Positions 1-64,000 of a DNA stretch of 64,000 bases are shown here, in pieces. Position 1 is the first letter of the stretch. Every line of letters begins with the position of its first letter. Made by a program: the position numbers and the translations under genes. The stretch is taken from the NCBI RefSeq assembly GCF_020463795.1, contig NZ_CP080025.1, forward strand, positions 809,001-873,000, given 5' to 3'. Source of the stretch: Echinicola marina (GTDB lineage: Bacteria; Bacteroidota; Bacteroidia; Cytophagales; Cyclobacteriaceae). The notes below the pieces were generated by a model, which had not been told where the DNA came from, searched no databases, and saw nothing but the letters and a program-made list of their open reading frames with translations.

Positions 1-289
1 CCCAATGAAAATCTATGATGATTTCTTTTATTTTTCTAGGTTGATCATTCATGATCTTTGTCACTTCCCAACTTAACCCATCAAGGCTCACCTTCTCCCT
101 ATTTGCCACAATTCCCATAATCGTAACCATACAGCTTCCAAGTGCAGCAGCCACTAGATCCGTTGGAGAAAAAAACTCCCCTTTACCATTATTATCGACA
201 GGAGCATCTGTAATAATATGCTTCCCTGACCGTACATGTTCTGCCTCCGTCCGGATATTTCCGAGATAGGTGCTTTTAATAGTAGCCAT
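1..289 (-). CDS. OsmC-family protein, N-terminal part (cut by window edge)
   Basis: Reading the minus strand from the ATG at 289 gives 96 codons open to the window edge, starting MATIKSTYLGNIRTEAEH. The segment with FFSPTDLVAAALGSCM matches the OsmC/Ohr fold, where the Cys of the GSC motif is a peroxidatic cysteine in this hydroperoxide-reductase superfamily. Only the first half is present, so the second catalytic cysteine cannot be checked and Ohr, OsmC and YhfA-like members cannot be told apart. A leftward gene with a short AT-rich leader before the divergent gene at 358. Confidence 0.8.
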   Translation of the reverse strand, partial: MATIKSTYLGNIRTEAEHVRSGKHIITDAPVDNNGKGEFFSPTDLVAAALGSCMVTIMGIVANREKVSLDGLSWEVTKIMNDQPRKIKEIIIDFHW

Positions 290-357
290 AAACCTTTATT
301 TTTATTTATAGTTTGTTAACTTAAACACCAAAATTAGCGTTAAATTTCTTAGGAAAT

Positions 358-1089
358 ATGGCAAAAGAAACAAAATATCTTTTAACATTACTATTATGGG
401 CCTGTCCCCTTTTCTTAATGGCTCAAAGCCGGGAAGCGGGTGATTATGACTATGATAAAGAAATATTATTTGGGGTCAATAAAAACACTAACGGGGGCCT
501 TATTGGCGGTCTTTACCTCAAAATTGGCTCCAGAATAAATGAAGAAAACTTTCAGTTTTTTTCTTTAGAGTTGGCCAACGTCAAAAATCCCAGGGAGAGC
601 AGATACACCACAGGTCTAGGAAATAGTTTTATATATGGAAAATCAAACTACCTCTACAGCATAAGACCACAATACGGCAGGGAATTGATACTCTTCAAAA
701 AAGCACCCCAAAAAGGCGTTCAAATATCCGTTCTATCTGCTATAGGGCCTACTCTTGGAATCATTGCCCCTTACTATATAGAATATTCTACCGTAAGGAC
801 AGAAGTATCCAGGGCCCAATACGATCCTGAAATTCACCAAACACTAAATTACTTCTTGGGACCAGGAAGATTATTTGAAGGCATAGGAGAGTCGGAATTA
901 GCCATCGGTGCCAATGCAAAAGCGGCTTTATCATTTGAATTTGGTGTATTTAAATCAAATGTCACTGGTGTGGAACTAGGCTATCAATTAGAAGGTTTTA
1001 CTAAAGAAATAGAACTCATGCCCACTGTAGAGAACCGCCAGGTTTTCCAATCAGTATATTTTACTTTGTTCTATGGTTTCAGGAAATAG
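358..1089 (+). CDS. putative outer-membrane or secreted protein, Bacteroidota-specific
   Basis: 243 residues. The N terminus has charged residues, a hydrophobic stretch (about residues 6-20) and an LMAQS cleavage-like site, so it is exported by a Sec signal peptide. The mature part alternates short polar turns with aromatic/glycine-rich beta strands (GGLIGGLYLKIGS, ELGYQLEGF) and ends in FYGFRK, which resembles a small outer-membrane beta-barrel. I do not recognise a named family and assign no function. It sits 59 bp upstream of lipA on the same strand and may be cotranscribed with it. Confidence 0.7.
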   Translation: MAKETKYLLTLLLWACPLFLMAQSREAGDYDYDKEILFGVNKNTNGGLIGGLYLKIGSRINEENFQFFSLELANVKNPRESRYTTGLGNSFIYGKSNYLYSIRPQYGRELILFKKAPQKGVQISVLSAIGPTLGIIAPYYIEYSTVRTEVSRAQYDPEIHQTLNYFLGPGRLFEGIGESELAIGANAKAALSFEFGVFKSNVTGVELGYQLEGFTKEIELMPTVENRQVFQSVYFTLFYGFRK

Positions 1090-1148
1090 AGTACAAATTG
1101 GTTTTGAATGTGTAAAACCTTAATTTCGCGTTAAGTTAAGATAGAGAG

Positions 1149-2027
1149 ATGATTGAACTACCCGTAATTTCAGAAGAGTCCAAAAAACGCAAAAAGCCAG
1201 ATTGGTTAAGAGTTAAGTTGCCTGTCGGTAAGGAATATGCGAGTGTTAGAAAACTCGTAGATGAACATAAATTACATACTATCTGTGAAAGTGGTAATTG
1301 TCCCAATATGGGTGAATGTTGGGGAGCCGGTACAGCTACCTTTATGATCCTGGGCAATGTATGTACTAGATCTTGTTCTTTCTGCGCTGTAGCAACAGGA
1401 CGTCCACCTGAATATGATCAAGATGAACCTAGAAGGGTTGCTGAAGCCATTCATTTGATGAAGGTAAAGCATGCTGTCATTACCTCAGTAAACCGTGATG
1501 AACTAAAAGACCGAGGTGCTGAAATATGGTATCAAACGGTAGTAGAAACTAAAAAGCTTTCCCCAGAAACTACCATTGAAACCTTAATCCCTGATGTCAA
1601 ATCCAACTGGGATGCTTTGTACAGGATGATCGACGGCGGACAGGAAGTAGTTTCTCATAATATGGAGACTGTGGAAAGCCTTTACCGTAGGGTAAGACCT
1701 CAGGCAAAATATTACAGATCCCTTGAACAAATAAAACTTACCAAAGAATATGGCAAGAGAACCAAAACAGGTATCATGTTGGGATTAGGAGAAACTAAAG
1801 AAGAAGTTTACAAAGCCATGGATGACCTTGCTGAACACGGCTGTGACATCCTCACCTTGGGTCAATATCTTCAGCCAACTAAAATGCACATCGAAGTTGC
1901 TGAATTTATTCATCCTGACCTGTTTGATCATTACCGCGAAGAAGGACTTAAAAGAGGCCTCAAATATGTGGAATCTGGACCTTTGGTAAGGTCATCCTAC
2001 CATGCAGAAAGACACGTTAATGTATAA
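1149..2027 (+). CDS. lipA: lipoyl synthase LipA
   Basis: 292 residues. A radical-SAM enzyme that inserts two sulfurs into octanoyl groups on lipoyl-dependent proteins (pyruvate and 2-oxoglutarate dehydrogenases, glycine cleavage H protein). Both iron-sulfur motifs are intact: the auxiliary CX4CX5C cluster at C46, C51, C57 and the radical-SAM CX3CX2C motif at C72, C76, C79. The C-terminal RSSY motif (residues 281-284) supplies the serine ligand of the auxiliary cluster. Length is normal for the family. Followed directly by a bidirectional terminator that separates it from the convergent ATPase operon. lipB is not adjacent. Confidence 0.97.
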
Positions 2028-2028
2028 A

Positions 2029-2063
2029 ACAAAAAACTCTCCATTTTCATGGAGAGTTTTTTT
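2029..2063. terminator. bidirectional rho-independent terminator, lipA / atpG
   Basis: 8-bp perfect stem ACTCTCCA (2036-2043) / TGGAGAGT (2050-2057) with a 6-nt loop, an A-run on the left and a T-run on the right. It can therefore stop transcription from both lipA (plus) and the ATPase operon (minus). Confidence 0.85.
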
Positions 2064-2083
2064 ATGCTTTACTTTCTATTTTA

Positions 2084-2956
2084 TTAATTGCCTCCCAATG
2101 CTTCAGCACCAGCAACAATTTCAAGTATTTCATTTGTAATAGCTGCTTGACGAGTTCTATTGTACATCAATTTTAACTCCTTCAGCAATTCACCTGCATT
2201 TTCTGTTGCTTTATCCATTGCCGTCATTCTAGCGCCGTGTTCAGAAGCGTTGCTTTCCAAAACAGCTTTATAGAATTGTATCTTCAATGAAGTTGGAACC
2301 AAGTCCTGAATAATATACTCTCTGGATGGTTCCATGATATAATCCACATTAGTGGTAGAAGTTTCTTCAGAAGCTTCTTGCTCCATAGGAAGGAACTGTT
2401 CGTTTCTAACCACTTGGGTAGCCACATTTTTGAATTCATTATAAACCAAAACCACCTTATCATAGGTTCCAGCTGTAAATCCTTCCATTGCATGCTCAGC
2501 AGCCTCTCTCACCGCATCAAAAGAAACATCAGCAAATACATTGGCATAATCATCTACCAATTGATAATCCTGCTTTTTGAAAATATCCAACGCCTTTTTC
2601 CCTAAAGGAAGCACTGTGATATTTTTTCCTGCAAACTCAGTATTGATGGCAGCCATACTGGCTTTGATGATATTAGTATTGAAAGCACCACAAAGGCCTT
2701 TATCAGAAGTTACAGGAACGATAAGTACATTATTTACCTCGCGCTTTTCAGCATATACTAAATCGCTACTACCCTCATTTCCAGAAGAAACATTATTTAG
2801 AATGGCAGTTAATTTCTGAGAATAAGGACGCATTTGGGTAATTTTATCCTGAGCTCTCCTAAGCTTTGCTGCAGCCACCATTTTCATAGCTTTGGTGATT
2901 TGCTGAGTAGAAACTACGGAGTTGATCCTTTCTTTTACTTCCTTTAAGTTAGCCAT
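2084..2956 (-). CDS. atpG: F1F0 ATP synthase gamma subunit
   Basis: 290 residues, the central rotor stalk of F1. The conserved N terminus (ANLKEVKERINSV...QITKAMKMVAAAKLRRAQ) forms one half of the coiled coil inside alpha3beta3; the C-terminal helix (ITNEILEIVAGAEAL) forms the other. Last gene of the minus-strand ATPase operon in this window. In many bacteria atpD follows atpG, but here convergent lipA and a terminator follow, so beta and epsilon must be encoded elsewhere. Confidence 0.97.
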   Translation of the reverse strand: MANLKEVKERINSVVSTQQITKAMKMVAAAKLRRAQDKITQMRPYSQKLTAILNNVSSGNEGSSDLVYAEKREVNNVLIVPVTSDKGLCGAFNTNIIKASMAAINTEFAGKNITVLPLGKKALDIFKKQDYQLVDDYANVFADVSFDAVREAAEHAMEGFTAGTYDKVVLVYNEFKNVATQVVRNEQFLPMEQEASEETSTTNVDYIMEPSREYIIQDLVPTSLKIQFYKAVLESNASEHGARMTAMDKATENAGELLKELKLMYNRTRQAAITNEILEIVAGAEALGGN

Positions 2957-3018
2957 ATTTACTAATAGAGAATATAGGATTCCACTCCCCTAACTAAATA
3001 GGGAAGTGGATATATAAA

Positions 3019-4596
3019 TTATTTTGCGTACTTAGGTGTAAGTTCTTTTGCTGCTTTTTCCAACAACTTACCAGCGGTATCCAAATCACCCTTTTTCAAA
3101 GCTGTCAATGAATCTTGATACTGGCTTGTCAATAGGTTATAGAATTCTTTTTCAAATTCTCTAGCTCTTTCAACTGGAACCGCATCCATCAAACCTTTTG
3201 TAGAAGCATAGATAATGGCAGCTTGAAGTTCAACCCTTACTGGAGAGTACTGATTTTGCTTCAAGATCTCCTGGTTTCTACGACCTCTTTCAATAGTTCT
3301 CTTGGTAGTAGCATCAAGGTCAGAGCCAAACTTAGCAAATGCTTCCAGTTCACGGAACTGGGCCTGGTCAAGCTTAAGCGTACCAGAAACTTTCTTCATT
3401 GACTTGATCTGAGCATTACCTCCTACCCTTGATACGGAAATACCAACGTTAATAGCAGGACGGATACCAGCATTAAACAAGTTAGTTTCCAAGAAAATCT
3501 GACCATCAGTAATTGAAATCACATTGGTAGGGATATAAGCAGAAACATCACCTGCTTGAGTTTCAATAATTGGAAGGGCAGTCAAAGATCCTCCGCCTTT
3601 TACCAATGGTTTGATAGACTCAGGAAGATCATTCATTTCTCTAGCAATTGCATCAGAAGAGTTCACTTTTGCTGCTCTCTCCAACAATCTTGAGTGAAGG
3701 TAGAATACATCACCAGGATATGCTTCACGTCCTGGAGGTCTTCTAAGAAGTAGAGATACTTCACGGTAAGCTACGGCTTGCTTAGAAAGGTCATCATAAA
3801 CCACCAAAGCAGGGCGTCCAGTATCTCTGAAGAACTCACCTATAGCAGCACCAGTAAATGGCGCAAAGAACTGCATAGGAGCTGGATCAGCCGCAGAAGC
3901 AGAAACTACTACTGTATATGGAAGGGCTCCTCCTTTTTCCAAAGCTGCCACCACACCTGCTACTGTAGAAGCCTTCTGACCGATGGCTACATAAATACAG
4001 AAAACAGGCTCTCCCTTATCATAAAATTCTTTTTGGTTAAGAATGGTATCGATAGCCACAGCAGTTTTACCTGTCTGACGGTCACCGATAATCAATTCCC
4101 TCTGTCCACGTCCAATTGGAATCATGGCATCGATAGACTTGATACCTGTCTGAAGAGGCTCATTTACCGGCTGACGATAGATTACACCAGGAGCTTTACG
4201 TTCCAATGGCATATCGTATAGATCTCCTTCTAAAGGTCCTTTACCATCGATTGGCTGACCAAGGGTATCTACTACTCTACCCAACATGCCTTCACCTACT
4301 TTGATAGAGGCAATTTGTTTGGTTCTCTTTACAGTATCACCTTCTTTAACTCCTTTTGAGTCGCCGAAAAGTACTGCACCAACATTGTCTTCTTCTAGGT
4401 TAAGTACCATTGCTTTAAGTCCATTATCAAACTCAAGCAACTCACCAGATTGGGCTTTTGATAGTCCGTAAATTCTGGCTACACCATCACCAACTTGTAG
4501 GACGGTACCTACTTCTTCCAGTTCAGCTTCAGTTTTAGCGCCAGAGAGTTGTTCTCTCAATATCGCCGAAACTTCATCAGGTCTTACTTCTGCCAT
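3019..4596 (-). CDS. atpA: F1F0 ATP synthase alpha subunit
   Basis: 525 residues. The non-catalytic nucleotide-binding subunit of F1. Domains in order: N-terminal beta-barrel (about 25-95), nucleotide-binding domain with Walker A GDRQTGKT at 171-178 and the [12 protein letters not shown] Walker B region, then the alpha-helical C-terminal domain. The VGGNAQ loop and the arginine-containing SVSRVGG segment are present. Length is normal. It lies 62 bp upstream of atpG and 36 bp downstream of atpH, so it is in the operon. Confidence 0.98.
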
Positions 4597-4632
4597 TCTT
4601 GAATATAGTTATATAGTTTCTGCTATGTTATT

Positions 4633-5193
4633 TTAAAATTGTTTTTCGAAATGATTATTCGAAAACTCTAAACGAAGGGCTTTAAGCTTACTGGCCATGG
4701 TTTCATCTAATTGACGATCATTGACTTTCAACACAAATCCCCCAATAATATCTTTATCGATCTTTTCTACCAATTCCACCTTGCTTCTTCCGGAAATTTC
4801 TTTGACAGCTTCTTCGAATTTCTTTCTCATAGCATCATCTATTTTGAAAGTGGTTGTCAGATCTGCTACTTGAATATCCATATGATTATTATATTGTTCA
4901 TGGAATTCGCTTGCTATCTCTGGCAATATATTTTCTCGGTTCTTCTTAGACAAGATAGTATAAAAAGACAAGGTAAGCTCTTGGGATGATTTAGAAAACA
5001 ATTCCTTAATCACTTTAAGCTTTGTTTCTGATTTATGAATTGGACTTTTCAACAAAAGCCCAAATTCCCTGCTAGACGCAACCAAAGAAAGGAACTCTTG
5101 CATGTCTTGGTGTACTTCTTCCAGTACTCCCTTTTCTACTGCCAATTCTATCAAAGACTTAGCATATCGAGAAGCGACTCTTTTTGCTGACAT
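4633..5193 (-). CDS. atpH: F1F0 ATP synthase delta subunit
   Basis: 186 residues, OSCP/delta family. It links the peripheral stalk (subunit b) to the top of F1. The N-terminal six-helix domain starts with the typical ASRYAKSLIELA motif; the C-terminal domain holds the family signature IIGGFVLKVNDRQLDETM. Ten bp separate it from atpF, so translation is probably coupled. Confidence 0.95.
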   Translation of the reverse strand: MSAKRVASRYAKSLIELAVEKGVLEEVHQDMQEFLSLVASSREFGLLLKSPIHKSETKLKVIKELFSKSSQELTLSFYTILSKKNRENILPEIASEFHEQYNNHMDIQVADLTTTFKIDDAMRKKFEEAVKEISGRSKVELVEKIDKDIIGGFVLKVNDRQLDETMASKLKALRLEFSNNHFEKQF

Positions 5194-5202
5194 TTGCTTT
5201 GG

Positions 5203-5697
5203 TTAATTTAACTTAAGATCTTTTACAAACTCTTCTACCAACTCCTTCTGTTCTTTTTCAGTATCTAGATTTTTACGCAACAATTTCTCGGTTACGTCCA
5301 AAGCCAATGAAGCCACTTGGTTTTTCACTTCAGACAAAGCCGCTTTTTTCTCTGTTTCAATTACCGCTTTCGCATCTTCAATCATCTTTGCACCCGCAGC
5401 TGAAGCCTCTTCTTTTGCCTGCTCGATAAGTTTGGCAGAAGTCTCATTGGCAGATTTCAAAATCTGATCTCTCTCAAGTCTTGCTTCCTGAAGCAACTTT
5501 TCATTTTCAGCTTTAAGGTTAGCCATTTCATTTCTAGCATTCTCAGCTGCCTTAAGCGCTCCCTCGATGGCACTTTCACGCTCTTCCAGAGCAGAAAGAA
5601 TTGGTTTCCAAGCAAATTTACCTAGGATAATTAACAAAATCCCAAAACCAATAATTTGCCAAATGATTAATCCAGAACCAGGAATTATAAGATCCAT
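5203..5697 (-). CDS. atpF: F1F0 ATP synthase b subunit
   Basis: 164 residues. One N-terminal membrane helix (about 8-28, SGLIIWQIIGFGILLIILGKF) is followed by a long charged, alanine-rich coiled coil (about 35-150), the right-handed peripheral stalk that anchors F1 to F0. A single atpF is present here; no second b' gene is seen. Confidence 0.96.
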   Translation of the reverse strand: MDLIIPGSGLIIWQIIGFGILLIILGKFAWKPILSALEERESAIEGALKAAENARNEMANLKAENEKLLQEARLERDQILKSANETSAKLIEQAKEEASAAGAKMIEDAKAVIETEKKAALSEVKNQVASLALDVTEKLLRKNLDTEKEQKELVEEFVKDLKLN

Positions 5698-5778
5698 CTC
5701 TATTAAATTTTAATTTGTTTTGTCCAAATTTTAAAAGGAGGGGACAAACCTAACATTTGCCCCCAATCTTTGTACTTC

Positions 5779-6036
5779 TTAGAATGTGATGTTCTCGTTA
5801 AGAGCAATAAGTAGACAAACTACTACCGCAAATAGGGAAACCACTTCAATAAGGGCTGCAATAATCAACATGGCAGTTTGGATTTTACCAGCTGCTTCAG
5901 GTTGTCTTGCAATACCTTCCATAGCCTGACCACCGATTCTACCGATACCAAGACCTGCGCCTATCGCTACAATTCCAGCACCGATACCAGCACCCAAAAG
6001 GGCGATGCCAGCAGTCAATAATAATGAAGTTAACAT
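5779..6036 (-). CDS. atpE: F1F0 ATP synthase c subunit (proton-type rotor ring)
   Basis: 85 residues, two membrane helices joined by the polar ARQPEA loop (44-48). The ion-carrying acid is E64 in helix 2 (ALIEVVS). The residue after it is valine, and the position matching the Na+ ligand Gln of Ilyobacter-type c subunits is Arg33 rather than Gln. The Ser/Thr and Gln ligands needed for sodium are thus missing, and the ring is inferred to carry protons. Gly-rich helix 1 ([18 protein letters not shown]) is the ring-packing motif. Confidence 0.96.
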
Positions 6037-6069
6037 ACGTGTTATTATTTATAAATTGAACAAAGAAAT

Positions 6070-7095
6070 TTAATGATCATGATGTTCTGCTACCGCTGAA
6101 CCAATGTACATCGCAGAGAACAAAGTAAATACATAGGCCTGAATAGTGGCCACCAACAATTCGATCAAATTGATGAACACTACCATCACAGTACTCGCTA
6201 CACCTACTGCATAAGATTCAAAAACGAAGATCAAACCGATGAAACTAAGGATTACAATATGACCCGCAGTGATCGCAACAAAAAGTCGGACCATCAAGGC
6301 AAACGGCTTAGTAAACAAACCGATAATTTCTACTGGGACAATTACTATAAGAAGCGGCAAAGGCACCCCAGGTGTGGCCACTACGTGCTTCCAGTAATCT
6401 TTGTTTCCATTAAGGTTGGTAGCAAAAAAGGTGAATACCGCTAAGGTCATTGTCACCGCAATATTACCTGTCAGGTTAGCTGCTCCAGGCACCAAACCAA
6501 GCAAATTACCTATCCAGATAAAGAAAAATATGGTCAATAAATAAGGAGTAAATTTCTTGTATTTCGGCCCGATGTTTGGCTTGGCCACTTCATCTCTTAC
6601 AAATAAAACCAAAGGCTCAATAAAGGAAGCAACTCCCTTTGGCGCTCCGTTTGGATTCTTTTTGTAGTTACTAACCGCAGAAAACACCAAGAAAAACACA
6701 ACTACAAGAACTATTATTAGCATCGCCACGTTCTTAGTAATCGATAGATCAATATAAGATCTATTTTCATCTACAGCATGTAGCTTATCGTGTTCATTGA
6801 TATAATAACCATTGTGTTCAACCCCGAACTTATGCGTTTCGTGATCTTGAAAATCCGAAGAGGAATAAAACTCAAGCCCACGATCAGCTGAATAAATAAT
6901 CACAGGCAAAGGCAAAGTCACATGGGTATGGCCCATTGTAGCAAAATGCCATTCATGCGAATCCTTAATATGGTGCATGATGAAACCTGTCTTATTTTCT
7001 CCGCCTTCCTCAGAAGAGGCAAAAGTCGCAGTTGAAACTACCAGTAAAAACACTGATAACAAGGTGCTTATGCACAGAAACTTACGAAACATCAA
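6070..7095 (-). CDS. atpB: F1F0 ATP synthase a subunit with periplasmic N-terminal extension
   Basis: 341 residues, longer than the roughly 240-270 of most bacteria because of a Bacteroidota-type N-terminal extension. This begins with a signal-like helix (about 5-26) and a histidine-rich stretch (residues 40-110 hold many His). The proton-channel core follows: five to six membrane helices, with the essential arginine at R270 (ALMVRLF). The C terminus is His-rich (AEHHDH). It starts the F0 gene block; 16 bp separate it from the small membrane gene upstream. Confidence 0.96.
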   Translation of the reverse strand: MMFRKFLCISTLLSVFLLVVSTATFASSEEGGENKTGFIMHHIKDSHEWHFATMGHTHVTLPLPVIIYSADRGLEFYSSSDFQDHETHKFGVEHNGYYINEHDKLHAVDENRSYIDLSITKNVAMLIIVLVVVFFLVFSAVSNYKKNPNGAPKGVASFIEPLVLFVRDEVAKPNIGPKYKKFTPYLLTIFFFIWIGNLLGLVPGAANLTGNIAVTMTLAVFTFFATNLNGNKDYWKHVVATPGVPLPLLIVIVPVEIIGLFTKPFALMVRLFVAITAGHIVILSFIGLIFVFESYAVGVASTVMVVFINLIELLVATIQAYVFTLFSAMYIGSAVAEHHDH

Positions 7096-7111
7096 CTAAT
7101 TTATTATAGAC

Positions 7112-7495
7112 CTACTTAGAATGAGGGCGCAAGTTAGTTATTAAGCTGTATATATCAAACAACAAATACAACAAATAGATCACAAAGAAGTCAGCAAAAA
7201 ACAAAATCTTAGCATCTAACTTGGTAAAAAGCACAATAGCAATAAAAATTAAACTGGCCAAAAACCTCAGAATAGTAGCCCCCAGGGTTATCGCTACAGA
7301 ATTTTCTTCTGATTGTTTTAGCAAGAATTGAATCAACTGCCCACTCAACAACATCAGCACAAAATAAAAAATAATAATCTGCCAAACCCGGGGATGAATC
7401 AGGCTGGGCAAGAAATATTGTAGCATTAAGGTCAAAACTACAATAAATAGGGTCAGCACCACCAATGATCCTATATGCGACTTAATAAACCTCAT
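7112..7495 (-). CDS. four-helix membrane protein of the ATPase operon (AtpI-like position)
   Basis: 127 residues, four predicted membrane helices (about 10-30, 36-55, 66-88, 92-115) with a short basic tail. No catalytic motif is visible. Its size, topology and place directly upstream of atpB match the AtpI/uncI slot, whose products assist c-ring assembly. I infer an assembly role from position only; the sequence is not clearly AtpI. Confidence 0.65.
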   Translation of the reverse strand: MRFIKSHIGSLVVLTLFIVVLTLMLQYFLPSLIHPRVWQIIIFYFVLMLLSGQLIQFLLKQSEENSVAITLGATILRFLASLIFIAIVLFTKLDAKILFFADFFVIYLLYLLFDIYSLITNLRPHSK

Positions 7496-7548
7496 TTCTA
7501 TTAATTTTTATTGGCCGCAAAAATAAAACAATATTTTGGGTTTCCGCT

Positions 7549-7752
7549 CTAATCCTGTTTCATGGATTTAAATAAACTGTAAAAAGCAATGGAGATGGAC
7601 ACAAAACAAAAAAGAAGAAGCCAAACAGGGAATTTCATTTGGCTTCGCTCTTGCACCTTTAGACCTACCCAGGTTCCCAATCCAATGATGGCGCACATCT
7701 GAAAGGCAAGGCCAATATACTTTACATATCCAGGGTAATTATCCTGCGACAA
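7549..7752 (-). CDS. AtpZ/AtpI-family small membrane protein
   Basis: 67 residues with two membrane helices (about 12-30 and 42-60) joined by a basic loop (KVQERSQMKF). The pattern GLAFQMCAIIGLGTWVGLKV is typical of AtpZ/AtpI proteins, which are found at the head of F-ATPase operons and are linked to ATPase assembly or Mg2+ uptake. Its start overlaps the 3' end of the bactofilin gene by 14 bp, so the two are translationally coupled. Confidence 0.8.
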   Translation of the reverse strand: MSQDNYPGYVKYIGLAFQMCAIIGLGTWVGLKVQERSQMKFPVWLLLFCFVSISIAFYSLFKSMKQD

Positions 7753-8194
7753 CTTCTTTCCCTTTTCTTGTCCCTACTTTTTCCTCTTTGACGACACCAT
7801 TCTTTAATCCCCCACTTACAGGATCTCCGGCTTCCATTTCATTCATCTTACAAAGTCCATTGAAGACCGCTCCGTTTTCTATGATCAGCTTTTTGGTGTA
7901 TATATCACCATCAATCACAGCTGTTTTCTTCAAAAACAAGATTTCATTACATTTTACGGTACCAATTATTCGGCCTGCGATCTCCGCTTCTTTGGTCTCT
8001 ATATTTCCTTCCAGAAGTGCCGATTCACCAATAACAATTTTAGTTTTGGAATTCAGCGTCCCTTCTACCGTGCCCTCAATTCTAATATTACCGGAAGTAA
8101 TAATATCCCCCTTTATCGTGGTTTCTTTGGCAATTACATTACTGGAGTTTACCATCTCCGCTACTGATTTTTTTTCTTCTGCTTTAGTAAACAT
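7739..8194 (-). CDS. bactofilin (polymer-forming cytoskeletal protein)
   Basis: 151 residues. The central region (about 18-115) consists of short beta-helix repeats rich in I/V/G (IKGDIITSGNIRIEGTVEG, then TKIVIGESALLEGNI, ...), the bactofilin/DUF583 fold that assembles into nucleotide-free filaments. The flanks are short, polar and probably disordered. It lies 2 bp downstream of the M23 peptidase gene. Bactofilin next to an M23 endopeptidase is a recurrent pairing in which the filament localises cell-wall hydrolysis (CcmA/Csd type). Confidence 0.9.
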   Translation of the reverse strand: MFTKAEEKKSVAEMVNSSNVIAKETTIKGDIITSGNIRIEGTVEGTLNSKTKIVIGESALLEGNIETKEAEIAGRIIGTVKCNEILFLKKTAVIDGDIYTKKLIIENGAVFNGLCKMNEMEAGDPVSGGLKNGVVKEEKVGTRKGKEVVAG

Positions 8195-8196
8195 TT

Positions 8197-9081
8197 TTAA
8201 TCGAAGGTTATAAATTCTTGTGGATTTAAAGGATTCCCCTTATACCATAGTTCAAAATGCAAATGCTGTCCTGTAGTTTGTTCACCTGTATTCCCCACTA
8301 CAGAAATGACCTCCCCGCCGCTTACTGGCTCTCCTACTGACTTCAATAATACCGAATTATGCTTATATATCGAAATCAATTCGTTCGAATGCTGTATCCC
8401 GATAACATAACCAGTCTCCAAAGTCCAACTAGCAATGATCACCGTTCCGTCTGCAACAGATTTAACTGGCTCGTTTTCTTCTGACACCAAATCCACTCCA
8501 AAGTGGTCCTTGGCCAGATCAAAGCTACTGGTCACCACTCCTGTAAGCGGTGAAAAAAAATAAGTCTCCGTAAAAGAGCTGCTTGAAATTCGCTCAAAGC
8601 TCCCCTCTCCTGGAGGCATGGTCTCAAATTCGTCAATCACCTTTTGGGAAGCTTCGCCCTTTTTAAACAACTCTTCCTCCTTTGGGGCGCTGAAAGCCGT
8701 ACTATTTTGATTTATTGAATCATCCACTGCAACGATAGATGAATCTGCTATATTTTCACCTGCTATAATCTGCTGAATATTTTTTATATACTTGTCTTTT
8801 GCTTCAGCCTCCACCATCAATGAATCAACAGTCTGTGAAAGTGCAAAAATCCTTTTCATATTTTCCGATTCTTGATATGCTGGATCAAACCAACTCGCTA
8901 AAATCGTTTTGGACATGATCAAGGAAATCAAGAAAAAACACAATAAGGTAAAAACTAGGATAAAACCGAGTTTAATCTTATTGATACTTAAAGAAGTGAT
9001 CACCGAAAAGTCCTCTTCCCTTCTGATTACGAAGAGGTACTTATTATCAATCCATTTTCTAATCTTCTGTTGTAGGCTCAA
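8197..9081 (-). CDS. membrane-anchored M23 peptidoglycan endopeptidase
   Basis: 294 residues. Short cytoplasmic N terminus, one membrane helix (about 36-60), a periplasmic coiled-coil/linker region (70-170), then an M23 (LytM) domain. The zinc ligands are intact: H193 and D197 (HFGVD) and the HLH motif at H273/H275, with H241 as probable catalytic His. It is therefore predicted to be active, unlike degenerate LytM activators. First gene of the unit that continues through bactofilin into the ATPase genes. Confidence 0.9.
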   Translation of the reverse strand: MSLQQKIRKWIDNKYLFVIRREEDFSVITSLSINKIKLGFILVFTLLCFFLISLIMSKTILASWFDPAYQESENMKRIFALSQTVDSLMVEAEAKDKYIKNIQQIIAGENIADSSIVAVDDSINQNSTAFSAPKEEELFKKGEASQKVIDEFETMPPGEGSFERISSSSFTETYFFSPLTGVVTSSFDLAKDHFGVDLVSEENEPVKSVADGTVIIASWTLETGYVIGIQHSNELISIYKHNSVLLKSVGEPVSGGEVISVVGNTGEQTTGQHLHFELWYKGNPLNPQEFITFD

Positions 9082-9112
9082 GTGTTTGTTATTTTCCCAA
9101 TATATTAAGTTA

Positions 9113-9120
9113 CAAAAATA
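9113..9120 (-). promoter_or_regulatory. candidate -7 box (TAnnTTTG) for the M23-bactofilin-ATPase unit
   Basis: Minus-strand TATTTTTG matches the Bacteroidota -7 consensus TAnnTTTG and lies 32 bp upstream of the M23 start. No clear TTTG -33 element is seen at the usual 19-21 bp, so support is moderate. Confidence 0.45.
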
Positions 9121-9166
9121 TAATATTAAACCGTAGCGTTTACATTATTGATTCAAAAGCACTAAT

Positions 9167-11836
9167 TTGGGATTTTATAACAATAATGAAAATGCGAAAG
9201 TGAGAAATCATTCCTATTTATTCATCTTTTTAATGATCATCGCCATTGGGTGCTCCTCTCAAAAAGACACTTTTACCAATCGCTTATACCATAACGTAAC
9301 GGCTCATTTCAACGCCTATTTTCTTGCAAAGGAAAAAATTAATGAAGCTGAAAAAAAATTCACCGAAGCTTACCAAGAAGATTATAGCCAAGTACTGCCT
9401 GTATTCTTGCCCATTGATAGTACTACAGTGGATCAAAATGAAGAAACTTTAGAAGAGGCCCGTGAATTGGCCGCCAAGGCTATCGATTGGCACCGGATCA
9501 GTAACTGGGTGGATGACAGCTATTATCTCATTGGATTGATAGATTATTACGAGGCCCAAACCGACGATGCCATAAATACCTTCAAATACCTTAACGTAGA
9601 GAGCAAAAACAATGAAGTCAGACATAGGGCCCTCGTTCAGTTGTTGAGAATCTTTATAGATCAACGAAAATTTGATAATGCAGCATATGTCATTGATTTC
9701 CTTTCCAAGGAAGAAGAAATTAGTAAAGAGAACAAAAGGCTCCTTTACAAAACCTTGGCCTATTATTATGAGGTAAGAAACGAAAAGGACGGCTTGATCG
9801 CTGCCTTGGAAAAGACATTGGAACACACCTCGGATTCCAAAGAATCCTCTAGACTGTATTTCACTTTGGCACAGTTATACCAAAGAGCAGGCTTCGATGC
9901 ACAAGCTTATTCCTATTATCAAAATGCCAAGGATGGCAATCCACCCTATGAAAGGGCATTTTTCGCCCAATTGTACTCTCAGCAAGTTGCGGAATTAGAA
10001 AAAAGTAAGGATTTCAAAAAAGTACGTGCCTATTATGATGAACTGTACAAAAACAGAAAAAACATTGACCTAAGAGATGTAGTGCTTTATGAAAAAGCCC
10101 TGTTTGAGCTAAAGCAAAATCAAACAGCTGAAGCTATCCGGCTCCTACACAAAGCAGCACAAGAACAGGGAAAAAACAATAAACAAAAAGGCTATATCTA
10201 TCAGAAATTAGCTGAAGTATATTTCGATCAAAAAGAAGATTACCAATCCTCCAAATACTATCTAGACAGTGCTTTACAATATTTCAAACCGACAGACAAC
10301 AGCTATAATGCCCTGCTAAACAAAAAAGAAGTCCTGGATAATTTCACCTTCAACTATGAAATCATCCAAAAAAACGACAGCTTAATTGCCTTAAGTCGCT
10401 TAAGCCCTGCACAGCAAGAACAAATCGCAGACAAATACCTCGAAAGAGAAGAAGCCAGGCTTTTGGCTGAAGCTGAGAAAAAAGCCGACAAAAAAAGTGC
10501 AAGTATTTTCAATAATCTCTTGGCTTTCGGAGGAAATACATCTGTAGCTTCGTTTTATTTTGACAATCCTACCGCAATACAGCAAGGGGAAATTGAGTTT
10601 TTCAGAAGCTGGGGAAATAGAGCCCTTGCTGATGACTGGAGAAGAAAGTCCAGTGGTTATCAGGCTGGCGCTGGAATCGGCAATACCGAAACAAGCACTG
10701 ATACTGTGGAGACCAAAGACATAAGTGCCCAAATCAGTTCTTCACTCCCATCCAAAGAAAGCCTACTGGCCAATATTCCAAAAGACGAAAATGCCATTGC
10801 GCTACTTAATGATGAATTGGAAAATGCCTATTTTGAACTAGGAAAAGTATTGTTTTTCGATTTGTCAAGGCCGGATATGGCAAGGGAATACTTGCATGAC
10901 CTTATTCAAAAATATCCAGATTCGGATAAGATGCCAGAAGCATATTACACTTTATACTTAATAGAGCAAGAGACGGGGGGCAATGCAGATTACTATGCCA
11001 ATAAATTAAACAAGGAATTTCCATCATCTCCTTTTACCAAGTCTGTCAACAACCCTGTGGATAAGTCTTCAGGCACCATTGCCAACAAAAATGCTTCAGC
11101 AAATTATAGCAAAGCTTATGATCTCTATCTATCAAGTGACTATATGCAGTCGAGGCAAATTATCCGCAGCACCCTGGACAATTATCCTCTAACCCCGGTA
11201 ACAGACAAACTATTACTGCTTGACATCATGGTCACAGGAAAAATGGATGATCGGGAAATCTACCAAAAAAGATTAGAGCAATACATAAGCACTACCAAAA
11301 GTGATGATTTGGAAAAAATGGCAAGGAATATGCTTATAGCCTTGACAGGCGAAACAGAAACTGAACAGACAGCCAACAAAGACAAATTGGCCACTACAGA
11401 TTCACTAGCCAATCAAGATCCAAAACCAGAAGCAACAACGAATACAGATAGTCTCAAAAAAGAAACTATTTATAAACTAAACCCTGACCAAACGCATATA
11501 TTTATCTTGGCAGTAGCTCCAGAGCAAATCGATAAATCAAAAAATCTAACTGCCGAAATGGAAAATTTTCATAACAAGAACTACCCCAATTCAAGATTGA
11601 GGACGGGCAGTTTAGCATTTACAAGGGAATATGCTATTGTTTTGGTAAGTCCTTTTTCCAACGCAGCCAAGGCATTGGATTATAGAAATAAGTTCTTAGC
11701 AGAATTTAATTCACAAGCTTTATCAGAGGAAATAAAAAAGAGTAGTTTTGTAATTTCATTAGAAAACTTTCAACAGTTAAACAAAAGGAAAGACATCGCG
11801 GAATATGAAGCTTTTTACAAAGCTTCTTATCAATAA
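9167..11836 (+). CDS. porW: PorW/SprE-type lipoprotein of the type IX secretion system (TPR protein)
   Basis: Up to 889 residues. An N-terminal hydrophobic helix ends in a lipobox-like IAIGC (C29 from the TTG at 9167). The segment TNRLYHNVTAHFNAYF after it is characteristic of PorW/SprE, the outer-membrane lipoprotein that supports T9SS and gliding. Tetratricopeptide-like helix pairs fill about 90-450 and 540-720, and a small C-terminal domain follows. The start is uncertain: TTG at 9167 or GTG at 9200, the latter giving a compact lipoprotein signal. No in-frame ATG precedes the signal. PBP1A starts just after the stop. Confidence 0.85.
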   Translation: MGFYNNNENAKVRNHSYLFIFLMIIAIGCSSQKDTFTNRLYHNVTAHFNAYFLAKEKINEAEKKFTEAYQEDYSQVLPVFLPIDSTTVDQNEETLEEARELAAKAIDWHRISNWVDDSYYLIGLIDYYEAQTDDAINTFKYLNVESKNNEVRHRALVQLLRIFIDQRKFDNAAYVIDFLSKEEEISKENKRLLYKTLAYYYEVRNEKDGLIAALEKTLEHTSDSKESSRLYFTLAQLYQRAGFDAQAYSYYQNAKDGNPPYERAFFAQLYSQQVAELEKSKDFKKVRAYYDELYKNRKNIDLRDVVLYEKALFELKQNQTAEAIRLLHKAAQEQGKNNKQKGYIYQKLAEVYFDQKEDYQSSKYYLDSALQYFKPTDNSYNALLNKKEVLDNFTFNYEIIQKNDSLIALSRLSPAQQEQIADKYLEREEARLLAEAEKKADKKSASIFNNLLAFGGNTSVASFYFDNPTAIQQGEIEFFRSWGNRALADDWRRKSSGYQAGAGIGNTETSTDTVETKDISAQISSSLPSKESLLANIPKDENAIALLNDELENAYFELGKVLFFDLSRPDMAREYLHDLIQKYPDSDKMPEAYYTLYLIEQETGGNADYYANKLNKEFPSSPFTKSVNNPVDKSSGTIANKNASANYSKAYDLYLSSDYMQSRQIIRSTLDNYPLTPVTDKLLLLDIMVTGKMDDREIYQKRLEQYISTTKSDDLEKMARNMLIALTGETETEQTANKDKLATTDSLANQDPKPEATTNTDSLKKETIYKLNPDQTHIFILAVAPEQIDKSKNLTAEMENFHNKNYPNSRLRTGSLAFTREYAIVLVSPFSNAAKALDYRNKFLAEFNSQALSEEIKKSSFVISLENFQQLNKRKDIAEYEAFYKASYQ

Positions 11837-11840
11837 AGTC

Positions 11841-14153
11841 ATGAGTAAAAAGAAACAAACCACGAAAAGTAGCAGTTTTGCAGGTAAGATAGTGAAGTCA
11901 CTTTGGATTATTTTTTTTGTAGGACTCTTGAGTCTTGTAATATTTATATGGTCAGTAAGTGTTAATTTTTTGGGATTATATGGGGACCTTCCTGATTTTA
12001 AAACACTAGAAAATCCCGATAGCGAACTAGCATCCGAGTTATATTCAGCAGATGGAGTATTGCTAGGGAAGTACTACAGAGAAAATCGCTCTCCTGTAAA
12101 ATACAATGAGCTTTCGCCCAATTTGATCCAAGCATTGATGGCTACGGAAGACATTCGTTTTGAAGATCACTCAGGTATTGATTTAAAAGGATTGGCCAGG
12201 GTATTTTTCAAGACCATCTTACTTGGACAAAGTAGCGCAGGTGGAGGAAGTACACTCAGCCAGCAAACAGCCAAAAACCTATTCAAAACCAGGGGAGCAG
12301 AATCTCAAGGGTCACTCAGCAGCATACCCGGTCTCCGCATGCTCATTATAAAAACCAAAGAATGGATAGTAGCGACCCAACTGGAAAAAGCTTACACTAA
12401 GGATGAAATCATTACTATGTACCTGAACACTTCAGAGTTTGGAAGTAATGCCTTTGGCATCAAAACTGCAGCCAAGACTTTCTTTAACAAAGCTCCAAAA
12501 GATCTTGCTGTTCAAGAATCCGCGGTTTTGGTAGGACTCTTCAAGGCCCCTACTTATTATAGCCCGGTTTATAATCCTGACAACTCTCTTAGGAGAAGAA
12601 ACACGGTGCTCAACCAAATGAGAAAATATGATTACATCAGTAATGCAGAATATGATTCTATTTCTTCCTTACCTCTTGAACTGGACTATAATGTAGAAAG
12701 TCACAACCGTGGTCTGGCCACTTATTTCAGAGAAATTGTTAAAGCCGACCTGATCAAATGGACTAATGAAAACTTAAAGGTAGACGGTAAACCATACGAC
12801 CTGTATGGAGATGGATTAAGGATTTACACTACCATTGATAGCCGTATGCAAAAATATGCAGAAGAATCAGTGGATGAGCATATGAGGGAACTTCAGGCCA
12901 AATTTAAGCAAGAACTTAGAGGAAGAGAACCATGGATTGACAGTAATGGCAAGGTGATCCCTAACTTCCTAGAAACCATGATCAAAAGGACCGAAGCATA
13001 TCGGGTATTAGCCAATAAATATGGGGCAGGTTCCGATTCAATTGACATAAAGCTCAATGAAAAGAAAAAAATGAAAGTCTTTTCATGGGAGAAAGGTGAA
13101 ATCGATACCCTTATGAGCTCCATGGATTCCCTAAGATATTACAAGACCTTTCTTCAAACTGGTTTTGTCTCCATGGACCCCCACACTGGACACATCAAAG
13201 CTTGGGTGGGTGGTTTAAATCACAAGTACTTTAAATATGATCATGTTAGAGAAGGAAAAAGACAGCCTGGCTCCACCTTTAAGCCTTTTGTTTATGCTGC
13301 AGCCATTGAAAACGGCTATAGCCCTTGCTATACCGTAGTCGATCAGCCTGTAGAAATCAATATCCCCGGCCAACCAGCTTGGATACCTAGCAATGCGGAT
13401 GGAAAATTCTCTTATGAAAAAATGACTATTAGGCAGGCCATGGCAAGGTCTATCAACTCCATCACTGCTTATATGATGAAACAAATAAGTCCTGAGGTAG
13501 TAGTAGAAACAGCACATCGATTGGGTGTCACCAGTGAACTGGATCCTGTACCGGCATTGGCGCTAGGAACCAGTGATGTTTCTATATTAGAGATGGTAGG
13601 AGCCATGGGTACTTTTGCCAATAAAGGAGAACACATTAGGCCCTATTATATCGACAGGATTGAAGACAAGAATGGCAATGTTTTACACCAATTCCCAGCT
13701 AGGAAAAAACCAGCTATGAGCGAAGAGCATGCCTATCTGATGCTACATATGCTTATGGGAGGCTTTGAGGAAACAGGTGGTACTAGCCAAGGCATTCCGA
13801 TGAGTCTAAGAACAGACAATGAATTAGGAGGAAAGACGGGGACTACACAAAATGCATCAGATGGCTGGTATATTGGACTCAGCAAAGACCTGGTTAGTGG
13901 TGTTTGGGTTGGAGGTGATGATCGTGCTGTACACTTTAGAAGTTGGATTAGTGGTCAAGGGGCCAGAACAGCCCGCCCTATCTGGGTCAAATACATGACA
14001 AAGGTTTATAACGACCCCAGCTTAGGAATCACCAAAGGTCCATTCCAAAAACCTGAAAGACCGTTAAGTGTTGAGCTGAACTGTAACGAATACAATCTTA
14101 AAACAGATGACTATTCAGACTTTGATTACGATAGAAGCAGCAATGATTTTTAA
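11841..14153 (+). CDS. class A penicillin-binding protein 1A (transglycosylase/transpeptidase)
   Basis: 770 residues from the ATG at 11841, four bases after the porW stop. An in-frame upstream ATG at 11805 would overlap porW and only add a basic leader. One membrane helix (about 18-45), then a GT51 glycosyltransferase domain with the catalytic Glu in TEDIRFEDHSG (E103) and GGSTLSQQTAKNLF. The transpeptidase domain has S478-T-F-K, S537-I-N and K665-T-G. All catalytic motifs are intact. It polymerises and crosslinks peptidoglycan on the periplasmic face. Confidence 0.95.
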   Translation: MSKKKQTTKSSSFAGKIVKSLWIIFFVGLLSLVIFIWSVSVNFLGLYGDLPDFKTLENPDSELASELYSADGVLLGKYYRENRSPVKYNELSPNLIQALMATEDIRFEDHSGIDLKGLARVFFKTILLGQSSAGGGSTLSQQTAKNLFKTRGAESQGSLSSIPGLRMLIIKTKEWIVATQLEKAYTKDEIITMYLNTSEFGSNAFGIKTAAKTFFNKAPKDLAVQESAVLVGLFKAPTYYSPVYNPDNSLRRRNTVLNQMRKYDYISNAEYDSISSLPLELDYNVESHNRGLATYFREIVKADLIKWTNENLKVDGKPYDLYGDGLRIYTTIDSRMQKYAEESVDEHMRELQAKFKQELRGREPWIDSNGKVIPNFLETMIKRTEAYRVLANKYGAGSDSIDIKLNEKKKMKVFSWEKGEIDTLMSSMDSLRYYKTFLQTGFVSMDPHTGHIKAWVGGLNHKYFKYDHVREGKRQPGSTFKPFVYAAAIENGYSPCYTVVDQPVEINIPGQPAWIPSNADGKFSYEKMTIRQAMARSINSITAYMMKQISPEVVVETAHRLGVTSELDPVPALALGTSDVSILEMVGAMGTFANKGEHIRPYYIDRIEDKNGNVLHQFPARKKPAMSEEHAYLMLHMLMGGFEETGGTSQGIPMSLRTDNELGGKTGTTQNASDGWYIGLSKDLVSGVWVGGDDRAVHFRSWISGQGARTARPIWVKYMTKVYNDPSLGITKGPFQKPERPLSVELNCNEYNLKTDDYSDFDYDRSSNDF

Positions 14154-14190
14154 GCAAGCTATTCTATAATTGACACTTTAAAAAAGTTAA

Positions 14191-14220
14191 AAACAGCTCG
14201 CGTCGGTGAGCTGCTTTTTT
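14191..14220 (+). terminator. rho-independent terminator after PBP1A
   Basis: Stem CAGCTC (14194-14199) / GAGCTG (14208-14213), 8-nt loop, then C and six T. It lies inside the possible upstream extension of uvrC (GTG at 14206), which argues against that longer start. Confidence 0.8.
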
Positions 14221-14232
14221 ATATTTGTTATT

Positions 14233-16026
14233 ATGCAAACACCATCATACAATCGTGATGAATATCTGAAACTTCCCGATTCACCCGGAGTTTATAAATA
14301 TTTTAATGATGAGGGGACGCTTATCTATGTGGGCAAGGCCAAAAGCTTAAAGAAAAGAGTAAGCAGCTATTTCGTAAAAAGTGCTGGTCTCAACCTCAAA
14401 ACCAAAAGAATGGTCAGGGAAATCAATAAAATAGAGTTCACCATGGTGAACTCCGAATTTGATGCACTTCTTTTGGAAAACAACTTGATAAAAAAATCCC
14501 AACCCAAATACAATATCCTACTTAAGGATGACAAGACATATCCATACCTGCTATTAACCAATGAACACTTCCCCCAAATCTACCCAACTAGAAAAATAAT
14601 CCCATCCAAAGGCACCTACTATGGCCCTTTTGCAAGTGTAAAAGCCATGAACAATGTCTTGGAATTAATTAGAAGCCTGTTTACAATAAGAACTTGCAAA
14701 CTTGACCTCAACCCTTACAAGATCGCCGAACAAAATTACAAGGTATGCCTGGAGTACCATATTGGCAACTGTCTAGGCCCCTGTGAGGCCCTTCAGAGTG
14801 AAAAGGACTATATGAAGGATATAGACCATGCCAAGAACATCCTCAAAGGAAACTTAGGGATTCCAAGGGCCTTCTTTAAAGCAAAAATGCAAGAGGCCGC
14901 GGAAAACCTACAATTTGAAAGGGCGCAGCGATTTAAGGACAAATTGGAATTGCTGGAAAAATACCAGGCCAAATCCCTTGTAGCTAATCCCCAAATCACC
15001 AGTTTGGATGTTTTCACTGTTGTTTCGGATGAGAAGTTCGCCTTTGTAAATTACCTCAAAATTAAAAATGGCGCAATTCATATAACCAAAACCGTAGAAC
15101 TCAAAAAGAAACTGGATGAAACTGATCTGGAGCTATTATTAACAGCACTCTTCCGATTAAGAGACCAATTCCAAAGCGACTCCAAAGAAATCATCAGTAA
15201 TATCCCCCTTGAAGAACCAATTGAGGGACTGCACTTAGTCGTTCCAAAAATTGGCGATAAACGTAAATTAATTGAGCTTTCCCTTAAAAATGCCATGTAT
15301 TACAAAAAGGAAAAGGCATTACTAAGTGGCAAGGCCAAAGAAAAAAAGAACCGTGTCCTCATCCAACTCCAGAAGGACCTGTCTCTCAAAGACATTCCCG
15401 AGCACATCGAATGTTTTGACAACTCCAATATCCAAGGAGCCTATCCCGTTGCCAGCATGGTATGCTTTATCAATGGCCAACCTGCCAAAAAAGAATATAG
15501 ACATTTCCATGTTAAAACAGTGGTAGGTCCGGACGATTTTGCAAGTATGACAGAAATAGTCGGAAGACGTTATAAGCGCTTCTTAAATGAAAACAGGTCA
15601 TTGCCTAACCTGATAGTAATTGATGGCGGTAAAGGCCAGCTATCAGCTGCTGTGGAAGCCATGAAAGCTATTGGCATCTACGGACAGGTCCCTGTTGTAG
15701 GAATTGCCAAAAGACTTGAGGAAATTTATTTCCCTGAGGACTCTTATCCTTTGCATATCGATAAAAAATCTGAGTCCCTTCGCTTGATCCAAAGAATAAG
15801 AGATGAAGCCCACAGATTTGCGATTACTTTCCACAGGGATATTAGAAGTAAGGATGCCTTTAAAACAGCACTAGATGAAATCGATGGCATAGGCCCTCAG
15901 ACCAGCAATAAACTGCTCAAACATTTCAAGTCTATCAAAAATATCAAAGAAGCCAAGGAAGAAGAAATCATTGAATTAATTGGTAAAGACAAGGGAAATA
16001 AAATAATAGCATTTATAAAAAAATAG
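14233..16026 (+). CDS. uvrC: UvrABC system protein C (excinuclease)
   Basis: 597 residues from ATG 14233. Nucleotide-excision repair nuclease that cuts both sides of a lesion bound by UvrB. Domains: N-terminal GIY-YIG nuclease (SPGVYKYF ... IYVGKAKSLKKR), Cys-rich linker (TCKL ... CLEYHIGNCLGPC), UVR/UvrB-binding segment (about 205-235), C-terminal RNase-H-like nuclease (IECFDNSN, VIDGGKGQL) and a helix-hairpin-helix end (DEIDGIGPQTSNKLL). The in-frame GTG at 14206 is rejected because it lies within the preceding terminator. The stop codon is part of the following terminator palindrome. Confidence 0.96.
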   Translation: MQTPSYNRDEYLKLPDSPGVYKYFNDEGTLIYVGKAKSLKKRVSSYFVKSAGLNLKTKRMVREINKIEFTMVNSEFDALLLENNLIKKSQPKYNILLKDDKTYPYLLLTNEHFPQIYPTRKIIPSKGTYYGPFASVKAMNNVLELIRSLFTIRTCKLDLNPYKIAEQNYKVCLEYHIGNCLGPCEALQSEKDYMKDIDHAKNILKGNLGIPRAFFKAKMQEAAENLQFERAQRFKDKLELLEKYQAKSLVANPQITSLDVFTVVSDEKFAFVNYLKIKNGAIHITKTVELKKKLDETDLELLLTALFRLRDQFQSDSKEIISNIPLEEPIEGLHLVVPKIGDKRKLIELSLKNAMYYKKEKALLSGKAKEKKNRVLIQLQKDLSLKDIPEHIECFDNSNIQGAYPVASMVCFINGQPAKKEYRHFHVKTVVGPDDFASMTEIVGRRYKRFLNENRSLPNLIVIDGGKGQLSAAVEAMKAIGIYGQVPVVGIAKRLEEIYFPEDSYPLHIDKKSESLRLIQRIRDEAHRFAITFHRDIRSKDAFKTALDEIDGIGPQTSNKLLKHFKSIKNIKEAKEEEIIELIGKDKGNKIIAFIKK

Positions 16027-16058
16027 AGGCTGTAAATATTTACAGCCTCTATTTTTTT
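16021..16058. terminator. bidirectional terminator, perfect 34-bp palindrome, uvrC / gldN
   Basis: 16021-16037 is the exact reverse complement of 16038-16054, and a T-run continues to 16058. The uvrC stop codon TAG (16024-16026) lies in the left arm. It separates convergent uvrC and the gld operon. Confidence 0.9.
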
Positions 16059-16075
16059 ATCATCTACCTTAAGAA

Positions 16076-16897
16076 TTACCATTCCCAAAGGCTATTTTCA
16101 AATTCCAACAGATCATACTCAAACTTCAAGCCATTGAGATAGGCCTGTAATTCCGGATTTGGATGTGTAGGATCTACCAAATCCGCTATCAAGGCATCAT
16201 CAGCATTAGAGAATTTCCTTACCACAGATTTAAACAATCTCAAATCAAATGCTTGGCTATAGGACAAATCTTTAGAAGTATTCTTAAAATTTATCCATCT
16301 CGCCTCAGGATGGTCCTTAAAATATTCATAGAAATCTTTATACCTGATATAAGCAATGGTTTTCTGTCCTGCATTGGAATTGGTCTCTGAAGGCATCACC
16401 AAGTGGATATATTTCACATCAAATTTCACTTGGGAATGATGCTTATCAAAAAGAAAATCCTCTTTCAGATCCAAATAATAAAGGTTTTTCACGAAAATAC
16501 TATCGCCATTGGCAGCAATCCAGAAATTATTCTGGAAATCAGCTATAGAAAGAGGTTCTGTAAATTTCTCATCTGCAAACACCTCAATAGCATTTTCCTC
16601 TACCACAGCCTTAAAAATATTGTTGATGATACCATTTCTCTTGGTATCTCCAGTACCATAAAGAGGATGGTTATATTTTTCTCTCAGATCAATCCTTCTC
16701 CAAACACCTATCTGATACATTTTGTCATCCTCCCTGATTGGGTGGGCAGAAAAGACCGTATCTATCTCAAACTGCCTATCTCCATAGCTGGAAGGGTCAA
16801 CACTGGTTGCACCCGCTCCTTGGCCAAGGACTTCGGCCCCACTTGCCATAACAAGTAGAACCAGCAGCGATCCAAAGATTTTATTAAATAGTTTCAT
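16076..16897 (-). CDS. gldN: gliding motility / type IX secretion protein GldN (PorN)
   Basis: 273 residues with a Sec signal peptide (hydrophobic about 8-24, then VLGQ). GldN/PorN forms the periplasmic outer-membrane-associated ring with the GldK lipoprotein and touches GldM. The family's MYQIGVWRRIDLREKYNHPLY segment is present. Last gene of the porP-gldK-L-M-N block, 44 bp after gldM, and followed by a strong palindromic terminator. Confidence 0.93.
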   Translation of the reverse strand: MKLFNKIFGSLLVLLVMASGAEVLGQGAGATSVDPSSYGDRQFEIDTVFSAHPIREDDKMYQIGVWRRIDLREKYNHPLYGTGDTKRNGIINNIFKAVVEENAIEVFADEKFTEPLSIADFQNNFWIAANGDSIFVKNLYYLDLKEDFLFDKHHSQVKFDVKYIHLVMPSETNSNAGQKTIAYIRYKDFYEYFKDHPEARWINFKNTSKDLSYSQAFDLRLFKSVVRKFSNADDALIADLVDPTHPNPELQAYLNGLKFEYDLLEFENSLWEW

Positions 16898-16941
16898 AAC
16901 AATATTTTTTGCTCTTCAAACTTAAGCGTCTCAGCTCTGAA

Positions 16942-18543
16942 TTACTTAATAGCAATGCTCATAATTTCATTCTGAGTACTCCTAATTTTATTACCTCTAA
17001 AATTCGTTCTAGTCACCTCAGTCACCTGAATCACCAATCTATCTCCTGTTCTAGCCGCTGCTAGCAGATTTCTGATAGAAACATTTTCACCAGTGATATT
17101 CACCTGATCCCTTGGCACTTCATTTCTTAACAATTTGACAACTCCACCAGTCACTTCAAATTTGGCGTCTTTAGGCATCGTTCTTCCAAAGGTTGGTTCT
17201 GGAATAGCTTTGATCATCAAAGTCGAAGGACCCGGAGCAGGGTATGGAGTACTTAAATCAATTTCGCCCCTAGCATCAAAAGGTCTAATTGTCGGCGCAG
17301 GAACTGGCCTAATATCATAGGTCTTAGTACCTATTTTCACTCCACCACTGCTTACTCCAATATTTACCTTTCCAGAACTTCCAGGAATGATAGTTACATC
17401 ACCTGGTTTGCTCCCTTTGATTGCCTGTCCATTACTGATGGCAAATTCAGGAGCATAATTATTACCCAAAGCAGGTACCTTAATACTCAATTCATTCGCA
17501 CATTCTGCATACAACTGCTGAATGGCTTCTGCAGTAACTTCAATAGTTGGATTAGCCACATAATAATCATAGGAATATGGCATTACACTATCCGTACCAT
17601 TGATATTGATCACCACCTCACCAGTAAATGTCTTTTTGGCCAATCCTCTGTCATCATAGCTACCAGCAGGAGTTACAGGAAAACTAATTTGACCAAAGCC
17701 ATTTTCTACAGGAATTTCAGCTCCATTTGCCGTCATTTTTGGCTGTACAGAAGAGGATGAAGAAGCGATAAACAAACTCCCTTCGAACTTAGTACCTGCA
17801 GCTACAATATTTGAATTAGCTGAAACCATTGGCTCAAATACATCCGACTTGAAATAAAACGAACCCAAAGAGCTAGTTATTGCTGAAAGTGCCTCAGATT
17901 CAATATTCAAAACCTCATTTTGATATTGACTGATAATCGCTAGTACCGCCCCTACTGGAGATTTTACGAAATTCAAGTTCACGAAATCCTTATAACTAAC
18001 ATCGGGATCATTTTTGAACAAATCGATCTCATTGGCATCCTTAGCAATCTTATCAAAGGTCAAGGGAATATCCAAACCACTTAATATAGCTGAAACCTCT
18101 TCAGGATATGCATTGAGCCTTTCCTGCATTTCATAGCCCTTCTTATTGTTATTAAAGATATTACCTGGAATATCAGTATTCTTTAGGGCACTATTCTGAA
18201 ACTGTCCTTCATCATTCAGCGCATTGGAGCTGGTGATAAGTTCCTGCTTTAAGCTTTCCAAGTAAGCAAAGACCTCTGCCGTCTTTTCCCTTACTTCTTG
18301 AGCTGCTGCTACCTTAGGAACATCTTTAGCATTATTGCCTTGCTGTTCCACCGTACTTTGTATTGAACTTACTGTAAATTCATTCTTTTGAATATAGTTC
18401 TTGGAAGTTCTCTCCAATCCATCATTCAACAAAATGAATTTTTGTAATATTTGATTACTTACTTGCAATGCCAAAAGAGCAGTCAGAACGAGATACATCA
18501 TCCCGATCATCTTCTGCCGTGGCGTTTCTTTTCCACCGGCCAT
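16942..18543 (-). CDS. gldM: gliding motility / type IX secretion motor protein GldM (PorM)
   Basis: 533 residues. A short cytoplasmic N terminus with the conserved GKETPRQKMIGMMYLVLTA signature leads into one membrane helix (about 13-32), which packs in the GldL helices. The large periplasmic region holds a helical domain (35-220) and three beta domains (225-530) that span towards the GldKN ring. GldLM is the proton-driven motor that powers T9SS and gliding. Length is normal. Confidence 0.95.
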   Translation of the reverse strand: MAGGKETPRQKMIGMMYLVLTALLALQVSNQILQKFILLNDGLERTSKNYIQKNEFTVSSIQSTVEQQGNNAKDVPKVAAAQEVREKTAEVFAYLESLKQELITSSNALNDEGQFQNSALKNTDIPGNIFNNNKKGYEMQERLNAYPEEVSAILSGLDIPLTFDKIAKDANEIDLFKNDPDVSYKDFVNLNFVKSPVGAVLAIISQYQNEVLNIESEALSAITSSLGSFYFKSDVFEPMVSANSNIVAAGTKFEGSLFIASSSSSVQPKMTANGAEIPVENGFGQISFPVTPAGSYDDRGLAKKTFTGEVVININGTDSVMPYSYDYYVANPTIEVTAEAIQQLYAECANELSIKVPALGNNYAPEFAISNGQAIKGSKPGDVTIIPGSSGKVNIGVSSGGVKIGTKTYDIRPVPAPTIRPFDARGEIDLSTPYPAPGPSTLMIKAIPEPTFGRTMPKDAKFEVTGGVVKLLRNEVPRDQVNITGENVSIRNLLAAARTGDRLVIQVTEVTRTNFRGNKIRSTQNEIMSIAIK

Positions 18544-18581
18544 ATATCCAGTTAAATTAAAGTTCTAAGAAAAATTTAACC

Positions 18582-19394
18582 TCAACCCTTCATGGCAGTC
18601 AACATACCACCATATACATTGTTGAGAGAGCTAACATTCTTGTTCAATTTAGCCAGTTCAGCTTTGAATGCTTCAGTTTCTTTACCTGCCTCATTCAAGC
18701 CTTCCATAGCTGCGGTAACGTTAGAATAGAATTTATTAAGAACTTTAACATGACTGTTAGCATCCTGCAATTCCAATTCATAAACTGCATTCAATGCAGA
18801 TAGATTTTTGGTTACAGCTACGACCTGTCCATGATACTCTTTTGCATCCTGGGATGCGGAAGACATTTCAGACAAAGCTGCTGCTGTTTTACTGTATGAT
18901 TGGTTGATATCAACTAAAGTTTTTGATGCAGCTTTCACATTCTCTGCGTATTCAGAAGTGGCTACAGCCGCATCAGATACCTCACCCATCTTCTCTGTAG
19001 ACTTGGCCAACTTATCCAATCCTTTCCCTAAGCTTTCGATTAACTCAGGCCCCACTTTAGCATCAGACAGCATTTTATCCAATTGTTGTGAAACACCATC
19101 GCCTGTACTGGCCACAACTCTACTTTTACGTCCCTGTGCTGGAGCACTTTCATCTTCCAATTCAGGGTAGACTTTGCTCCAATCAAGCTCTTTTGCTTTG
19201 GGTTCAAAAGCAGATAGAAAGAAAATAATGGCCTCAGTTGAAAGCCCCACACCGATCATTAGTGAAGCACCTGTCCAATCCAAGATTTTAAACATTGCCC
19301 CTAAAATTACTACTGAGGCACCAATCCCATAAATTTTTGGCATAACTGAGCCATAAAACTTATGAGCAAATGAATTTCCGTTATTTGTTGACAT
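18582..19394 (-). CDS. gldL: gliding motility / type IX secretion motor protein GldL (PorL)
   Basis: 270 residues. Two N-terminal membrane helices (about 20-38 and 44-63) are followed by a long cytoplasmic helical tail. The membrane acid needed for proton coupling is E54 in LSTEAIIFFLSAFEP, the position known to be essential in Flavobacterium GldL. The Ala/Ser-rich tail (110-260) is predicted coiled coil. It lies 38 bp upstream of gldM on the same transcript. Confidence 0.95.
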   Translation of the reverse strand: MSTNNGNSFAHKFYGSVMPKIYGIGASVVILGAMFKILDWTGASLMIGVGLSTEAIIFFLSAFEPKAKELDWSKVYPELEDESAPAQGRKSRVVASTGDGVSQQLDKMLSDAKVGPELIESLGKGLDKLAKSTEKMGEVSDAAVATSEYAENVKAASKTLVDINQSYSKTAAALSEMSSASQDAKEYHGQVVAVTKNLSALNAVYELELQDANSHVKVLNKFYSNVTAAMEGLNEAGKETEAFKAELAKLNKNVSSLNNVYGGMLTAMKG

Positions 19395-19452
19395 AGATTT
19401 TAAAAGTATGGTTTTTTAATAGTGTGTGTGTGTAGTTTAATAATATGAGTAA

Positions 19453-20547
19453 TTAACGTCTTCTTCTTTTAGATGCCCTTACGTCCATAGAACCTGATCT
19501 TCCTATAAAAGTCATGACCGTTCTAAAGCCAATATGTGCTGTTTTTACGTCTTGATACTCGTAGGTTCTGGTACTAGTTTCCAAATAGTGGGCAATATCT
19601 TTCCAAGAGCCACCTCTGACTACTTTTCTAGATTCATTTTCATCTTCATATCTCGGATCCAAATCCCAACTCAAAGCACTGCCTGCAGGATTATATGCAT
19701 CTATTACCCATTCTGCCACATTTCCTGACATATTATAAATTCCGAAATCGTTAGGGGCATAAGTGTCAACTGGTGCCGTATATGCAAATCCGTCATCTAT
19801 ATAATTACCTCTACCAGGTTTGAAATTGGCCATTAAACAGCCTCTTCTGTTTTTCAAATATGGACCTCCCCAAGGGTATTTGGCTATTTCTTTACCTCCC
19901 TTGGCAGCATATTCCCATTCAGCTTCAGAAGGCAATCTAAAGCGAGGCATATCATATTCCGACTTGTCATTGGCATTCATATGATAAGTTTTCCACTCAC
20001 AAAATTTCCTTGCTTGCTCCCAACTGATTCCTACCACTGGATAATCGTCAAATGCAGGGTGCTCAAAATAATATTCCATCAATGGGTCTCCATAATGGTG
20101 GGTGAAACTTTGAGACCACACGGTAGTATCCGGAACCAGCTCATCAATATTAAATTGAGGAGGGTCCTTCAAAGTTGTAGGGGTAGATAAGGCCAACTCG
20201 CCCATTTTTACCGCTTCTAAAAATTGACGATATTTATTATTGGATACCTCATACTTATCCATATAAAACTCCGATATCGTCACCTGCCTGTTCAGAGAGG
20301 ATTTACTGACAGCAATATCCTCATCTGCTTGGCCCATCCAAAAAGTACCTGCTTTTACGGGCACCATCTCATGGGGCAAAACCTGCTGCCACCCAGATCG
20401 GTTCGGCACACCCGTTACCTCACCAGACCTGTTAGCTTTTTCACTTGCTGAGCCTTTACTGCCAAAAAGACCGCAACTCTGCAGAAGTACTGAAGCTATC
20501 AGCATCACGACTCCTGTCAAAAATCGTGAGTTTTTTTTTCTGTACAT
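19453..20547 (-). CDS. gldK: gliding motility lipoprotein GldK (PorK), SUMF1-like fold
   Basis: 364 residues from the ATG at 20547. A longer reading to 20589 only adds residues before the signal and is unlikely. The lipoprotein signal ends in LLQSC with C25 as lipidated residue. The rest is a formylglycine-generating-enzyme/SUMF1-type domain (VKAGTFWMGQAD, EVSNNKYRQFLEA, RLPSEAEWEYAAKGG, GNVAEWVIDAY, VVRGGSWKD, IGFRTV), used structurally in GldK, not for catalysis. With GldN it forms the periplasmic ring under the outer membrane. Confidence 0.94.
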   Translation of the reverse strand: MYRKKNSRFLTGVVMLIASVLLQSCGLFGSKGSASEKANRSGEVTGVPNRSGWQQVLPHEMVPVKAGTFWMGQADEDIAVSKSSLNRQVTISEFYMDKYEVSNNKYRQFLEAVKMGELALSTPTTLKDPPQFNIDELVPDTTVWSQSFTHHYGDPLMEYYFEHPAFDDYPVVGISWEQARKFCEWKTYHMNANDKSEYDMPRFRLPSEAEWEYAAKGGKEIAKYPWGGPYLKNRRGCLMANFKPGRGNYIDDGFAYTAPVDTYAPNDFGIYNMSGNVAEWVIDAYNPAGSALSWDLDPRYEDENESRKVVRGGSWKDIAHYLETSTRTYEYQDVKTAHIGFRTVMTFIGRSGSMDVRASKRRRR

Positions 20548-20663
20548 ATAAGACACTTTAGTTGACAATTCCCAATTTTCTAGACACACGTCTATTTACC
20601 AAGATCGAAATTTAACAGAAAATACCAAAAAAACGCAACGAAAGCACGAAAATAAATGATTTA

Positions 20664-21650
20664 TTAAAATCTAAATCTAGGTGTTCTTTGTATGGCTTTC
20701 TGTAAATTCCGTGTTATAGTTGGCAAATTATACGACAACATAAGTTCATGGGAACTAGGTGATTTTGCTTCGTTCCCACCAACTACCAAATCAAATGCAT
20801 ACCCTAATCGAAGGGATTTATCTTTCAATAATTGATAACCTAAAAGCACGGATACGGATTCTTCTCCTCTATAGGCCAAACCACCGCTAACTTTATCATT
20901 ATGTGTGGCTATAACGCTAATATCATAAGAAAAATTATTCAAGCCAACAGTTTTAACTAATAAACTTGGCTTAAATCGTATTTGCGCAAAGGTTTTAAAT
21001 TCGTAGCCGGCCATTAAGTAACTGTGGTTTTTCAACGTATTGTCAAAGGTACCATCTCCAAAATCAAAACTAGGCTCATTGATATTCCTACTACTTAAAC
21101 TCAGATAATAATTGGCTGTTTTATACAGTATACCTGCTCCAAAATTAAAGCTCATCTGACTTTCATCACCAGATACCGGCACATTGGGATCTGGGTTCAC
21201 CAAATCCAACTCTCCATATTTGATGGTATTGGAGAACACGCCACCAAACAGCCCCAAACTCAAAGTTCCCTTTCTGATATTTTTATGATAAGCCAAAGAA
21301 ATGTTCACATCTTGACTGGTGGTAGGACCTATATCGTCATTGACAAATGACAATCCCCAACCAAAGGGTTTATTGGAAAACCTTCCTGTCGCCGTCAGCA
21401 ATTGGGTAGTGGGCGCGCCACCTTGCCCCGTAGAAGTAGTATAGCCTAACCACTGACTCCTGTGGAGAGCTGAAAATTGATAACCTCCCTGCAAACCTGA
21501 AAATGCGGGGTTATAAAATAGTCGGTTATACATATACTGGGAAAATTGAGCATCCTGCTGTGCATGTGCAGTTTGTCCACTAAACAGTATTATGCTTAAG
21601 CTGGAAAAAATAACAAAATAAAGGTAAATTCTATTTTTCATGTGCATCAA
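20664..21650 (-). CDS. porP: type IX secretion outer-membrane protein PorP/SprF
   Basis: 328 residues, with a signal peptide ending near TAHAQQ. The opening QDAQFSQYMYNRLFYNPAFSG is the PorP/SprF hallmark, and the rest is a 14-strand-like beta-barrel. It is located immediately upstream of gldK, as in many Bacteroidota. The start could be the ATG at 21650 or the one at 21641, which gives a more compact signal (MKNRIYLYF). Confidence 0.93.
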   Translation of the reverse strand: MMHMKNRIYLYFVIFSSLSIILFSGQTAHAQQDAQFSQYMYNRLFYNPAFSGLQGGYQFSALHRSQWLGYTTSTGQGGAPTTQLLTATGRFSNKPFGWGLSFVNDDIGPTTSQDVNISLAYHKNIRKGTLSLGLFGGVFSNTIKYGELDLVNPDPNVPVSGDESQMSFNFGAGILYKTANYYLSLSSRNINEPSFDFGDGTFDNTLKNHSYLMAGYEFKTFAQIRFKPSLLVKTVGLNNFSYDISVIATHNDKVSGGLAYRGEESVSVLLGYQLLKDKSLRLGYAFDLVVGGNEAKSPSSHELMLSYNLPTITRNLQKAIQRTPRFRF

Positions 21651-21721
21651 AAGTACATTATGCTTAATATAACTAGTCTACACAATTATAATCGAATTTA
21701 CCCTATAAATGTTAACTTTTT

Positions 21722-22495
21722 TTAGACATTGTTCACCTTTTTAATATAAAGCTCCAAGGCACCGGTCATGCTAGGCGCATTTGGCATAGGTGCTTCAATG
21801 TCCAAGATCAAGTCTTGGTCCCTCACACTCTTGGAAGTTGTAGGACCAAAAGCTGCAATTCTGGTAAACCCTTGTTCAAAATCCGGAAAATTCTGGATCA
21901 ATGACTTGATACCTGATGGACTGTAAAAAGCCAAAATATCGTATTTGATATCTTTTAAATCTGAAAGATCTGCAGCCACTGTGTGGTAAATGATAGCCTC
22001 GGTAAACTCGATATTGTTTTTCTCAAGAAAATCCGGAATATCGTTCTTTCTGATATCGGAACATGGGAACAGGTATTTCTCTCCCTTGTGTTTTTTGAAA
22101 TAATCAAAAAGATCAGCAGCTGTTCTTACCCCCACGAAAAGCTTTCTCTTCCTGATGACAATATATTTCTGCAAATAATGGGCAGTTTGCTCAGAAATAC
22201 AGAAATACTTCATGTCCGCAGGCATTTCAATCTTCAGTTCCTGGCAGATCTTAAAAAAGTGATCAATAGCATTTCTGCTTGTAAAAATTACGGCAGTATG
22301 CTTCAAAATATCAATCTTTTGCTTTCTAAAGTCTCTGATACCAACGGGCTCGACTTGAATAAAAGGTCTGAAATCAATCTTTAGATTGTATTTCTCAGCG
22401 AGCTGGAAATAAGGAGACTTTGTGTCCGAAGGTTTAGGTTGAGAAACCAAAATACTCTTAACCGGCCGAAATCTGTCTTTTGTAGATTTAGTCAT
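21722..22495 (-). CDS. hemD: uroporphyrinogen-III synthase-like protein
   Basis: 257 residues. Two Rossmann-like halves typical of HemD: SILVSQPKPSD, then VIFTSRNAIDHFF, and the second half ILAFYSPSGIKSLI and IAAFGPTTSKSV. These are the conserved uroporphyrinogen-III synthase positions; the family is poorly conserved, so the call rests on the fold motifs. The enzyme cyclises hydroxymethylbilane in heme synthesis. No other heme gene adjoins it; it lies between DUF4271 and porP, an arrangement I recall as common in this phylum. Confidence 0.8.
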   Translation of the reverse strand: MTKSTKDRFRPVKSILVSQPKPSDTKSPYFQLAEKYNLKIDFRPFIQVEPVGIRDFRKQKIDILKHTAVIFTSRNAIDHFFKICQELKIEMPADMKYFCISEQTAHYLQKYIVIRKRKLFVGVRTAADLFDYFKKHKGEKYLFPCSDIRKNDIPDFLEKNNIEFTEAIIYHTVAADLSDLKDIKYDILAFYSPSGIKSLIQNFPDFEQGFTRIAAFGPTTSKSVRDQDLILDIEAPMPNAPSMTGALELYIKKVNNV

Positions 22496-22542
22496 TTTGT
22501 CTGTTTTCTACTTTTGTTTTCTCTAATCTTTTTTTCCAGGAA

Positions 22543-23652
22543 TCAGCCCAAGACTATCTTGGCCATCACCAAGAAGGGAACCAATTCAGAGCTGCAAATG
22601 TAAGAAAATAAATGGTAACTTTTAAATGGGACTTTTTTTAACATGATGTAAAAAAGTCGAAATATGCCCAATAAATACACTAAAAAAAATAAAGACACGG
22701 CATAATTCAACACCAAATCCATTTCCGTGAACCCCTGAATATAGAAGACAATAATCACCACAAAACATAATAACATGAGGATAACTAATCCCCGCATCAA
22801 ATAAAAAAACTGCCTAAAATCCCAACGTTCAATCTGATAAACAGAAGCAAAAAGCTTGATCCACAAATATTTAAAGACAGACAATATCATAAACACCGCT
22901 GTACCTGACAGCCAGACAAGAAACAAAAAATTAATATCCCCCTTCAAGTATTTTTCCAAAAAAGGCACTTCGGTAAAATGTATACCAGACATGATGAACA
23001 AAGTCACTAGCATACTAAAAACCAAAATATTAAATATCATATCCGATGAAAAAACTTTCCCTCCTGTCCCAGGTTCGGAAAAATCTTCGGAAAAAATAGA
23101 AACGGGACGCAAGGCGGTTTTAAACATCAGGGGATAGGTCACTTTGAACAAGGCTATTAAAGCCAAAATGATCACCAATGCCAAAATCAAAAAATCCCTG
23201 ACATAGTCCTTGATCCTATATTTCGGCCCAGTTGCACCCTCGCCCCCATCTATCTCAATTCCTGTCCTAAAAACTCCTTTTTTAATCGAAATATCTTCCT
23301 CCCGGATACCCGACCGGTAAACTTCTATATCTACTTTCCCCGATAATTCAGGAAATTGCCTTTTGAAGGCTGGCAAGGGCAGCAAAAAAGAAGTATCACT
23401 TTTGGTATAAAACCACAATTGATTAGCTACAAATACCGCAGAAGAGGTGGGAAATTTCATCTCAAAAGTAGATTTCGGATACCCCTCTACATCAATGGAA
23501 ACCGAAGCCATGATGGGGCTTAATGAAAACTCATGCTTTTTTACAGTAGTGATATGGGGATTGTAATTCTCCAACACCTGTGCATTAGTTTTGAGAAAAA
23601 ACAAAAACAAAAATGCCCCTAAAACTATCCTTACCACTGTTTTTATCATCAT
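22543..23652 (-). CDS. DUF4271 multi-pass membrane protein
   Basis: 369 residues. Signal-like N terminus, a periplasmic region of about 110 residues, then six to seven membrane helices (from about 150 to the end). The C-terminal half fits DUF4271, a Bacteroidota-restricted family of unknown function. It sits 47 bp upstream of hemD and 3 bp downstream of the BamA/TamA-like gene, so it is cotranscribed with outer-membrane and T9SS genes. An envelope role is inferred from context only. Confidence 0.75.
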   Translation of the reverse strand: MMIKTVVRIVLGAFLFLFFLKTNAQVLENYNPHITTVKKHEFSLSPIMASVSIDVEGYPKSTFEMKFPTSSAVFVANQLWFYTKSDTSFLLPLPAFKRQFPELSGKVDIEVYRSGIREEDISIKKGVFRTGIEIDGGEGATGPKYRIKDYVRDFLILALVIILALIALFKVTYPLMFKTALRPVSIFSEDFSEPGTGGKVFSSDMIFNILVFSMLVTLFIMSGIHFTEVPFLEKYLKGDINFLFLVWLSGTAVFMILSVFKYLWIKLFASVYQIERWDFRQFFYLMRGLVILMLLCFVVIIVFYIQGFTEMDLVLNYAVSLFFLVYLLGIFRLFYIMLKKVPFKSYHLFSYICSSELVPFLVMAKIVLG

Positions 23653-23655
23653 TAC

Positions 23656-25389
23656 TTAAAACCTCCCTGTATATCCAAAATGTACTTTCGCATAGTTCAT
23701 GCCTAACTGCTGCTCATTTGATCTTCCCACTCCAAGAATAAACTGAAATGCCCCTTGACCTGTATCCAAACTTAAACCACCTCCAAATGAAATCGGCCTA
23801 TCTATGCTCCGCTCTCCTATCAATCCATCCTCCACCAACACCGCTACATCCACAAAGCCCATAAAGTAGGACCCATTCTCGAAGTAAAACCTTGGCTCAA
23901 AATTAGCATAAACATACTGATTTGCGAAAAAGAAATTCTCATTAAAACCTCTTATACTTCTTAAACCTCCCAACCGGAACATGTCATTCTTCAAAACATT
24001 ATTTCCTGCAATCTTTCCTGCCCTCAACCTGATCATAGCCGTTAACATCGAAGTCCATCTCCAATAATTCTCAACCGAAAACTCCCCATAATATTGTAAA
24101 GCAGCTAAATCAATCCCCTCATAAAGGCTCTCAGGAATCGCTGTATTCATCAGTATTTTCTTGTTTCCAACCGCAGACTCAAAGCTGGCCTGCCAGCCCC
24201 GTCTGGGATTATAAATATTATCCAAAGCAAAAAAGCTCAATTGGGCACCATAGCTATTGAACCTAAAGTCCAAAACTTCCGGTAAAGTACTGCTTTCATC
24301 CTGCTCCACTGAGACTGACAACAAATCCCCAGATTGCCGCATGGAAAAAAAATTGATATAAAATGAAGAACTTAATTGATGGCCAAGATCAATTCTGAAA
24401 TTCCTATTGATAAAAGTAGTGTCCTCCTTCAATAAGTAAAAAGAAGCTTTTACATCTATGCCCGATCCTAAAATCATAGGCTCTTCTGCATTGATTCGCA
24501 GATTTTGGGAATATTGACTGAGCCTTTGCCAGTGAAGTCCATAATTTCTCCCTCTGCCACTCACATTGAAAAGCTCTAGGTCAAACTGACCTGTAACAAG
24601 CATCTTGCTTTTTTCTGTCTCGTTGGGCAATAGACCTATGATCCCATCAATAGTATTTACTTTCCTATCCTTCAGAGGGATATAGACCGTAGCCTCACTA
24701 TTTTGAAAACTTACTTGGGGATTGTCAGAAATCATAAATGCCTTCTGGAGTTTCAAACGCCGAACCACTTCATCCACCTTATTTTGTACATATACTTTTC
24801 CTGGGCCAATCCCCAAATACCTGCCCAAGTAGGCTTCATTCACGTCGGAACTGCCCACCACTCTCAAACTATCAAAACTGATCAGAGGGCCCTGACTCAG
24901 ATGAAGATTTGCCGAAAATGACTTTCCTTCCTGAGCAATGCTATCTAACCTTACCGTGGCAAAGGGATAGCCGTGGTTTTCATAATGTCCAATAATTTTA
25001 TCGATCAATACCCGTAACGCTTCAAAATTGACAGGGCGATGATCAAAATTCTTGCTGTTGAAGCCCAGTCTGCTTAGAATTGATAAGGGAATATTGCCTT
25101 CTGAAAGGTAAAGCCACTCATATCGCTGACCTGTTTCAACCAGTACCTCTTTAACATTTCCCCTCTTCGTCACAGACACTGTATCAGCCATCAAAAAGCC
25201 ATTATTTCCCAATGAAACCAGATATTGTTTCAAAAAAAACGCTTGGGCTGCTTCTGTAGAAAAACCCTTCAACTCAGTATGATTAATCCCCCCCCTGACG
25301 ATCATTTTAAGAGAGAGGCTGTCCTGACCAAAAGTCACTCGAAAAACAGCCCCCAGCAATATTAATAATGTAATGATTCCCTTTTTCAA
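23656..25389 (-). CDS. BamA/TamA-family outer-membrane protein
   Basis: 577 residues. Signal peptide, one to two POTRA-like domains (about 80-240, NHGYPFATVRLDSIAQEG, then YLGRYLGIGPGKVY), then an Omp85-type barrel whose LRSIRGFNENFFFA carries the conserved (V/I)RG(F/Y) lid motif of the superfamily. Too short for BamA (901 residues elsewhere in this window), and closer in layout to TamA or patatin-free Omp85 members. First gene of the minus-strand unit leading into DUF4271, hemD and the T9SS genes. Confidence 0.8.
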   Translation of the reverse strand: MKKGIITLLILLGAVFRVTFGQDSLSLKMIVRGGINHTELKGFSTEAAQAFFLKQYLVSLGNNGFLMADTVSVTKRGNVKEVLVETGQRYEWLYLSEGNIPLSILSRLGFNSKNFDHRPVNFEALRVLIDKIIGHYENHGYPFATVRLDSIAQEGKSFSANLHLSQGPLISFDSLRVVGSSDVNEAYLGRYLGIGPGKVYVQNKVDEVVRRLKLQKAFMISDNPQVSFQNSEATVYIPLKDRKVNTIDGIIGLLPNETEKSKMLVTGQFDLELFNVSGRGRNYGLHWQRLSQYSQNLRINAEEPMILGSGIDVKASFYLLKEDTTFINRNFRIDLGHQLSSSFYINFFSMRQSGDLLSVSVEQDESSTLPEVLDFRFNSYGAQLSFFALDNIYNPRRGWQASFESAVGNKKILMNTAIPESLYEGIDLAALQYYGEFSVENYWRWTSMLTAMIRLRAGKIAGNNVLKNDMFRLGGLRSIRGFNENFFFANQYVYANFEPRFYFENGSYFMGFVDVAVLVEDGLIGERSIDRPISFGGGLSLDTGQGAFQFILGVGRSNEQQLGMNYAKVHFGYTGRF

Positions 25390-25433
25390 ATAGCCAGACG
25401 TTGAAATTACTTACCTTTGTGTGTATAAAAGTA

Positions 25434-26564
25434 ATGATTTTGGCAGGAATATACATTCATATCCCCTTTTGTAAGCAGGCATGTCACTATTGTGATTTTC
25501 ACTTCAGCACACAGACTGATCTAAAATCAAAAATGGTGGAGATGATCTGTAAGGAATTGGTACTCCAAAAAGACTATCTGGGCAAAGATTGCAGGATCAA
25601 AACGATCTATTTTGGCGGCGGGACACCATCGCTATTGAACAAGGAGGAAATTTCGGCCATTCTCCAGACCATAAGCCTTCACTATAATTTAGACCTTGAA
25701 GAATTGACCATCGAAGCCAATCCTGATAACCTTTCCCCTGCCAAACTACAAGAGCTTAAATCGCTCCAATTCGACCGCCTGAGCATCGGTATCCAAAGTT
25801 TCCACGACGAGGTACTTCAGTTCTACAACAGAAGCCATGATGCCAAAGAATCCCTTAAGGTAATCGAAAATGCGCGAAAGGCCGGTTTTGAAAAGCTGTC
25901 CATAGACCTGATGTATGGCTTTCCTCAGGCCAACCACGAGCTTTGGAAAAAAGACCTTCAAACAGCCATCACCCTTGACCCCGGACATATTAGCAGTTAT
26001 TGCCTTACCATAGAACCAGGAACCGCCTTGGGCAACTGGACACAAAAGGGTAAATTCCTCCCTGCCTCCGAAGACTTTAGCGCCGACCAATTTGAAATCA
26101 TGCAAGCGTACTTGGAACGAGCCGGATACATTCAGTATGAAATCTCTAATTTTGGCAAAGCCCATGCTTTTGCTGTTCATAATACCAATTACTGGAAGGG
26201 TATCCCCTATTTGGGGATTGGGCCAAGCGCCCATTCATTTGACGGCAAAAACAGACAGCATAATATTGCCAACAATGCCCAATACATCAAATCATTGGAA
26301 AACGGATCGATCAATTTCGAAAAAGACCTGCTTTCTAGAGAAGACCTGATCAATGAATACATATTGACTTCCTTAAGAACTATTTGGGGAACAGACCTTC
26401 AAAAACTGGAAAATCAATTTGATGTATCTCTATTGGACCTACAAAAATCAGCCATTCATGATTTCCAAGAAGACGGATTAATTACACTCAAAGATCAATA
26501 TTTGGTTTTGACCAAAGAGGGAAAACTTTTGGCAGACTATATCGCCGGAAAGTTATTTCTGTGA
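25434..26564 (+). CDS. hemW: radical SAM heme chaperone HemW
   Basis: 376 residues from the ATG at 25434. The earlier in-frame ATG at 25401 would add a non-conserved leader and lies 11 bp from the divergent gene. The cluster motif CX3CX2C is C13, C17, C20 (PFCKQACHYCDF), with the HemW extra Cys context and GGGTPSLL. Although related to coproporphyrinogen dehydrogenase HemN, the family transfers heme to respiratory enzymes. DUF721 follows after 18 bp. Confidence 0.9.
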   Translation: MILAGIYIHIPFCKQACHYCDFHFSTQTDLKSKMVEMICKELVLQKDYLGKDCRIKTIYFGGGTPSLLNKEEISAILQTISLHYNLDLEELTIEANPDNLSPAKLQELKSLQFDRLSIGIQSFHDEVLQFYNRSHDAKESLKVIENARKAGFEKLSIDLMYGFPQANHELWKKDLQTAITLDPGHISSYCLTIEPGTALGNWTQKGKFLPASEDFSADQFEIMQAYLERAGYIQYEISNFGKAHAFAVHNTNYWKGIPYLGIGPSAHSFDGKNRQHNIANNAQYIKSLENGSINFEKDLLSREDLINEYILTSLRTIWGTDLQKLENQFDVSLLDLQKSAIHDFQEDGLITLKDQYLVLTKEGKLLADYIAGKLFL

Positions 26565-26582
26565 GCAATACTTAGTACCTTT

Positions 26583-26903
26583 ATGACCATGAAGAAGTAT
26601 CAGGATTACAATCCACGCAAAAAAGAAATCACACCACTCAAAGAGGCCTTTGAAGAACTATTACAGGCCTATAGACTTAAAGACAGATTCAATGAAAAGA
26701 AAATTGCTGGATCTTGGGGAGAGCTTATGGGCAAATCCATTGCGAGCAGAACAACCAGTGTTTATGCCAAGGACAAAAAGCTTTTTGTCAAACTAAGTTC
26801 TGGCCCCATCAAAAAAGAATTGATGATGAACAAATCTAAGGTCCTTCAGATCATAGAAGACAAATTTGGCAAGGGAGCGATAGAGGACATTACTTTTTTG
26901 TGA
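26583..26903 (+). CDS. DUF721 protein (DciA-like)
   Basis: 106 residues. The conserved core KIAGSWGELMGKSIASRT...KLFVKLSSGPIKKELMM fits DUF721, the family of DciA, a loader of the replicative helicase in bacteria lacking DnaC/DnaI. It has only the short KH-like domain with a basic leader. Two possible ATG starts (26583, 26589) differ by two residues. It follows hemW closely on the same strand. Confidence 0.82.
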   Translation: MTMKKYQDYNPRKKEITPLKEAFEELLQAYRLKDRFNEKKIAGSWGELMGKSIASRTTSVYAKDKKLFVKLSSGPIKKELMMNKSKVLQIIEDKFGKGAIEDITFL

Positions 26904-26922
26904 TATCCCCTACCTCTTTTAT

Positions 26923-27639
26923 TTAATCCTGCACTGCAAACACCCGCTTCAACAACACGCTACTTCTCTCCAAAGGATCTTCCCTAATCGCTTTTTCTTC
27001 CTCAGCTACCAATTTAAAAAGCCCTTCAATTGCCATATTGGTAACATAACTGTTCAAGTCCGGATCCAATTTATTTTGTGTGGTCGGCACCCTATTATAT
27101 GCGTTGACCAATTCACTGTAATGCTTTGTCGCGCCCACCTGATCCAATGATTCCTGGACATGAGGTTTGAAGAGCTGGGTCAGTTGATCAGAAGTGGCCC
27201 TTTTCAGATATTGCGTAGCAGCATCATCCCCTCCCTTGAGAATGTCCCAAGCATCCTGAATCGTCAATTGCTTAATGGCACTGATAAAAATAGGCTTTGC
27301 CTCTTTGGCTGCATTTTCTGCTCCACGGTTAATGGTCGTGATCACCTTATCTACCTCATTTCCCAAACCAAACCTCCTGAGTGTGGACTCTACTTTTTGG
27401 ACATCTTCCGGCAAGGCGATGCGAATCAAATCATTGGCCAAGAAACCATCTGTAGATGAAGCACTTTCCACGCCTTCCGAAATGCCCTGCACCAAGGCTT
27501 CTTTCAGTCCAGCACTTACATCTGCTTCAGATAAAGTAGCCTCACTGGCACCTTGGATAAACTTATTTACCTCAGAAGCTGTACAGCTGATCAAGATAAA
27601 AGTGGACAAGACTCCAAAAATTTTACTAATAATTCTCAT
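26923..27639 (-). CDS. DUF4197 lipoprotein
   Basis: 238 residues. Lipoprotein signal ending FILISC with C19. The mature part, from the GLKEALVQGISEGVE segment to the C-terminal VTNMAIEGLFKLVAEEEKAIREDP, fits DUF4197, an all-helical family of unknown function with a conserved KE motif. It converges with DUF721 (20 bp apart) and diverges from the PP2C gene. Confidence 0.85.
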   Translation of the reverse strand: MRIISKIFGVLSTFILISCTASEVNKFIQGASEATLSEADVSAGLKEALVQGISEGVESASSTDGFLANDLIRIALPEDVQKVESTLRRFGLGNEVDKVITTINRGAENAAKEAKPIFISAIKQLTIQDAWDILKGGDDAATQYLKRATSDQLTQLFKPHVQESLDQVGATKHYSELVNAYNRVPTTQNKLDPDLNSYVTNMAIEGLFKLVAEEEKAIREDPLERSSVLLKRVFAVQD

Positions 27640-27726
27640 TTCTAAACTAAAGGTTATATGATATGCTTTATAAATGCATCTTGATAATTGAATGACATTA
27701 TGTATTATTGTAATGTTTTTTGATCA

Positions 27727-29790
27727 ATGTTTAAACTCCCCAATATAAATATCGGAAAGATCACTCTCCTCGTGACCATACTCACTTGGTTAGGGATGCT
27801 TTTTGTGGACCTTTTAAGGCTTTTCGGAACCATTAACCAAATGAATCTGGGCATTGCCCCTGAAATCACTTGGTCTTTGGAAATCATGTTTTTCATCTTG
27901 ATATATATTTTCATCAGCCGGTCCTTGGCCCAAAATGAAAACAACAATTTCATTCAATTGATTTGGAGGGGGGCCTCCACCGGCTTAATGGCCTTGGGCA
28001 CAGGTTTATTGATCCAACTTTTCTATTATTCCCTAAATAACACCAGGCTGTCAAGAGACCCTTTATTGGCCAATTTCTTCTATCATGTCAATTTTGGCAT
28101 GACCACCATATTTCTGATTTCTTGTACTTTATTATGGAAACACCTCATTTTATACCAGAAAAACAAAAATGTGGTCCAACAGTGGCAAATATATGAAGTC
28201 ATGCTCACAGTCAGCATGTTTTTCATTTATTTTAACCAAAACAGCTTTGACTTCACTTTTCTTTTTGGTTTGCTCTTCTTATTGATATTCAGTATCATCA
28301 TTTCGGTAAACCTAAAATGGATCCCCTACCTAACTTTTAAGGACAAGTGGAAATCCATTTTGTTCTTTGCCATCATTATCATCAGCTGTCTTGGCTTATT
28401 TCTCCAAATGCTTTCTTATAGTGAGAAAGGATTTATTTTGGTCAACCTGACCGACAACCTTTTCTTGCTAGGACTGTTTGGATTTGTATTTATTTACGCG
28501 CTATTCAGCTTCTTGGTAACACTCTTTAACCTTCCTACATCTTCGGTTTTTGAACAAAAACTCACTGAGGCCATCAACTTCCAAAAGCTCAGCCAATCCA
28601 TTCAACCTGGGCAAAGTGAAAGCCAGGTACTGGATATCTTGATGGACAGCTGTATGAGTGCAGCCTATGTGGATGCTGCTTGGTTGGAAGTAAAGGATGA
28701 AAACAATCATTTCCAAACGCTACACCAAAGGTTCATTACCAATAAAGACCGGAAGGATATCAAAGAAATGCTTGAAAAGAACAAGCCTTTTTCTGATTAT
28801 CTAAAGGACAATCAACAGATCGATCTGGAACATATCCATGGCCCTTTGGACCATGAGATATTCAATTCAGTCCTTATCATCCCCATCCGTGCCAATAAGG
28901 AACTATTAGGCAATATTTTTCTGTTGAAAGAGGTCAAAAATGGCTTCAACAAAGAAATGTTGAATATCATTTCAACATTTGTCGGCCAGGCCAGCATTTC
29001 CGTGGAAAACCACAGATTGCTGAACGAAGCTATCAGGAACGAACGGTACAAAGAAGAACTTAAAATTGCCCAGAGGGTACAGCGCAGCCTTCTCCCATCT
29101 GAGCTTCACCATAATGAAAGTTTCAATATCGTGGGTTTTTCAGAGGCTGCTGACGAAGTCGGAGGAGATTATTACGAAACTTATCAGTTCAACCAGCATC
29201 GCTTTGCACTGATTATTGGAGATGTTTCAGGAAAGGGAACTTCCGCTGCCTTTAACATGGCCCAAATGAAAGGCATCTTTCATAGCCTAGCCCAACTAGA
29301 CCTTAGTCCTAAAGAATTTCTGACACGCGCCAATAGTGCCCTGAGTAAATGCCTTGCCAAGAACCATTTTATCACCACTACCTACTATATATTGGACACT
29401 GACAAGCATGAAATCACCTTTTCCAGGGCTGGTCACTGTCCTACATTATATTATAAGTCTGAACAAGGAAAATCTACCTACCTAAAAGTAGAAGGCCTTG
29501 GACTGGGAATCGTAAGGAGTGAAAAATTTGGAAAATATCTGAAAGAAAAAACCATCAACTATCAAAAAGGTGATGTATTGGTCATGTATACCGATGGCAT
29601 TATTGAGGCAAAAAACCAAGACGGGGAAGAATTTGGTTATGATAGATTAAGGCAAATACTGGACATTTCCCATAAAAAGACGCCCAATGAGATAAAAGAA
29701 AAAATCATCGATGAGGTGTATAGTTTCGTTGGAGCATCATGCCTAACTGACGACGATTACTCCTTATTGGTAGTTAAATTTGACAAGTAA
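27727..29790 (+). CDS. membrane PP2C-type (SpoIIE/RsbU) serine phosphatase with GAF domain
   Basis: 687 residues. About eight membrane helices (residues 8-265), a GAF-like sensor domain (about 285-435), a short coiled linker, then a PPM/SpoIIE phosphatase (about 455-687). Metal-binding motifs are intact: SEAADEVGGDYYET, IIGDVSGKGTSAA, FSRAGHCPTLYY, YTDGIIEAKN and DDDYSLLVVK. It is predicted to dephosphorylate the STAS protein encoded 31 bp downstream, as RsbU does for RsbV. The signal sensed is unknown. Confidence 0.92.
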   Translation: MFKLPNINIGKITLLVTILTWLGMLFVDLLRLFGTINQMNLGIAPEITWSLEIMFFILIYIFISRSLAQNENNNFIQLIWRGASTGLMALGTGLLIQLFYYSLNNTRLSRDPLLANFFYHVNFGMTTIFLISCTLLWKHLILYQKNKNVVQQWQIYEVMLTVSMFFIYFNQNSFDFTFLFGLLFLLIFSIIISVNLKWIPYLTFKDKWKSILFFAIIIISCLGLFLQMLSYSEKGFILVNLTDNLFLLGLFGFVFIYALFSFLVTLFNLPTSSVFEQKLTEAINFQKLSQSIQPGQSESQVLDILMDSCMSAAYVDAAWLEVKDENNHFQTLHQRFITNKDRKDIKEMLEKNKPFSDYLKDNQQIDLEHIHGPLDHEIFNSVLIIPIRANKELLGNIFLLKEVKNGFNKEMLNIISTFVGQASISVENHRLLNEAIRNERYKEELKIAQRVQRSLLPSELHHNESFNIVGFSEAADEVGGDYYETYQFNQHRFALIIGDVSGKGTSAAFNMAQMKGIFHSLAQLDLSPKEFLTRANSALSKCLAKNHFITTTYYILDTDKHEITFSRAGHCPTLYYKSEQGKSTYLKVEGLGLGIVRSEKFGKYLKEKTINYQKGDVLVMYTDGIIEAKNQDGEEFGYDRLRQILDISHKKTPNEIKEKIIDEVYSFVGASCLTDDDYSLLVVKFDK

Positions 29791-29821
29791 ACATTAGATA
29801 AATCTAAGCGTATAATCACAT

Positions 29822-30166
29822 ATGTTAGAAATCAACAAACAAACCGAAAAAGATCAGACAATCTTAATATTAAGGGGGCAGGTCGATGCGAGTAACTCGG
29901 TTGAGCTTGATGAAGCAATTGGTGAATTACTAAATAAGAACCATAAAAAGATCTTAGTAGATGGAAGCAGACTAGAATACATTTCGTCAGCCGGACTTGG
30001 TGTTTTCATGTCCTATTTGGAGGATTTTGAAGAACAAGGAGTCCAATTTCTAATTTATGGTCTTTCCGAGAAAGTGATCAATGTATTCCATATTCTTGGC
30101 TTGGACCAGCTCATTACCATTAAGGCAAACAAAGAAGAGGCATTGCAGACTATCCATGAAGCATGA
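29822..30166 (+). CDS. STAS-domain anti-sigma-factor antagonist (RsbV/SpoIIAA-like)
   Basis: 114 residues, a single STAS domain. The phosphorylation site motif is intact at S55-S56 in EYISSAGLGVF, with S56 at the usual phosphoserine position. When dephosphorylated it would bind the kinase encoded next. The stop codon overlaps the start of that gene by 11 bp, which implies coupled, near-stoichiometric synthesis. Confidence 0.93.
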   Translation: MLEINKQTEKDQTILILRGQVDASNSVELDEAIGELLNKNHKKILVDGSRLEYISSAGLGVFMSYLEDFEEQGVQFLIYGLSEKVINVFHILGLDQLITIKANKEEALQTIHEA

Positions 30167-30572
30167 GCTAACCCTATACTGCGAAAAGAACAAATTAGCC
30201 GAGCTGAGGACTTTTCTTGATAAGGAGCTTAGCACTTCCGGTTTAACTGATGTGGTCAAAAACGAATTGATTTTGGCAGTGGAAGAGGTCTGTGCCAATC
30301 GCATCATCCATTCCCATGGCTGCAACCCCTCCAATCATCTCCGTATCAAAGTAAAGAAACTTCATCAACGTATAATTTTTGAAATCATTGACTCAGGAGA
30401 GGCTTTTGACATGTTGACCTATGAAGAACCCCGCCTAAAAGATGTCATAAAGGACAAAAGAAAAGGTGGACTTGGCATCAAATTGGTAAAGACGATCATG
30501 GATACCATAGAAATTGAAAGCAAAAACTCCCATAATATCTGCCGCCTGATCAAACAATTGAATTCCAAATAA
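30156..30572 (+). CDS. HATPase_c anti-sigma/serine kinase (RsbW/SpoIIAB-like)
   Basis: 138 residues from ATG 30156; the longer reading from 30081 lies inside the STAS gene and is discarded. The GHKL ATP-binding motifs are present: N box LAVEEVCANRIIH, G1 box EIIDSGEAFD, and G2 box GGLGIKLVKTIMD. It is predicted to phosphorylate the STAS partner and to sequester a target when the partner is phosphorylated. No sigma factor is encoded next to it, so the target is distant or not a sigma factor. Confidence 0.9.
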   Translation: MKHELTLYCEKNKLAELRTFLDKELSTSGLTDVVKNELILAVEEVCANRIIHSHGCNPSNHLRIKVKKLHQRIIFEIIDSGEAFDMLTYEEPRLKDVIKDKRKGGLGIKLVKTIMDTIEIESKNSHNICRLIKQLNSK

Positions 30573-30652
30573 TTGTTAATTATTGCTACTTATCAAGGAG
30601 GAAACCACACATTCTTCATTAAAATTTGTAACATTGCACTATTGTTTTTGGC

Positions 30653-32683
30653 ATGCAAACGACGATGAAATATACATATCTGTGCCTTTTCGCATTGGGC
30701 ACTATCATAGCTTGTACTCCTTCTGGCCAATTGAGTCAAAATACTCCGAGCAGTGAAGAAAGCCCATACTTACTTAAAGTAGGTAATGAGCCGATTCAGT
30801 CTGCCGAATTTTTATACATGCTATCAAAAAACCGCGACTTCGAATCACCGGAGGACAAACTTAGTCCGGAAGAATTTGAGGAAAACCTGGAATTATTCAT
30901 TAATTATAAATTAAAGGTCAAAGAAGCTGAAGCTTTGGGCCTGCATGAATCAGAAGAATTCAAGAGAGAGTTCAATGCTTTCAAAGAAGACCTAAAAAAA
31001 CCATACCTACTTGAAAACAGCCTTCAGGAGGGAGAGCTTAGAAAAGCTTATGCCCGAATGCAAGAAGTAGTACATGCCAAACATATCCTTTTGAGGTTTC
31101 CCCGCAATGCCAGCAAAGAAGATTCTATAGCCGTGTTCCGTATGGCCCAAAAGATCAAAGAAAAAGCAGAAACCGGAGAAAATTTTGAAGAGCTGGCGAT
31201 AGCGTATTCCCAAGATCCATCCGTAAGCACTAATAAAGGAGACTTGGGCTATTTCACTTCATTACAAATGGTCTATGCCTTTGAGGACGCCGTATATAAC
31301 CTGCAAGAAGGCACCATATCAGATCCTGTACTGACCAATTTCGGCTATCATATCATCAAACTGGTAGACAGAAAGCCCAACCCCGGCCAAATAAAGGTCG
31401 CCCATATCTTAGTGAGAACTGATGCTGAGGACCCACTGTCTGCGGACAGATCTAGAAGAAAAATTGCAGATATCTATACCGAACTCCAAAAAGAAGGGAG
31501 TACTTGGGCAGAAGTCTGCCAAGCTTATTCCGAGGACAAGGATACTAAAAATAAGGAAGGAGAGCTACCTTGGTTCGGTATTGGTTCATTTATAAAGGAT
31601 TTTGAGCAAGCTGCATTTTCCTTAAATGAAATCGGAGAAATCTCCAGACCGATCAGCACGGCCTATGGCTATCATATCATAAAGCTGATCGATACCAAGC
31701 CCATTCCTTCCTATGAGGAGATGGAAGAAAGCTTAAAATCAAAAATCCTTAGAGACAGCAGATCAACACTGATCAAATCCCAAGCCCAAGCCATACAAAA
31801 ATCCAAATACCATTACCAAGAAAACACAGAGAACATCAGTAAAACCAAGACCTTATTAAGTGATCAGGTTTATGAGATCAATACCATCAAAAGTTTACTT
31901 GAAGACAAAGGAATGATGGACAGCACATTGTTTATCATACAATCTGAACCTAGAAAAGTCAGTGACCTGATCAGCTTCATGGAAAGCAGTGGTGAAGTGG
32001 TCAATATTAAGCCCAGAAACTTCTTTCAACCTTGGTTAAACAAGTATATAGAAACTTCCCTAACATCTACTGAAGAAGATGACCTGATAGCCAATAATGA
32101 AGAATACAGGTTACTGATCAAAGAATATAGGGATGGCATTCTGCTCTTTGACCTGATGAACCAAATGGTATGGCAAAAAGCATTGCTTGATACTATTGGT
32201 CAAGAAGCTTATTTTAAAAAACATCAGGAAGAATATAGATGGGCCAAACGCGCTGATGCATTGATACTAAGGCTCAACCAAAGTGAATTGATCAGTCCTG
32301 CCGAAAAGTTGCTAAAAAGCAAACCTTATAGTGAGGACTTGAATGAATACATTACAGCCAGATTCATAGATGCATCTCCTATATCCTATAAGCTACAGCA
32401 AGGAACTTTCGAATATGAGCATCACCCCGTACTGAAGGATGTAAACATTCAGGACAAAAACCTACAAAAGCTGAAATATGAAGGCAAAACACACTTGGTA
32501 ATCATAGGAAAAACCTACCCTGAAATGCCCAAAACCTTCAATGAAACCAAAGGAAAGGTCATACAGGACTATCAAGAATCACTGAACACTGATTTAATTA
32601 GTTTATTAAGAAATAACTATATCATCCAGATAAATGAGGATGAGAAAAAGAAAATTGCAAATATCGTCGTTGCACATAATTAA
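30653..32683 (+). CDS. lipoprotein peptidyl-prolyl isomerase with tandem parvulin domains
   Basis: 676 residues. Lipobox at ALGTIIAC (C21; an alternative ATG at 30665 gives a shorter signal). SurA-N-like helices (about 45-120), then two PpiC domains (about 135-235 and 245-345: VVHAKHILLRFPR ... VSTNKGDLGYF; IKVAHILVRTD ... WFGIGSFI). A roughly 320-residue C-terminal region without a recognised domain follows. Periplasmic chaperone for outer-membrane proteins. It overlaps the next gene by 50 bp. Confidence 0.85.
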   Translation: MQTTMKYTYLCLFALGTIIACTPSGQLSQNTPSSEESPYLLKVGNEPIQSAEFLYMLSKNRDFESPEDKLSPEEFEENLELFINYKLKVKEAEALGLHESEEFKREFNAFKEDLKKPYLLENSLQEGELRKAYARMQEVVHAKHILLRFPRNASKEDSIAVFRMAQKIKEKAETGENFEELAIAYSQDPSVSTNKGDLGYFTSLQMVYAFEDAVYNLQEGTISDPVLTNFGYHIIKLVDRKPNPGQIKVAHILVRTDAEDPLSADRSRRKIADIYTELQKEGSTWAEVCQAYSEDKDTKNKEGELPWFGIGSFIKDFEQAAFSLNEIGEISRPISTAYGYHIIKLIDTKPIPSYEEMEESLKSKILRDSRSTLIKSQAQAIQKSKYHYQENTENISKTKTLLSDQVYEINTIKSLLEDKGMMDSTLFIIQSEPRKVSDLISFMESSGEVVNIKPRNFFQPWLNKYIETSLTSTEEDDLIANNEEYRLLIKEYRDGILLFDLMNQMVWQKALLDTIGQEAYFKKHQEEYRWAKRADALILRLNQSELISPAEKLLKSKPYSEDLNEYITARFIDASPISYKLQQGTFEYEHHPVLKDVNIQDKNLQKLKYEGKTHLVIIGKTYPEMPKTFNETKGKVIQDYQESLNTDLISLLRNNYIIQINEDEKKKIANIVVAHN

Positions 32684-33548
32684 CCGCTTTGTCATTTCCC
32701 TATTCTGTTTGCTTTTAGGCAGCTGCGATCTGTTTAAGATAAAAAACACAGAAGAGGAAGAAAAAGATAATCCGGTGGTGGCCGCTGTGGACAATAACTT
32801 TCTTCGGAAAGCGGACTTGGCCTTTATCACCAAGGAGACCTCCACTAAGGAAGACAGTAGCAGTCTCGCTACCAGATACGTACAATCGTGGGTAAAAAAA
32901 CAGCTCATGATCAAAGAAGCTGGCAAGAACATTACCTTGAGCCAAGCAGAACTTGACAAAAAATTATTGGATTATCGGTACGCCCTGATCGTTTACGAAT
33001 ACGAGAAACAATATATAGAAGAACACCTGAGCAAAGAGGTTACTGATGAGGAGATCCAGCAGTATTATGATGAAAACCAAGACAATTTTATCTTAAAAGA
33101 AATCATCGTCAGGACCAATTTCATCAAAATGGAAAAGAACCTCTCCCAGAATTCAAAAGTGGAAAAGCTCCTTAAACAGAATAAGCCTGAAGACAAAGAA
33201 ACCTTAAGGGAATTGGCCATAAAATCTGCCAGCAACTATTTCTTGGAAGATTCCACATGGATTAAATTTGAAGACATCATCCTCAACACACCTTTGAGCA
33301 ACCACAATAATAAAGTTCAATTGCTCAACAGGTCAAATAATTTGATCAAAGTAGAAGATGAGGAATTTAACTACTATTTTAACATTCTGGAATATAAACT
33401 TCAGGATCAAATCCCCCCTGTTGAATTTGTAAAAGATGAAATTTCCAGGATTATTGTCAATAAAAGGAAAGTAAACCTTGCGGAAACATTACAAAACAAC
33501 GTTTATAAACGAGCACAAGAAAACAATGAGTTTAAGATATATGAGTAA
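32634..33548 (+). CDS. periplasmic SurA-N-like lipoprotein without a parvulin domain
   Basis: 304 residues. Lipoprotein signal ending LLLGSC (C31). The first half matches the SurA/PrsA N-terminal helical chaperone pattern (VVAAVDNNFLRKADL, YVQSWVKKQLMIKEA), and the C-terminal helix ISRIIVNKRKVNLAETLQ resembles the SurA closing helix. No intact PpiC domain is visible between them, so a holdase-only chaperone is inferred. It overlaps the preceding gene by 50 bp and the next by 8 bp. Confidence 0.75.
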   Translation: MRMRKRKLQISSLHIINRFVISLFCLLLGSCDLFKIKNTEEEEKDNPVVAAVDNNFLRKADLAFITKETSTKEDSSSLATRYVQSWVKKQLMIKEAGKNITLSQAELDKKLLDYRYALIVYEYEKQYIEEHLSKEVTDEEIQQYYDENQDNFILKEIIVRTNFIKMEKNLSQNSKVEKLLKQNKPEDKETLRELAIKSASNYFLEDSTWIKFEDIILNTPLSNHNNKVQLLNRSNNLIKVEDEEFNYYFNILEYKLQDQIPPVEFVKDEISRIIVNKRKVNLAETLQNNVYKRAQENNEFKIYE

Positions 33549-34938
33549 GTTTACAAAAATGCTGGCTGCAGGCCTAATGACAGTGATTTCATTTCACTTA
33601 CAAGCCCAAGATGCGGACAGTACCAAAGCCAAGCCTTCCGGGCAGATCTTGGACAAAATCATCGCTAAAGTCGACAATAATATTATTCTTGAATCTGATC
33701 TTCAAAAAGCCTATCTCGAGGCTGTCTCCCAATCGCAGGAGGGCTTTGAAGCACCTTCCAGATGTGATATTTTTGAGTCATTACTGATCAACAAATTGAT
33801 GGTGGCCAAGGCAGCTATTGACTCCATTATTGTAACGGATGCCGAAGTAATTTTGGAGACAGATCAAAGGTTCAACATGGTGATGCAGCAATTTGGTGGA
33901 GACGAAGAAACACTTGTTAAAGCCTACGGAAAGACATCTGAGCAGCTAAAGTCTGAAATTCACGATATGATTAAAGAGCAAAAGATCATTGGAAAAATGA
34001 GGGCAAATATTGTGCAGGACCTACAGGTTTCACCTGCCGAGGTGAGAAAGTTCTATAACCAGATCCCAAGTGATTCCCTACCATTTTTCTCCGCTGAGGT
34101 ATCAGTGGGACAAATCGTCAAAAAACCTGAGCCAGGAAGAAAAGAAAAGGACAAAGTCATTCAGCAGCTAAAAGATATCAAACAAAAAATCATGGATGGT
34201 GAAGTAGACTTTGCCAGTATGGCTAGGAAGTACTCCGAAGACCCCGGATCGAAAGTCCAAGGAGGCGATTTAGGCTTCTTCGGAAGGGGGGAATTGGCTC
34301 CAGAATATGAGGCGATGGCACTGAGTCTTAGACAAGGCGAGATTGGGGAGCCAGTGGAATCACAGTTCGGTTTTCACCTGATTCAATTGCTAGAAAAAAG
34401 AAGTGATTCTTTTAATACCCGTCATATACTCATCAAGCCCAAACCTTCAGAAAAGGACATTGAAGCAGCAGAAAGGGAATTGGATAGTTTGAGAAATCTC
34501 ATCCAACTAGACACGATGAGCTTTGCTAAAGCAGCCAAGGAATTCTCTGACGACAGAAGCACCTCAGATAATGGCGGTTTCTTCTCAGACCCTAGCACAG
34601 GAGCCAACAGACTTACGCTAAGAACACTTGAAGACCCCATCCTCTATTTTACCATTGACACCATGAAAGTTGGCACCTTGAGCGAGCCATTACGCTATGA
34701 AGAACAAAACCAAAGAACCGGCGATGCGGAAAAAGCCGTAAGACTCCTTTATTTTAAAGAAAAATACCCCGCCCACAGGGCCAATTTAGAGGATGATTAT
34801 GAAAAGCTAAAAGCGGCCACCAAAAAACAGAAAGAAGCCGAGGCTCTGGAAAAATGGTTCAAAATTGCCAAAGAAGAAGTCTTTATAGACATTGATCCAG
34901 CCTATGACCGCTGCAATGCCCTTAAAGAAGAAGACTAA
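33541..34938 (+). CDS. surA: SurA-type periplasmic chaperone / peptidyl-prolyl isomerase
   Basis: 465 residues from the ATG at 33541, which overlaps the previous stop (ATGAGTAA). Signal peptide to about residue 20. SurA N domain (ILDKIIAKVDNNIILESDL ... LLINKLMVAKAAI), then two parvulin domains (about 165-270 and 275-390) with GGDLGFFGRGELAPEYEAMA and FNTRHILIKPKP. It escorts outer-membrane proteins to BamA, which is also in this window. Closed by a strong terminator. Confidence 0.92.
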   Translation: MSKFTKMLAAGLMTVISFHLQAQDADSTKAKPSGQILDKIIAKVDNNIILESDLQKAYLEAVSQSQEGFEAPSRCDIFESLLINKLMVAKAAIDSIIVTDAEVILETDQRFNMVMQQFGGDEETLVKAYGKTSEQLKSEIHDMIKEQKIIGKMRANIVQDLQVSPAEVRKFYNQIPSDSLPFFSAEVSVGQIVKKPEPGRKEKDKVIQQLKDIKQKIMDGEVDFASMARKYSEDPGSKVQGGDLGFFGRGELAPEYEAMALSLRQGEIGEPVESQFGFHLIQLLEKRSDSFNTRHILIKPKPSEKDIEAAERELDSLRNLIQLDTMSFAKAAKEFSDDRSTSDNGGFFSDPSTGANRLTLRTLEDPILYFTIDTMKVGTLSEPLRYEEQNQRTGDAEKAVRLLYFKEKYPAHRANLEDDYEKLKAATKKQKEAEALEKWFKIAKEEVFIDIDPAYDRCNALKEED

Positions 34939-34957
34939 CCAACTAATGCTGGTCAAT

Positions 34958-34994
34958 AAAAAAGGGAAGTTGATATGGTCAACTTCCCTTTTTT
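34958..34994. terminator. bidirectional terminator, surA / pheS
   Basis: 16-bp perfect stem 34958-34973 / 34979-34994 with a 5-nt loop. It is flanked by A-run and T-run, so it serves both convergent genes. Confidence 0.9.
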
Positions 34995-35022
34995 ATTGCT
35001 TTCAAAATGAACAAAAGACTTC

Positions 35023-36051
35023 CTATAACAAGGGTTTAAACTGTTTTAAGAACCTGATATCATTTTCTGTAAACAACCTTAGATCTTTGATCTGGTACTT
35101 CAACATCGCGATCCTCTCAATGCCCATCCCAAAGGCAAAGCCGGTATATTTTTCCGAATCAATTCCACAATTCTCCAAGACATTGGGGTCGACCATTCCC
35201 GAGCCACCGATTTCTACCCAGCCCGTACCTTTACATACATTACAGCCATCCCCTCCACACAGTAAACAAGAGATGTCAATTTCTGCGCTTGGCTCGGTAA
35301 ACGGAAAATAAGAAGGCCTAAACCTTACTTTGGTTTCTTTGCCAAACATTTCCTTGGCGAAGTGATAAAGTGTTTGTTTCAGGTCAGCAAAACCTACATT
35401 TTCATCCACATATAAACCTTCCACCTGATGAAAGATACAGTGTGCCCTAGCGGAAATGGCTTCATTCCTAAAAACCCTACCCGGGGACAAAGTCCTGATA
35501 GGTGGTTTTTCATTTTCCATCACCCTCACCTGCACAGATGAAGTATGCGTTCTCAAAGCAATATCCGGATTCTTTTCGATAAAGAAGGTATCCTGCATCT
35601 CCCTGGCTGGGTGGTTTTCAGGAAAATTAAGGGCAGTAAAATTGTGCCAGTCATCCTCAATCTCTGGACCCTCAGAAAGGTTAAAACCAATCCTTTCAAA
35701 TATCTCTATGATGCGTTGCTTGGTGGATGTCAAGGGATGAATCCCGCCCACAGGGATATTGGTAGCAGGCAAAGTAAGATCAATATCCGAGGCTTTGGAT
35801 GAACCACTATTTGAATTCACTTTATCGATAAGCTCCTTAAACTTATCTTCTGCAGCTACTTTCACCCCATTGACCAGTTGCCCATAAGCTTTCTTTTCCT
35901 CATTGGGAATGTCCTTCATTGCGGCAAAAAGCTCACCAACCACACTCTTTTTACTGATATAACGCATTCTGTATGCCTCCAGCTCCTCTGGATTTTTAGC
36001 ATCTGCTTGCGCAATTTCTATTTTTAATGCTTCGATTTTATCCTGATGCAT
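35023..36051 (-). CDS. pheS: phenylalanyl-tRNA synthetase alpha subunit
   Basis: 342 residues. N-terminal coiled coil (1-80) and class II catalytic core with motif 2 (GRVFRNEAISARAHCIFHQVEG) and motif 3 (GFAFGMGIERIAML). A CLLCGGDGCNVC stretch between motifs 2 and 3 resembles a zinc-knuckle-like insertion often seen in bacterial PheS. The beta subunit gene pheT is not adjacent, in contrast to the usual pheST operon. Confidence 0.97.
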   Translation of the reverse strand: MHQDKIEALKIEIAQADAKNPEELEAYRMRYISKKSVVGELFAAMKDIPNEEKKAYGQLVNGVKVAAEDKFKELIDKVNSNSGSSKASDIDLTLPATNIPVGGIHPLTSTKQRIIEIFERIGFNLSEGPEIEDDWHNFTALNFPENHPAREMQDTFFIEKNPDIALRTHTSSVQVRVMENEKPPIRTLSPGRVFRNEAISARAHCIFHQVEGLYVDENVGFADLKQTLYHFAKEMFGKETKVRFRPSYFPFTEPSAEIDISCLLCGGDGCNVCKGTGWVEIGGSGMVDPNVLENCGIDSEKYTGFAFGMGIERIAMLKYQIKDLRLFTENDIRFLKQFKPLL

Positions 36052-36149
36052 AAATACTTTCTGTTTTAGGAATGCAAATCTAAAATATTATCAATTAATG
36101 TGCACATAAATATCCGATTGCTTTTGTCTGAATGGGGTAAGTATCCAAA

Positions 36150-39100
36150 TTACTCCTCTTCATCTTCTTTTTTTGCTGCCCCCAAGCCCATACTGCCCTT
36201 TAATCCTGAAAGGCTCAGCTTCCACCAATAATTGAAAATAAAGCGGCTGACATCCCTTTCCAAATAAATAGGTGCCTGCACCATATTGTTAAAAAACTTT
36301 CTAGGATTATTGCCCCTGAGCGCAAATGCATTGAGCACAAAGTTCAGCATGCCCGTTCTTCCCCTGGCTTTTTTCAAAGTCCGCTCATTGAGCAACATTA
36401 CCTTTAGCTGATTATACCTGAAATTCATGGTTCCAAATGCCTCATGTTTATTGGCTTGGAAAGTCCAATCAGAAGGTCTTACTACACCTTCAAGCACCCT
36501 TACAAAAGCATTGGGAGCCAAAATAGAATTGATGGTATTTAGCTGAAACTCACCCAAATTCACCGCTACATCCATCCGATATGGATCATCGAAATGCAAT
36601 TTTGCATTCATATTGACAGCTCCCACACCATTTATCAATGCAAAAGCTTTCAATTCACTTAAGGATACTGGATAAGGATCTTCTAGGGCCCTATTTAAAT
36701 AAAAGGGACTGATGGTCACCGTTAAAGAATCAAAGGCAATACTTCCAGGCACCATTCCTTTTTCAGGAAATTCCTTATAAACAACTTTGCCATTCAACAC
36801 CTTAATGGTATCCAACTCCATCTTTATGCCGGATGATTTCATCAGTTCTTGCGGCATCGGTCGTACGAGCGTGGAATCAAAAGGCATTCTCTTATCCCTA
36901 AAGACATTGATCACAGGTCTATTGATCGTCATACTTACTGCACTGATATCCTTGGATTCAAGGATCCCTTTTACATCAACACTGTCAAAAACCACTTCTG
37001 GCAATTTGGCATGGATCACATCTGTCTGGTACTTTACCTTATCCAAATACTCGTAATCTCCATAGCGAGGCTTCAGCTCCACATCCTTCAATACCATCCG
37101 CTCATTTGAAAGCAGTACCAGTCCCACTTCCAAGACATTCAAAGAATCCGGGAGTTTCAGGATATAATTTGGCAATTCAATCAAAAAGTCTTTGTTCAAC
37201 ACCATATTTTTATCAAACCCCTTGCTATTACTAAGATCAAAGGAAAGATCGCTCAGGACCATATTGATACCGGAATAATTCTGCACCTTCCCGGTCGTAT
37301 CCTTTTCCCTGATGCTTAACACACCTCCATTAAGCCTAAAATCATCAATCTCCAACTGTTTGATCACATCCTGGATGGCTTTTTCTGCTTTTTTGTTTTC
37401 TTTGTCCCGAGTTGATTTTTTGTCCAAGTACAAATGGATATCAGGCTGGTCCAATTCCAGGTCGTCAATATCAAGCCGTCCCGTTTCCTGAAAACTCGTC
37501 AGTGAGGATGTTTTTATTCTTACCCTCGGAATATAAGCATCCACTATAGGCCCCTTAAAACCGCCATTCAGTTCCAAGGGATTTACCCTAAAATCCTGAA
37601 AGGTAATCTCATCACTTTTAGTATCCAATCCCACACTGCTGAAATTAATGGTATGCACACTATCCTTCAGGGTCAAGGAAAAATCATCAATTTCCATGGA
37701 CATATTCTCAAAGAAACTCACAATATCTCCCTCCTGTAATTTAGCAGAATCCAGCAGCAATCCATGAAAAGACAGGTTTACCCCGGTATTGATCAGCTCC
37801 CTTTCCCCTCCTTCACTGCTGTAGAAAGCATTGAAATGGGCATTAGAAGCTTCCACGGTATCTATGCTTATTAAATCAATCTTTTTGGGCAACTTCCTGC
37901 TCTTCACGCCTGGATCTCTCGTCTTAGCACTGTCCAGTTCCGCCTGTTTATCAATAAATAAATTGACTTGGGCATCAGCCATTTTCACTTTGGACAGGGA
38001 CAAGGAATTTTCAAAGAGAAAGGCCTCCATGTCCACCCCCTTAAAGCTTAGACTGGGGATATTTGCGCTAAGTGCCAGCTTCATACCCAAATTTCGGTTT
38101 GGGCTCAGCCTGACATTGGCCGTTACCAATTCATCCTTTGAAGAATTATAGCTAATTCTGTCAGCACTCATGCTGTATTTGCCATTGGCCACATTAAAAA
38201 CATAATTATTTAAGCTTATATCCAGTTCCTCTGCAAACAATGATCCGGCCATCCTAGGCGACACATCCTTATCCAAATGGAAATTCTTGATATGGATAAA
38301 TACATCGTTCTCAGCGAAGGTCTTAATCCGGTCCCTTACATAATTATCATAAGCAATGGATCCGTTGATCAAGCTGACTGAGTCCACAATGATATGAGAG
38401 AAATAACTAGTAGCTAAATCATAAATATCATAAATCCTCTCTTTCTCATTTTCTTCCTGTCTTGCCAAAAAGCGGCTCAGCTTGATATTGGGATTGTTAA
38501 CCTCGATTTGCTCCACCTCTAATTTCTCATCAAAATAGGCCTTTCTTATATCCACTCCATGAAGGTAAATATCTGGAATAGCGAGGTCCAACACAGACTT
38601 TTTGTTGACCCTTCTGAGGTTTTCTTGGACATTTTCTGGATGCAATGGTTCAAAGCCAAGTCCCTTTACATGCAAACTTTGGGCTTTGGTATCAATGAAA
38701 ATCTTATCCGCTTTGAAGAGGTGAATATCATCCGTGAGTTTCATGGCGTAATCATCCAATTCCAATTGCAAAGCCTCCGCCATAAAAAACCTGGTCGTAC
38801 TGTCCTTTTCTGTGCTTTCATCCACGGCAAAGTTTTCCATCACAAAACTGACCTTTCTAAAAGAAATGCTGTCCTTGTTGATATCCATTTTATTATCCAG
38901 GACCATTTCTCCATCCTGTAGCTCCAGTTTCTGAATATAGATGGCCCTGAGGTAATCCTTACTCAGCTCCTTAATGGTATTTGCTTGGAATTTATCTTCT
39001 TTCTTTTGGATATTGACAAACTTCACAAAAGGCTGGCTGATCAAAAGTTGTTCTATATCCAAAACACTTTCATTGTACACCTTTTTTAAATTGGCTTCCT

Positions 39101-40463
39101 CCAAGCTGAAATGAGGGATGTCCACCTCAAATAAAGTAACATCTTTTCCCGCATCCCGGAAAGGCTCCACTTTCGCCCCCTCAACATCCACCCTATCCTC
39201 AAAAGAAGAAATTCTAACCTTATCACCGGTAATCCAGTGAACACCATCTGCCAACACTACCTTAACACTGGACAATTCCAAGGCTGCATCATCTGCATAA
39301 AAAAACTTTTCGTGATCGGTCTCCTCTTCCTGCCCTATATAGACGTTCTTCATCTGAAAATCTATTCTATCAGCCTCAATTCGGTTCTTATATTCATCGT
39401 TCACACCCCTTTGGAGATACACACCGTCCTTGATGGTCAAATCATCAATACTGATAGAAGCCAAAATATCCTTGATCAGAGGATACAAACTATAATCTTG
39501 TAGGACCTTATCAGACTGCGGAGAAAGCTCAGAGTACATTAAAAAACTGGGGTTTCTCAAGGTCATTTTTCCCACCTTAACATCTGTAGTATAAAATACC
39601 TGATTGATATCGGCATCGGTCAACTCCAGGTTATCCAGTACCATACTGTAATAGACCTCCCTTTCCTTGCTCAGGTCAGGACTTAGGATGACGCTTTTGG
39701 CTTGGATATAATTATCTAGCGAAGAGACCTGTATTTCACTAGCCTGGAGGTTATGAACACTATCTGCCAGCAACATCTCAAAATTCTCCAGGGTAAAATT
39801 GAAGCCAGCCGCATTAAAAGGTGTAGGCTTTGATCTTGGGGTAAGCATTAATATATCCTTAATGTGGATATTGGTATTCTCAGCTTTGATCGACTTTTGA
39901 CTCACAAAATTTTCAATCAGCAAATCCGCCTTTTCCACATATAGGTGCTCAATAATGATTTCCGTTAACCTTACATTTTCAACAGAGCGCTTGATTTCAA
40001 CCAGTAATTGTTCCAATCTTGACTCTGTAGAAAGCTCATCAATAAACTCCAAATCTTGCTTGGATTGGACGGATGGTGCTACAAAATGGATTTCTCCAAT
40101 ACCCAATACCTTCTTGGAAAAATCATAACCTATGGACTTCACCGCAATTTCTGGGGCCTGGATCTTATAAATAGGTTTTTTGCCCATTGAATCCATTGCC
40201 ACATCGGTAGGGGAAAGTACAAAGCCTGAAAAGTAAAAACCTCTTTCAAATATCGAGAGATGAAAGCGGTCAAAACTGATCTCATAAAGTCCCCCTGAGA
40301 CTTCTTCCACCTTATGCTGAACATAATTTCTTAGCAGGAGGTCTGATCCAAAATACACCACCACATGAAGCATGCTTAGTACAAAAAGCGTAATGGAAAA
40401 AATGCGAATAATTCGCTTATGAGACCGTTTCAGCTTTTTCTTATCTTTTTTCTTTTCTGCCAT
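36150..40463 (-). CDS. giant membrane-anchored AsmA/DUF748-like periplasmic protein
   Basis: 1437 residues. A highly basic N terminus (KKKDKKKLKRSHKR) precedes one membrane helix (about 19-42). The rest is periplasmic and made of repeated blocks that alternate short beta strands with phrases such as IDDLTIKDGVYL, VDSVSLINGSIAYDN and ISIDTVEASNAHFNAFYS. The layout (N-terminal anchor, long repetitive beta solenoid, C-terminal strand-rich end) resembles AsmA/TamB/YhdP bridge proteins that move lipids to the outer membrane. The assignment is structural inference; no catalytic motif is seen. pheS follows after 98 bp. Confidence 0.6.
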   Translation of the reverse strand: MAEKKKDKKKLKRSHKRIIRIFSITLFVLSMLHVVVYFGSDLLLRNYVQHKVEEVSGGLYEISFDRFHLSIFERGFYFSGFVLSPTDVAMDSMGKKPIYKIQAPEIAVKSIGYDFSKKVLGIGEIHFVAPSVQSKQDLEFIDELSTESRLEQLLVEIKRSVENVRLTEIIIEHLYVEKADLLIENFVSQKSIKAENTNIHIKDILMLTPRSKPTPFNAAGFNFTLENFEMLLADSVHNLQASEIQVSSLDNYIQAKSVILSPDLSKEREVYYSMVLDNLELTDADINQVFYTTDVKVGKMTLRNPSFLMYSELSPQSDKVLQDYSLYPLIKDILASISIDDLTIKDGVYLQRGVNDEYKNRIEADRIDFQMKNVYIGQEEETDHEKFFYADDAALELSSVKVVLADGVHWITGDKVRISSFEDRVDVEGAKVEPFRDAGKDVTLFEVDIPHFSLEEANLKKVYNESVLDIEQLLISQPFVKFVNIQKKEDKFQANTIKELSKDYLRAIYIQKLELQDGEMVLDNKMDINKDSISFRKVSFVMENFAVDESTEKDSTTRFFMAEALQLELDDYAMKLTDDIHLFKADKIFIDTKAQSLHVKGLGFEPLHPENVQENLRRVNKKSVLDLAIPDIYLHGVDIRKAYFDEKLEVEQIEVNNPNIKLSRFLARQEENEKERIYDIYDLATSYFSHIIVDSVSLINGSIAYDNYVRDRIKTFAENDVFIHIKNFHLDKDVSPRMAGSLFAEELDISLNNYVFNVANGKYSMSADRISYNSSKDELVTANVRLSPNRNLGMKLALSANIPSLSFKGVDMEAFLFENSLSLSKVKMADAQVNLFIDKQAELDSAKTRDPGVKSRKLPKKIDLISIDTVEASNAHFNAFYSSEGGERELINTGVNLSFHGLLLDSAKLQEGDIVSFFENMSMEIDDFSLTLKDSVHTINFSSVGLDTKSDEITFQDFRVNPLELNGGFKGPIVDAYIPRVRIKTSSLTSFQETGRLDIDDLELDQPDIHLYLDKKSTRDKENKKAEKAIQDVIKQLEIDDFRLNGGVLSIREKDTTGKVQNYSGINMVLSDLSFDLSNSKGFDKNMVLNKDFLIELPNYILKLPDSLNVLEVGLVLLSNERMVLKDVELKPRYGDYEYLDKVKYQTDVIHAKLPEVVFDSVDVKGILESKDISAVSMTINRPVINVFRDKRMPFDSTLVRPMPQELMKSSGIKMELDTIKVLNGKVVYKEFPEKGMVPGSIAFDSLTVTISPFYLNRALEDPYPVSLSELKAFALINGVGAVNMNAKLHFDDPYRMDVAVNLGEFQLNTINSILAPNAFVRVLEGVVRPSDWTFQANKHEAFGTMNFRYNQLKVMLLNERTLKKARGRTGMLNFVLNAFALRGNNPRKFFNNMVQAPIYLERDVSRFIFNYWWKLSLSGLKGSMGLGAAKKEDEEE

Positions 40464-40540
40464 ATACTACCGTATAGATAGCAAATTATAATTAATTCAT
40501 CTCAAAAAGAAGCCGCAAATGATAAAATTACCCATCTGAT

Positions 40541-40611
40541 AAAAACAAAAAAGAGAAGGCTTCTATGCATGATGGTCTCCCATTCTCCTTGTCATAAAAG
40601 CATTCTCTTTT
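40541..40611 (-). terminator. long-stem terminator of tRNA-like gene 1
   Basis: On the minus strand a 9-bp stem (40603-40611 with 40549-40557), one mismatch, then a further 9-bp stem (40593-40601 with 40559-40567, one G-U). A 25-nt loop closes it, and TTTTTTGTTTTT follows. The stem is unusually long for a simple terminator. Confidence 0.75.
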
Positions 40612-40626
40612 AATTAATTTAACACT

Positions 40627-40753
40627 TGGCTGTAGGAGAAGGACTCGAACCTCCACGGAGAAGTTAGGCAACACAAGAGCTCTATGTGTGCTTTATCCCA
40701 GAATCTCCACCCCCGAGACAGGAGGGCTTGTCTGCCAATTTCAACACCCTACA
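40627..40753 (-). tRNA. noncanonical class II tRNA-like gene 1 (GUC anticodon, 55-nt variable region, CCA encoded)
   Basis: The minus strand from 40753 folds as a cloverleaf. Acceptor TGTAGGG/TCCTACA (7 bp, one G-U); T8, G9; Leu-like D arm with 3-bp stem TTG/CAA, A14 and G18G19; 5-bp anticodon stem CCCTC/GGGGG with 7-nt loop CTGTCTC (anticodon GTC at 40719-40717, T37). After a 55-nt variable region comes T arm GGAGG-TTCGAGT-CCTTC, then G73 and encoded CCA (40627-40629). C at -1 can pair with G73. The body resembles tRNA-Leu while the loop resembles tRNA-Asp except for U37. The charging enzyme cannot be stated: G73 plus a long arm would suit SerRS. Charging and decoding are untested. Confidence 0.8.
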
Positions 40754-40786
40754 GTATAAAAGCCGCGTTTGACTTATTTGATGCCT

Positions 40787-40794
40787 CAAAGGTA
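40787..40794 (-). promoter_or_regulatory. -7 box of tRNA-like gene 1 (TACCTTTG)
   Basis: Exact TAnnTTTG on the minus strand, 34 bp upstream of the mature 5' end. A TTTA at about 18-19 bp further upstream can act as a weak -33 element. It predicts a 5' leader of about 25-30 nt to be removed by RNase P. Confidence 0.65.
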
Positions 40795-41045
40795 ATAAAG
40801 TCCTTTAAATTTTAAAATATAAACAATTTATTATATCAATATTTACACATTTACCACTAATCACCGACTCAAATTAACATTTACTTAATCAAACATGTGT
40901 TTTAAACTAAAATTTTATCATTTTAATAACGAAGCAGGTTTTATAGCTATAATTTGCAAATTTGCCAAACCAAAAAGCCAGCTTAAACCAACACAAATAT
41001 TTTTATTTGGAAAGAGCCATATGAAAAACAAAAAACTTATGACAT
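40795..41045. other. AT-rich spacer between tRNA-like genes 1 and 2
   Basis: About 250 bp with no open frame or clear hairpin beyond the short palindrome GCAAATTTGC. I see nothing else in it. Confidence 0.6.
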
Positions 41046-41074
41046 AAAAAAAACTATGAAATAGCATTCCATAG
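41046..41074 (-). terminator. rho-independent terminator of tRNA-like gene 2
   Basis: Minus-strand stem CTATGGAAT/ATTTCATAG (9 bp, one G-U) with a 3-nt loop, followed by eight T (plus-strand A-run 41046-41053). It is about 36 nt downstream of the 3' end of the tRNA-like gene. Confidence 0.82.
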
Positions 41075-41109
41075 CTTTAGTCAATTAACAATAAACCCAA
41101 AATAACCTG
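41054..41109 (-). repeat. 56-nt direct repeat, copy A (3' flank of tRNA-like gene 2)
   Basis: Nearly identical to 41820-41875; the differences fall in the terminator hairpin. It ends exactly at the tRNA-like 3' end, so the two genes arose by duplication of a unit that includes spacer and terminator. Confidence 0.85.
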
Positions 41110-41233
41110 CTGTAGGAGAAGGACTCGAACCTCCACGGAGTAGTTAGGCAAAATACGAGCTCGCTATTTGCTTTATCCCAGCTTCTCCACCCCCGAGACA
41201 GGAGGGCTTGTCTGCCAATTTCAACACCCTACA
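41110..41233 (-). tRNA. noncanonical class II tRNA-like gene 2 (GUC anticodon, 55-nt variable region)
   Basis: Same length (124 nt) and same acceptor, D, anticodon and T arms as gene 1, exactly 480 bp away. All ten differences are in the variable region. Six of them form three compensatory base-pair swaps (A-T to C-G, C-G to T-A, C-G to A-T in the inner hairpin), one is a bulge base, and three are in the outer stem. G73 is followed by CAGG, so CCA is not encoded and would be added by the CCA enzyme. C-1 again faces G73. Confidence 0.8.
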
Positions 41234-41271
41234 GTATAGATGAAAAGACCTTTTATCTCTTCCTTATGATA

Positions 41272-41303
41272 CAAAGGTAACACACCGTACAATAAAATAC
41301 AAA
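41272..41303 (-). promoter_or_regulatory. consensus Bacteroidota promoter of tRNA-like gene 2
   Basis: Minus-strand TTTG (41300-41303), 20-bp spacer, TACCTTTG (41272-41279). This matches the TTTG-N19-21-TAnnTTTG consensus fully. It is 39 bp upstream of the mature 5' end. Confidence 0.82.
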
Positions 41304-41329
41304 TACTACAACAAAAATTATTTATTATT

Positions 41330-41805
41330 GCATATTTTTCAACAAAACCACTCGATAACTAACTATTCATTAATTAATATTACAGGTAAGCTTGCGAGAT
41401 TAAGAATAAACCAATAGTAGTCGATCATGCATCCAATACAAGTTAATCGAGCTATCAAAATTTCAGGATGTAATTATGGTAAAAACTGATAACCAAGCCA
41501 TGTCTATTCACTTCAGCAGAAAACCAAGGACCAAGCCGAAAAGCCGGGGAAAAACAGTCTATTTTGGCTTTGATATGCGCTATTTATTAACCATAAATGG
41601 ACAAAGATGAACACGAATATTTATTTATAATACATCTGTGTTCATCCTTTTACGCAATTGACTGTCTCGGCGGGTCTGTGACTTAAACTAGGCTTAATCT
41701 AATAAGGGAAAACAAAATTTAAGTGTGAAATTATTCACCCCCAGAAATATTACTTGTCCCCCAACTTTTAGGACTGATCCAAAACCAAACCTTTCATTAC
41801 CATAC
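41330..41805. other. non-coding stretch upstream of tRNA-like gene 2 promoter
   Basis: No open frame over 60 codons and no protein-like translation. It holds one inverted repeat (listed separately). Otherwise I see nothing. Confidence 0.6.
41606..41646. repeat. inverted repeat GATGAACAC / GTGTTCATC
   Basis: 9-bp perfect arms 41606-41614 and 41638-41646 around an AT-rich loop of 23 nt. The outer sequence is partly complementary as well. It resembles the short dispersed palindromes of Bacteroidota intergenic DNA; only one copy is seen here. Confidence 0.55.
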
Positions 41806-41811
41806 TACAAC

Positions 41812-41844
41812 AAAAAAAGCTATGAAATAGAATCTCATAGCTTT
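41812..41844 (-). terminator. rho-independent terminator of tRNA-like gene 3
   Basis: 10-bp perfect stem AAAGCTATGA/TCATAGCTTT (41835-41844 with 41816-41825), 9-nt loop, then a run of seven T on the minus strand. It is homologous to the gene 2 terminator. Confidence 0.82.
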
Positions 41845-41875
41845 AGTCAATTAACAATAAACCCAAAATAACCTG
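41820..41875 (-). repeat. 56-nt direct repeat, copy B (3' flank of tRNA-like gene 3)
   Basis: Second copy of the repeat at 41054-41109. The spacer part (41842-41875) matches copy A exactly; the differences lie in the hairpin arms and keep pairing possible. Confidence 0.85.
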
Positions 41876-41942
41876 TTGTAAGAAAAGGATTCGAACCTTT
41901 CAAGTACTTATGTACCTCCTTTCGTGATTTTTTCACCTTACA
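41876..41942 (-). ncRNA. minimal tRNA-like RNA gene 3 (acceptor and T arm only, SD-like linker)
   Basis: 67 nt. Acceptor TGTAAGG/TCTTACA (7 bp, one G-U) and T arm AAAGG-TTCGAAT-CCTTT stack as in a normal tRNA, with T8 and G9 in place and A73. T at -1 pairs with A73, replacing the C-1/G73 pair of genes 1 and 2. The 33 nt between G9 and the T arm lack D and anticodon arms. They contain a purine linker with GAAAGGAGGT (41923-41914), complementary to the bacterial 16S 3' end, and a small hairpin GTAC-ATAA-GTAC. A competing hairpin GTGA/TCAC near the 5' end is possible. Confidence 0.68.
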
Positions 41943-41986
41943 ATTTATAATATGTAGAGAAGCTTTTCCTCTCCTTTAATATTCTA

Positions 41987-42017
41987 CAAAGATACGCTAA
42001 GATTTCTTAAACCTAAA
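41987..42017 (-). promoter_or_regulatory. promoter of tRNA-like gene 3
   Basis: -7 box TATCTTTG (41987-41994) fits TAnnTTTG exactly; TTTA (42014-42017) lies 19 bp upstream as a near-consensus -33 element. About 45 bp separate the -7 box from the mature 5' end. Confidence 0.68.
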
Positions 42018-42232
42018 ATTTTATAAAAGTTTTAACATATTTTTACATTTTTTTCAACAAACAAGGCTAAGCATTATCATTCAAGCCTTTACAAGCCTTA
42101 ATTTAAGCTGTTTGTTGAAAACTCAATAATCAATTTTGAGTTTCCAATATCCAATTTTTCAATCTACTCTTAGAAAACTAACGTATAATCAACAATAAAG
42201 TTTAAGTATTACAGATTTTTCAAATAAACCTC

Positions 42233-43273
42233 TTAAATATCAAATTTCACATAATTCTCCCATCTCTCCACCACCACTTGCATGTCCTTTGGCAAATCGG
42301 TAGAAAACTGCATTAACTCCCTACTGATAGGATGAACAAAGCCCAAAGATTTTGCATGTAAAGCTTGTCTTGGCAACTCCTTAAAACAATTCTGGATAAA
42401 GGTCTTGTACTTAGAGAACTGGGTTCCCTTCCTGATCTTATCCCCTCCGTACATCTGATCATTGAACAAAGGGTTCCCCATAAATTTCATATGCGCTCGT
42501 ATCTGGTGTGTACGGCCAGTTTCCAAATTACATTGCAGCAAAGAAACGTACCGAAGACGTTTTAAGACCTTCCAATGTGTAATGGCATGCTTACCCGATT
42601 CTCCCTCGGGATAAGTACTCATGACCTTGCGATCCTTCGTACTCCTTCCAACATGCGCATTGATGGTTCCTTCCTCAGCTTCGGGCTCACCCCATACCAA
42701 AGCAATATAAGTCCGCTCAATGCTGTGGTCAAAAAACTGTTTGGCCAGATCCGTCATCACTTTTTCTGATTTGGCGATCACAAGAAGTCCGCTGGTATCT
42801 TTGTCTATCCTATGTACCAAGCCAGGACGTCCTGTATTACCTGGCAACTCCGGCAGTTGGTTAAAATAGTAAACCAAGCCATTCACCAAGGTCCCCGTCC
42901 AATTACCGTGAGCAGGGTGAACCACCATTCCTGCCGGTTTATTCACTACCAAGAGATGATCATCTTCATAGACGATGTCCAAGTCAATCTTTTCTGGTAT
43001 GACCTCCGTTTCCTTCGACTCAGCAGCCAAACTCAAAGTGATGACATCTCCAGGTTTTATCTTATAATTGGATTTACAGGTTTTGTCATTCACCTTGACA
43101 AAACCATCATCTATAGATTGTTGTACCTTGTTTCGGGTAGCATTTGCCACCTTATCGGTTAAAAATTTATCAATACGTATGGCTGTTTGCCCTTTATCCA
43201 CTTCTATCCTCAAGTGTTCAAAAAGACCTGCCTCATCATTTTCAAAAATTTCGTCTTCCAATTCTTCTCTCAT
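42233..43273 (-). CDS. rluD: RluA/RluD-family 23S rRNA pseudouridine synthase
   Basis: 346 residues. N-terminal acidic leader, S4 RNA-binding domain (about 31-80, IRIDKFLTDKV...VNDKTCKSNYKIKPGD), then the RluA catalytic domain with the HRIDKDTSG motif and catalytic D157. Substrate-binding VVNKPAGMVVHP and C-terminal QTHQIRAHMKFMGNPL-type motifs are intact. The layout best fits RluD (23S rRNA helix 69), though other RluA-family targets are possible. Confidence 0.88.
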   Translation of the reverse strand: MREELEDEIFENDEAGLFEHLRIEVDKGQTAIRIDKFLTDKVANATRNKVQQSIDDGFVKVNDKTCKSNYKIKPGDVITLSLAAESKETEVIPEKIDLDIVYEDDHLLVVNKPAGMVVHPAHGNWTGTLVNGLVYYFNQLPELPGNTGRPGLVHRIDKDTSGLLVIAKSEKVMTDLAKQFFDHSIERTYIALVWGEPEAEEGTINAHVGRSTKDRKVMSTYPEGESGKHAITHWKVLKRLRYVSLLQCNLETGRTHQIRAHMKFMGNPLFNDQMYGGDKIRKGTQFSKYKTFIQNCFKELPRQALHAKSLGFVHPISRELMQFSTDLPKDMQVVVERWENYVKFDI

Positions 43274-43340
43274 AATGCAAAAATACAGGACTAATCATAA
43301 AGTTTTTGATAATTTTGAATGAAATAAAAAATACCCGCCC

Positions 43341-44249
43341 TTGATAAGTCCTTATCCATACCCTCATCAAAAGATCATTAGCCCAGAAAGCCACTCCCAA
43401 AATCTGGAAATTATTGTAAAAAGACTGGACCTGATCCATCCCCTGATAAGTGGAAACAAATTCTTTAAACTTAAATACAACTTAATAGAGGCAGTCCACA
43501 GAGGGCATGACACCCTGCTAACTTTTGGAGGAGCTTATTCCAACCACATACAGGCAAGTGCCGCAGCTGCCAAAGCTGCCCAGCTAAAAGCCATAGGAAT
43601 CATCAGGGGAGAAAAACAAAAAATACTCAACCCTACTTTGGCAACCGCGGAAGAAAACGGTATGCTGCTCTCCTATATGGACAGGGAAAGCTACCGTAAA
43701 AAAGACCTTAAAGAGACTATCGAAGCCCTTCATCAGCAGTTTGGCAAATTCTTCCTTATTCCAGAAGGCGGCACCAATGAACTGGCCATAAAAGGCTGCA
43801 AGGAAATCATCAATGAAAAAGACCGACAAATGGACTTTATCTGCGCTAGCATAGGCACTGGGGGAACTATTACTGGTTTATTGGGAGCAGCTTCTGAAAG
43901 ACAAAAAGTCCTGGGCTTCTCCTCTCTAAAAGGCCACTTTATTCTCAATGAAATCGACCACCTTTTGGCAAAGTATGGGGTTCAGCCAAAATGTGCTTAT
44001 GAAATATTTACCGAATACCATTTTGGTGGTTATGCCAAACATAAACCTGAGCTCCTTAACTTTATTAAAGCCTTCAACAACCAATATCAAATCCCTCTTG
44101 ATCCCATTTACACTGGAAAACTATTCTATGGGGTATTTGACTTGATTCAAAAAGGCTATTTCCCTTCTGGCAGTAAGATCATGCTTATCCATTCTGGCGG
44201 GCTACAAGGTATAGAAGGATTCAACCAACGGCACAACGAATCTCTTTAG
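43341..44249 (+). CDS. PLP-dependent ACC deaminase / D-cysteine desulfhydrase family enzyme
   Basis: 302 residues from a TTG at 43341; the frame is closed by a stop at 43320-43322 and offers no ATG before the conserved core. K40 in SGNKFFKLKYNL is the PLP lysine. FGGAYSNHIQASAAAA and SIGTGGTITGLLGAA are the family's cofactor-binding loops, and IHSGGLQG ends the protein. True ACC deaminase and D-cysteine desulfhydrase cannot be told apart here. It diverges from rluD with a 67-bp gap. Confidence 0.82.
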   Translation: MISPYPYPHQKIISPESHSQNLEIIVKRLDLIHPLISGNKFFKLKYNLIEAVHRGHDTLLTFGGAYSNHIQASAAAAKAAQLKAIGIIRGEKQKILNPTLATAEENGMLLSYMDRESYRKKDLKETIEALHQQFGKFFLIPEGGTNELAIKGCKEIINEKDRQMDFICASIGTGGTITGLLGAASERQKVLGFSSLKGHFILNEIDHLLAKYGVQPKCAYEIFTEYHFGGYAKHKPELLNFIKAFNNQYQIPLDPIYTGKLFYGVFDLIQKGYFPSGSKIMLIHSGGLQGIEGFNQRHNESL

Positions 44250-45354
44250 GCACGCCAAGACCGCCCTGCACAAGCAGGCCAAGCAAAGTACTTGCACCCA
44301 CACCTATCTGACGCTCTCTGTATACGGCCTAGGCATGCGCTCTATTACGCCCAGAATAGGCTGTTTCAAAAATACCCACCACAAATCCATGGTTAAATTT
44401 CATTCTAAGTTTAGAACATTAATGACCTGATATTTGAAATTTAATGGGCCATCTATATTTCCTGAGGACTGATAAATTAACCATCGGTTTTATCTAGCCT
44501 TGCTAAAAAAAACAAAAGACTATTCCACATATCCACTTTGGCACCAGTATATTTTACGCTTCAAAACACGCTCTCAAAGACAGCATTGATCCCCCAGAAA
44601 TAATTGATTGAACTAGCCCATCACCAGCAAGAACTAGAAAATCCCCGACACTGGCTGGGCAGGCTTTGGGAAATCAGATAACTGAAGTAAAAATGATCCT
44701 ATATTAATGAATTTAACATTTTTAACGTCCTTGCTTTAACCCATGTTTAACCCCTAGTTAAGCCGTGTTTACCCCGTGTTTTAGCCGTGTTTCTTTTATC
44801 AGAAACTTAGGCTTGTCCCAGGGATATCTTAGAGACATCTTGGACTTGCCCCCACCTTAAACTCTAGAGGTATATGGGGACATACCTTTAAATATCCTTA
44901 CTATAAGAAGCTTAAGAACCCTGCTTTCTTTCATCTCGATAAGCCAACATTTCCTCTACTATTGTGTAAAGGAGCTGAGTGGCTAATTTGATTTTTAGAA
45001 TGCATAGGGGATAGGATAGTTCAGATATGATTTTCTTTCTTGTACCAGATTTCTACAAACTCTTAGGCCTCTATCCTCACATGGTCAAATTGCAGCATTG
45101 GGCTTTAATAGATGCATTACTATTTGACGACCAGAACAAAAGCGGATATACATAAAACTATAAAGAAGCCGTAACAAAACAATCTGTTATTGTCTCCCTA
45201 ACTTGGGAACTTGAGCTCACTTGACCTATGCTTGTGGGAGTCGATAAACCGAATCAAAAAATTACCAAAACCCAAATAACGGCCAACGACTAATCAAAGA
45301 CAAAACACTATTTGACAGTCTTTTGGTGAAACGCTATAATGTGATCACCTACTA
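44250..45354. other. 1.1-kb region without a gene
   Basis: No frame over 60 codons on either strand, and translations of the longer open stretches resemble no family. It contains a degenerate 11-nt tandem repeat (listed next) and a short inverted repeat AGGTAT/ATACCT (44868-44873, 44882-44887). Probably decayed sequence after deletion or old insertion. Confidence 0.6.
44735..44793. repeat. degenerate 11-nt tandem repeat, about five units
   Basis: Units TTTAACCCATG, TTTAACCCCTAG, TTAAGCCGTG, TTTACCCCGTG, TTTTAGCCGTG in direct succession (44735-44789), then TTTC. The consensus is near TTTAACCCCGTG; unit length varies from 10 to 12 nt. Confidence 0.7.
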
Positions 45355-45957
45355 TTATTTTCTTTCCCTATTAAAAAGTCTAGTGGTAAACCTCGGACGA
45401 TCTTCCATTACATTAAAATCATCTTCACTGATCTTCTTAACACTCTCTATGGTATAAAATGCCTTATCATTGCATCGCTTCACCTTATCCACAAATTCCT
45501 TTAGGGCATCCCTTTTCATGACCGTAAAAAGTAAATTCACTTTGCCATACCTCCCTTCAGCTCCGACACTTGTAAACCGATAATCTTTTTCCTTCATAAA
45601 TTCTATCAACTCCGGCATGGGCTCTTTGGTAATCACCCTAACCAACACCCTTCCTAAGGCCAATTTCTCTTCCACCACCATCCCCATATAGGTGCCGGCA
45701 GCAAAGCCTCCCGCATAAGCGATATAAGACAGGGGATTGTCAATATTTTGGAATATCTGCCCAATGGCCAGCAACCAGATCAAGGCCTCAAAAAACCCCA
45801 AAATGGGCGCTATATTCTTCTTGCCATTTAGCACAAACATAATTCGGAGGGTATTAATGGTAACATCCCCCACCCTAGCGAAGAATATCAAAATCGGCAT
45901 GATGACATAGGTAAATAAATTGTCATCAAAGCCCAATGTATTAAAGAAATCCTGCAT
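45355..45957 (-). CDS. DUF2179/DUF5698 membrane protein (UPF0316 type)
   Basis: 200 residues. Three membrane helices in the first half (about 18-38, 50-70, 77-95) with the conserved ARVGDVTINTLRIMFV segment of DUF5698, then a soluble C-terminal DUF2179 domain (about 100-185, LVRVITKEPMPELIEFM). Function unknown; DUF2179 domains resemble nucleotide-sensing modules. 29 bp separate it from the MFS gene upstream. Confidence 0.88.
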   Translation of the reverse strand: MQDFFNTLGFDDNLFTYVIMPILIFFARVGDVTINTLRIMFVLNGKKNIAPILGFFEALIWLLAIGQIFQNIDNPLSYIAYAGGFAAGTYMGMVVEEKLALGRVLVRVITKEPMPELIEFMKEKDYRFTSVGAEGRYGKVNLLFTVMKRDALKEFVDKVKRCNDKAFYTIESVKKISEDDFNVMEDRPRFTTRLFNRERK

Positions 45958-45986
45958 GGTAAAACCTTTTTATTATGCCTATAGTC

Positions 45987-47159
45987 TTATACTTTCACAT
46001 CCCTACCTATCCTACTCCCCAAATAAGCCAGAACAACTGAACATACCAATAATATGCCAATAAACATGTTCCAGTTCTGAAACAAATCTAATAAAAGACC
46101 TACTAGAAGTGGTCCTAAAGCAGCTAAAAAATATCCCACAGACTGGGCCATACCGGAAAGCTTGCCCGTAGTTTCTCCCTCCGTCCTCAAACCAATCAAA
46201 GTATAAATCAAACTAATGCTGGCCCCCAAACAAAGTCCAACAATCGTCAAACCAATATAAAGCAAGGCCAAACTTTTGGCAAAGAAAAAGCTGTAGCCCA
46301 AGAAAAATACCAAGCCTATCAAAACCGATATCCCTATTTGCGATTTGTATTTCACAGCTATTAAAGGCGCCAAAAATGAACCTATCAATCCAATCACCTG
46401 CATCAAACTCAGCACAAACCCTGCTTTACCTACAGAAAAACCTTTACTGATCAACAAATCAGGAAGCCATGCCACCAGGGTAAAAAACATTAATGACTGC
46501 AAGCCCATATAAATACTGACTTCCCAGGCCAACCTGGACTTCCAGACATTATTTCCAAATGAGGCACTTTCATCAGGAGCTTGGACCTTATGTTTCTTTA
46601 CCTGAGGAATCCAAACCATAATGGCCAATACAATCAGCAGCAACCAAACCAATAAGGCTCCTCTCCATCCCAAATCCATCCCAATCGCAAATGGAACACT
46701 AAGACCTGATCCTATCGCTGCAAAAAGCGACATTCCTGTGGTATATACACTCGTCATAATCCCCATTTTACCGGGCAACTTCAGCTTGATCAAGGGAATC
46801 AATAGAACATTACATAGTATTATCCCCACTCCCGTTAAAGCAGTCCCAAAATACAGTATAAAAACCCCACTCTGCACCCTAATAAAAATCCCCAAAGCCA
46901 GTATCACCAGTGCATACAGAATCGCCCTTATATTGCCCAAATAAGCCCCAATCCTACTGGCAAACAAGGAAAATACTGCAAATATCAATAAGGGAAGTGT
47001 GGTCAAAAATCCAGACCAACCATTGGACAAGCCTAAATCCTCCCTGATCATAGGTATCAACGGCCCAATAGAAGTCAAAGAAGGTCTTAGACAAAATGAC
47101 ACCAATACTATTCCCAACACCAAAAACCATTTGGCCATTTTGTCTTCTTGACTATTCAT
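45987..47159 (-). CDS. MFS transporter, CynX/NimT-like
   Basis: 390 residues with twelve predicted membrane helices in two six-helix halves. The opening VSFCLRPSLTSIGPLIPMIREDLGLS is typical of the cyanate/2-nitroimidazole transporter subgroup of the major facilitator superfamily. The substrate cannot be inferred; no cyanase gene is near. Confidence 0.85.
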   Translation of the reverse strand: MNSQEDKMAKWFLVLGIVLVSFCLRPSLTSIGPLIPMIREDLGLSNGWSGFLTTLPLLIFAVFSLFASRIGAYLGNIRAILYALVILALGIFIRVQSGVFILYFGTALTGVGIILCNVLLIPLIKLKLPGKMGIMTSVYTTGMSLFAAIGSGLSVPFAIGMDLGWRGALLVWLLLIVLAIMVWIPQVKKHKVQAPDESASFGNNVWKSRLAWEVSIYMGLQSLMFFTLVAWLPDLLISKGFSVGKAGFVLSLMQVIGLIGSFLAPLIAVKYKSQIGISVLIGLVFFLGYSFFFAKSLALLYIGLTIVGLCLGASISLIYTLIGLRTEGETTGKLSGMAQSVGYFLAALGPLLVGLLLDLFQNWNMFIGILLVCSVVLAYLGSRIGRDVKV

Positions 47160-47288
47160 ATGTATAGGTTGGTAGTTTCCTGCTTATGCATTTCCTCTAC
47201 AATATCTGCTATCTAAAATTAAAAAGAACAACATCTATTTAATGCATACAGCCCATCTCAAACTTTTCTTGGCAGCCCTTACGGAGCC

Positions 47289-48329
47289 TCAGGAATTTTG
47301 AAGTACTATGTCTTTTACACAATCCACCCAGGTATCATTTGAATTTAAACTGGGCACCAAGTCCCAATGTTCACCACCCGCTGCTTCAAATACTTCCTTA
47401 TACTCCTCTCCCACCTCAACAGTGGTTTCCAAACAATCTGCCACAAAGGCTGGAGAAAACGCCAAAACCTTCTTTGCCCCATCCCCGGCCAATTCATTGA
47501 TCTTATCTTCCGTATAAGGCTGTACCCATGGGTCCTTCCCTAATCTGGACTGAAAAGCTGTATGCACCTTATCCTTGGGCAATCCCAATTTCTCCGCCAA
47601 TAGTCGGGTAGTATAAAAACACTGTGCCCTGTAACAATACTGATTCGAAGGAGTCTGTACAGCACAGCATTTATCATTCAGCTGACAGAAACCATTACAA
47701 GAAGCTTTCTTAATCTGTCTCTCCGGTAGCCCGTGATAGGAAAACAAATAAGCATCGTATTCCTGTCCCTGCATCTTTTCATCAGCAATTTCCTTCCAAG
47801 CTTCTAAAAATAATGGATGGTCCAAAAATCTTGCTACATAATTGATGGCGGGGACCACTTGCCAATCTTTTACGACCTCCATGACCTTATGGATTACTGA
47901 ACCATTGGTAGCAGAAGCATATTGGGGAAATAAAGGCAGTACAATGATCTTTTGGACCTTAGCCTCTTGCAAGGCCCTAAGTCCTTCTTCTATACTGGGA
48001 CTTTGATACCGCATGGCCATTTCCACATGATATTTCTTTGCATCCAACTGTTGGACAAGCTTGGCCTTCAAGTCTTCGGTATGAAATAACAATGGAGAAC
48101 CTCTTTCCGTCCATAATTTTTTATATTCTACAGCAGACTTAGGTGCCCTAAAAGGTGCAATAATACCATTCACCAGAAACCACCTGGACATAAAGGGAAT
48201 GTCTATTACCCGCTCATCCATCAAAAATTCTCTCAGGTACTTCCTTACATCTGCTACTGCAGTACTGTCTGGAGTTCCCAAATTCACCAACAGCACTCCA
48301 ATTTTCGCCTTATTATTCATAAATCGCAT
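47289..48329 (-). CDS. hemH: ferrochelatase with a cysteine-rich insertion
   Basis: 346 residues (or 343 from the ATG at 48320). Inserts iron into protoporphyrin IX. Catalytic His is H199 in SYHGLPERQ; the FQSRLGKDPWVQPYT segment is the second conserved patch and E310 in CLETTVEVGEE is the conserved acid. A Cys-rich stretch between residues 211 and 237 (C211, C215, C221, C222, C232, C237) follows the catalytic His and could hold a metal or iron-sulfur cluster. No other heme gene adjoins it. Confidence 0.95.
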   Translation of the reverse strand: MRFMNNKAKIGVLLVNLGTPDSTAVADVRKYLREFLMDERVIDIPFMSRWFLVNGIIAPFRAPKSAVEYKKLWTERGSPLLFHTEDLKAKLVQQLDAKKYHVEMAMRYQSPSIEEGLRALQEAKVQKIIVLPLFPQYASATNGSVIHKVMEVVKDWQVVPAINYVARFLDHPLFLEAWKEIADEKMQGQEYDAYLFSYHGLPERQIKKASCNGFCQLNDKCCAVQTPSNQYCYRAQCFYTTRLLAEKLGLPKDKVHTAFQSRLGKDPWVQPYTEDKINELAGDGAKKVLAFSPAFVADCLETTVEVGEEYKEVFEAAGGEHWDLVPSLNSNDTWVDCVKDIVLQNS

Positions 48330-48345
48330 TGCTTTTAAAGAGAAC

Positions 48346-48353
48346 CAAAATTA
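48346..48353 (-). promoter_or_regulatory. candidate -7 box for hemH (TAATTTTG)
   Basis: Exact TAnnTTTG on the minus strand, 17 bp before the first hemH ATG. No TTTG -33 box is evident. Confidence 0.45.
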
Positions 48354-48502
48354 CAACCTATTGTTATAAATTGCTAAGTGATTAAATCAACTGAAGATTG
48401 ACAAAAACTATGAAACAATAAAAGTACGTCCAAATCAGCACTATTGGATCAATCTTTCCCATCAAATAAAAAGACTGATATTTCAAATTCATTACAAAAT
48501 AA

Positions 48503-48526
48503 AAAGCGGACCTCTCAGCCCGCTTT
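48503..48526 (-). terminator. rho-independent terminator of the DUF4168 gene
   Basis: Stem AAAGCGG (48503-48509) / CCGCTTT (48520-48526). On the minus strand it is followed by TTTATTTTG. It lies 24 bp after the DUF4168 stop. Confidence 0.7.
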
Positions 48527-48549
48527 ATTCAACCTACATTTTAAGCAAG

Positions 48550-49032
48550 TCATTCTTTGTTCATTTTTTCCTGCATTAAGGCATCTATTTTTTCTTTCAC
48601 TTTTTGATCTTGATTATAAGCCATGGATATTTGTTGAAATTTCTGCACACTAAGCGCTTCCTCTTCGATCATTTCCTGCACTTTGACCTGAACATCCTTT
48701 TGCATTTCCATTACTTTTTGTCCAGCTTGGTTGAATTTGGCCAATTCAGCGGGGTCATCTGATGCATCCTGGATATTACCGGATTGCTGCGCCCTGGCCA
48801 ATTCCTGAAATCTATTAATTTCTAGGCCTTCATCTTCTATGGCTTTTACCATTTTGCCCTGCATTTCTTGTTGAACTGGAATAATAGCTACATTGATATC
48901 TACAAACTTCTCATAGTCCTCATCGGTAAAATTATTGTCTTTAGTCGCTCCTTGAGCAAAAGCAGTTCCTTGTAAAGCAAAGAACAGAAAAGCGAATACA
49001 GAAGCTATAGATAATAGATTAATTTTTTTCAT
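48550..49032 (-). CDS. DUF4168 secreted protein
   Basis: 160 residues. Signal peptide (about 1-26, TAFAQG). The rest is all-helical with two similar halves (DINVAIIPVQQEM ... INRFQELARA; QKVMEMQKDVQVKVQEMI ... VQKFQQISMAY), the pattern of DUF4168. Function unknown. Monocistronic: 163 bp upstream spacer and its own terminator. Confidence 0.85.
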   Translation of the reverse strand: MKKINLLSIASVFAFLFFALQGTAFAQGATKDNNFTDEDYEKFVDINVAIIPVQQEMQGKMVKAIEDEGLEINRFQELARAQQSGNIQDASDDPAELAKFNQAGQKVMEMQKDVQVKVQEMIEEEALSVQKFQQISMAYNQDQKVKEKIDALMQEKMNKE

Positions 49033-49195
49033 AAAAGGTCTATTAATTTAGTAATCGTTATTTTTTTAAGTTACAAATTATTCAGGTTTTTACCATAAAA
49101 GAATTCATTTAGTTATGGTTTTGCACAAAATCCTATGAGATAAAGCCAATTATAGATAGTTTAATCTATAAACATGAAAAAATAAACAATATGCT

Positions 49196-49501
49196 TTAGA
49201 CTACTCCCTTAAGTTGTTTGAGCAAGTCTCTTTTGGTGATTATACCGCCTTTGCGCCACAGGATCTTTCCTTTTTTAAACAAGATATAATGGGGGATTGA
49301 CCTGACGGCAAAATTTAGGGCCAGCTGATTGTTCTTATCGATATTAACTTTTAATAGCTTGACTTTTCCTGAAAGCTCATCTATCACTTCTTCTAGAACA
49401 GGATCCATGGTCTGGCATGGCCCGCACCAATCTGCATAAAAATCTACCAACACCGCCTCATTGGACTGCCTGATAATGTCCTTGATCTTTTTCTTAGCCA
49501 T
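49196..49501 (-). CDS. thioredoxin-family protein
   Basis: 101 residues from the ATG at 49501; a longer reading to 49525 is less likely. Intact active site WCGPC with C26 and C29, the Trx fold order (VLVDFYADWCGPC, VKLLKVNIDKN, cis-Pro in VRSIPHYILFKKG). No signal peptide, so cytoplasmic. The spacing suits a thioredoxin, but it is shorter than TrxA at the N terminus. Confidence 0.9.
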   Translation of the reverse strand: MAKKKIKDIIRQSNEAVLVDFYADWCGPCQTMDPVLEEVIDELSGKVKLLKVNIDKNNQLALNFAVRSIPHYILFKKGKILWRKGGIITKRDLLKQLKGVV

Positions 49502-49540
49502 ATTGAAATGATTTAGGATAATCAAACATATATATAAAAC

Positions 49541-49566
49541 AAAAAGCCCGGCTGATGGCCGGGCTT
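49541..49566 (-). terminator. rho-independent terminator after the skp/ompH genes
   Basis: 9-bp stem AAGCCCGGC (49544-49552) / GCCGGGCTT (49558-49566) with a 5-nt loop; the minus strand continues TTTTTGTTTT. It ends the envelope operon before the thioredoxin gene. Confidence 0.85.
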
Positions 49567-49586
49567 CAAATGATCTTATTCAATAA

Positions 49587-50144
49587 TTACTGAGGCAATT
49601 CAGCATTCTCTGGCATTTGCTCAGGAAGCTCAATTCCTAGTTTGGCAGCTACTAATTCAGTAAACTTGTCTGCTTCCTTAGTGTAAAGCAATACTGGAGA
49701 TTGGCCCGCAGTTTCAGAGAAGATATGCGTATAATTATGCTCAGCGGCTACTGAATTAATGGCATTGAAAACCTTGGTCTGAACAGGCTCCAACAATTCG
49801 CCTAATTTCCTTTGATAAGAAACCTGGGCATCTTGTTGATATTTTTGAAATTCTTCTTGAAGTTTTTGCAATTCCTGTTGCTTAGCTGCTCTAGCTTCAT
49901 CTGTCATCGTCTGGGCAGCTTGCTGATATGATTGAAATTCTCTTTGTAAATTTTGCTCTTTGGTCTGGGCACTTGTTTGTAACTGTGTACCATAATCCTT
50001 CATATCAGCATCGATCTGCTGCATTTCCGGCATCAAGCTCATCAACACCTCTACATTGGTATAGCCAATTTTGACATCTTGGGCTTGTGCTACAAGGCAT
50101 AAACCGAACATTGCAATGGCTGAAAGGATAATTCTTACTTTCAT
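49587..50144 (-). CDS. OmpH/Skp-family periplasmic chaperone (second copy)
   Basis: 185 residues. Signal peptide ending VAQAQD; the VKIGYTNVEVLMSLMPE core begins the Skp beta domain and a long Gln/Glu-rich coiled coil (about 45-125) forms the tentacle. Skp trimers hold unfolded outer-membrane proteins. A short acidic tail (PEQMPENAELPQ) is unlike the first copy. Nineteen bp downstream of the first copy. Confidence 0.92.
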   Translation of the reverse strand: MKVRIILSAIAMFGLCLVAQAQDVKIGYTNVEVLMSLMPEMQQIDADMKDYGTQLQTSAQTKEQNLQREFQSYQQAAQTMTDEARAAKQQELQKLQEEFQKYQQDAQVSYQRKLGELLEPVQTKVFNAINSVAAEHNYTHIFSETAGQSPVLLYTKEADKFTELVAAKLGIELPEQMPENAELPQ

Positions 50145-50162
50145 AATTTTAGTTTAATTAAG

Positions 50163-50684
50163 TTATTTGTTTTCTTCTATTCCTAATTCTTCTATCACAA
50201 AATCCGAATAATCATGTACCGGATCTGTATAAATCATCGATAAATCAGCCGCTTTATCAAACATGATGGCTATGCCATTACGTTTAGCTACCTTATCAAT
50301 GGCATCAAATATCTTGGATTGCAAGGGCTGCATCAATTCGGACTGTTTCTGGAAAAATTGCCCATTGGGTCCAAAAACCCGGGTATTAAATGCTGTGGCA
50401 TTTTTTTCCTTTCCTTTGATTTCATCGAGCCGCTCTTGGTACATTTCCTCTGTCAGCAGGACTTCTTCCGCTTTGAGCGCACTGTACATTTCCTTGATCT
50501 CATTCTCCAAATTCTGTGCCTCTTTTTTCCAAGTATCTCCTAAACTCTTCAATTCCTTCTGAACCACCTTATAATCAGGATGCTTATTCAGCACGTATTC
50601 AGAATCCACATAGCCTATCTTCTGCGCCATGACGGCGGGACTGAACAAAAATAGTAAAAGTACTAATTTCAGACACTTTTTCAT
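50163..50684 (-). CDS. OmpH/Skp-family periplasmic chaperone (first copy)
   Basis: 173 residues with signal peptide (about 1-20, VMAQK). Core KIGYVDSEYVLNKHPDYK, then a coiled coil of about 75 residues. Located 4 bp after bamA, so it is cotranslated with its functional partner. Tandem skp/ompH genes after bamA are common in this phylum and probably arose by duplication. Confidence 0.93.
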   Translation of the reverse strand: MKKCLKLVLLLFLFSPAVMAQKIGYVDSEYVLNKHPDYKVVQKELKSLGDTWKKEAQNLENEIKEMYSALKAEEVLLTEEMYQERLDEIKGKEKNATAFNTRVFGPNGQFFQKQSELMQPLQSKIFDAIDKVAKRNGIAIMFDKAADLSMIYTDPVHDYSDFVIEELGIEENK

Positions 50685-50687
50685 GTA

Positions 50688-53393
50688 TTACCTGAATTGT
50701 TGACCAATTGTGAAGTGGAACATTCCACCACTTGGCTCTATTGCACCTGGAGCTGGATCAAAGCCATAACCCCAGTCTATACCTAGCAAGCCAAAAGCTG
50801 GCATAAAAATCCTAGCACCAAAACCTGCAGATTTCTTCAAGTCATATGGGTTGAACTCCGCATAGCTTCCCCAGTTGTTTCCTGCCTCAGCAAATCCAAG
50901 CAGATAAATGGTTGCAGAAGGGTTTGGAGAAACCAAAAACCTCAGTTCCATCACTTGTTTATTATAAACCACACCACCGAATGGATCGGCACCTTCCTGT
51001 CCTCTAGTTAATCTTCCAGGAGTAATTACTTGGTTTTCATAGCCTCTTAGACCAATGATATCCTGTCCCAATGAGAAGTTATTAAAGGTCATACCATCAC
51101 CACCCATCACAAATCGCTCAAGAGGAATAATCCCTATCTTACTTCCATAAGAGCCCAAGAATCCAAGGTGCGTCCTGGCGTTGATCACAAATTTACTGGA
51201 GCCAAATATAGGCGTATAGAATTTTGCATCAAACATCCATTTATGATATTCTAACCATTTATACTTTTCCTCATCAGGCGTTTCAGCAGTGATTGATTTA
51301 TTCAAAGCCGAATAGGGAGGAGTAAAGTTGGCACTTAAGGAAATATTCGAACCTACCCTAGGATAGATCTGCTGATCGACATTGGACCTACTTACCGTAA
51401 TATTATAAGTCAAACTATTTGATTTACCTGTAGCGTAACTCAAACCGAAGCTTCTACCATATTCATCAAATTCATAAATCTGGAATTGAAGAGAATTACT
51501 TATACTGAAATAATCATCCGGCCAGGTAACCCTTTTGGCCAAGCCCAAAGTCACACCGGTAATTTTAAAGAAGCCCAGCTCCTCACCGAAATTGTTTTGG
51601 TTATAAATATCAATCTGTCTTTGGACAGAATGGTTAAAGCTCACACTCAATGCATTTGGTTTTTTCCCTCCAAACCATGGTTCCGTAAAAGAGAAACTAT
51701 AGTTCTGGAAGCTTTTACCATTGGCCTGCACCCTTAGAGATAATTTCTGACCATCACCCACAGGAAGCGGTCTCCACTTAGAGAAATCACCAATATTTTT
51801 TACCGAAAAGTTATTAAACACCAGTCCGACGGTACCTACGAATCCATAGAATCCACCCCAACCCCCAGACAATTCTATCTGGTCATTTGGCCGCTCTTCC
51901 AGTTGGAAAACGATATCTACTGTCGCATCTTCAAAATTTGGCCTTAGATCAGGATTAATGGTTTCAGGATCAAAATATCCGATCTGGGAAAGTTCCCTGA
52001 TGGTCCTTACCAACAAAGCCCTGTTGAACTTCTGACCAGGCAATATCCTGATCTCACGCATCACCACATGATCGGAAGTTCTTTCATTCCCTTCAATGGA
52101 CACTGAATTTACGGTCACCTGGGGCCCCTCAAGTATTCTCATTTCCATATCGATCGAATCCCCCACCACATTGACCTCTACCGGATCTATATTAAAGAAA
52201 AGATAACCATCATCTTGGTACAAAGAACTTATGTCGTCCCCTCGAGAAGGATCATAATTTAACCTTTTGTCCAGTCTTTCCTTATTATAGATATCCCCTT
52301 TTTGGATTCCAAGCTTTTGCAATAGCTCTTCATCATCATGGATATAATTCCCCGTAAAAGTGATATTCCTATAGTAATACTGTTTGCCTTCTACTAGATC
52401 GAGTTCTATATTAATCGTTCTTTCATCAAAATTATAAATGGAATCACGGATGATTTCCACATCCCTGTATCCTTTGTTTTGGTAAAAGCTGATCACATTA
52501 TCCTTATCGTTCCTATATTCTTTCTTATTGAATTTTGAAGAAGCGAAGAAGTTTAGCTTGAAGTTTTTATTGATATAAGTCTTTACCTCTTCATCAGAAA
52601 CAGGATTCCTATATTTAATGGCATTGCTGATATTCTCCCCATTGGCATTTTTCAATCTTTGGAAAACATCCTTAAAAATACGAACACGGGCATGCTCGTT
52701 GGTCTTTTTCATTTTCTTTTTGATCTTACCATCGGAGATATTATCATTTCCTGAAATGGCGATCTCATTGATTTTGATTTTGGACTTCTTGTCCACATCA
52801 AATCTTAGCTTTACGCTATTGGGAAAAGTGGTATCCCTTTCTTGGATGATTTTCACATCTGTATTAAGGTATCCCTTTTCAACAAAATACTGTGTGATAT
52901 TTCTTTTGGAAGTATTCAGCACATCATCACGTACCACCCTTCCTCTGATTTGTACTTTATCTTTTAGCTCACTTTCTTGTGTCCTGGTCACTCCGCTAAA
53001 TTCGACCACACTGAACCTTGGTCTTTCTGTTAGGTCCAATAAAAGGTAAATTTCATCCCCTTCGATCTTGGTCACCAATATCTTCACATCCCCTATAATC
53101 CCCTGGCCCCATAGCTTCTTCAGGGCATTTGAAATCGCATCACCAGGCACGCTTATCTCATCCCCAACCTTAAGCCCAGACAAAGAAATAATGGCCGTTT
53201 CATCCAAGGTCGACAATCCAACCGCCTTGATTTCGGCAATTTTAAAATTCTTTGGCTGAACGTAATTCAGCTCAAGAATGTCCACTGGTTTTTGGACCGA
53301 GTACCTGCTTTGGCCTAGCCTAATTTGCGCTTGGCTGATACCGGCAAAAAGAAGTAAACAAATTATTAGTAAGCTTTTTCTCATTAATCTCAT
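50688..53393 (-). CDS. bamA: outer-membrane protein assembly factor BamA
   Basis: 901 residues. Signal peptide (about 1-22), five POTRA domains (about 45-490), and a 16-strand barrel. The Omp85 lid motif is present in IIGLRGYENQ. An unusual asset is the Lys/Asn-rich stretch in POTRA 3 (KKMKKTNEHARVRIFKDVFQ), typical for Bacteroidota. It inserts outer-membrane proteins delivered by SurA and Skp. The start overlaps the uppS stop by 4 bp. Confidence 0.97.
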   Translation of the reverse strand: MRLMRKSLLIICLLLFAGISQAQIRLGQSRYSVQKPVDILELNYVQPKNFKIAEIKAVGLSTLDETAIISLSGLKVGDEISVPGDAISNALKKLWGQGIIGDVKILVTKIEGDEIYLLLDLTERPRFSVVEFSGVTRTQESELKDKVQIRGRVVRDDVLNTSKRNITQYFVEKGYLNTDVKIIQERDTTFPNSVKLRFDVDKKSKIKINEIAISGNDNISDGKIKKKMKKTNEHARVRIFKDVFQRLKNANGENISNAIKYRNPVSDEEVKTYINKNFKLNFFASSKFNKKEYRNDKDNVISFYQNKGYRDVEIIRDSIYNFDERTINIELDLVEGKQYYYRNITFTGNYIHDDEELLQKLGIQKGDIYNKERLDKRLNYDPSRGDDISSLYQDDGYLFFNIDPVEVNVVGDSIDMEMRILEGPQVTVNSVSIEGNERTSDHVVMREIRILPGQKFNRALLVRTIRELSQIGYFDPETINPDLRPNFEDATVDIVFQLEERPNDQIELSGGWGGFYGFVGTVGLVFNNFSVKNIGDFSKWRPLPVGDGQKLSLRVQANGKSFQNYSFSFTEPWFGGKKPNALSVSFNHSVQRQIDIYNQNNFGEELGFFKITGVTLGLAKRVTWPDDYFSISNSLQFQIYEFDEYGRSFGLSYATGKSNSLTYNITVSRSNVDQQIYPRVGSNISLSANFTPPYSALNKSITAETPDEEKYKWLEYHKWMFDAKFYTPIFGSSKFVINARTHLGFLGSYGSKIGIIPLERFVMGGDGMTFNNFSLGQDIIGLRGYENQVITPGRLTRGQEGADPFGGVVYNKQVMELRFLVSPNPSATIYLLGFAEAGNNWGSYAEFNPYDLKKSAGFGARIFMPAFGLLGIDWGYGFDPAPGAIEPSGGMFHFTIGQQFR

Positions 53394-54127
53394 GATTTAA
53401 TCTGTGCACCTGTTTTCCCAAATCGTCTTTCCCTGTTCTGGTAATCAACTATGGCTTCATGCAAGTGCTCTTTTCTAAAGTCTGGCCATAACACATCTGT
53501 AAAATACAGTTCGGTATAGGCCAGTTGCCAAAGCAGAAAATTACTTATCCGTAATTCTCCACTTGTCCTGATCAGCAATTCCGGATCAGGTATATCTTTG
53601 GTCAGCAAAGCTGAAGAGATGTACTCTTCTGTCACTGCTTCCAAATCAATTTCTTTGTCAGCTACTTTTTTGGCAATATTTTTCACCGCCTTGGTCAGTT
53701 CCCACCTTCCGCTATAACTTAAGGCCAGAATCAAGGTCATCCCTGTGTTTGCCGCAGTGGCTTCCATTACATCGTTAAGCTTTTTCTGAAAACGCTCCGA
53801 AAGACTCTCGAAATCTCCCACATAGGTCAATTTCACATTGTTTTTCATCAATTCGGGGAGCTGACTGGTCATGGTGTTCATGAGAAGTTCCATGATTGCA
53901 TTGACCTCAAACTTCGGTCTAGACCAGTTTTCTGTAGAAAAGGTGTACAGCGTAAGGTATTTCACGCCCAAATCATTTGCTCCAGTGAGCGTCTCTCTCA
54001 CCGCAGTAATGGCATTCCTGTGTCCAAAAACTCGTTTGGCCCCCTTGCCCTGCGCCCATCGACCATTTCCATCCATAATAATGGCTATATGCGTGGGTAT
54101 GTTCTCCTTGTGAATCACTTCCTTCAT
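53390..54127 (-). CDS. uppS: isoprenyl transferase (undecaprenyl diphosphate synthase)
   Basis: 245 residues. Makes the C55 lipid carrier for peptidoglycan and other envelope polymers. Catalytic Asp is D19 in IIMDGNGRWAQ; the LTLYTFSTENWSRP and LIRTSGELRISNFLLWQLAYTELYF signatures are complete. Overlaps bamA by 4 bp. Confidence 0.97.
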   Translation of the reverse strand: MKEVIHKENIPTHIAIIMDGNGRWAQGKGAKRVFGHRNAITAVRETLTGANDLGVKYLTLYTFSTENWSRPKFEVNAIMELLMNTMTSQLPELMKNNVKLTYVGDFESLSERFQKKLNDVMEATAANTGMTLILALSYSGRWELTKAVKNIAKKVADKEIDLEAVTEEYISSALLTKDIPDPELLIRTSGELRISNFLLWQLAYTELYFTDVLWPDFRKEHLHEAIVDYQNRERRFGKTGAQIKS

Positions 54128-54208
54128 TCCAGTATTATCCGAACTTAATTTTTTGGAGGTACAAAAATGCTATTTCTTTTTTAATAATCTATCCCAAGCT
54201 CCAATTAA

Positions 54209-54997
54209 TTAATAATTAAAGCATTCTACTTGGTGAAATGAATAACTAAGGGTTACACCTAAAAAATAGTACCAGTCTTTATCAGACTTATTCCCATAGT
54301 TGAGTCCATAAACTGGTGGGATATCATTGGGATCGTTGGGATCGGGAACATAATCAGGGTCAGGGAACCGCGATATATAATTTTCGTTATATTCTATCTT
54401 ATCCAGAAAATCCGTCACCGTTGGCCGGAAACCAAACTCCACAGCCAGAAACAGTCTTTCTTTTAGTTTGTACTTTACGCCTAAACCAAAAGGGATGACC
54501 GGTGTGGAAAGGGAATACTTCCCTTCATCATCAGGAGGAATTTCTCCCTGATAGGCCTGGCCTTTTCCAGAGAAAAAGCTATAGCCAAATCCAAAGAAAC
54601 CATAAGGAGAGAACCTGAAGGTAGAATGTGGTGCCAGATAATCCAGAAAGTGGTATTCCATCAATGCATGTCCCTCTACCAGCAATCCTTTAAAATAAGC
54701 ATTCCGGGACTGGGCCATCGCATCCAATGGACGCACACTATCTGCCGCATTTAAACCTGCAATGGAAAATCCAAAGCGAAGGCTCCAAACATTGTCAAAA
54801 TTTCGTCTGCCAAAAAACGTTCCTTGAAGGCCAATTTGTTCCGGGTCCAATCTCCTGATGATATCACCAGAATAGGTGGCTACTCCCAGGCCCAAGCCAT
54901 ATTCGTTTTGCTGCGCTTGCAATGGTACAATGGGAATACTCAAGAAGAGCCCAAGGACTAAGATCAAGCACAATTTTTCAAATTTGACTTTTTTCAA
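54209..54997 (-). CDS. DUF6089 outer-membrane beta-barrel protein
   Basis: 262 residues. Signal peptide (about 1-29) then YGLGLGVATYSGDI, and an eight-strand-like barrel with PYGFFGFGYSFFSG and LGVKYKLKERLFLAVEFGFR. It resembles DUF6089, which in Bacteroidota lies between nadK and uppS-bamA. No biochemical role is known. The long loop after residue 210 is Asp/Pro/Asn-rich (DPDYVPDPNDPND), a possible calcium-binding turn. Confidence 0.85.
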   Translation of the reverse strand: MKKVKFEKLCLILVLGLFLSIPIVPLQAQQNEYGLGLGVATYSGDIIRRLDPEQIGLQGTFFGRRNFDNVWSLRFGFSIAGLNAADSVRPLDAMAQSRNAYFKGLLVEGHALMEYHFLDYLAPHSTFRFSPYGFFGFGYSFFSGKGQAYQGEIPPDDEGKYSLSTPVIPFGLGVKYKLKERLFLAVEFGFRPTVTDFLDKIEYNENYISRFPDPDYVPDPNDPNDIPPVYGLNYGNKSDKDWYYFLGVTLSYSFHQVECFNY

Positions 54998-55029
54998 GAC
55001 GCTGCAATTTATAAAGTACCTAACGAATA

Positions 55030-55057
55030 AAAAACCCTCTAAGGTATTCTCAGGGTT
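55030..55057 (-). terminator. rho-independent terminator after nadK
   Basis: Stem AACCCT (minus strand, 55057-55052) / AGGGTT (55038-55033), 13-nt loop, then TTTT. It suggests that DUF6089-uppS-bamA can be separately transcribed. Confidence 0.65.
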
Positions 55058-55071
55058 AATTTATGTTAAAA

Positions 55072-55947
55072 CTAATTCCTCATATCAAAGCCCCAATTCA
55101 GCTTTTTCCTTAAAGTATCAAAGAAACTGTAATCGTGGAACTTAACCAACTTTGCGACAAATTTTTCCTTTTTCACGGTCAATTTCACGGAGGCATCCAC
55201 GGCCGTTGATCTGGAATCCAACGAAATCAAAAACTTCTCACTTCTTCCCTCAATAGTAAAAGTAATCTCGCTTTCATCCGAAACAATCATGGGCCTTACA
55301 TTGAGATTGTGCGGACTTACCGGAGTGATCACAAAATTCTTGGCCAATGGAGAGATCAAAGGACCTCCGCAGCTCAGGGAATACCCTGTGGATCCGGTAG
55401 GCGTGGCGATAATAAGGCCATCAGCCCAGTAACTGTTCAGGTACTCTCCATCAATATAAGTATGCACCGTAATCATGGAAGAAGTATCCCGTTTATGAAT
55501 GGTAAATTCATTCAAACCATAAGGAACACCATTAAATAATGGCTGATCAGCCTCCAGATTGATCAACGCCCTGTCCTGTATAGTAAACTTCCCATCATAA
55601 AGTACTTCCACCGCTTTTTCTACATCTTCCTTGGCGATAGTCGCCAGAAAGCCCATCCTTCCGGTATTGATTCCCAGAATAGGCACTTCATACTCCCCTA
55701 CCATGGACACCGTATCCAAGAGGGTTCCATCTCCTCCCACTGAAATCACAAAATCCATTTCTTCCAGTTTTTCCCTGTTGGGCAATAAAGTGAATCCGGT
55801 AGCCTTGGCCCCGGATTTTTTCAAGTTTTTCTGAAAAGCGGCTGTAAGGAAAATATTGGCGTTATGCTGATGAAGCGCATTGATAAGCTGTTCAATATAT
55901 GGGACAAATTCCCGCTGAAATTTGATCCCATGAATGGTTATATTCAT
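55072..55947 (-). CDS. nadK: NAD kinase
   Basis: 291 residues. Phosphorylates NAD to NADP. GGDG motif at 71-74 with catalytic D73 (SVGGDGTLLD), NTGRMGFLA, TPTGSTGYSLSCGGPL and the C-terminal PHNLNVRP segment are all intact. Length and motifs are normal. It is 14 bp after the CBS gene. Confidence 0.97.
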   Translation of the reverse strand: MNITIHGIKFQREFVPYIEQLINALHQHNANIFLTAAFQKNLKKSGAKATGFTLLPNREKLEEMDFVISVGGDGTLLDTVSMVGEYEVPILGINTGRMGFLATIAKEDVEKAVEVLYDGKFTIQDRALINLEADQPLFNGVPYGLNEFTIHKRDTSSMITVHTYIDGEYLNSYWADGLIIATPTGSTGYSLSCGGPLISPLAKNFVITPVSPHNLNVRPMIVSDESEITFTIEGRSEKFLISLDSRSTAVDASVKLTVKKEKFVAKLVKFHDYSFFDTLRKKLNWGFDMRN

Positions 55948-55961
55948 TGAAAGGGGTCCAT

Positions 55962-56627
55962 TTAAATATTCAAAAATCTAAGCAGGTTATCCAGTCGGTC
56001 TTGCTCCCCACTTTGGGTCATTTCTTCTTGATAATGGTCGATAACCTTATAGCCAAACCTTTCCAAGGTGGCCTTGACATGCCTCAATTCTGTTTTATCA
56101 ATCTTAAGGATGACTTTTATTTTGCTGTCATCCAAAGGATCACTGGTGAGAAAGCTACTCAGTATCTTAGCGTTTTCGGATTCAATTACCCGGGCAATTT
56201 CGAACAGGCTATAATCCGTCATAAACATGGACAAAACCAAAACACCTCCTTGAGCCTGTATAGCCATGGAATCCGCAAAAGCAGCAATGGCATCTTCCAA
56301 AGTCACCACCCCATGATATATATTTTCCTTGTCCACCACTGCCACCATATTGGTCTGGTATTCTGAAGCTACTCTCAACACATCATAAATATGCTTTTCC
56401 TTTGAAACAAAACAGCCTTCAGCTTCCAATGGCAAATCAGCAATCAAAATATCTTCCCTGTTGAAATTATAAATCATCTCATCGGTCACAAAGCCTTTGA
56501 ACATTCCCTGCTCCACCACCGGCAAAACATCTGTACGAATTTCCTCCATCCATGACAGTGCCATCTTGACCTTGTCTGTCAATTTCAAAGGTGGGATCAT
56601 ATTATTGATAAATTCGTACGCCTGCAT
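55962..56627 (-). CDS. CBS-domain protein
   Basis: 221 residues. Two CBS motifs (about 15-60 and 75-130: VLPVVEQGMFKGFVTDEMI; MVAVVDKENIYHGVVTLEDAIAAF) followed by an ACT-like C-terminal half (about 135-200, ILSSFLTSDPLDDSKIKVILKIDKTE). CBS/ACT proteins bind adenine nucleotides or amino acids. Position upstream of nadK suggests control of nucleotide or NADP metabolism; this is only inference. Confidence 0.85.
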   Translation of the reverse strand: MQAYEFINNMIPPLKLTDKVKMALSWMEEIRTDVLPVVEQGMFKGFVTDEMIYNFNREDILIADLPLEAEGCFVSKEKHIYDVLRVASEYQTNMVAVVDKENIYHGVVTLEDAIAAFADSMAIQAQGGVLVLSMFMTDYSLFEIARVIESENAKILSSFLTSDPLDDSKIKVILKIDKTELRHVKATLERFGYKVIDHYQEEMTQSGEQDRLDNLLRFLNI

Positions 56628-56736
56628 GTTTTAAAGATATTAAATTGTAGGTAATATTTAAAACGAATCCTTCTATAAACAAGTTTGCCTTTTGAAATTA
56701 TATCATTGAATCCGGGCATTAATAAAAAAATCACCT

Positions 56737-57330
56737 TTAAGCTTTGTCTCTTTCAAGGTTTGTTCGCCTACAATAAAAATCCACCCATTGTTGGATAAGT
56801 TCCAGGCCAAACTCCGTCAAATAAGCTTCTGGATGAAACTGTATACCAAAAATAGGCAGATCCCTGTGGGCCATCGCCATGATTTCTCCCTTGTCAGTTT
56901 CCAATACTACCTCCAAGTCTTTGGGCAAATTCTTAAGCTCCAATGAATGGTAACGGGTAACCATAAAGCTGTCAGGAAGTCCTTTCAAAACGGGATGATC
57001 TGCCACCTTATTTATCTTATACACTTTTCCGTGTACTGGCTTTTCTCCCTTCACCAGTTTTGCACCAAAAAATTCACCAATACATTGATGTCCCAGACAA
57101 ACGCCCAAAACCGGCAATTTATCATAATAGTAAGCCAGTATTTCCTTTAGATTGCCCGCCTTGTCTGGAGTTTCAGGACCAGGTGAAAGCACCACTGCCT
57201 CATACTTGTCTTCCTTAAGTAAGGCAAGAGGAGTATCATTTCTCACTATCTTCAATTCCATATTGGTCTGAAGAAAATAGTCAGCCAGTATATGGGAGAA
57301 AGAATCGAAATTATCAATTAACAATAACAT
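56737..57330 (-). CDS. pabA: glutamine amidotransferase subunit of aminodeoxychorismate/anthranilate synthase
   Basis: 197 residues, class I glutamine amidotransferase. Catalytic triad C78 (GVCLGHQCIGEFF), H166 and E168 (IQFHPEAYLTEFG); oxyanion motif LSPGPETPDKAG. It supplies ammonia to PabB or TrpE; neither is adjacent, so folate and tryptophan use cannot be separated. Its start overlaps the cvpA-like gene by 17 bp. Confidence 0.88.
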   Translation of the reverse strand: MLLLIDNFDSFSHILADYFLQTNMELKIVRNDTPLALLKEDKYEAVVLSPGPETPDKAGNLKEILAYYYDKLPVLGVCLGHQCIGEFFGAKLVKGEKPVHGKVYKINKVADHPVLKGLPDSFMVTRYHSLELKNLPKDLEVVLETDKGEIMAMAHRDLPIFGIQFHPEAYLTEFGLELIQQWVDFYCRRTNLERDKA

Positions 57331-57859
57331 CCTGACTCCTATTTACCAGTTCATTGATCCTATCTACGGCTTCCTTTATGATTGGGGTGATACTGCCAAT
57401 GATATTGATCACAAAAGGTGCAAAGGGCTCCAGTATATTATAAAATCTCGATGCTTTCAGGTCCTCCTCAGGAAACTCAATTCCAAATGAATTGGCCGCC
57501 CATATCAACAAACTGATCATAAAGGCCCATTTCAATATCCCTAAGACAGCTCCGGCAAAATTGTCAAATGTACCCAAGAGAGTAAGGTCAAGGGTCTTTT
57601 TAACCAAATAGGCCAATAATCTAATCGTCAATGTCACGATGAAAAAAATGATTAAAAATGACACAAAAGGCAACATAAAAGTCAAACTTTCTACCCTTTC
57701 TGCCAACATCTCTGCCCCCCAGTGCATAAACTTGAAAGCAAAAACAATTCCGAATATAAAGGCCACGATAGATAAAATACCAATAAACAGGCCCTGTTTA
57801 TAGCCGCTATAAGCACCTATACCCAGTAATATCAGTATGACAATATCTATCGCGCCCAA
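57314..57859 (-). CDS. cvpA: CvpA-family membrane protein
   Basis: 181 residues, four membrane helices (about 4-20, 25-47, 60-82, 100-122) with a soluble tail. The opening MGAIDIVILILLGIGAYSGYKQG is the CvpA signature. CvpA is linked to envelope integrity and colicin V export; mechanism unknown. The stop overlaps pabA. Confidence 0.88.
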   Translation of the reverse strand: MGAIDIVILILLGIGAYSGYKQGLFIGILSIVAFIFGIVFAFKFMHWGAEMLAERVESLTFMLPFVSFLIIFFIVTLTIRLLAYLVKKTLDLTLLGTFDNFAGAVLGILKWAFMISLLIWAANSFGIEFPEEDLKASRFYNILEPFAPFVINIIGSITPIIKEAVDRINELVNRSQDVIVN

Positions 57860-57865
57860 AAATCC

Positions 57866-58312
57866 TTATGCCAATAGTCCTTTAACTCTTTGGGAAATCA
57901 TCTTCCCATCAGCCTTTCCAGCTAACTTCTTCGTGGCTACGCCCATCACCTTGCCCATATCCTTAGGTCCTTCAGCCCCAAGTTCAGCAATAATCTCCTG
58001 CAAAACAGCTTCCAATTCCTCTTCACTAAGCTGCTTAGGCAAAAACTCATTGATGATCTCCAATTCTGCCAATTCAGTGGCTGCGAGGTCCTCACGGTTT
58101 TGCTGCTGGTAAATCTCCACAGAATCCTTTCTTTGTTTGGCTGCTTTGGTCAAGAGTTTAAGCTCATCCTCTTCTGTCATATCTTTTTCACCACCCTTAG
58201 TCTCCTCCAACATAATCAGTGACTTAATTGACCGCAAAGCTCTCAGCCTATCCTTATCCTTGGCCAACATGGCCTTTTTAATTTCGCTTTCTATACTTTG
58301 CTTTAAACTCAT
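57866..58312 (-). CDS. GatB/YqeY-domain protein
   Basis: 148 residues from ATG 58312. A reading extended to 58498 only adds a hydrophobic non-conserved leader that overlaps the divergent pdxJ and is discarded. Core: LKQSIESEIKKAMLAKDKDRLRALRSI at the start and the GatB/YqeY tail LGAEGPKDMGKVMGVATKKLAGKADG. YqeY-like proteins share the tail of GatB and may bind tRNA. Six bp upstream of cvpA. Confidence 0.92.
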   Translation of the reverse strand: MSLKQSIESEIKKAMLAKDKDRLRALRSIKSLIMLEETKGGEKDMTEEDELKLLTKAAKQRKDSVEIYQQQNREDLAATELAELEIINEFLPKQLSEEELEAVLQEIIAELGAEGPKDMGKVMGVATKKLAGKADGKMISQRVKGLLA

Positions 58313-58376
58313 TATCTTTATGTTTATGTTAATTAAGGTGTAATTTTGAACAAAATTAAGAGTATAATTTATTAAA

Positions 58377-59096
58377 ATGACCAAACTCAGCGTAAATATT
58401 AACAAGATTGCTACCTTGAGGAATGCCAGGGGAGGCAATAATCCAGATGTCGTAAAGGTGGCAATGGATGCAGAAAAATTCGGATCACAAGGCATCACTG
58501 TTCACCCAAGGCCTGATGAGCGACATATTACTTATGATGACGTCATGAAACTCAAGGATGTGGTGACCACAGAATTCAATATAGAAGGCTATCCTGACAA
58601 ACGGTTCATGGAAATCATCCGAATCGCCAAGCCAGCCCAGGCGACCTTGGTGCCTGACCCCCCAAATGTGCTGACTTCCAATACAGGCTGGGATACCATT
58701 GCCCACCAGGAAGAACTCAAGGACATTATCGCTGAGCTGCATGAATATGGCACCCGGACTTCCATCTTCATCAACCCCGAACCAAAATACTTCGAACCGG
58801 CAAAGCTGACTGGAACTGACAGGGTGGAACTCTACACTGAACCTTACGCAACCAATTATCATAAAAACAAACATACTGCGGTCAAACCTTATGTAGAAGT
58901 AGCAAAATTGGCCAAAGACTTAGGCTTGGGACTAAACGCCGGCCATGACCTTGATTTGGACAACCTGAAATTCCTCAAACAAAGTATTCCTTTCTTGGAT
59001 GAGGTATCCATCGGACATGCACTTATCTGCGATGCCCTCTATTTTGGACTGGAAAACACCATCCAAATGTACAGAAGACAACTAGAGGAAGATTGA
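58377..59096 (+). CDS. pdxJ: pyridoxine 5'-phosphate synthase PdxJ
   Basis: 239 residues, TIM barrel. Joins 1-deoxyxylulose 5-phosphate with 3-amino-2-oxopropyl phosphate in the last step of de novo vitamin B6 synthesis. [47 protein letters not shown] and EVSIGHALI are conserved. pdxA is not adjacent. Starts the plus-strand run pdxJ-hydrolase-rsmI. Confidence 0.97.
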
Positions 59097-59139
59097 CCCC
59101 ATATCCATCAAAATCTATTACAGTTATCAATACCTTAGG

Positions 59140-59901
59140 ATGAAATTGAATTTTAAGAAAGTCGGAGAAGGAAAACCATTGATCATATTACATGGGCTTT
59201 TTGGATCTGCGGACAACTGGCTGAGCATTGCCAAGGAACTTGAACATCACTATACCATGTACCTGGTAGACCAACGGAACCACGGAGATTCTCCTAAGAG
59301 TGATGACTGGGACTACAAGGCCATGGTAGATGATCTGGCAGCTTTTATGAGCGCTCAAGGTTTGGAATCTGCAGATATCATGGGACACTCCATGGGAGGA
59401 AAGACAGCCATGAACTTTGCACTCAAATACCCCAGTAAGGTCAATAAATTGATCATTGCTGATATTGCTCCGAGGTATTACCCTCCTCACCATCAGCAAA
59501 TCCTTCAAGGCCTGAACGCCATCAATATGGAGGAACTAAAGTCACGAAAGGAAGCAGATGATACCTTGGCAAAGTACATCGATGAAATGGGTATTCGCCA
59601 ATTCCTTTTGAAGAGCCTCGGAAGAAATGAGGAAAGGAAATTTATATGGAAGGTAAACTTGCCCGTGATCACAGAAAAAATCGACAATGTGGGAGAGGCA
59701 CTCTCTGGCAATAAATCATTTGAAGGCCCTACCCTCTTTATGCGCGGTGCCAATTCAAAATATATTCAAGACAGCGACAAGGAAGACCTGGAAAAATTCT
59801 TCCCTGAGTACAAGTTGATCAGCATTAAAAATGCCGGACACTGGCTCCATGCAGAACAACCTTCAGCCGTAATTGAAACCATCAAGGCATTTTTAGGCTA
59901 G
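59140..59901 (+). CDS. alpha/beta hydrolase (YbfF-like)
   Basis: 253 residues. Nucleophile S84 in GHSMGGKTA; oxyanion HGLFGSADNW at 18-27; catalytic His in NAGHWLHAEQP near 236. The IADIAP segment is common in esterases of the YbfF group. No signal peptide, so cytoplasmic. 43 bp after pdxJ. The substrate is unknown. Confidence 0.88.
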   Translation: MKLNFKKVGEGKPLIILHGLFGSADNWLSIAKELEHHYTMYLVDQRNHGDSPKSDDWDYKAMVDDLAAFMSAQGLESADIMGHSMGGKTAMNFALKYPSKVNKLIIADIAPRYYPPHHQQILQGLNAINMEELKSRKEADDTLAKYIDEMGIRQFLLKSLGRNEERKFIWKVNLPVITEKIDNVGEALSGNKSFEGPTLFMRGANSKYIQDSDKEDLEKFFPEYKLISIKNAGHWLHAEQPSAVIETIKAFLG

Positions 59902-59926
59902 GAAAGCAATTATTCAGATTGACCAT

Positions 59927-60640
59927 ATGAAAAAAGGAAAACTATACCTTATCCCCAATGTCTTGGCAGAAGGAACCGCCCAGGAAATCATCAGCCCGCA
60001 GGTAAAGGATGTGATCAAACACACAAAACATTACTTGGCCGAGAATCTTCGTACCGCTCGTAGGTATATTTCTAGTTTGAGATTAGGACTTACCATCGAG
60101 GAATTACAGTTTGAAATCTTGGACAAAAAGACCAAGGACACCAAGGTGGCACAACTCCTCAAACCAATTTTTGAAGGACATGATATGGGGGTAATCTCTG
60201 AGGCAGGTTGTCCTGGCATTGCTGATCCAGGAGCAGTGGCTGTAGCCTATGCGCATCAAAAGGGCATACAGGTCATACCTTTATCCGGTCCATCCTCCAT
60301 GTTTATGGCTTTGATGGGATCTGGATTCAATGGGCAATCTTTCGCTTTTGTGGGCTATATCCCCATCGACAAAAAAGCACGAATAGATGCCATCAAACAA
60401 TTGGAAGCTGATTCCGGCAAGTTTAGAAGAACGCAAATTTTCATGGAAACCCCTTTCAGAAACAACCATCTGATGGATGACCTCAAACAACACTTAAACC
60501 CCAATACCAAGCTGTGCGTAGCCAAGAACATCAGCGGAAAAGATGAATTGATCGTCACCAAGACCATTGCTGAATGGAGAAAGACCAAATTGGACTTGCA
60601 CAAAATTCCAACAGTATTTGTTCTGGACACTAATTTCTAG
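59927..60640 (+). CDS. RsmI-like SAM-dependent methyltransferase (tetrapyrrole methylase fold)
   Basis: 237 residues. KLYLIPNVLAEG, YISSLRLGL, MGVISEAGCPGIADPGA, LSGPSSMFMALMGSGFNGQSFAFVGY match the 16S rRNA 2'-O-ribose methyltransferase RsmI (C1402). The shortened C terminus and the opening differ from E. coli RsmI, as usual for the Bacteroidota branch, so the target is not certain. 25 bp after the hydrolase gene. Confidence 0.8.
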   Translation: MKKGKLYLIPNVLAEGTAQEIISPQVKDVIKHTKHYLAENLRTARRYISSLRLGLTIEELQFEILDKKTKDTKVAQLLKPIFEGHDMGVISEAGCPGIADPGAVAVAYAHQKGIQVIPLSGPSSMFMALMGSGFNGQSFAFVGYIPIDKKARIDAIKQLEADSGKFRRTQIFMETPFRNNHLMDDLKQHLNPNTKLCVAKNISGKDELIVTKTIAEWRKTKLDLHKIPTVFVLDTNF

Positions 60641-60791
60641 GACTTCGGAATAAAACAGCCCCCTTGTAAACCCTCTAGGAGCCAGTGTAATGATGACTTG
60701 TATTTTATCACAATCCAAAGTTTTTTATTTCCTGCTTATCCTGTAATTTTACACGCCATTTATACTTAGTAATTATTAAATACATCAATAT

Positions 60792-62045
60792 ATGCCATAT
60801 CTATTCACTTCGGAGTCTGTATCAGAAGGACATCCTGATAAAATATCTGACCAGATTTCTGATGCGCTCATTGATAACTTTTTAGCTTTTGATCCAAAGT
60901 CCAAGGTTGCCTGTGAAACATTGGTCACTACCGGGCAGGTAGTATTGGCAGGTGAAGTTAAGTCTGACACCTACCTGGATGTTCAAAAAATTGCCAGGGA
61001 TGTGATCAATAGAATCGGCTACACCAAAGGAGAGTACATGTTTGACGGTAATTCCTGTGGAGTGCTTTCCGCTATTCATGAACAGTCTCCAGACATCAAC
61101 CAAGGCGTGGACAGGACCAGTCCTGAAGAGCAAGGTGCAGGTGATCAAGGAATGATGTTTGGCTATGCCACCAATGAGACCGAGAACTATATGCCTTTGG
61201 CATTGGACCTATCCCACAGGCTGTTGAAGGAGCTGGCCAAACTCAGAAGAGAAAACCAAGAAATCAAATACCTGAGGCCAGATGCCAAAGCTCAGGTAAC
61301 CATAGAATACAGTGATGACAATGTTCCCCAAAAAATCAAGGCCATTGTTATTTCTACCCAACATGACGATTTCGCCGATGAGCCAACCATGCTTGCCAAA
61401 ATCAAGGAAGACTTGATCAATATTTTGGTACCTAGGGTAAAAGCACAACTGATTCCTGAAATACAGACTTTGTTTACCGATGACATCACCTACCACATTA
61501 ATCCAACGGGGAAATTTGTGATTGGTGGACCTCATGGTGATGCTGGGCTGACAGGAAGAAAGATCATTGTGGACACTTATGGAGGTAAAGGTGCTCACGG
61601 TGGTGGAGCATTCTCAGGAAAAGACCCTTCCAAAGTAGACCGCTCTGCGGCTTATGCTACCAGACATATTGCCAAAAACATGGTCGCTGCAGGCATAGCT
61701 GACGAGGTATTGGTGCAAGTTTCATATGCTATCGGTGTCGCTGAACCAATGGGCATCTATATCAATACTTATGGCACAGCCAAAGTCGATATGACAGATG
61801 GAGAAATTGCCAAGCTTATTGAGCAAATATTTGACATGAGACCTTATGCCATTGAGCAAAGGCTGAGACTAAGAAACCCCATCTATGAAGAAACTGCCGC
61901 ATACGGCCATATGGGCAGAACCAATGAAGTAGTGAGAAAGACCTTTGTGTCTCCTGATGGGACTTCCATCACATTGGACGTGGAACTCTTCACTTGGGAG
62001 AAATTGGATTTTGTAGATACGATCAAAAAAGCATTTAAGTTATAA
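60792..62045 (+). CDS. metK: S-adenosylmethionine synthetase
   Basis: 417 residues. [33 protein letters not shown] (ATP/methionine loop) and [16 protein letters not shown] (P-loop-like) are intact; length slightly longer than E. coli MetK. Supplies SAM for the lipA, hemW and rsmI products in this window. Own spacer upstream (151 bp) and a terminator downstream, so it is monocistronic. I could not identify a SAM riboswitch. Confidence 0.98.
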
Positions 62046-62049
62046 TTTT

Positions 62050-62077
62050 AAAAAGCGGCTCGAGGGCCGCTTTTTTT
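62050..62077 (+). terminator. rho-independent terminator after metK
   Basis: 9-bp stem AAAAGCGGC (62051-62059) / GCCGCTTTT (62066-62074) with a 6-nt loop, then T to 62077. It may also act for the convergent ddl gene. Confidence 0.88.
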
Positions 62078-62138
62078 ATCCCCAATTCCATAAATCTGGA
62101 TTTTTTTTAGCCTATACCTTTATAGATAGCACAGCCCA

Positions 62139-63131
62139 TCATTCCTTGAACATCTCCTCAATGATCTCCGTATAAAACTCCTTCACGGATTTTCCGATTG
62201 CCCTTACCTGTTGGGAAATCAAGCTGGTCTCTGTTTGCCCGGGAACGGTATTGATTTCGATAAAGAATATCTTTCCAGTTTCATGCTCTATGAAATAATC
62301 CATCCTCACCGCACCTTTACAGTTCAGCTTGAGGTATACTTTTTCCGCCACCTTTTTCACCCGTTCCACTTCTTCTTCACTCATTCTTCCAGGCGTAATT
62401 TCTTCAGTCACCCCTGCAGTGTACTTTGCCTCAAAATCAAAAAACTCCTTGGAACTCACGATCTCCGTTGCAGGTAATACTATCACCTTCCCATCCACCA
62501 TATAGATTCCTATAGAAAACTCCCTCCCAGACACAAATTCCTCCACCAACACTTGGCTGTCTTCTGCAAAAGCTTTATCCAAAGCTTCCTGAACCTCATC
62601 CAGCTTTTTCACCTTGCTCATGCCTATGCTACTTCCTCCACTGTTGGGTTTCACAAAATATGGTAGCCTCAGTTCCTCTATTACTCTTTGGGTATTCTTT
62701 GGACTATTTTTAAACAATTGTAAAGACTTGGCCACGTTCAAATCTTCTATATCCTGAACGATAGCCTTGGTATATCCCTTGTTCATGGTAATGGATGAAG
62801 TAATCGCATCACAGGTGGTATAGGGCAACCCTAGCATATCAAAATAACCTGCCAATTTACCATCTTCTCCGGGTGAACCATGAAGAATATTAAAAATCCC
62901 ATCGAACGTGATTTTCTCACCATTAGGGCTAATGGAAAAATCATTTAAATCCACAGGAACTCGACCTCCAGTCTCTCCCTCATGGTACCAGCGCCCCTTT
63001 TCAATGATGATCTTGTAGACATCATATTTATCCAAATCAATATTTTTTTCAACTACAGCGGCACTTTTCAGAGAAACCACTGCTTCACCGGTAAACCCAC
63101 CAGTTACCAATGCAATTTTCTTCTTCATCAT
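62139..63131 (-). CDS. ddl: D-alanine--D-alanine ligase
   Basis: 330 residues, ATP-grasp enzyme making the D-Ala-D-Ala end of peptidoglycan precursors. LVTGGFTGEAVVSL, NILHGSPGEDGKLAGYFDMLGLPYTTCD, VKPNSGGSSIGMSKV, RMDYFIEHETGKIFFIEINTVPGQTETS match Ddl domains in order. The GSSIG loop and the R-EINTVPG end are intact. Transcribed away from the DPP-IV gene. Confidence 0.96.
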   Translation of the reverse strand: MMKKKIALVTGGFTGEAVVSLKSAAVVEKNIDLDKYDVYKIIIEKGRWYHEGETGGRVPVDLNDFSISPNGEKITFDGIFNILHGSPGEDGKLAGYFDMLGLPYTTCDAITSSITMNKGYTKAIVQDIEDLNVAKSLQLFKNSPKNTQRVIEELRLPYFVKPNSGGSSIGMSKVKKLDEVQEALDKAFAEDSQVLVEEFVSGREFSIGIYMVDGKVIVLPATEIVSSKEFFDFEAKYTAGVTEEITPGRMSEEEVERVKKVAEKVYLKLNCKGAVRMDYFIEHETGKIFFIEINTVPGQTETSLISQQVRAIGKSVKEFYTEIIEEMFKE

Positions 63132-63335
63132 AACAGTAAAGTTAAATGTAAGTTTTGAAAAATGGTATAACTAATGGCTGCTCTTGTTAAAAAGAATATT
63201 CCGTATATTCCAATTTTTTCCATGATTCATTCAGAGGCTAACATTTTTGAATACAGCCAATTATCCAGCCCAAACTTATTCTTCATGCCTTTTTCATTAT
63301 ATTTAGCCCGCAGAATAAAAATCCTGAATATAATT

Positions 63336-64000
63336 ATGAACCAAGTAAAATTATTTGCCATTATGGCTATAGTGATGGGTATGTGCTATCAAGGCCTTGC
63401 ACAACAAAAAAAGGTCTCCCTAGAATCCATTTTCAAAGAAGGTGTTTTTGCACAAAAATCAGTTGGTGGAATCAACTGGATGAAAGATGGTCAATATTAT
63501 AGCTCCCTCAAAAGAGAACATGGAGCCCCTCAAGTGGTAAAAATCAACGTTTCCACCGGAGAAGAAGAAGCCGTATTGATCAACGGTGAAAAACTGGGCA
63601 TCAACTTCACCAGCTATTCCTTCAATAATGATGAAACCAAAGCACTAGTAGCCACTGAAGTAGAAAGTATCTATAGAAGATCTACCAAAGGCATTTTTTA
63701 TGTAATTGACCTAGCTACAGGTGCTAGCCAAAAATTGATGAATGGAGAAAAAATTTCTTATGCCACACTCTCTCCTGACAATAGCAAGGTCGCCTTTGTA
63801 AAGGACAATAACCTTTACTATATCAGTCTAGAGGACAATACTGTACACCAGATCACCCGTGATGGAAAGTGGAACCATATTATCAATGGCTCAGCTGACT
63901 GGGTCTATGAAGAAGAATTCTCCATGGCGCAAGCGTTTAAATGGTCTCCTGACGGAAAGAAGATCGCCTTTATCCGATTTGATGAATCAGAAGTACCTGA
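63336..64000 (+). CDS. dipeptidyl peptidase IV-like S9 peptidase, N-terminal part (cut by window edge)
   Basis: From the ATG at 63336 the frame is open to the window edge (221 residues). Signal peptide (about 1-22, CYQGLAQQ). The remaining part is the start of an eight-bladed propeller (GINWMKDGQYYSSLKREHG, YATLSPDNSKVAFVKDNNLYY) and has the DWVYEEEFSMAQAFKWSPDGKKIAF segment that holds the double-Glu substrate anchor of DPP-IV. The catalytic hydrolase domain lies beyond the window. Confidence 0.88.
   Translation, partial: MNQVKLFAIMAIVMGMCYQGLAQQKKVSLESIFKEGVFAQKSVGGINWMKDGQYYSSLKREHGAPQVVKINVSTGEEEAVLINGEKLGINFTSYSFNNDETKALVATEVESIYRRSTKGIFYVIDLATGASQKLMNGEKISYATLSPDNSKVAFVKDNNLYYISLEDNTVHQITRDGKWNHIINGSADWVYEEEFSMAQAFKWSPDGKKIAFIRFDESEVP

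Follow-up and report, generated by a model that had tools for sequence, protein, structure and literature searches.

A family of tRNA-like RNAs in Bacteroidota with aspartate identity bases and a GatCAB-type acceptor: a candidate non-decoding adaptor

In the indirect pathway, tRNA-Asn and tRNA-Gln are served by AspRS or GluRS and then by GatCAB. The strong aspartate determinants are G73, G34, U35, C36 and C38, with G2-C71 playing a minor part, and G1-C72, which is strictly conserved in bacterial tRNA-Asp, helps to place the 3' end in AspRS (PMC9976931). Amidation of Asp-tRNA(Asn) is conferred by U1:A72 and prevented by G1-C72 (PMC9976931, PMC4206432). U20a likewise blocks amidation of Asp-tRNA(Asp), and G73 acts as an antideterminant against LeuRS (PMC9976931). 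SerRS ignores the anticodon and recognises a long variable arm together with G73 (PMC7609411). In a survey of 547 bacterial genera, AsnRS, GlnRS and GatCAB occur together in 67-68, of which 49 have asparagine synthetase and 18 are without any; Bacteroidetes are among the clades named (PMC4206432). Two proposals were made there, namely, tRNA-dependent Asn synthesis via a relaxed AspRS and tRNA-Asn, or, in some genera, vestigial retention of GatCAB. The accessible sections of that survey (PMC4206432) contain no mention of a dedicated RNA for GatCAB.

Several unusual tRNAs are also relevant. The non-proteinogenic tRNA-Gly of Staphylococcus aureus is a charged-looking tRNA diverted from translation (PMC4052509). 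The tRNAOther of Bacillus cereus has a tRNA shape outside translation, possibly within longer transcripts, and in one strain it borders a pathogenicity island (PMC3399842). Allo-tRNAs and selC* tRNA-Cys carry a long variable arm, and GUC is among the allo-tRNA anticodons (PMC7609411). The available portions of two reviews of odd tRNAs, covering allo-tRNAs and others (PMC7609411, PMC8007984), describe nothing of the kind reported below.

We analysed 64,000 nucleotides of Echinicola marina DNA (the window), corresponding to positions 809001-873000 of a single-contig 5.69 Mb genome. Two minus-strand genes, each 124 nt long through the discriminator base, start 480 bp apart (Table 1). Both copies adopt a class II tRNA fold with a 7-bp acceptor, A14, G18G19 and the T loop TTCGAGT. 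The acceptor, TGTAGGG/TCCTACA, contains U1:A72 and G2:C71 and is followed by the discriminator G73 and an encoded C74. The anticodon stem CCCTC/GGGGG closes the loop CTGTCTC, in which the anticodon GUC is flanked by U33 and U37, whereas the D arm is tRNA-Leu-like and the variable region comprises 55 nt. A preliminary description, made from the letters of this DNA, had reported the pair of cloverleaf genes with the same loop, D arm and variable region, and our analysis confirms it on all these points. The variable arms of the two copies differ by compensatory changes (GCAAATA..TATTTTGC in copy 1 versus GCACACA..TGTGTTGC in copy 2). Minimum-energy folding of two 125-nt stretches, the second of which starts 2 nt inside the 5' end, is not unusual against shuffles (z -0.47 and +0.82); the tRNA-shaped structure is accepted here on comparative evidence, not on thermodynamic folding. 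The apical loop GAGCTC, a 6-base palindrome, recurs in the variable-arm hairpin of many Cyclobacteriaceae members of the family, including both window copies, and could allow kissing-loop dimers.

Table 1. Coordinates of the tRNA-like genes and associated elements in the window
Feature	Position	Strand	Evidence
-7-like box TACCTTTG before copy 1	41272..41279	-	agrees with TAnnTTTG
Copy 1, tRNA-like RNA (bases 1 to 73)	41110..41233	-	model R1, 146.2 bits; C74 at 41109
Copy 1 anticodon GUC, loop CUGUCUC (U37, C38)	41197..41199	-	sequence, family tally
Copy 1 variable region, 55 nt, with stem GGAG/CTCC, internal loop GATAAA/CTAA and a hairpin whose loop GAGCTC is palindromic	41135..41189	-	
Conserved 3' trailer of copy 1, GGTTATTTTGGGTTTATTGTTAATTGA	41081..41107	-	sequence, comparison across loci
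Terminator-like hairpin and T run after copy 1	41046..41078	-	sequence; absent from terminator scan listing
-7-like box TACCTTTG before copy 2	40787..40794	-	agrees with TAnnTTTG
Copy 2, tRNA-like RNA (bases 1 to 73)	40630..40753	-	model R1, 148.2 bits; C74 at 40629
Copy 2 anticodon GUC, loop CUGUCUC	40717..40719	-	sequence, family tally
Copy 2 variable region, 55 nt, architecture of copy 1 with compensatory changes	40655..40709	-	
Short 67-nt tRNA-like unit with acceptor and T arm but lacking an anticodon arm; a trailer like that of copy 1 follows	41876..41942	-	R1 21.2 bits, E 0.125
Copy-1-type trailer after the short unit	41847..41875	-	sequence, comparison across loci
Intrinsic-terminator-like hairpin after the short unit	41816..41844	-	terminator scan: 1 in region, shuffles mean 1.2

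The genome contains five full copies, the two in the window and three single ones near 2.978, 3.061 and 3.428 Mb. ARAGORN called no tRNA in the window; Rfam returned nothing there at gathering thresholds and, in 40500-42100, no match to a tRNA even at E<=5. A search of the whole genome with RF00005 yielded 38 tRNAs, none of which are copies of the tRNA-like RNA, and the copies are not among the matches listed for the tmRNA model. A replacement tmRNA was rejected because a separate normal tmRNA is found at 5321302-5321711. The preliminary description had also asked whether a normal tRNA-Asp(GUC) exists elsewhere, and there are three such genes. All 38 ordinary tRNAs have U33 and a purine at position 37. 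Among them, U1:A72 is confined to tRNA-Asn and tRNA-Gln, and the tRNA-Asn has G73. Only C74 of the CCA end is encoded by 37 of the 38 tRNA genes, the exception being one tRNA-Glu with the full CCA. Since the new genes likewise encode C74 without CA, tRNA-type 3' maturation is likely. The genome encodes GatB and AsnRS, and a GlnRS search in it gave no match.

Related sequences are widespread. A 34-nt segment of the RNA body, used as an exact pattern, matches at least 119 stretches of named genomes, and the matches listed are mostly from Cyclobacteriaceae (Algoriphagus, Echinicola, Cyclobacterium, Cecembia, Belliella and others), with further ones in records titled Flammeovirgaceae, Spirosoma and Bacteroidetes. 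A covariance model, R1, was built from 28 sequences. On the phylum sample (395 genomes) it gives family members 75-148 bits, versus at most 62.7 bits for tRNA-Leu-sized matches; in the host genome the best match outside the family is its own tRNA-Leu(GAG), with 55.8 bits. Judged from sequence, tRNA-Leu is the probable ancestor of the tRNA-like RNA. The search of Bacteroidota with a covariance model, which the preliminary description had called for, thus recovered a family: at E<=1e-13, 68 of the 395 genomes of the class sample carry the RNA, over 19 family-level groups, a count that includes three doubtful low scorers (L259, L260 and L261, 68.6-74.6 bits).

In the 28-sequence MAFFT alignment, a structure of 31 pairs has 98.0% of its cells paired, 11 pairs are changed on both sides, and covariation reaches 0.190 versus 0.089 in shuffles, with 0 of 500 as high. 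The corresponding values for 102 distinct rows, in an alignment fitted to the model, are 97.0% paired, two-sided changes in 23 of the 31 pairs, and covariation of 0.444 versus 0.172, again with 0 of 500 shuffles as high. The first MAFFT alignment (A2), in which the longest variable arms were misaligned, was excluded from the counts. Decay of an ordinary tRNA into copies without homologues in other genomes, the outcome against which the preliminary description had set its own proposal, is ruled out by the covariation, the wide spread and the five copies in the genome. Among 95 distinct members from genome searches, the variable region measures 38-123 nt, with a median of 55, and the RNA as a whole 107-195 nt. 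By a simple pattern, both halves of the internal loop GAYAAA/CUAA are present in the variable region of 73 of the 95, and the element GGRTYGACCAC in the variable arm of 37. Small palindromes, e.g. CCCGATAGCTATCGGG, are found within the variable arm of L109, L149, L033, L084 and others, and look as if they were inserted, tolerated repeat elements. An intron, including a group I intron, was considered for the variable region and set aside, as Rfam gave no match. One family member, L150, lies at 165-312 of a 4.9-kb contig of a viral collection (IMGVR_UViG_3300000101_004218). It is the one match in viral contigs and neighbouring genes are housekeeping, so that cargo of a mobile element or phage was rejected.

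To compare bases at individual positions we used 94 members, all of them genome-search relatives whose loops were not used for exact-pattern selection. From 106 rows, seven derived from pattern-selected loci and the window were dropped, leaving 99; these comprise 95 distinct sequences, one of which was dropped for a gapped loop. U1:A72, G2:C71, G73, C74, U35, C36 and G18G19 are present in all 94 members, C38 in 92 and G34 in 90. By contrast, the bases at positions 33 and 37 vary: at 33, 71 members have U, 12 G, seven A and four C; at 37, 76 have U, nine C, eight G and one A, so that a purine is found there in only nine. Set against the published determinants, these tallies indicate that the family keeps the five AspRS determinants and the GatCAB signal and drops the decoding features. 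As in a decoding tRNA, there is a 7/5 acceptor domain (7 acceptor and 5 T-stem pairs) in a cloverleaf with A14, G18G19 and the T loop, but U33 and purine-37 are not conserved and standard models do not detect the RNA. As in an AspRS substrate, G73, G34, U35, C36 and C38 are there, but U1:A72 (94/94) stands in place of G1:C72. Of the features of a GatCAB substrate, the RNA has U1:A72 and the hosts have GatCAB, the latter judged from GatB.

In the 102-row alignment, acceptor pairs 4 to 7 vary freely, whereas U1:A72 is kept in 101 rows, the exception being L150 (A1:U72); A51-U63 is found in 98. C34 occurs in L178 and L184, and U34 in L175 and the doubtful L261, all of which keep U35 and C36. By sequence, their anticodons are those of Glu, which GatCAB amidates besides Asp. 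A38 is seen in L259 and L261, both low-scoring. A relative in genome G072, a genus-mate of the C34 carriers that was counted as RNA-negative, has A34, its variable loop is short, and it keeps U1:A72, G73, U35, C36 and C38. The length of the D loop varies among members, which makes numbering past G19, and thus the U20a position, uncertain.

With the tRNA-Asn and tRNA-Gln of the indirect pathway the new RNA shares U1:A72, G73 (as in the host tRNA-Asn) and occurrence in GatCAB genomes. It differs from them in its Asp loop in place of GUU, its class II body, its long structured variable region and the loss of U33 and purine-37, and its hosts also have AsnRS and often GlnRS. G73, G34, U35, C36, C38 and G2:C71 are common to bacterial tRNA-Asp, in which, however, G1:C72 replaces U1:A72, a purine replaces U37, and neither the Leu-like D arm nor a variable region of 38-123 nt is found. 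The D arm, the T arm and an unpaired GU before the T stem are those of tRNA-Leu, but G73 (94/94) is present instead of A73, the loop is of the Asp type and the variable arm is far longer, with a conserved internal loop. A51-U63 is shared with the S. aureus tRNA-Gly; unlike the latter, as described in the accessible text (PMC4052509), the new RNA keeps G18G19, is far larger, points to another amino acid and has no cell-wall transferase link that we found. In contrast to tRNAOther (PMC3399842), the family is widely conserved, multi-copy and covarying. Allo-tRNAs have 8/4 or 9/3 acceptor domains and diverse anticodons (PMC7609411), versus 7/5 and a nearly fixed anticodon here. No description of this RNA was recognised in a search of the open-licence PubMed Central literature, and the family is apparently undescribed in Bacteroidota. 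It is new to the resources searched, and in kind it is closest to translation-diverted tRNAs and the indirect Asn pathway.

The RNA co-occurs with GatB. In the class sample of 395 genomes, which are related to one another, GatB (PF02934 matches) is found in 306 genomes, namely, in all 68 RNA carriers versus 238 of the 327 others (Fisher 5e-9, a statistic that ignores phylogeny). GlnRS is present in 135 of the 395, and these genomes form the informative set because GatCAB is not needed there for Gln-tRNA. With a cut for strong GatB of E<1e-100, chosen after the values were seen, 40 of the 135 have both GatB and the RNA, one has GatB only (G723), none has the RNA only and 94 have neither; counting any GatB match, the numbers become 40, 18, 0 and 77. 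The matches in the extra 17 genomes are divergent in family f66 (E about 1e-93 to 1e-99) and weak in the others (E about 1e-40 or weaker), and a more sensitive search of these 17 genomes found no RNA. GlnRS genomes of families f66, f69, f107 and f65 combine divergent or weak GatB (E about 1e-40 to 1e-99) with absence of the RNA, and these matches may represent GatB relatives with another role. Across the eight families that hold both GatB and the RNA, the two agree in 46 of 47 GlnRS genomes. Included in this agreement are six genomes with neither GatB nor the RNA, which belong to three families with carriers, f4 (G002, G359, G122), f5 (G017, G115) and f56 (G495); the absence was rechecked in five of the six. 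In a panel of 80 genomes, all with GatB and comprising 34 of the 68 carriers and 46 non-carriers, AsnRS is encoded by 79, and GatCAB should therefore be spare for translation where GlnRS exists. GlnRS is found in 20 of the 34 carriers versus 2 of the 46 non-carriers. Thus, non-carriers with GatCAB nearly always need it for Gln, whereas carriers often do not. Of the 248 genomes with GatB and no GlnRS, only 28 are carriers, which shows that the RNA is not needed for Gln-tRNA formation. The tie to GatCAB had escaped the preliminary description, as had the three further full copies and the short unit listed in Table 1.

The box TACCTTTG lies 39-46 nt upstream of each window copy and matches TAnnTTTG, which we take to be the -7 promoter box of the Bacteroidota type. 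TAnnTTTG is present in 100 of 173 distinct 90-nt stretches upstream of pattern-matched relatives, versus a mean of 9.9 and a maximum of 19 in 200 shuffles. The multi-copy genes carry their own promoter-like boxes. Downstream, the trailer CAGGTTATTTTGGGTTTATTGTTAATTGACTAAA followed by a terminator-like hairpin occurs 84 times in the loci examined, 61 times after full RNAs and 23 times after short units, and 24 consecutive bases of the trailer are invariant across 72 distinct loci (among L031-L149 and the window). The trailer may be a small RNA freed by tRNA-type 3' processing. A short open reading frame in it ending in GAC-TAA was rejected because stops are nearby in all three frames. Two further R1 matches in the genome are weaker, at 27.5 and 21.2 bits (E 0.003 and 0.125). 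Both are short units that consist of the acceptor, including U1:A72, and the T arm only; they have no anticodon arm, and their middle differs between species. The one outside the window is at G000:C1:3060861-3060954 (minus), and a 72-nt stretch at the one in the window (41942..41876) folds with z -3.36. The possibility that the anticodon stem (CCTCCT) imitates the anti-Shine-Dalgarno tail of 16S rRNA was discarded, since the stem, judged by eye, changes freely (CCCGC, CCGTC, CCTCC). No functional gene neighbour of the RNA was found in the loci compared. The recurrent neighbour clusters are RluD-like (71 loci), large AsmA-like (70), Lrp-like (23) and SufB-like (22), presumptive names which, like the label housekeeping, we assigned from reading the sequences by eye.

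Given the fold, the conservation pattern, the multi-copy genes with promoter-like boxes and the co-occurrence with GatB, we lean, with modest confidence, towards the genes encoding a tRNA-Leu-derived, non-decoding adaptor between AspRS and GatCAB, on which Asn would be made outside translation. The RNA would be transcribed and receive its CCA end. AspRS would read G73 and the GUC-N-C loop and attach Asp, and GatCAB would read U1:A72 and turn Asp into Asn on the RNA. The charged RNA would stay outside translation, because U33 and purine-37 are not preserved and the variable region is so large. Asn would then be released, as an RNA-dependent Asn supply, or handed to another acceptor. In this way the RNA would bridge an AspRS unable to charge tRNA-Asn to GatCAB. 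The use of the product is the weakest step of this reading, in that it calls for free Asn rather than a transfer reaction; if asparagine synthetases are generally present, a supply of free Asn would be less needed. Furthermore, U1:A72 may weaken aspartylation, since the G1-C72 that it replaces helps to place the 3' end of tRNA-Asp in AspRS.

The same conserved elements and the same co-occurrence with GatB would be expected of a scaffold or regulator: bound to AspRS and GatCAB through these identity bases, it would assemble or tune the transamidosome, which is a ternary aaRS:tRNA:AdT complex (PMC9976931), charging not being its purpose. The internal loop (73/95) and GGRTYGACCAC (37/95) of the variable arm could dock a protein. 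However, the strict G73 and C74 (94/94) suggest a processed, charged 3' end, and GatCAB evidently works without the RNA in most GatB genomes that lack GlnRS (RNA in only 28/248); we consider such a role unlikely. Charging would be retained if the RNA donated Asp or Asn to a non-ribosomal transfer in cell wall, lipid or peptide tailoring, in the manner of the staphylococcal tRNA-Gly. The non-decoding loop combined with a kept charging set fits such a donor, as does A51-U63 (98/102), a pair reported to weaken EF-Tu binding in the non-proteinogenic tRNA-Gly (PMC4052509). Yet no transferase recurs among the neighbours, which are housekeeping and differ between sub-groups, G18G19 is kept in 94/94, unlike in the staphylococcal tRNAs, and transfer of Asp alone would leave the tie to GatB unexplained, so that a donor appears quite unlikely to us.

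The remaining readings concern decoding and processing. The preliminary description had proposed either altered charging, with Ser or Leu at an Asp codon as its example, or a non-decoding RNA of tRNA shape. The second part is supported, in that U33 and purine-37 are not kept; Ser or Leu at an Asp codon is not. For Leu, the obstacle is G73 in 94/94, the antideterminant against LeuRS (PMC9976931). A long arm with G73 is what SerRS recognises (PMC7609411), and such an RNA could place Ser on an Asp codon or elsewhere; but an enzyme blind to the anticodon leaves the conserved GUC-N-C (U35 and C36 in 94, C38 in 92 and G34 in 90 of 94) unexplained, as well as the link to GatB, and the G072 relative keeps U35, C36, C38, U1:A72 and G73 even without the long arm. 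Acceptance of Ser is, in our view, very unlikely. An odd but ordinary tRNA-Asp decoding GAC/GAU is just as improbable: the aspartate set is present and U33 is found in 71/94, including the window copies, but the genome already has three normal tRNA-Asp(GUC) genes, U33 is replaced by G, A or C in 23/94, and a purine at 37 occurs in 9/94 versus 38/38 ordinary tRNAs. Finally, the main role of the tRNA shape might lie in processing, as a signal for the release of a regulatory 3' RNA. The invariant trailer at 84 places, after 61 full RNAs and 23 short units, agrees with this, and the pseudo-tRNA tRNAOther of B. cereus belongs to a larger regulatory RNA (PMC3399842). Window copy 2 and the distant relatives listed nevertheless have other trailers, and the trailer explains neither the conserved anticodon loop nor the link to GatB, making this reading very unlikely.

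The RNA is invisible to standard tRNA finders and Rfam, and genomes that carry it are consequently mis-annotated. If the adaptor reading is true, a conserved descendant of a tRNA has kept its charging identity without the features of decoding, which would separate two constraints that are normally inseparable. We regard it as possible, although a little short of probable, that the family represents a categorically new class of RNA, a dedicated non-decoding carrier for Asp-to-Asn conversion outside translation; proof of the carrier mechanism would establish that class. For one large group of bacteria the RNA offers a concrete, testable reason for the retention of GatCAB, and, if the adaptor reading holds, it would explain why many Bacteroidota retain this enzyme despite having both AsnRS and GlnRS.
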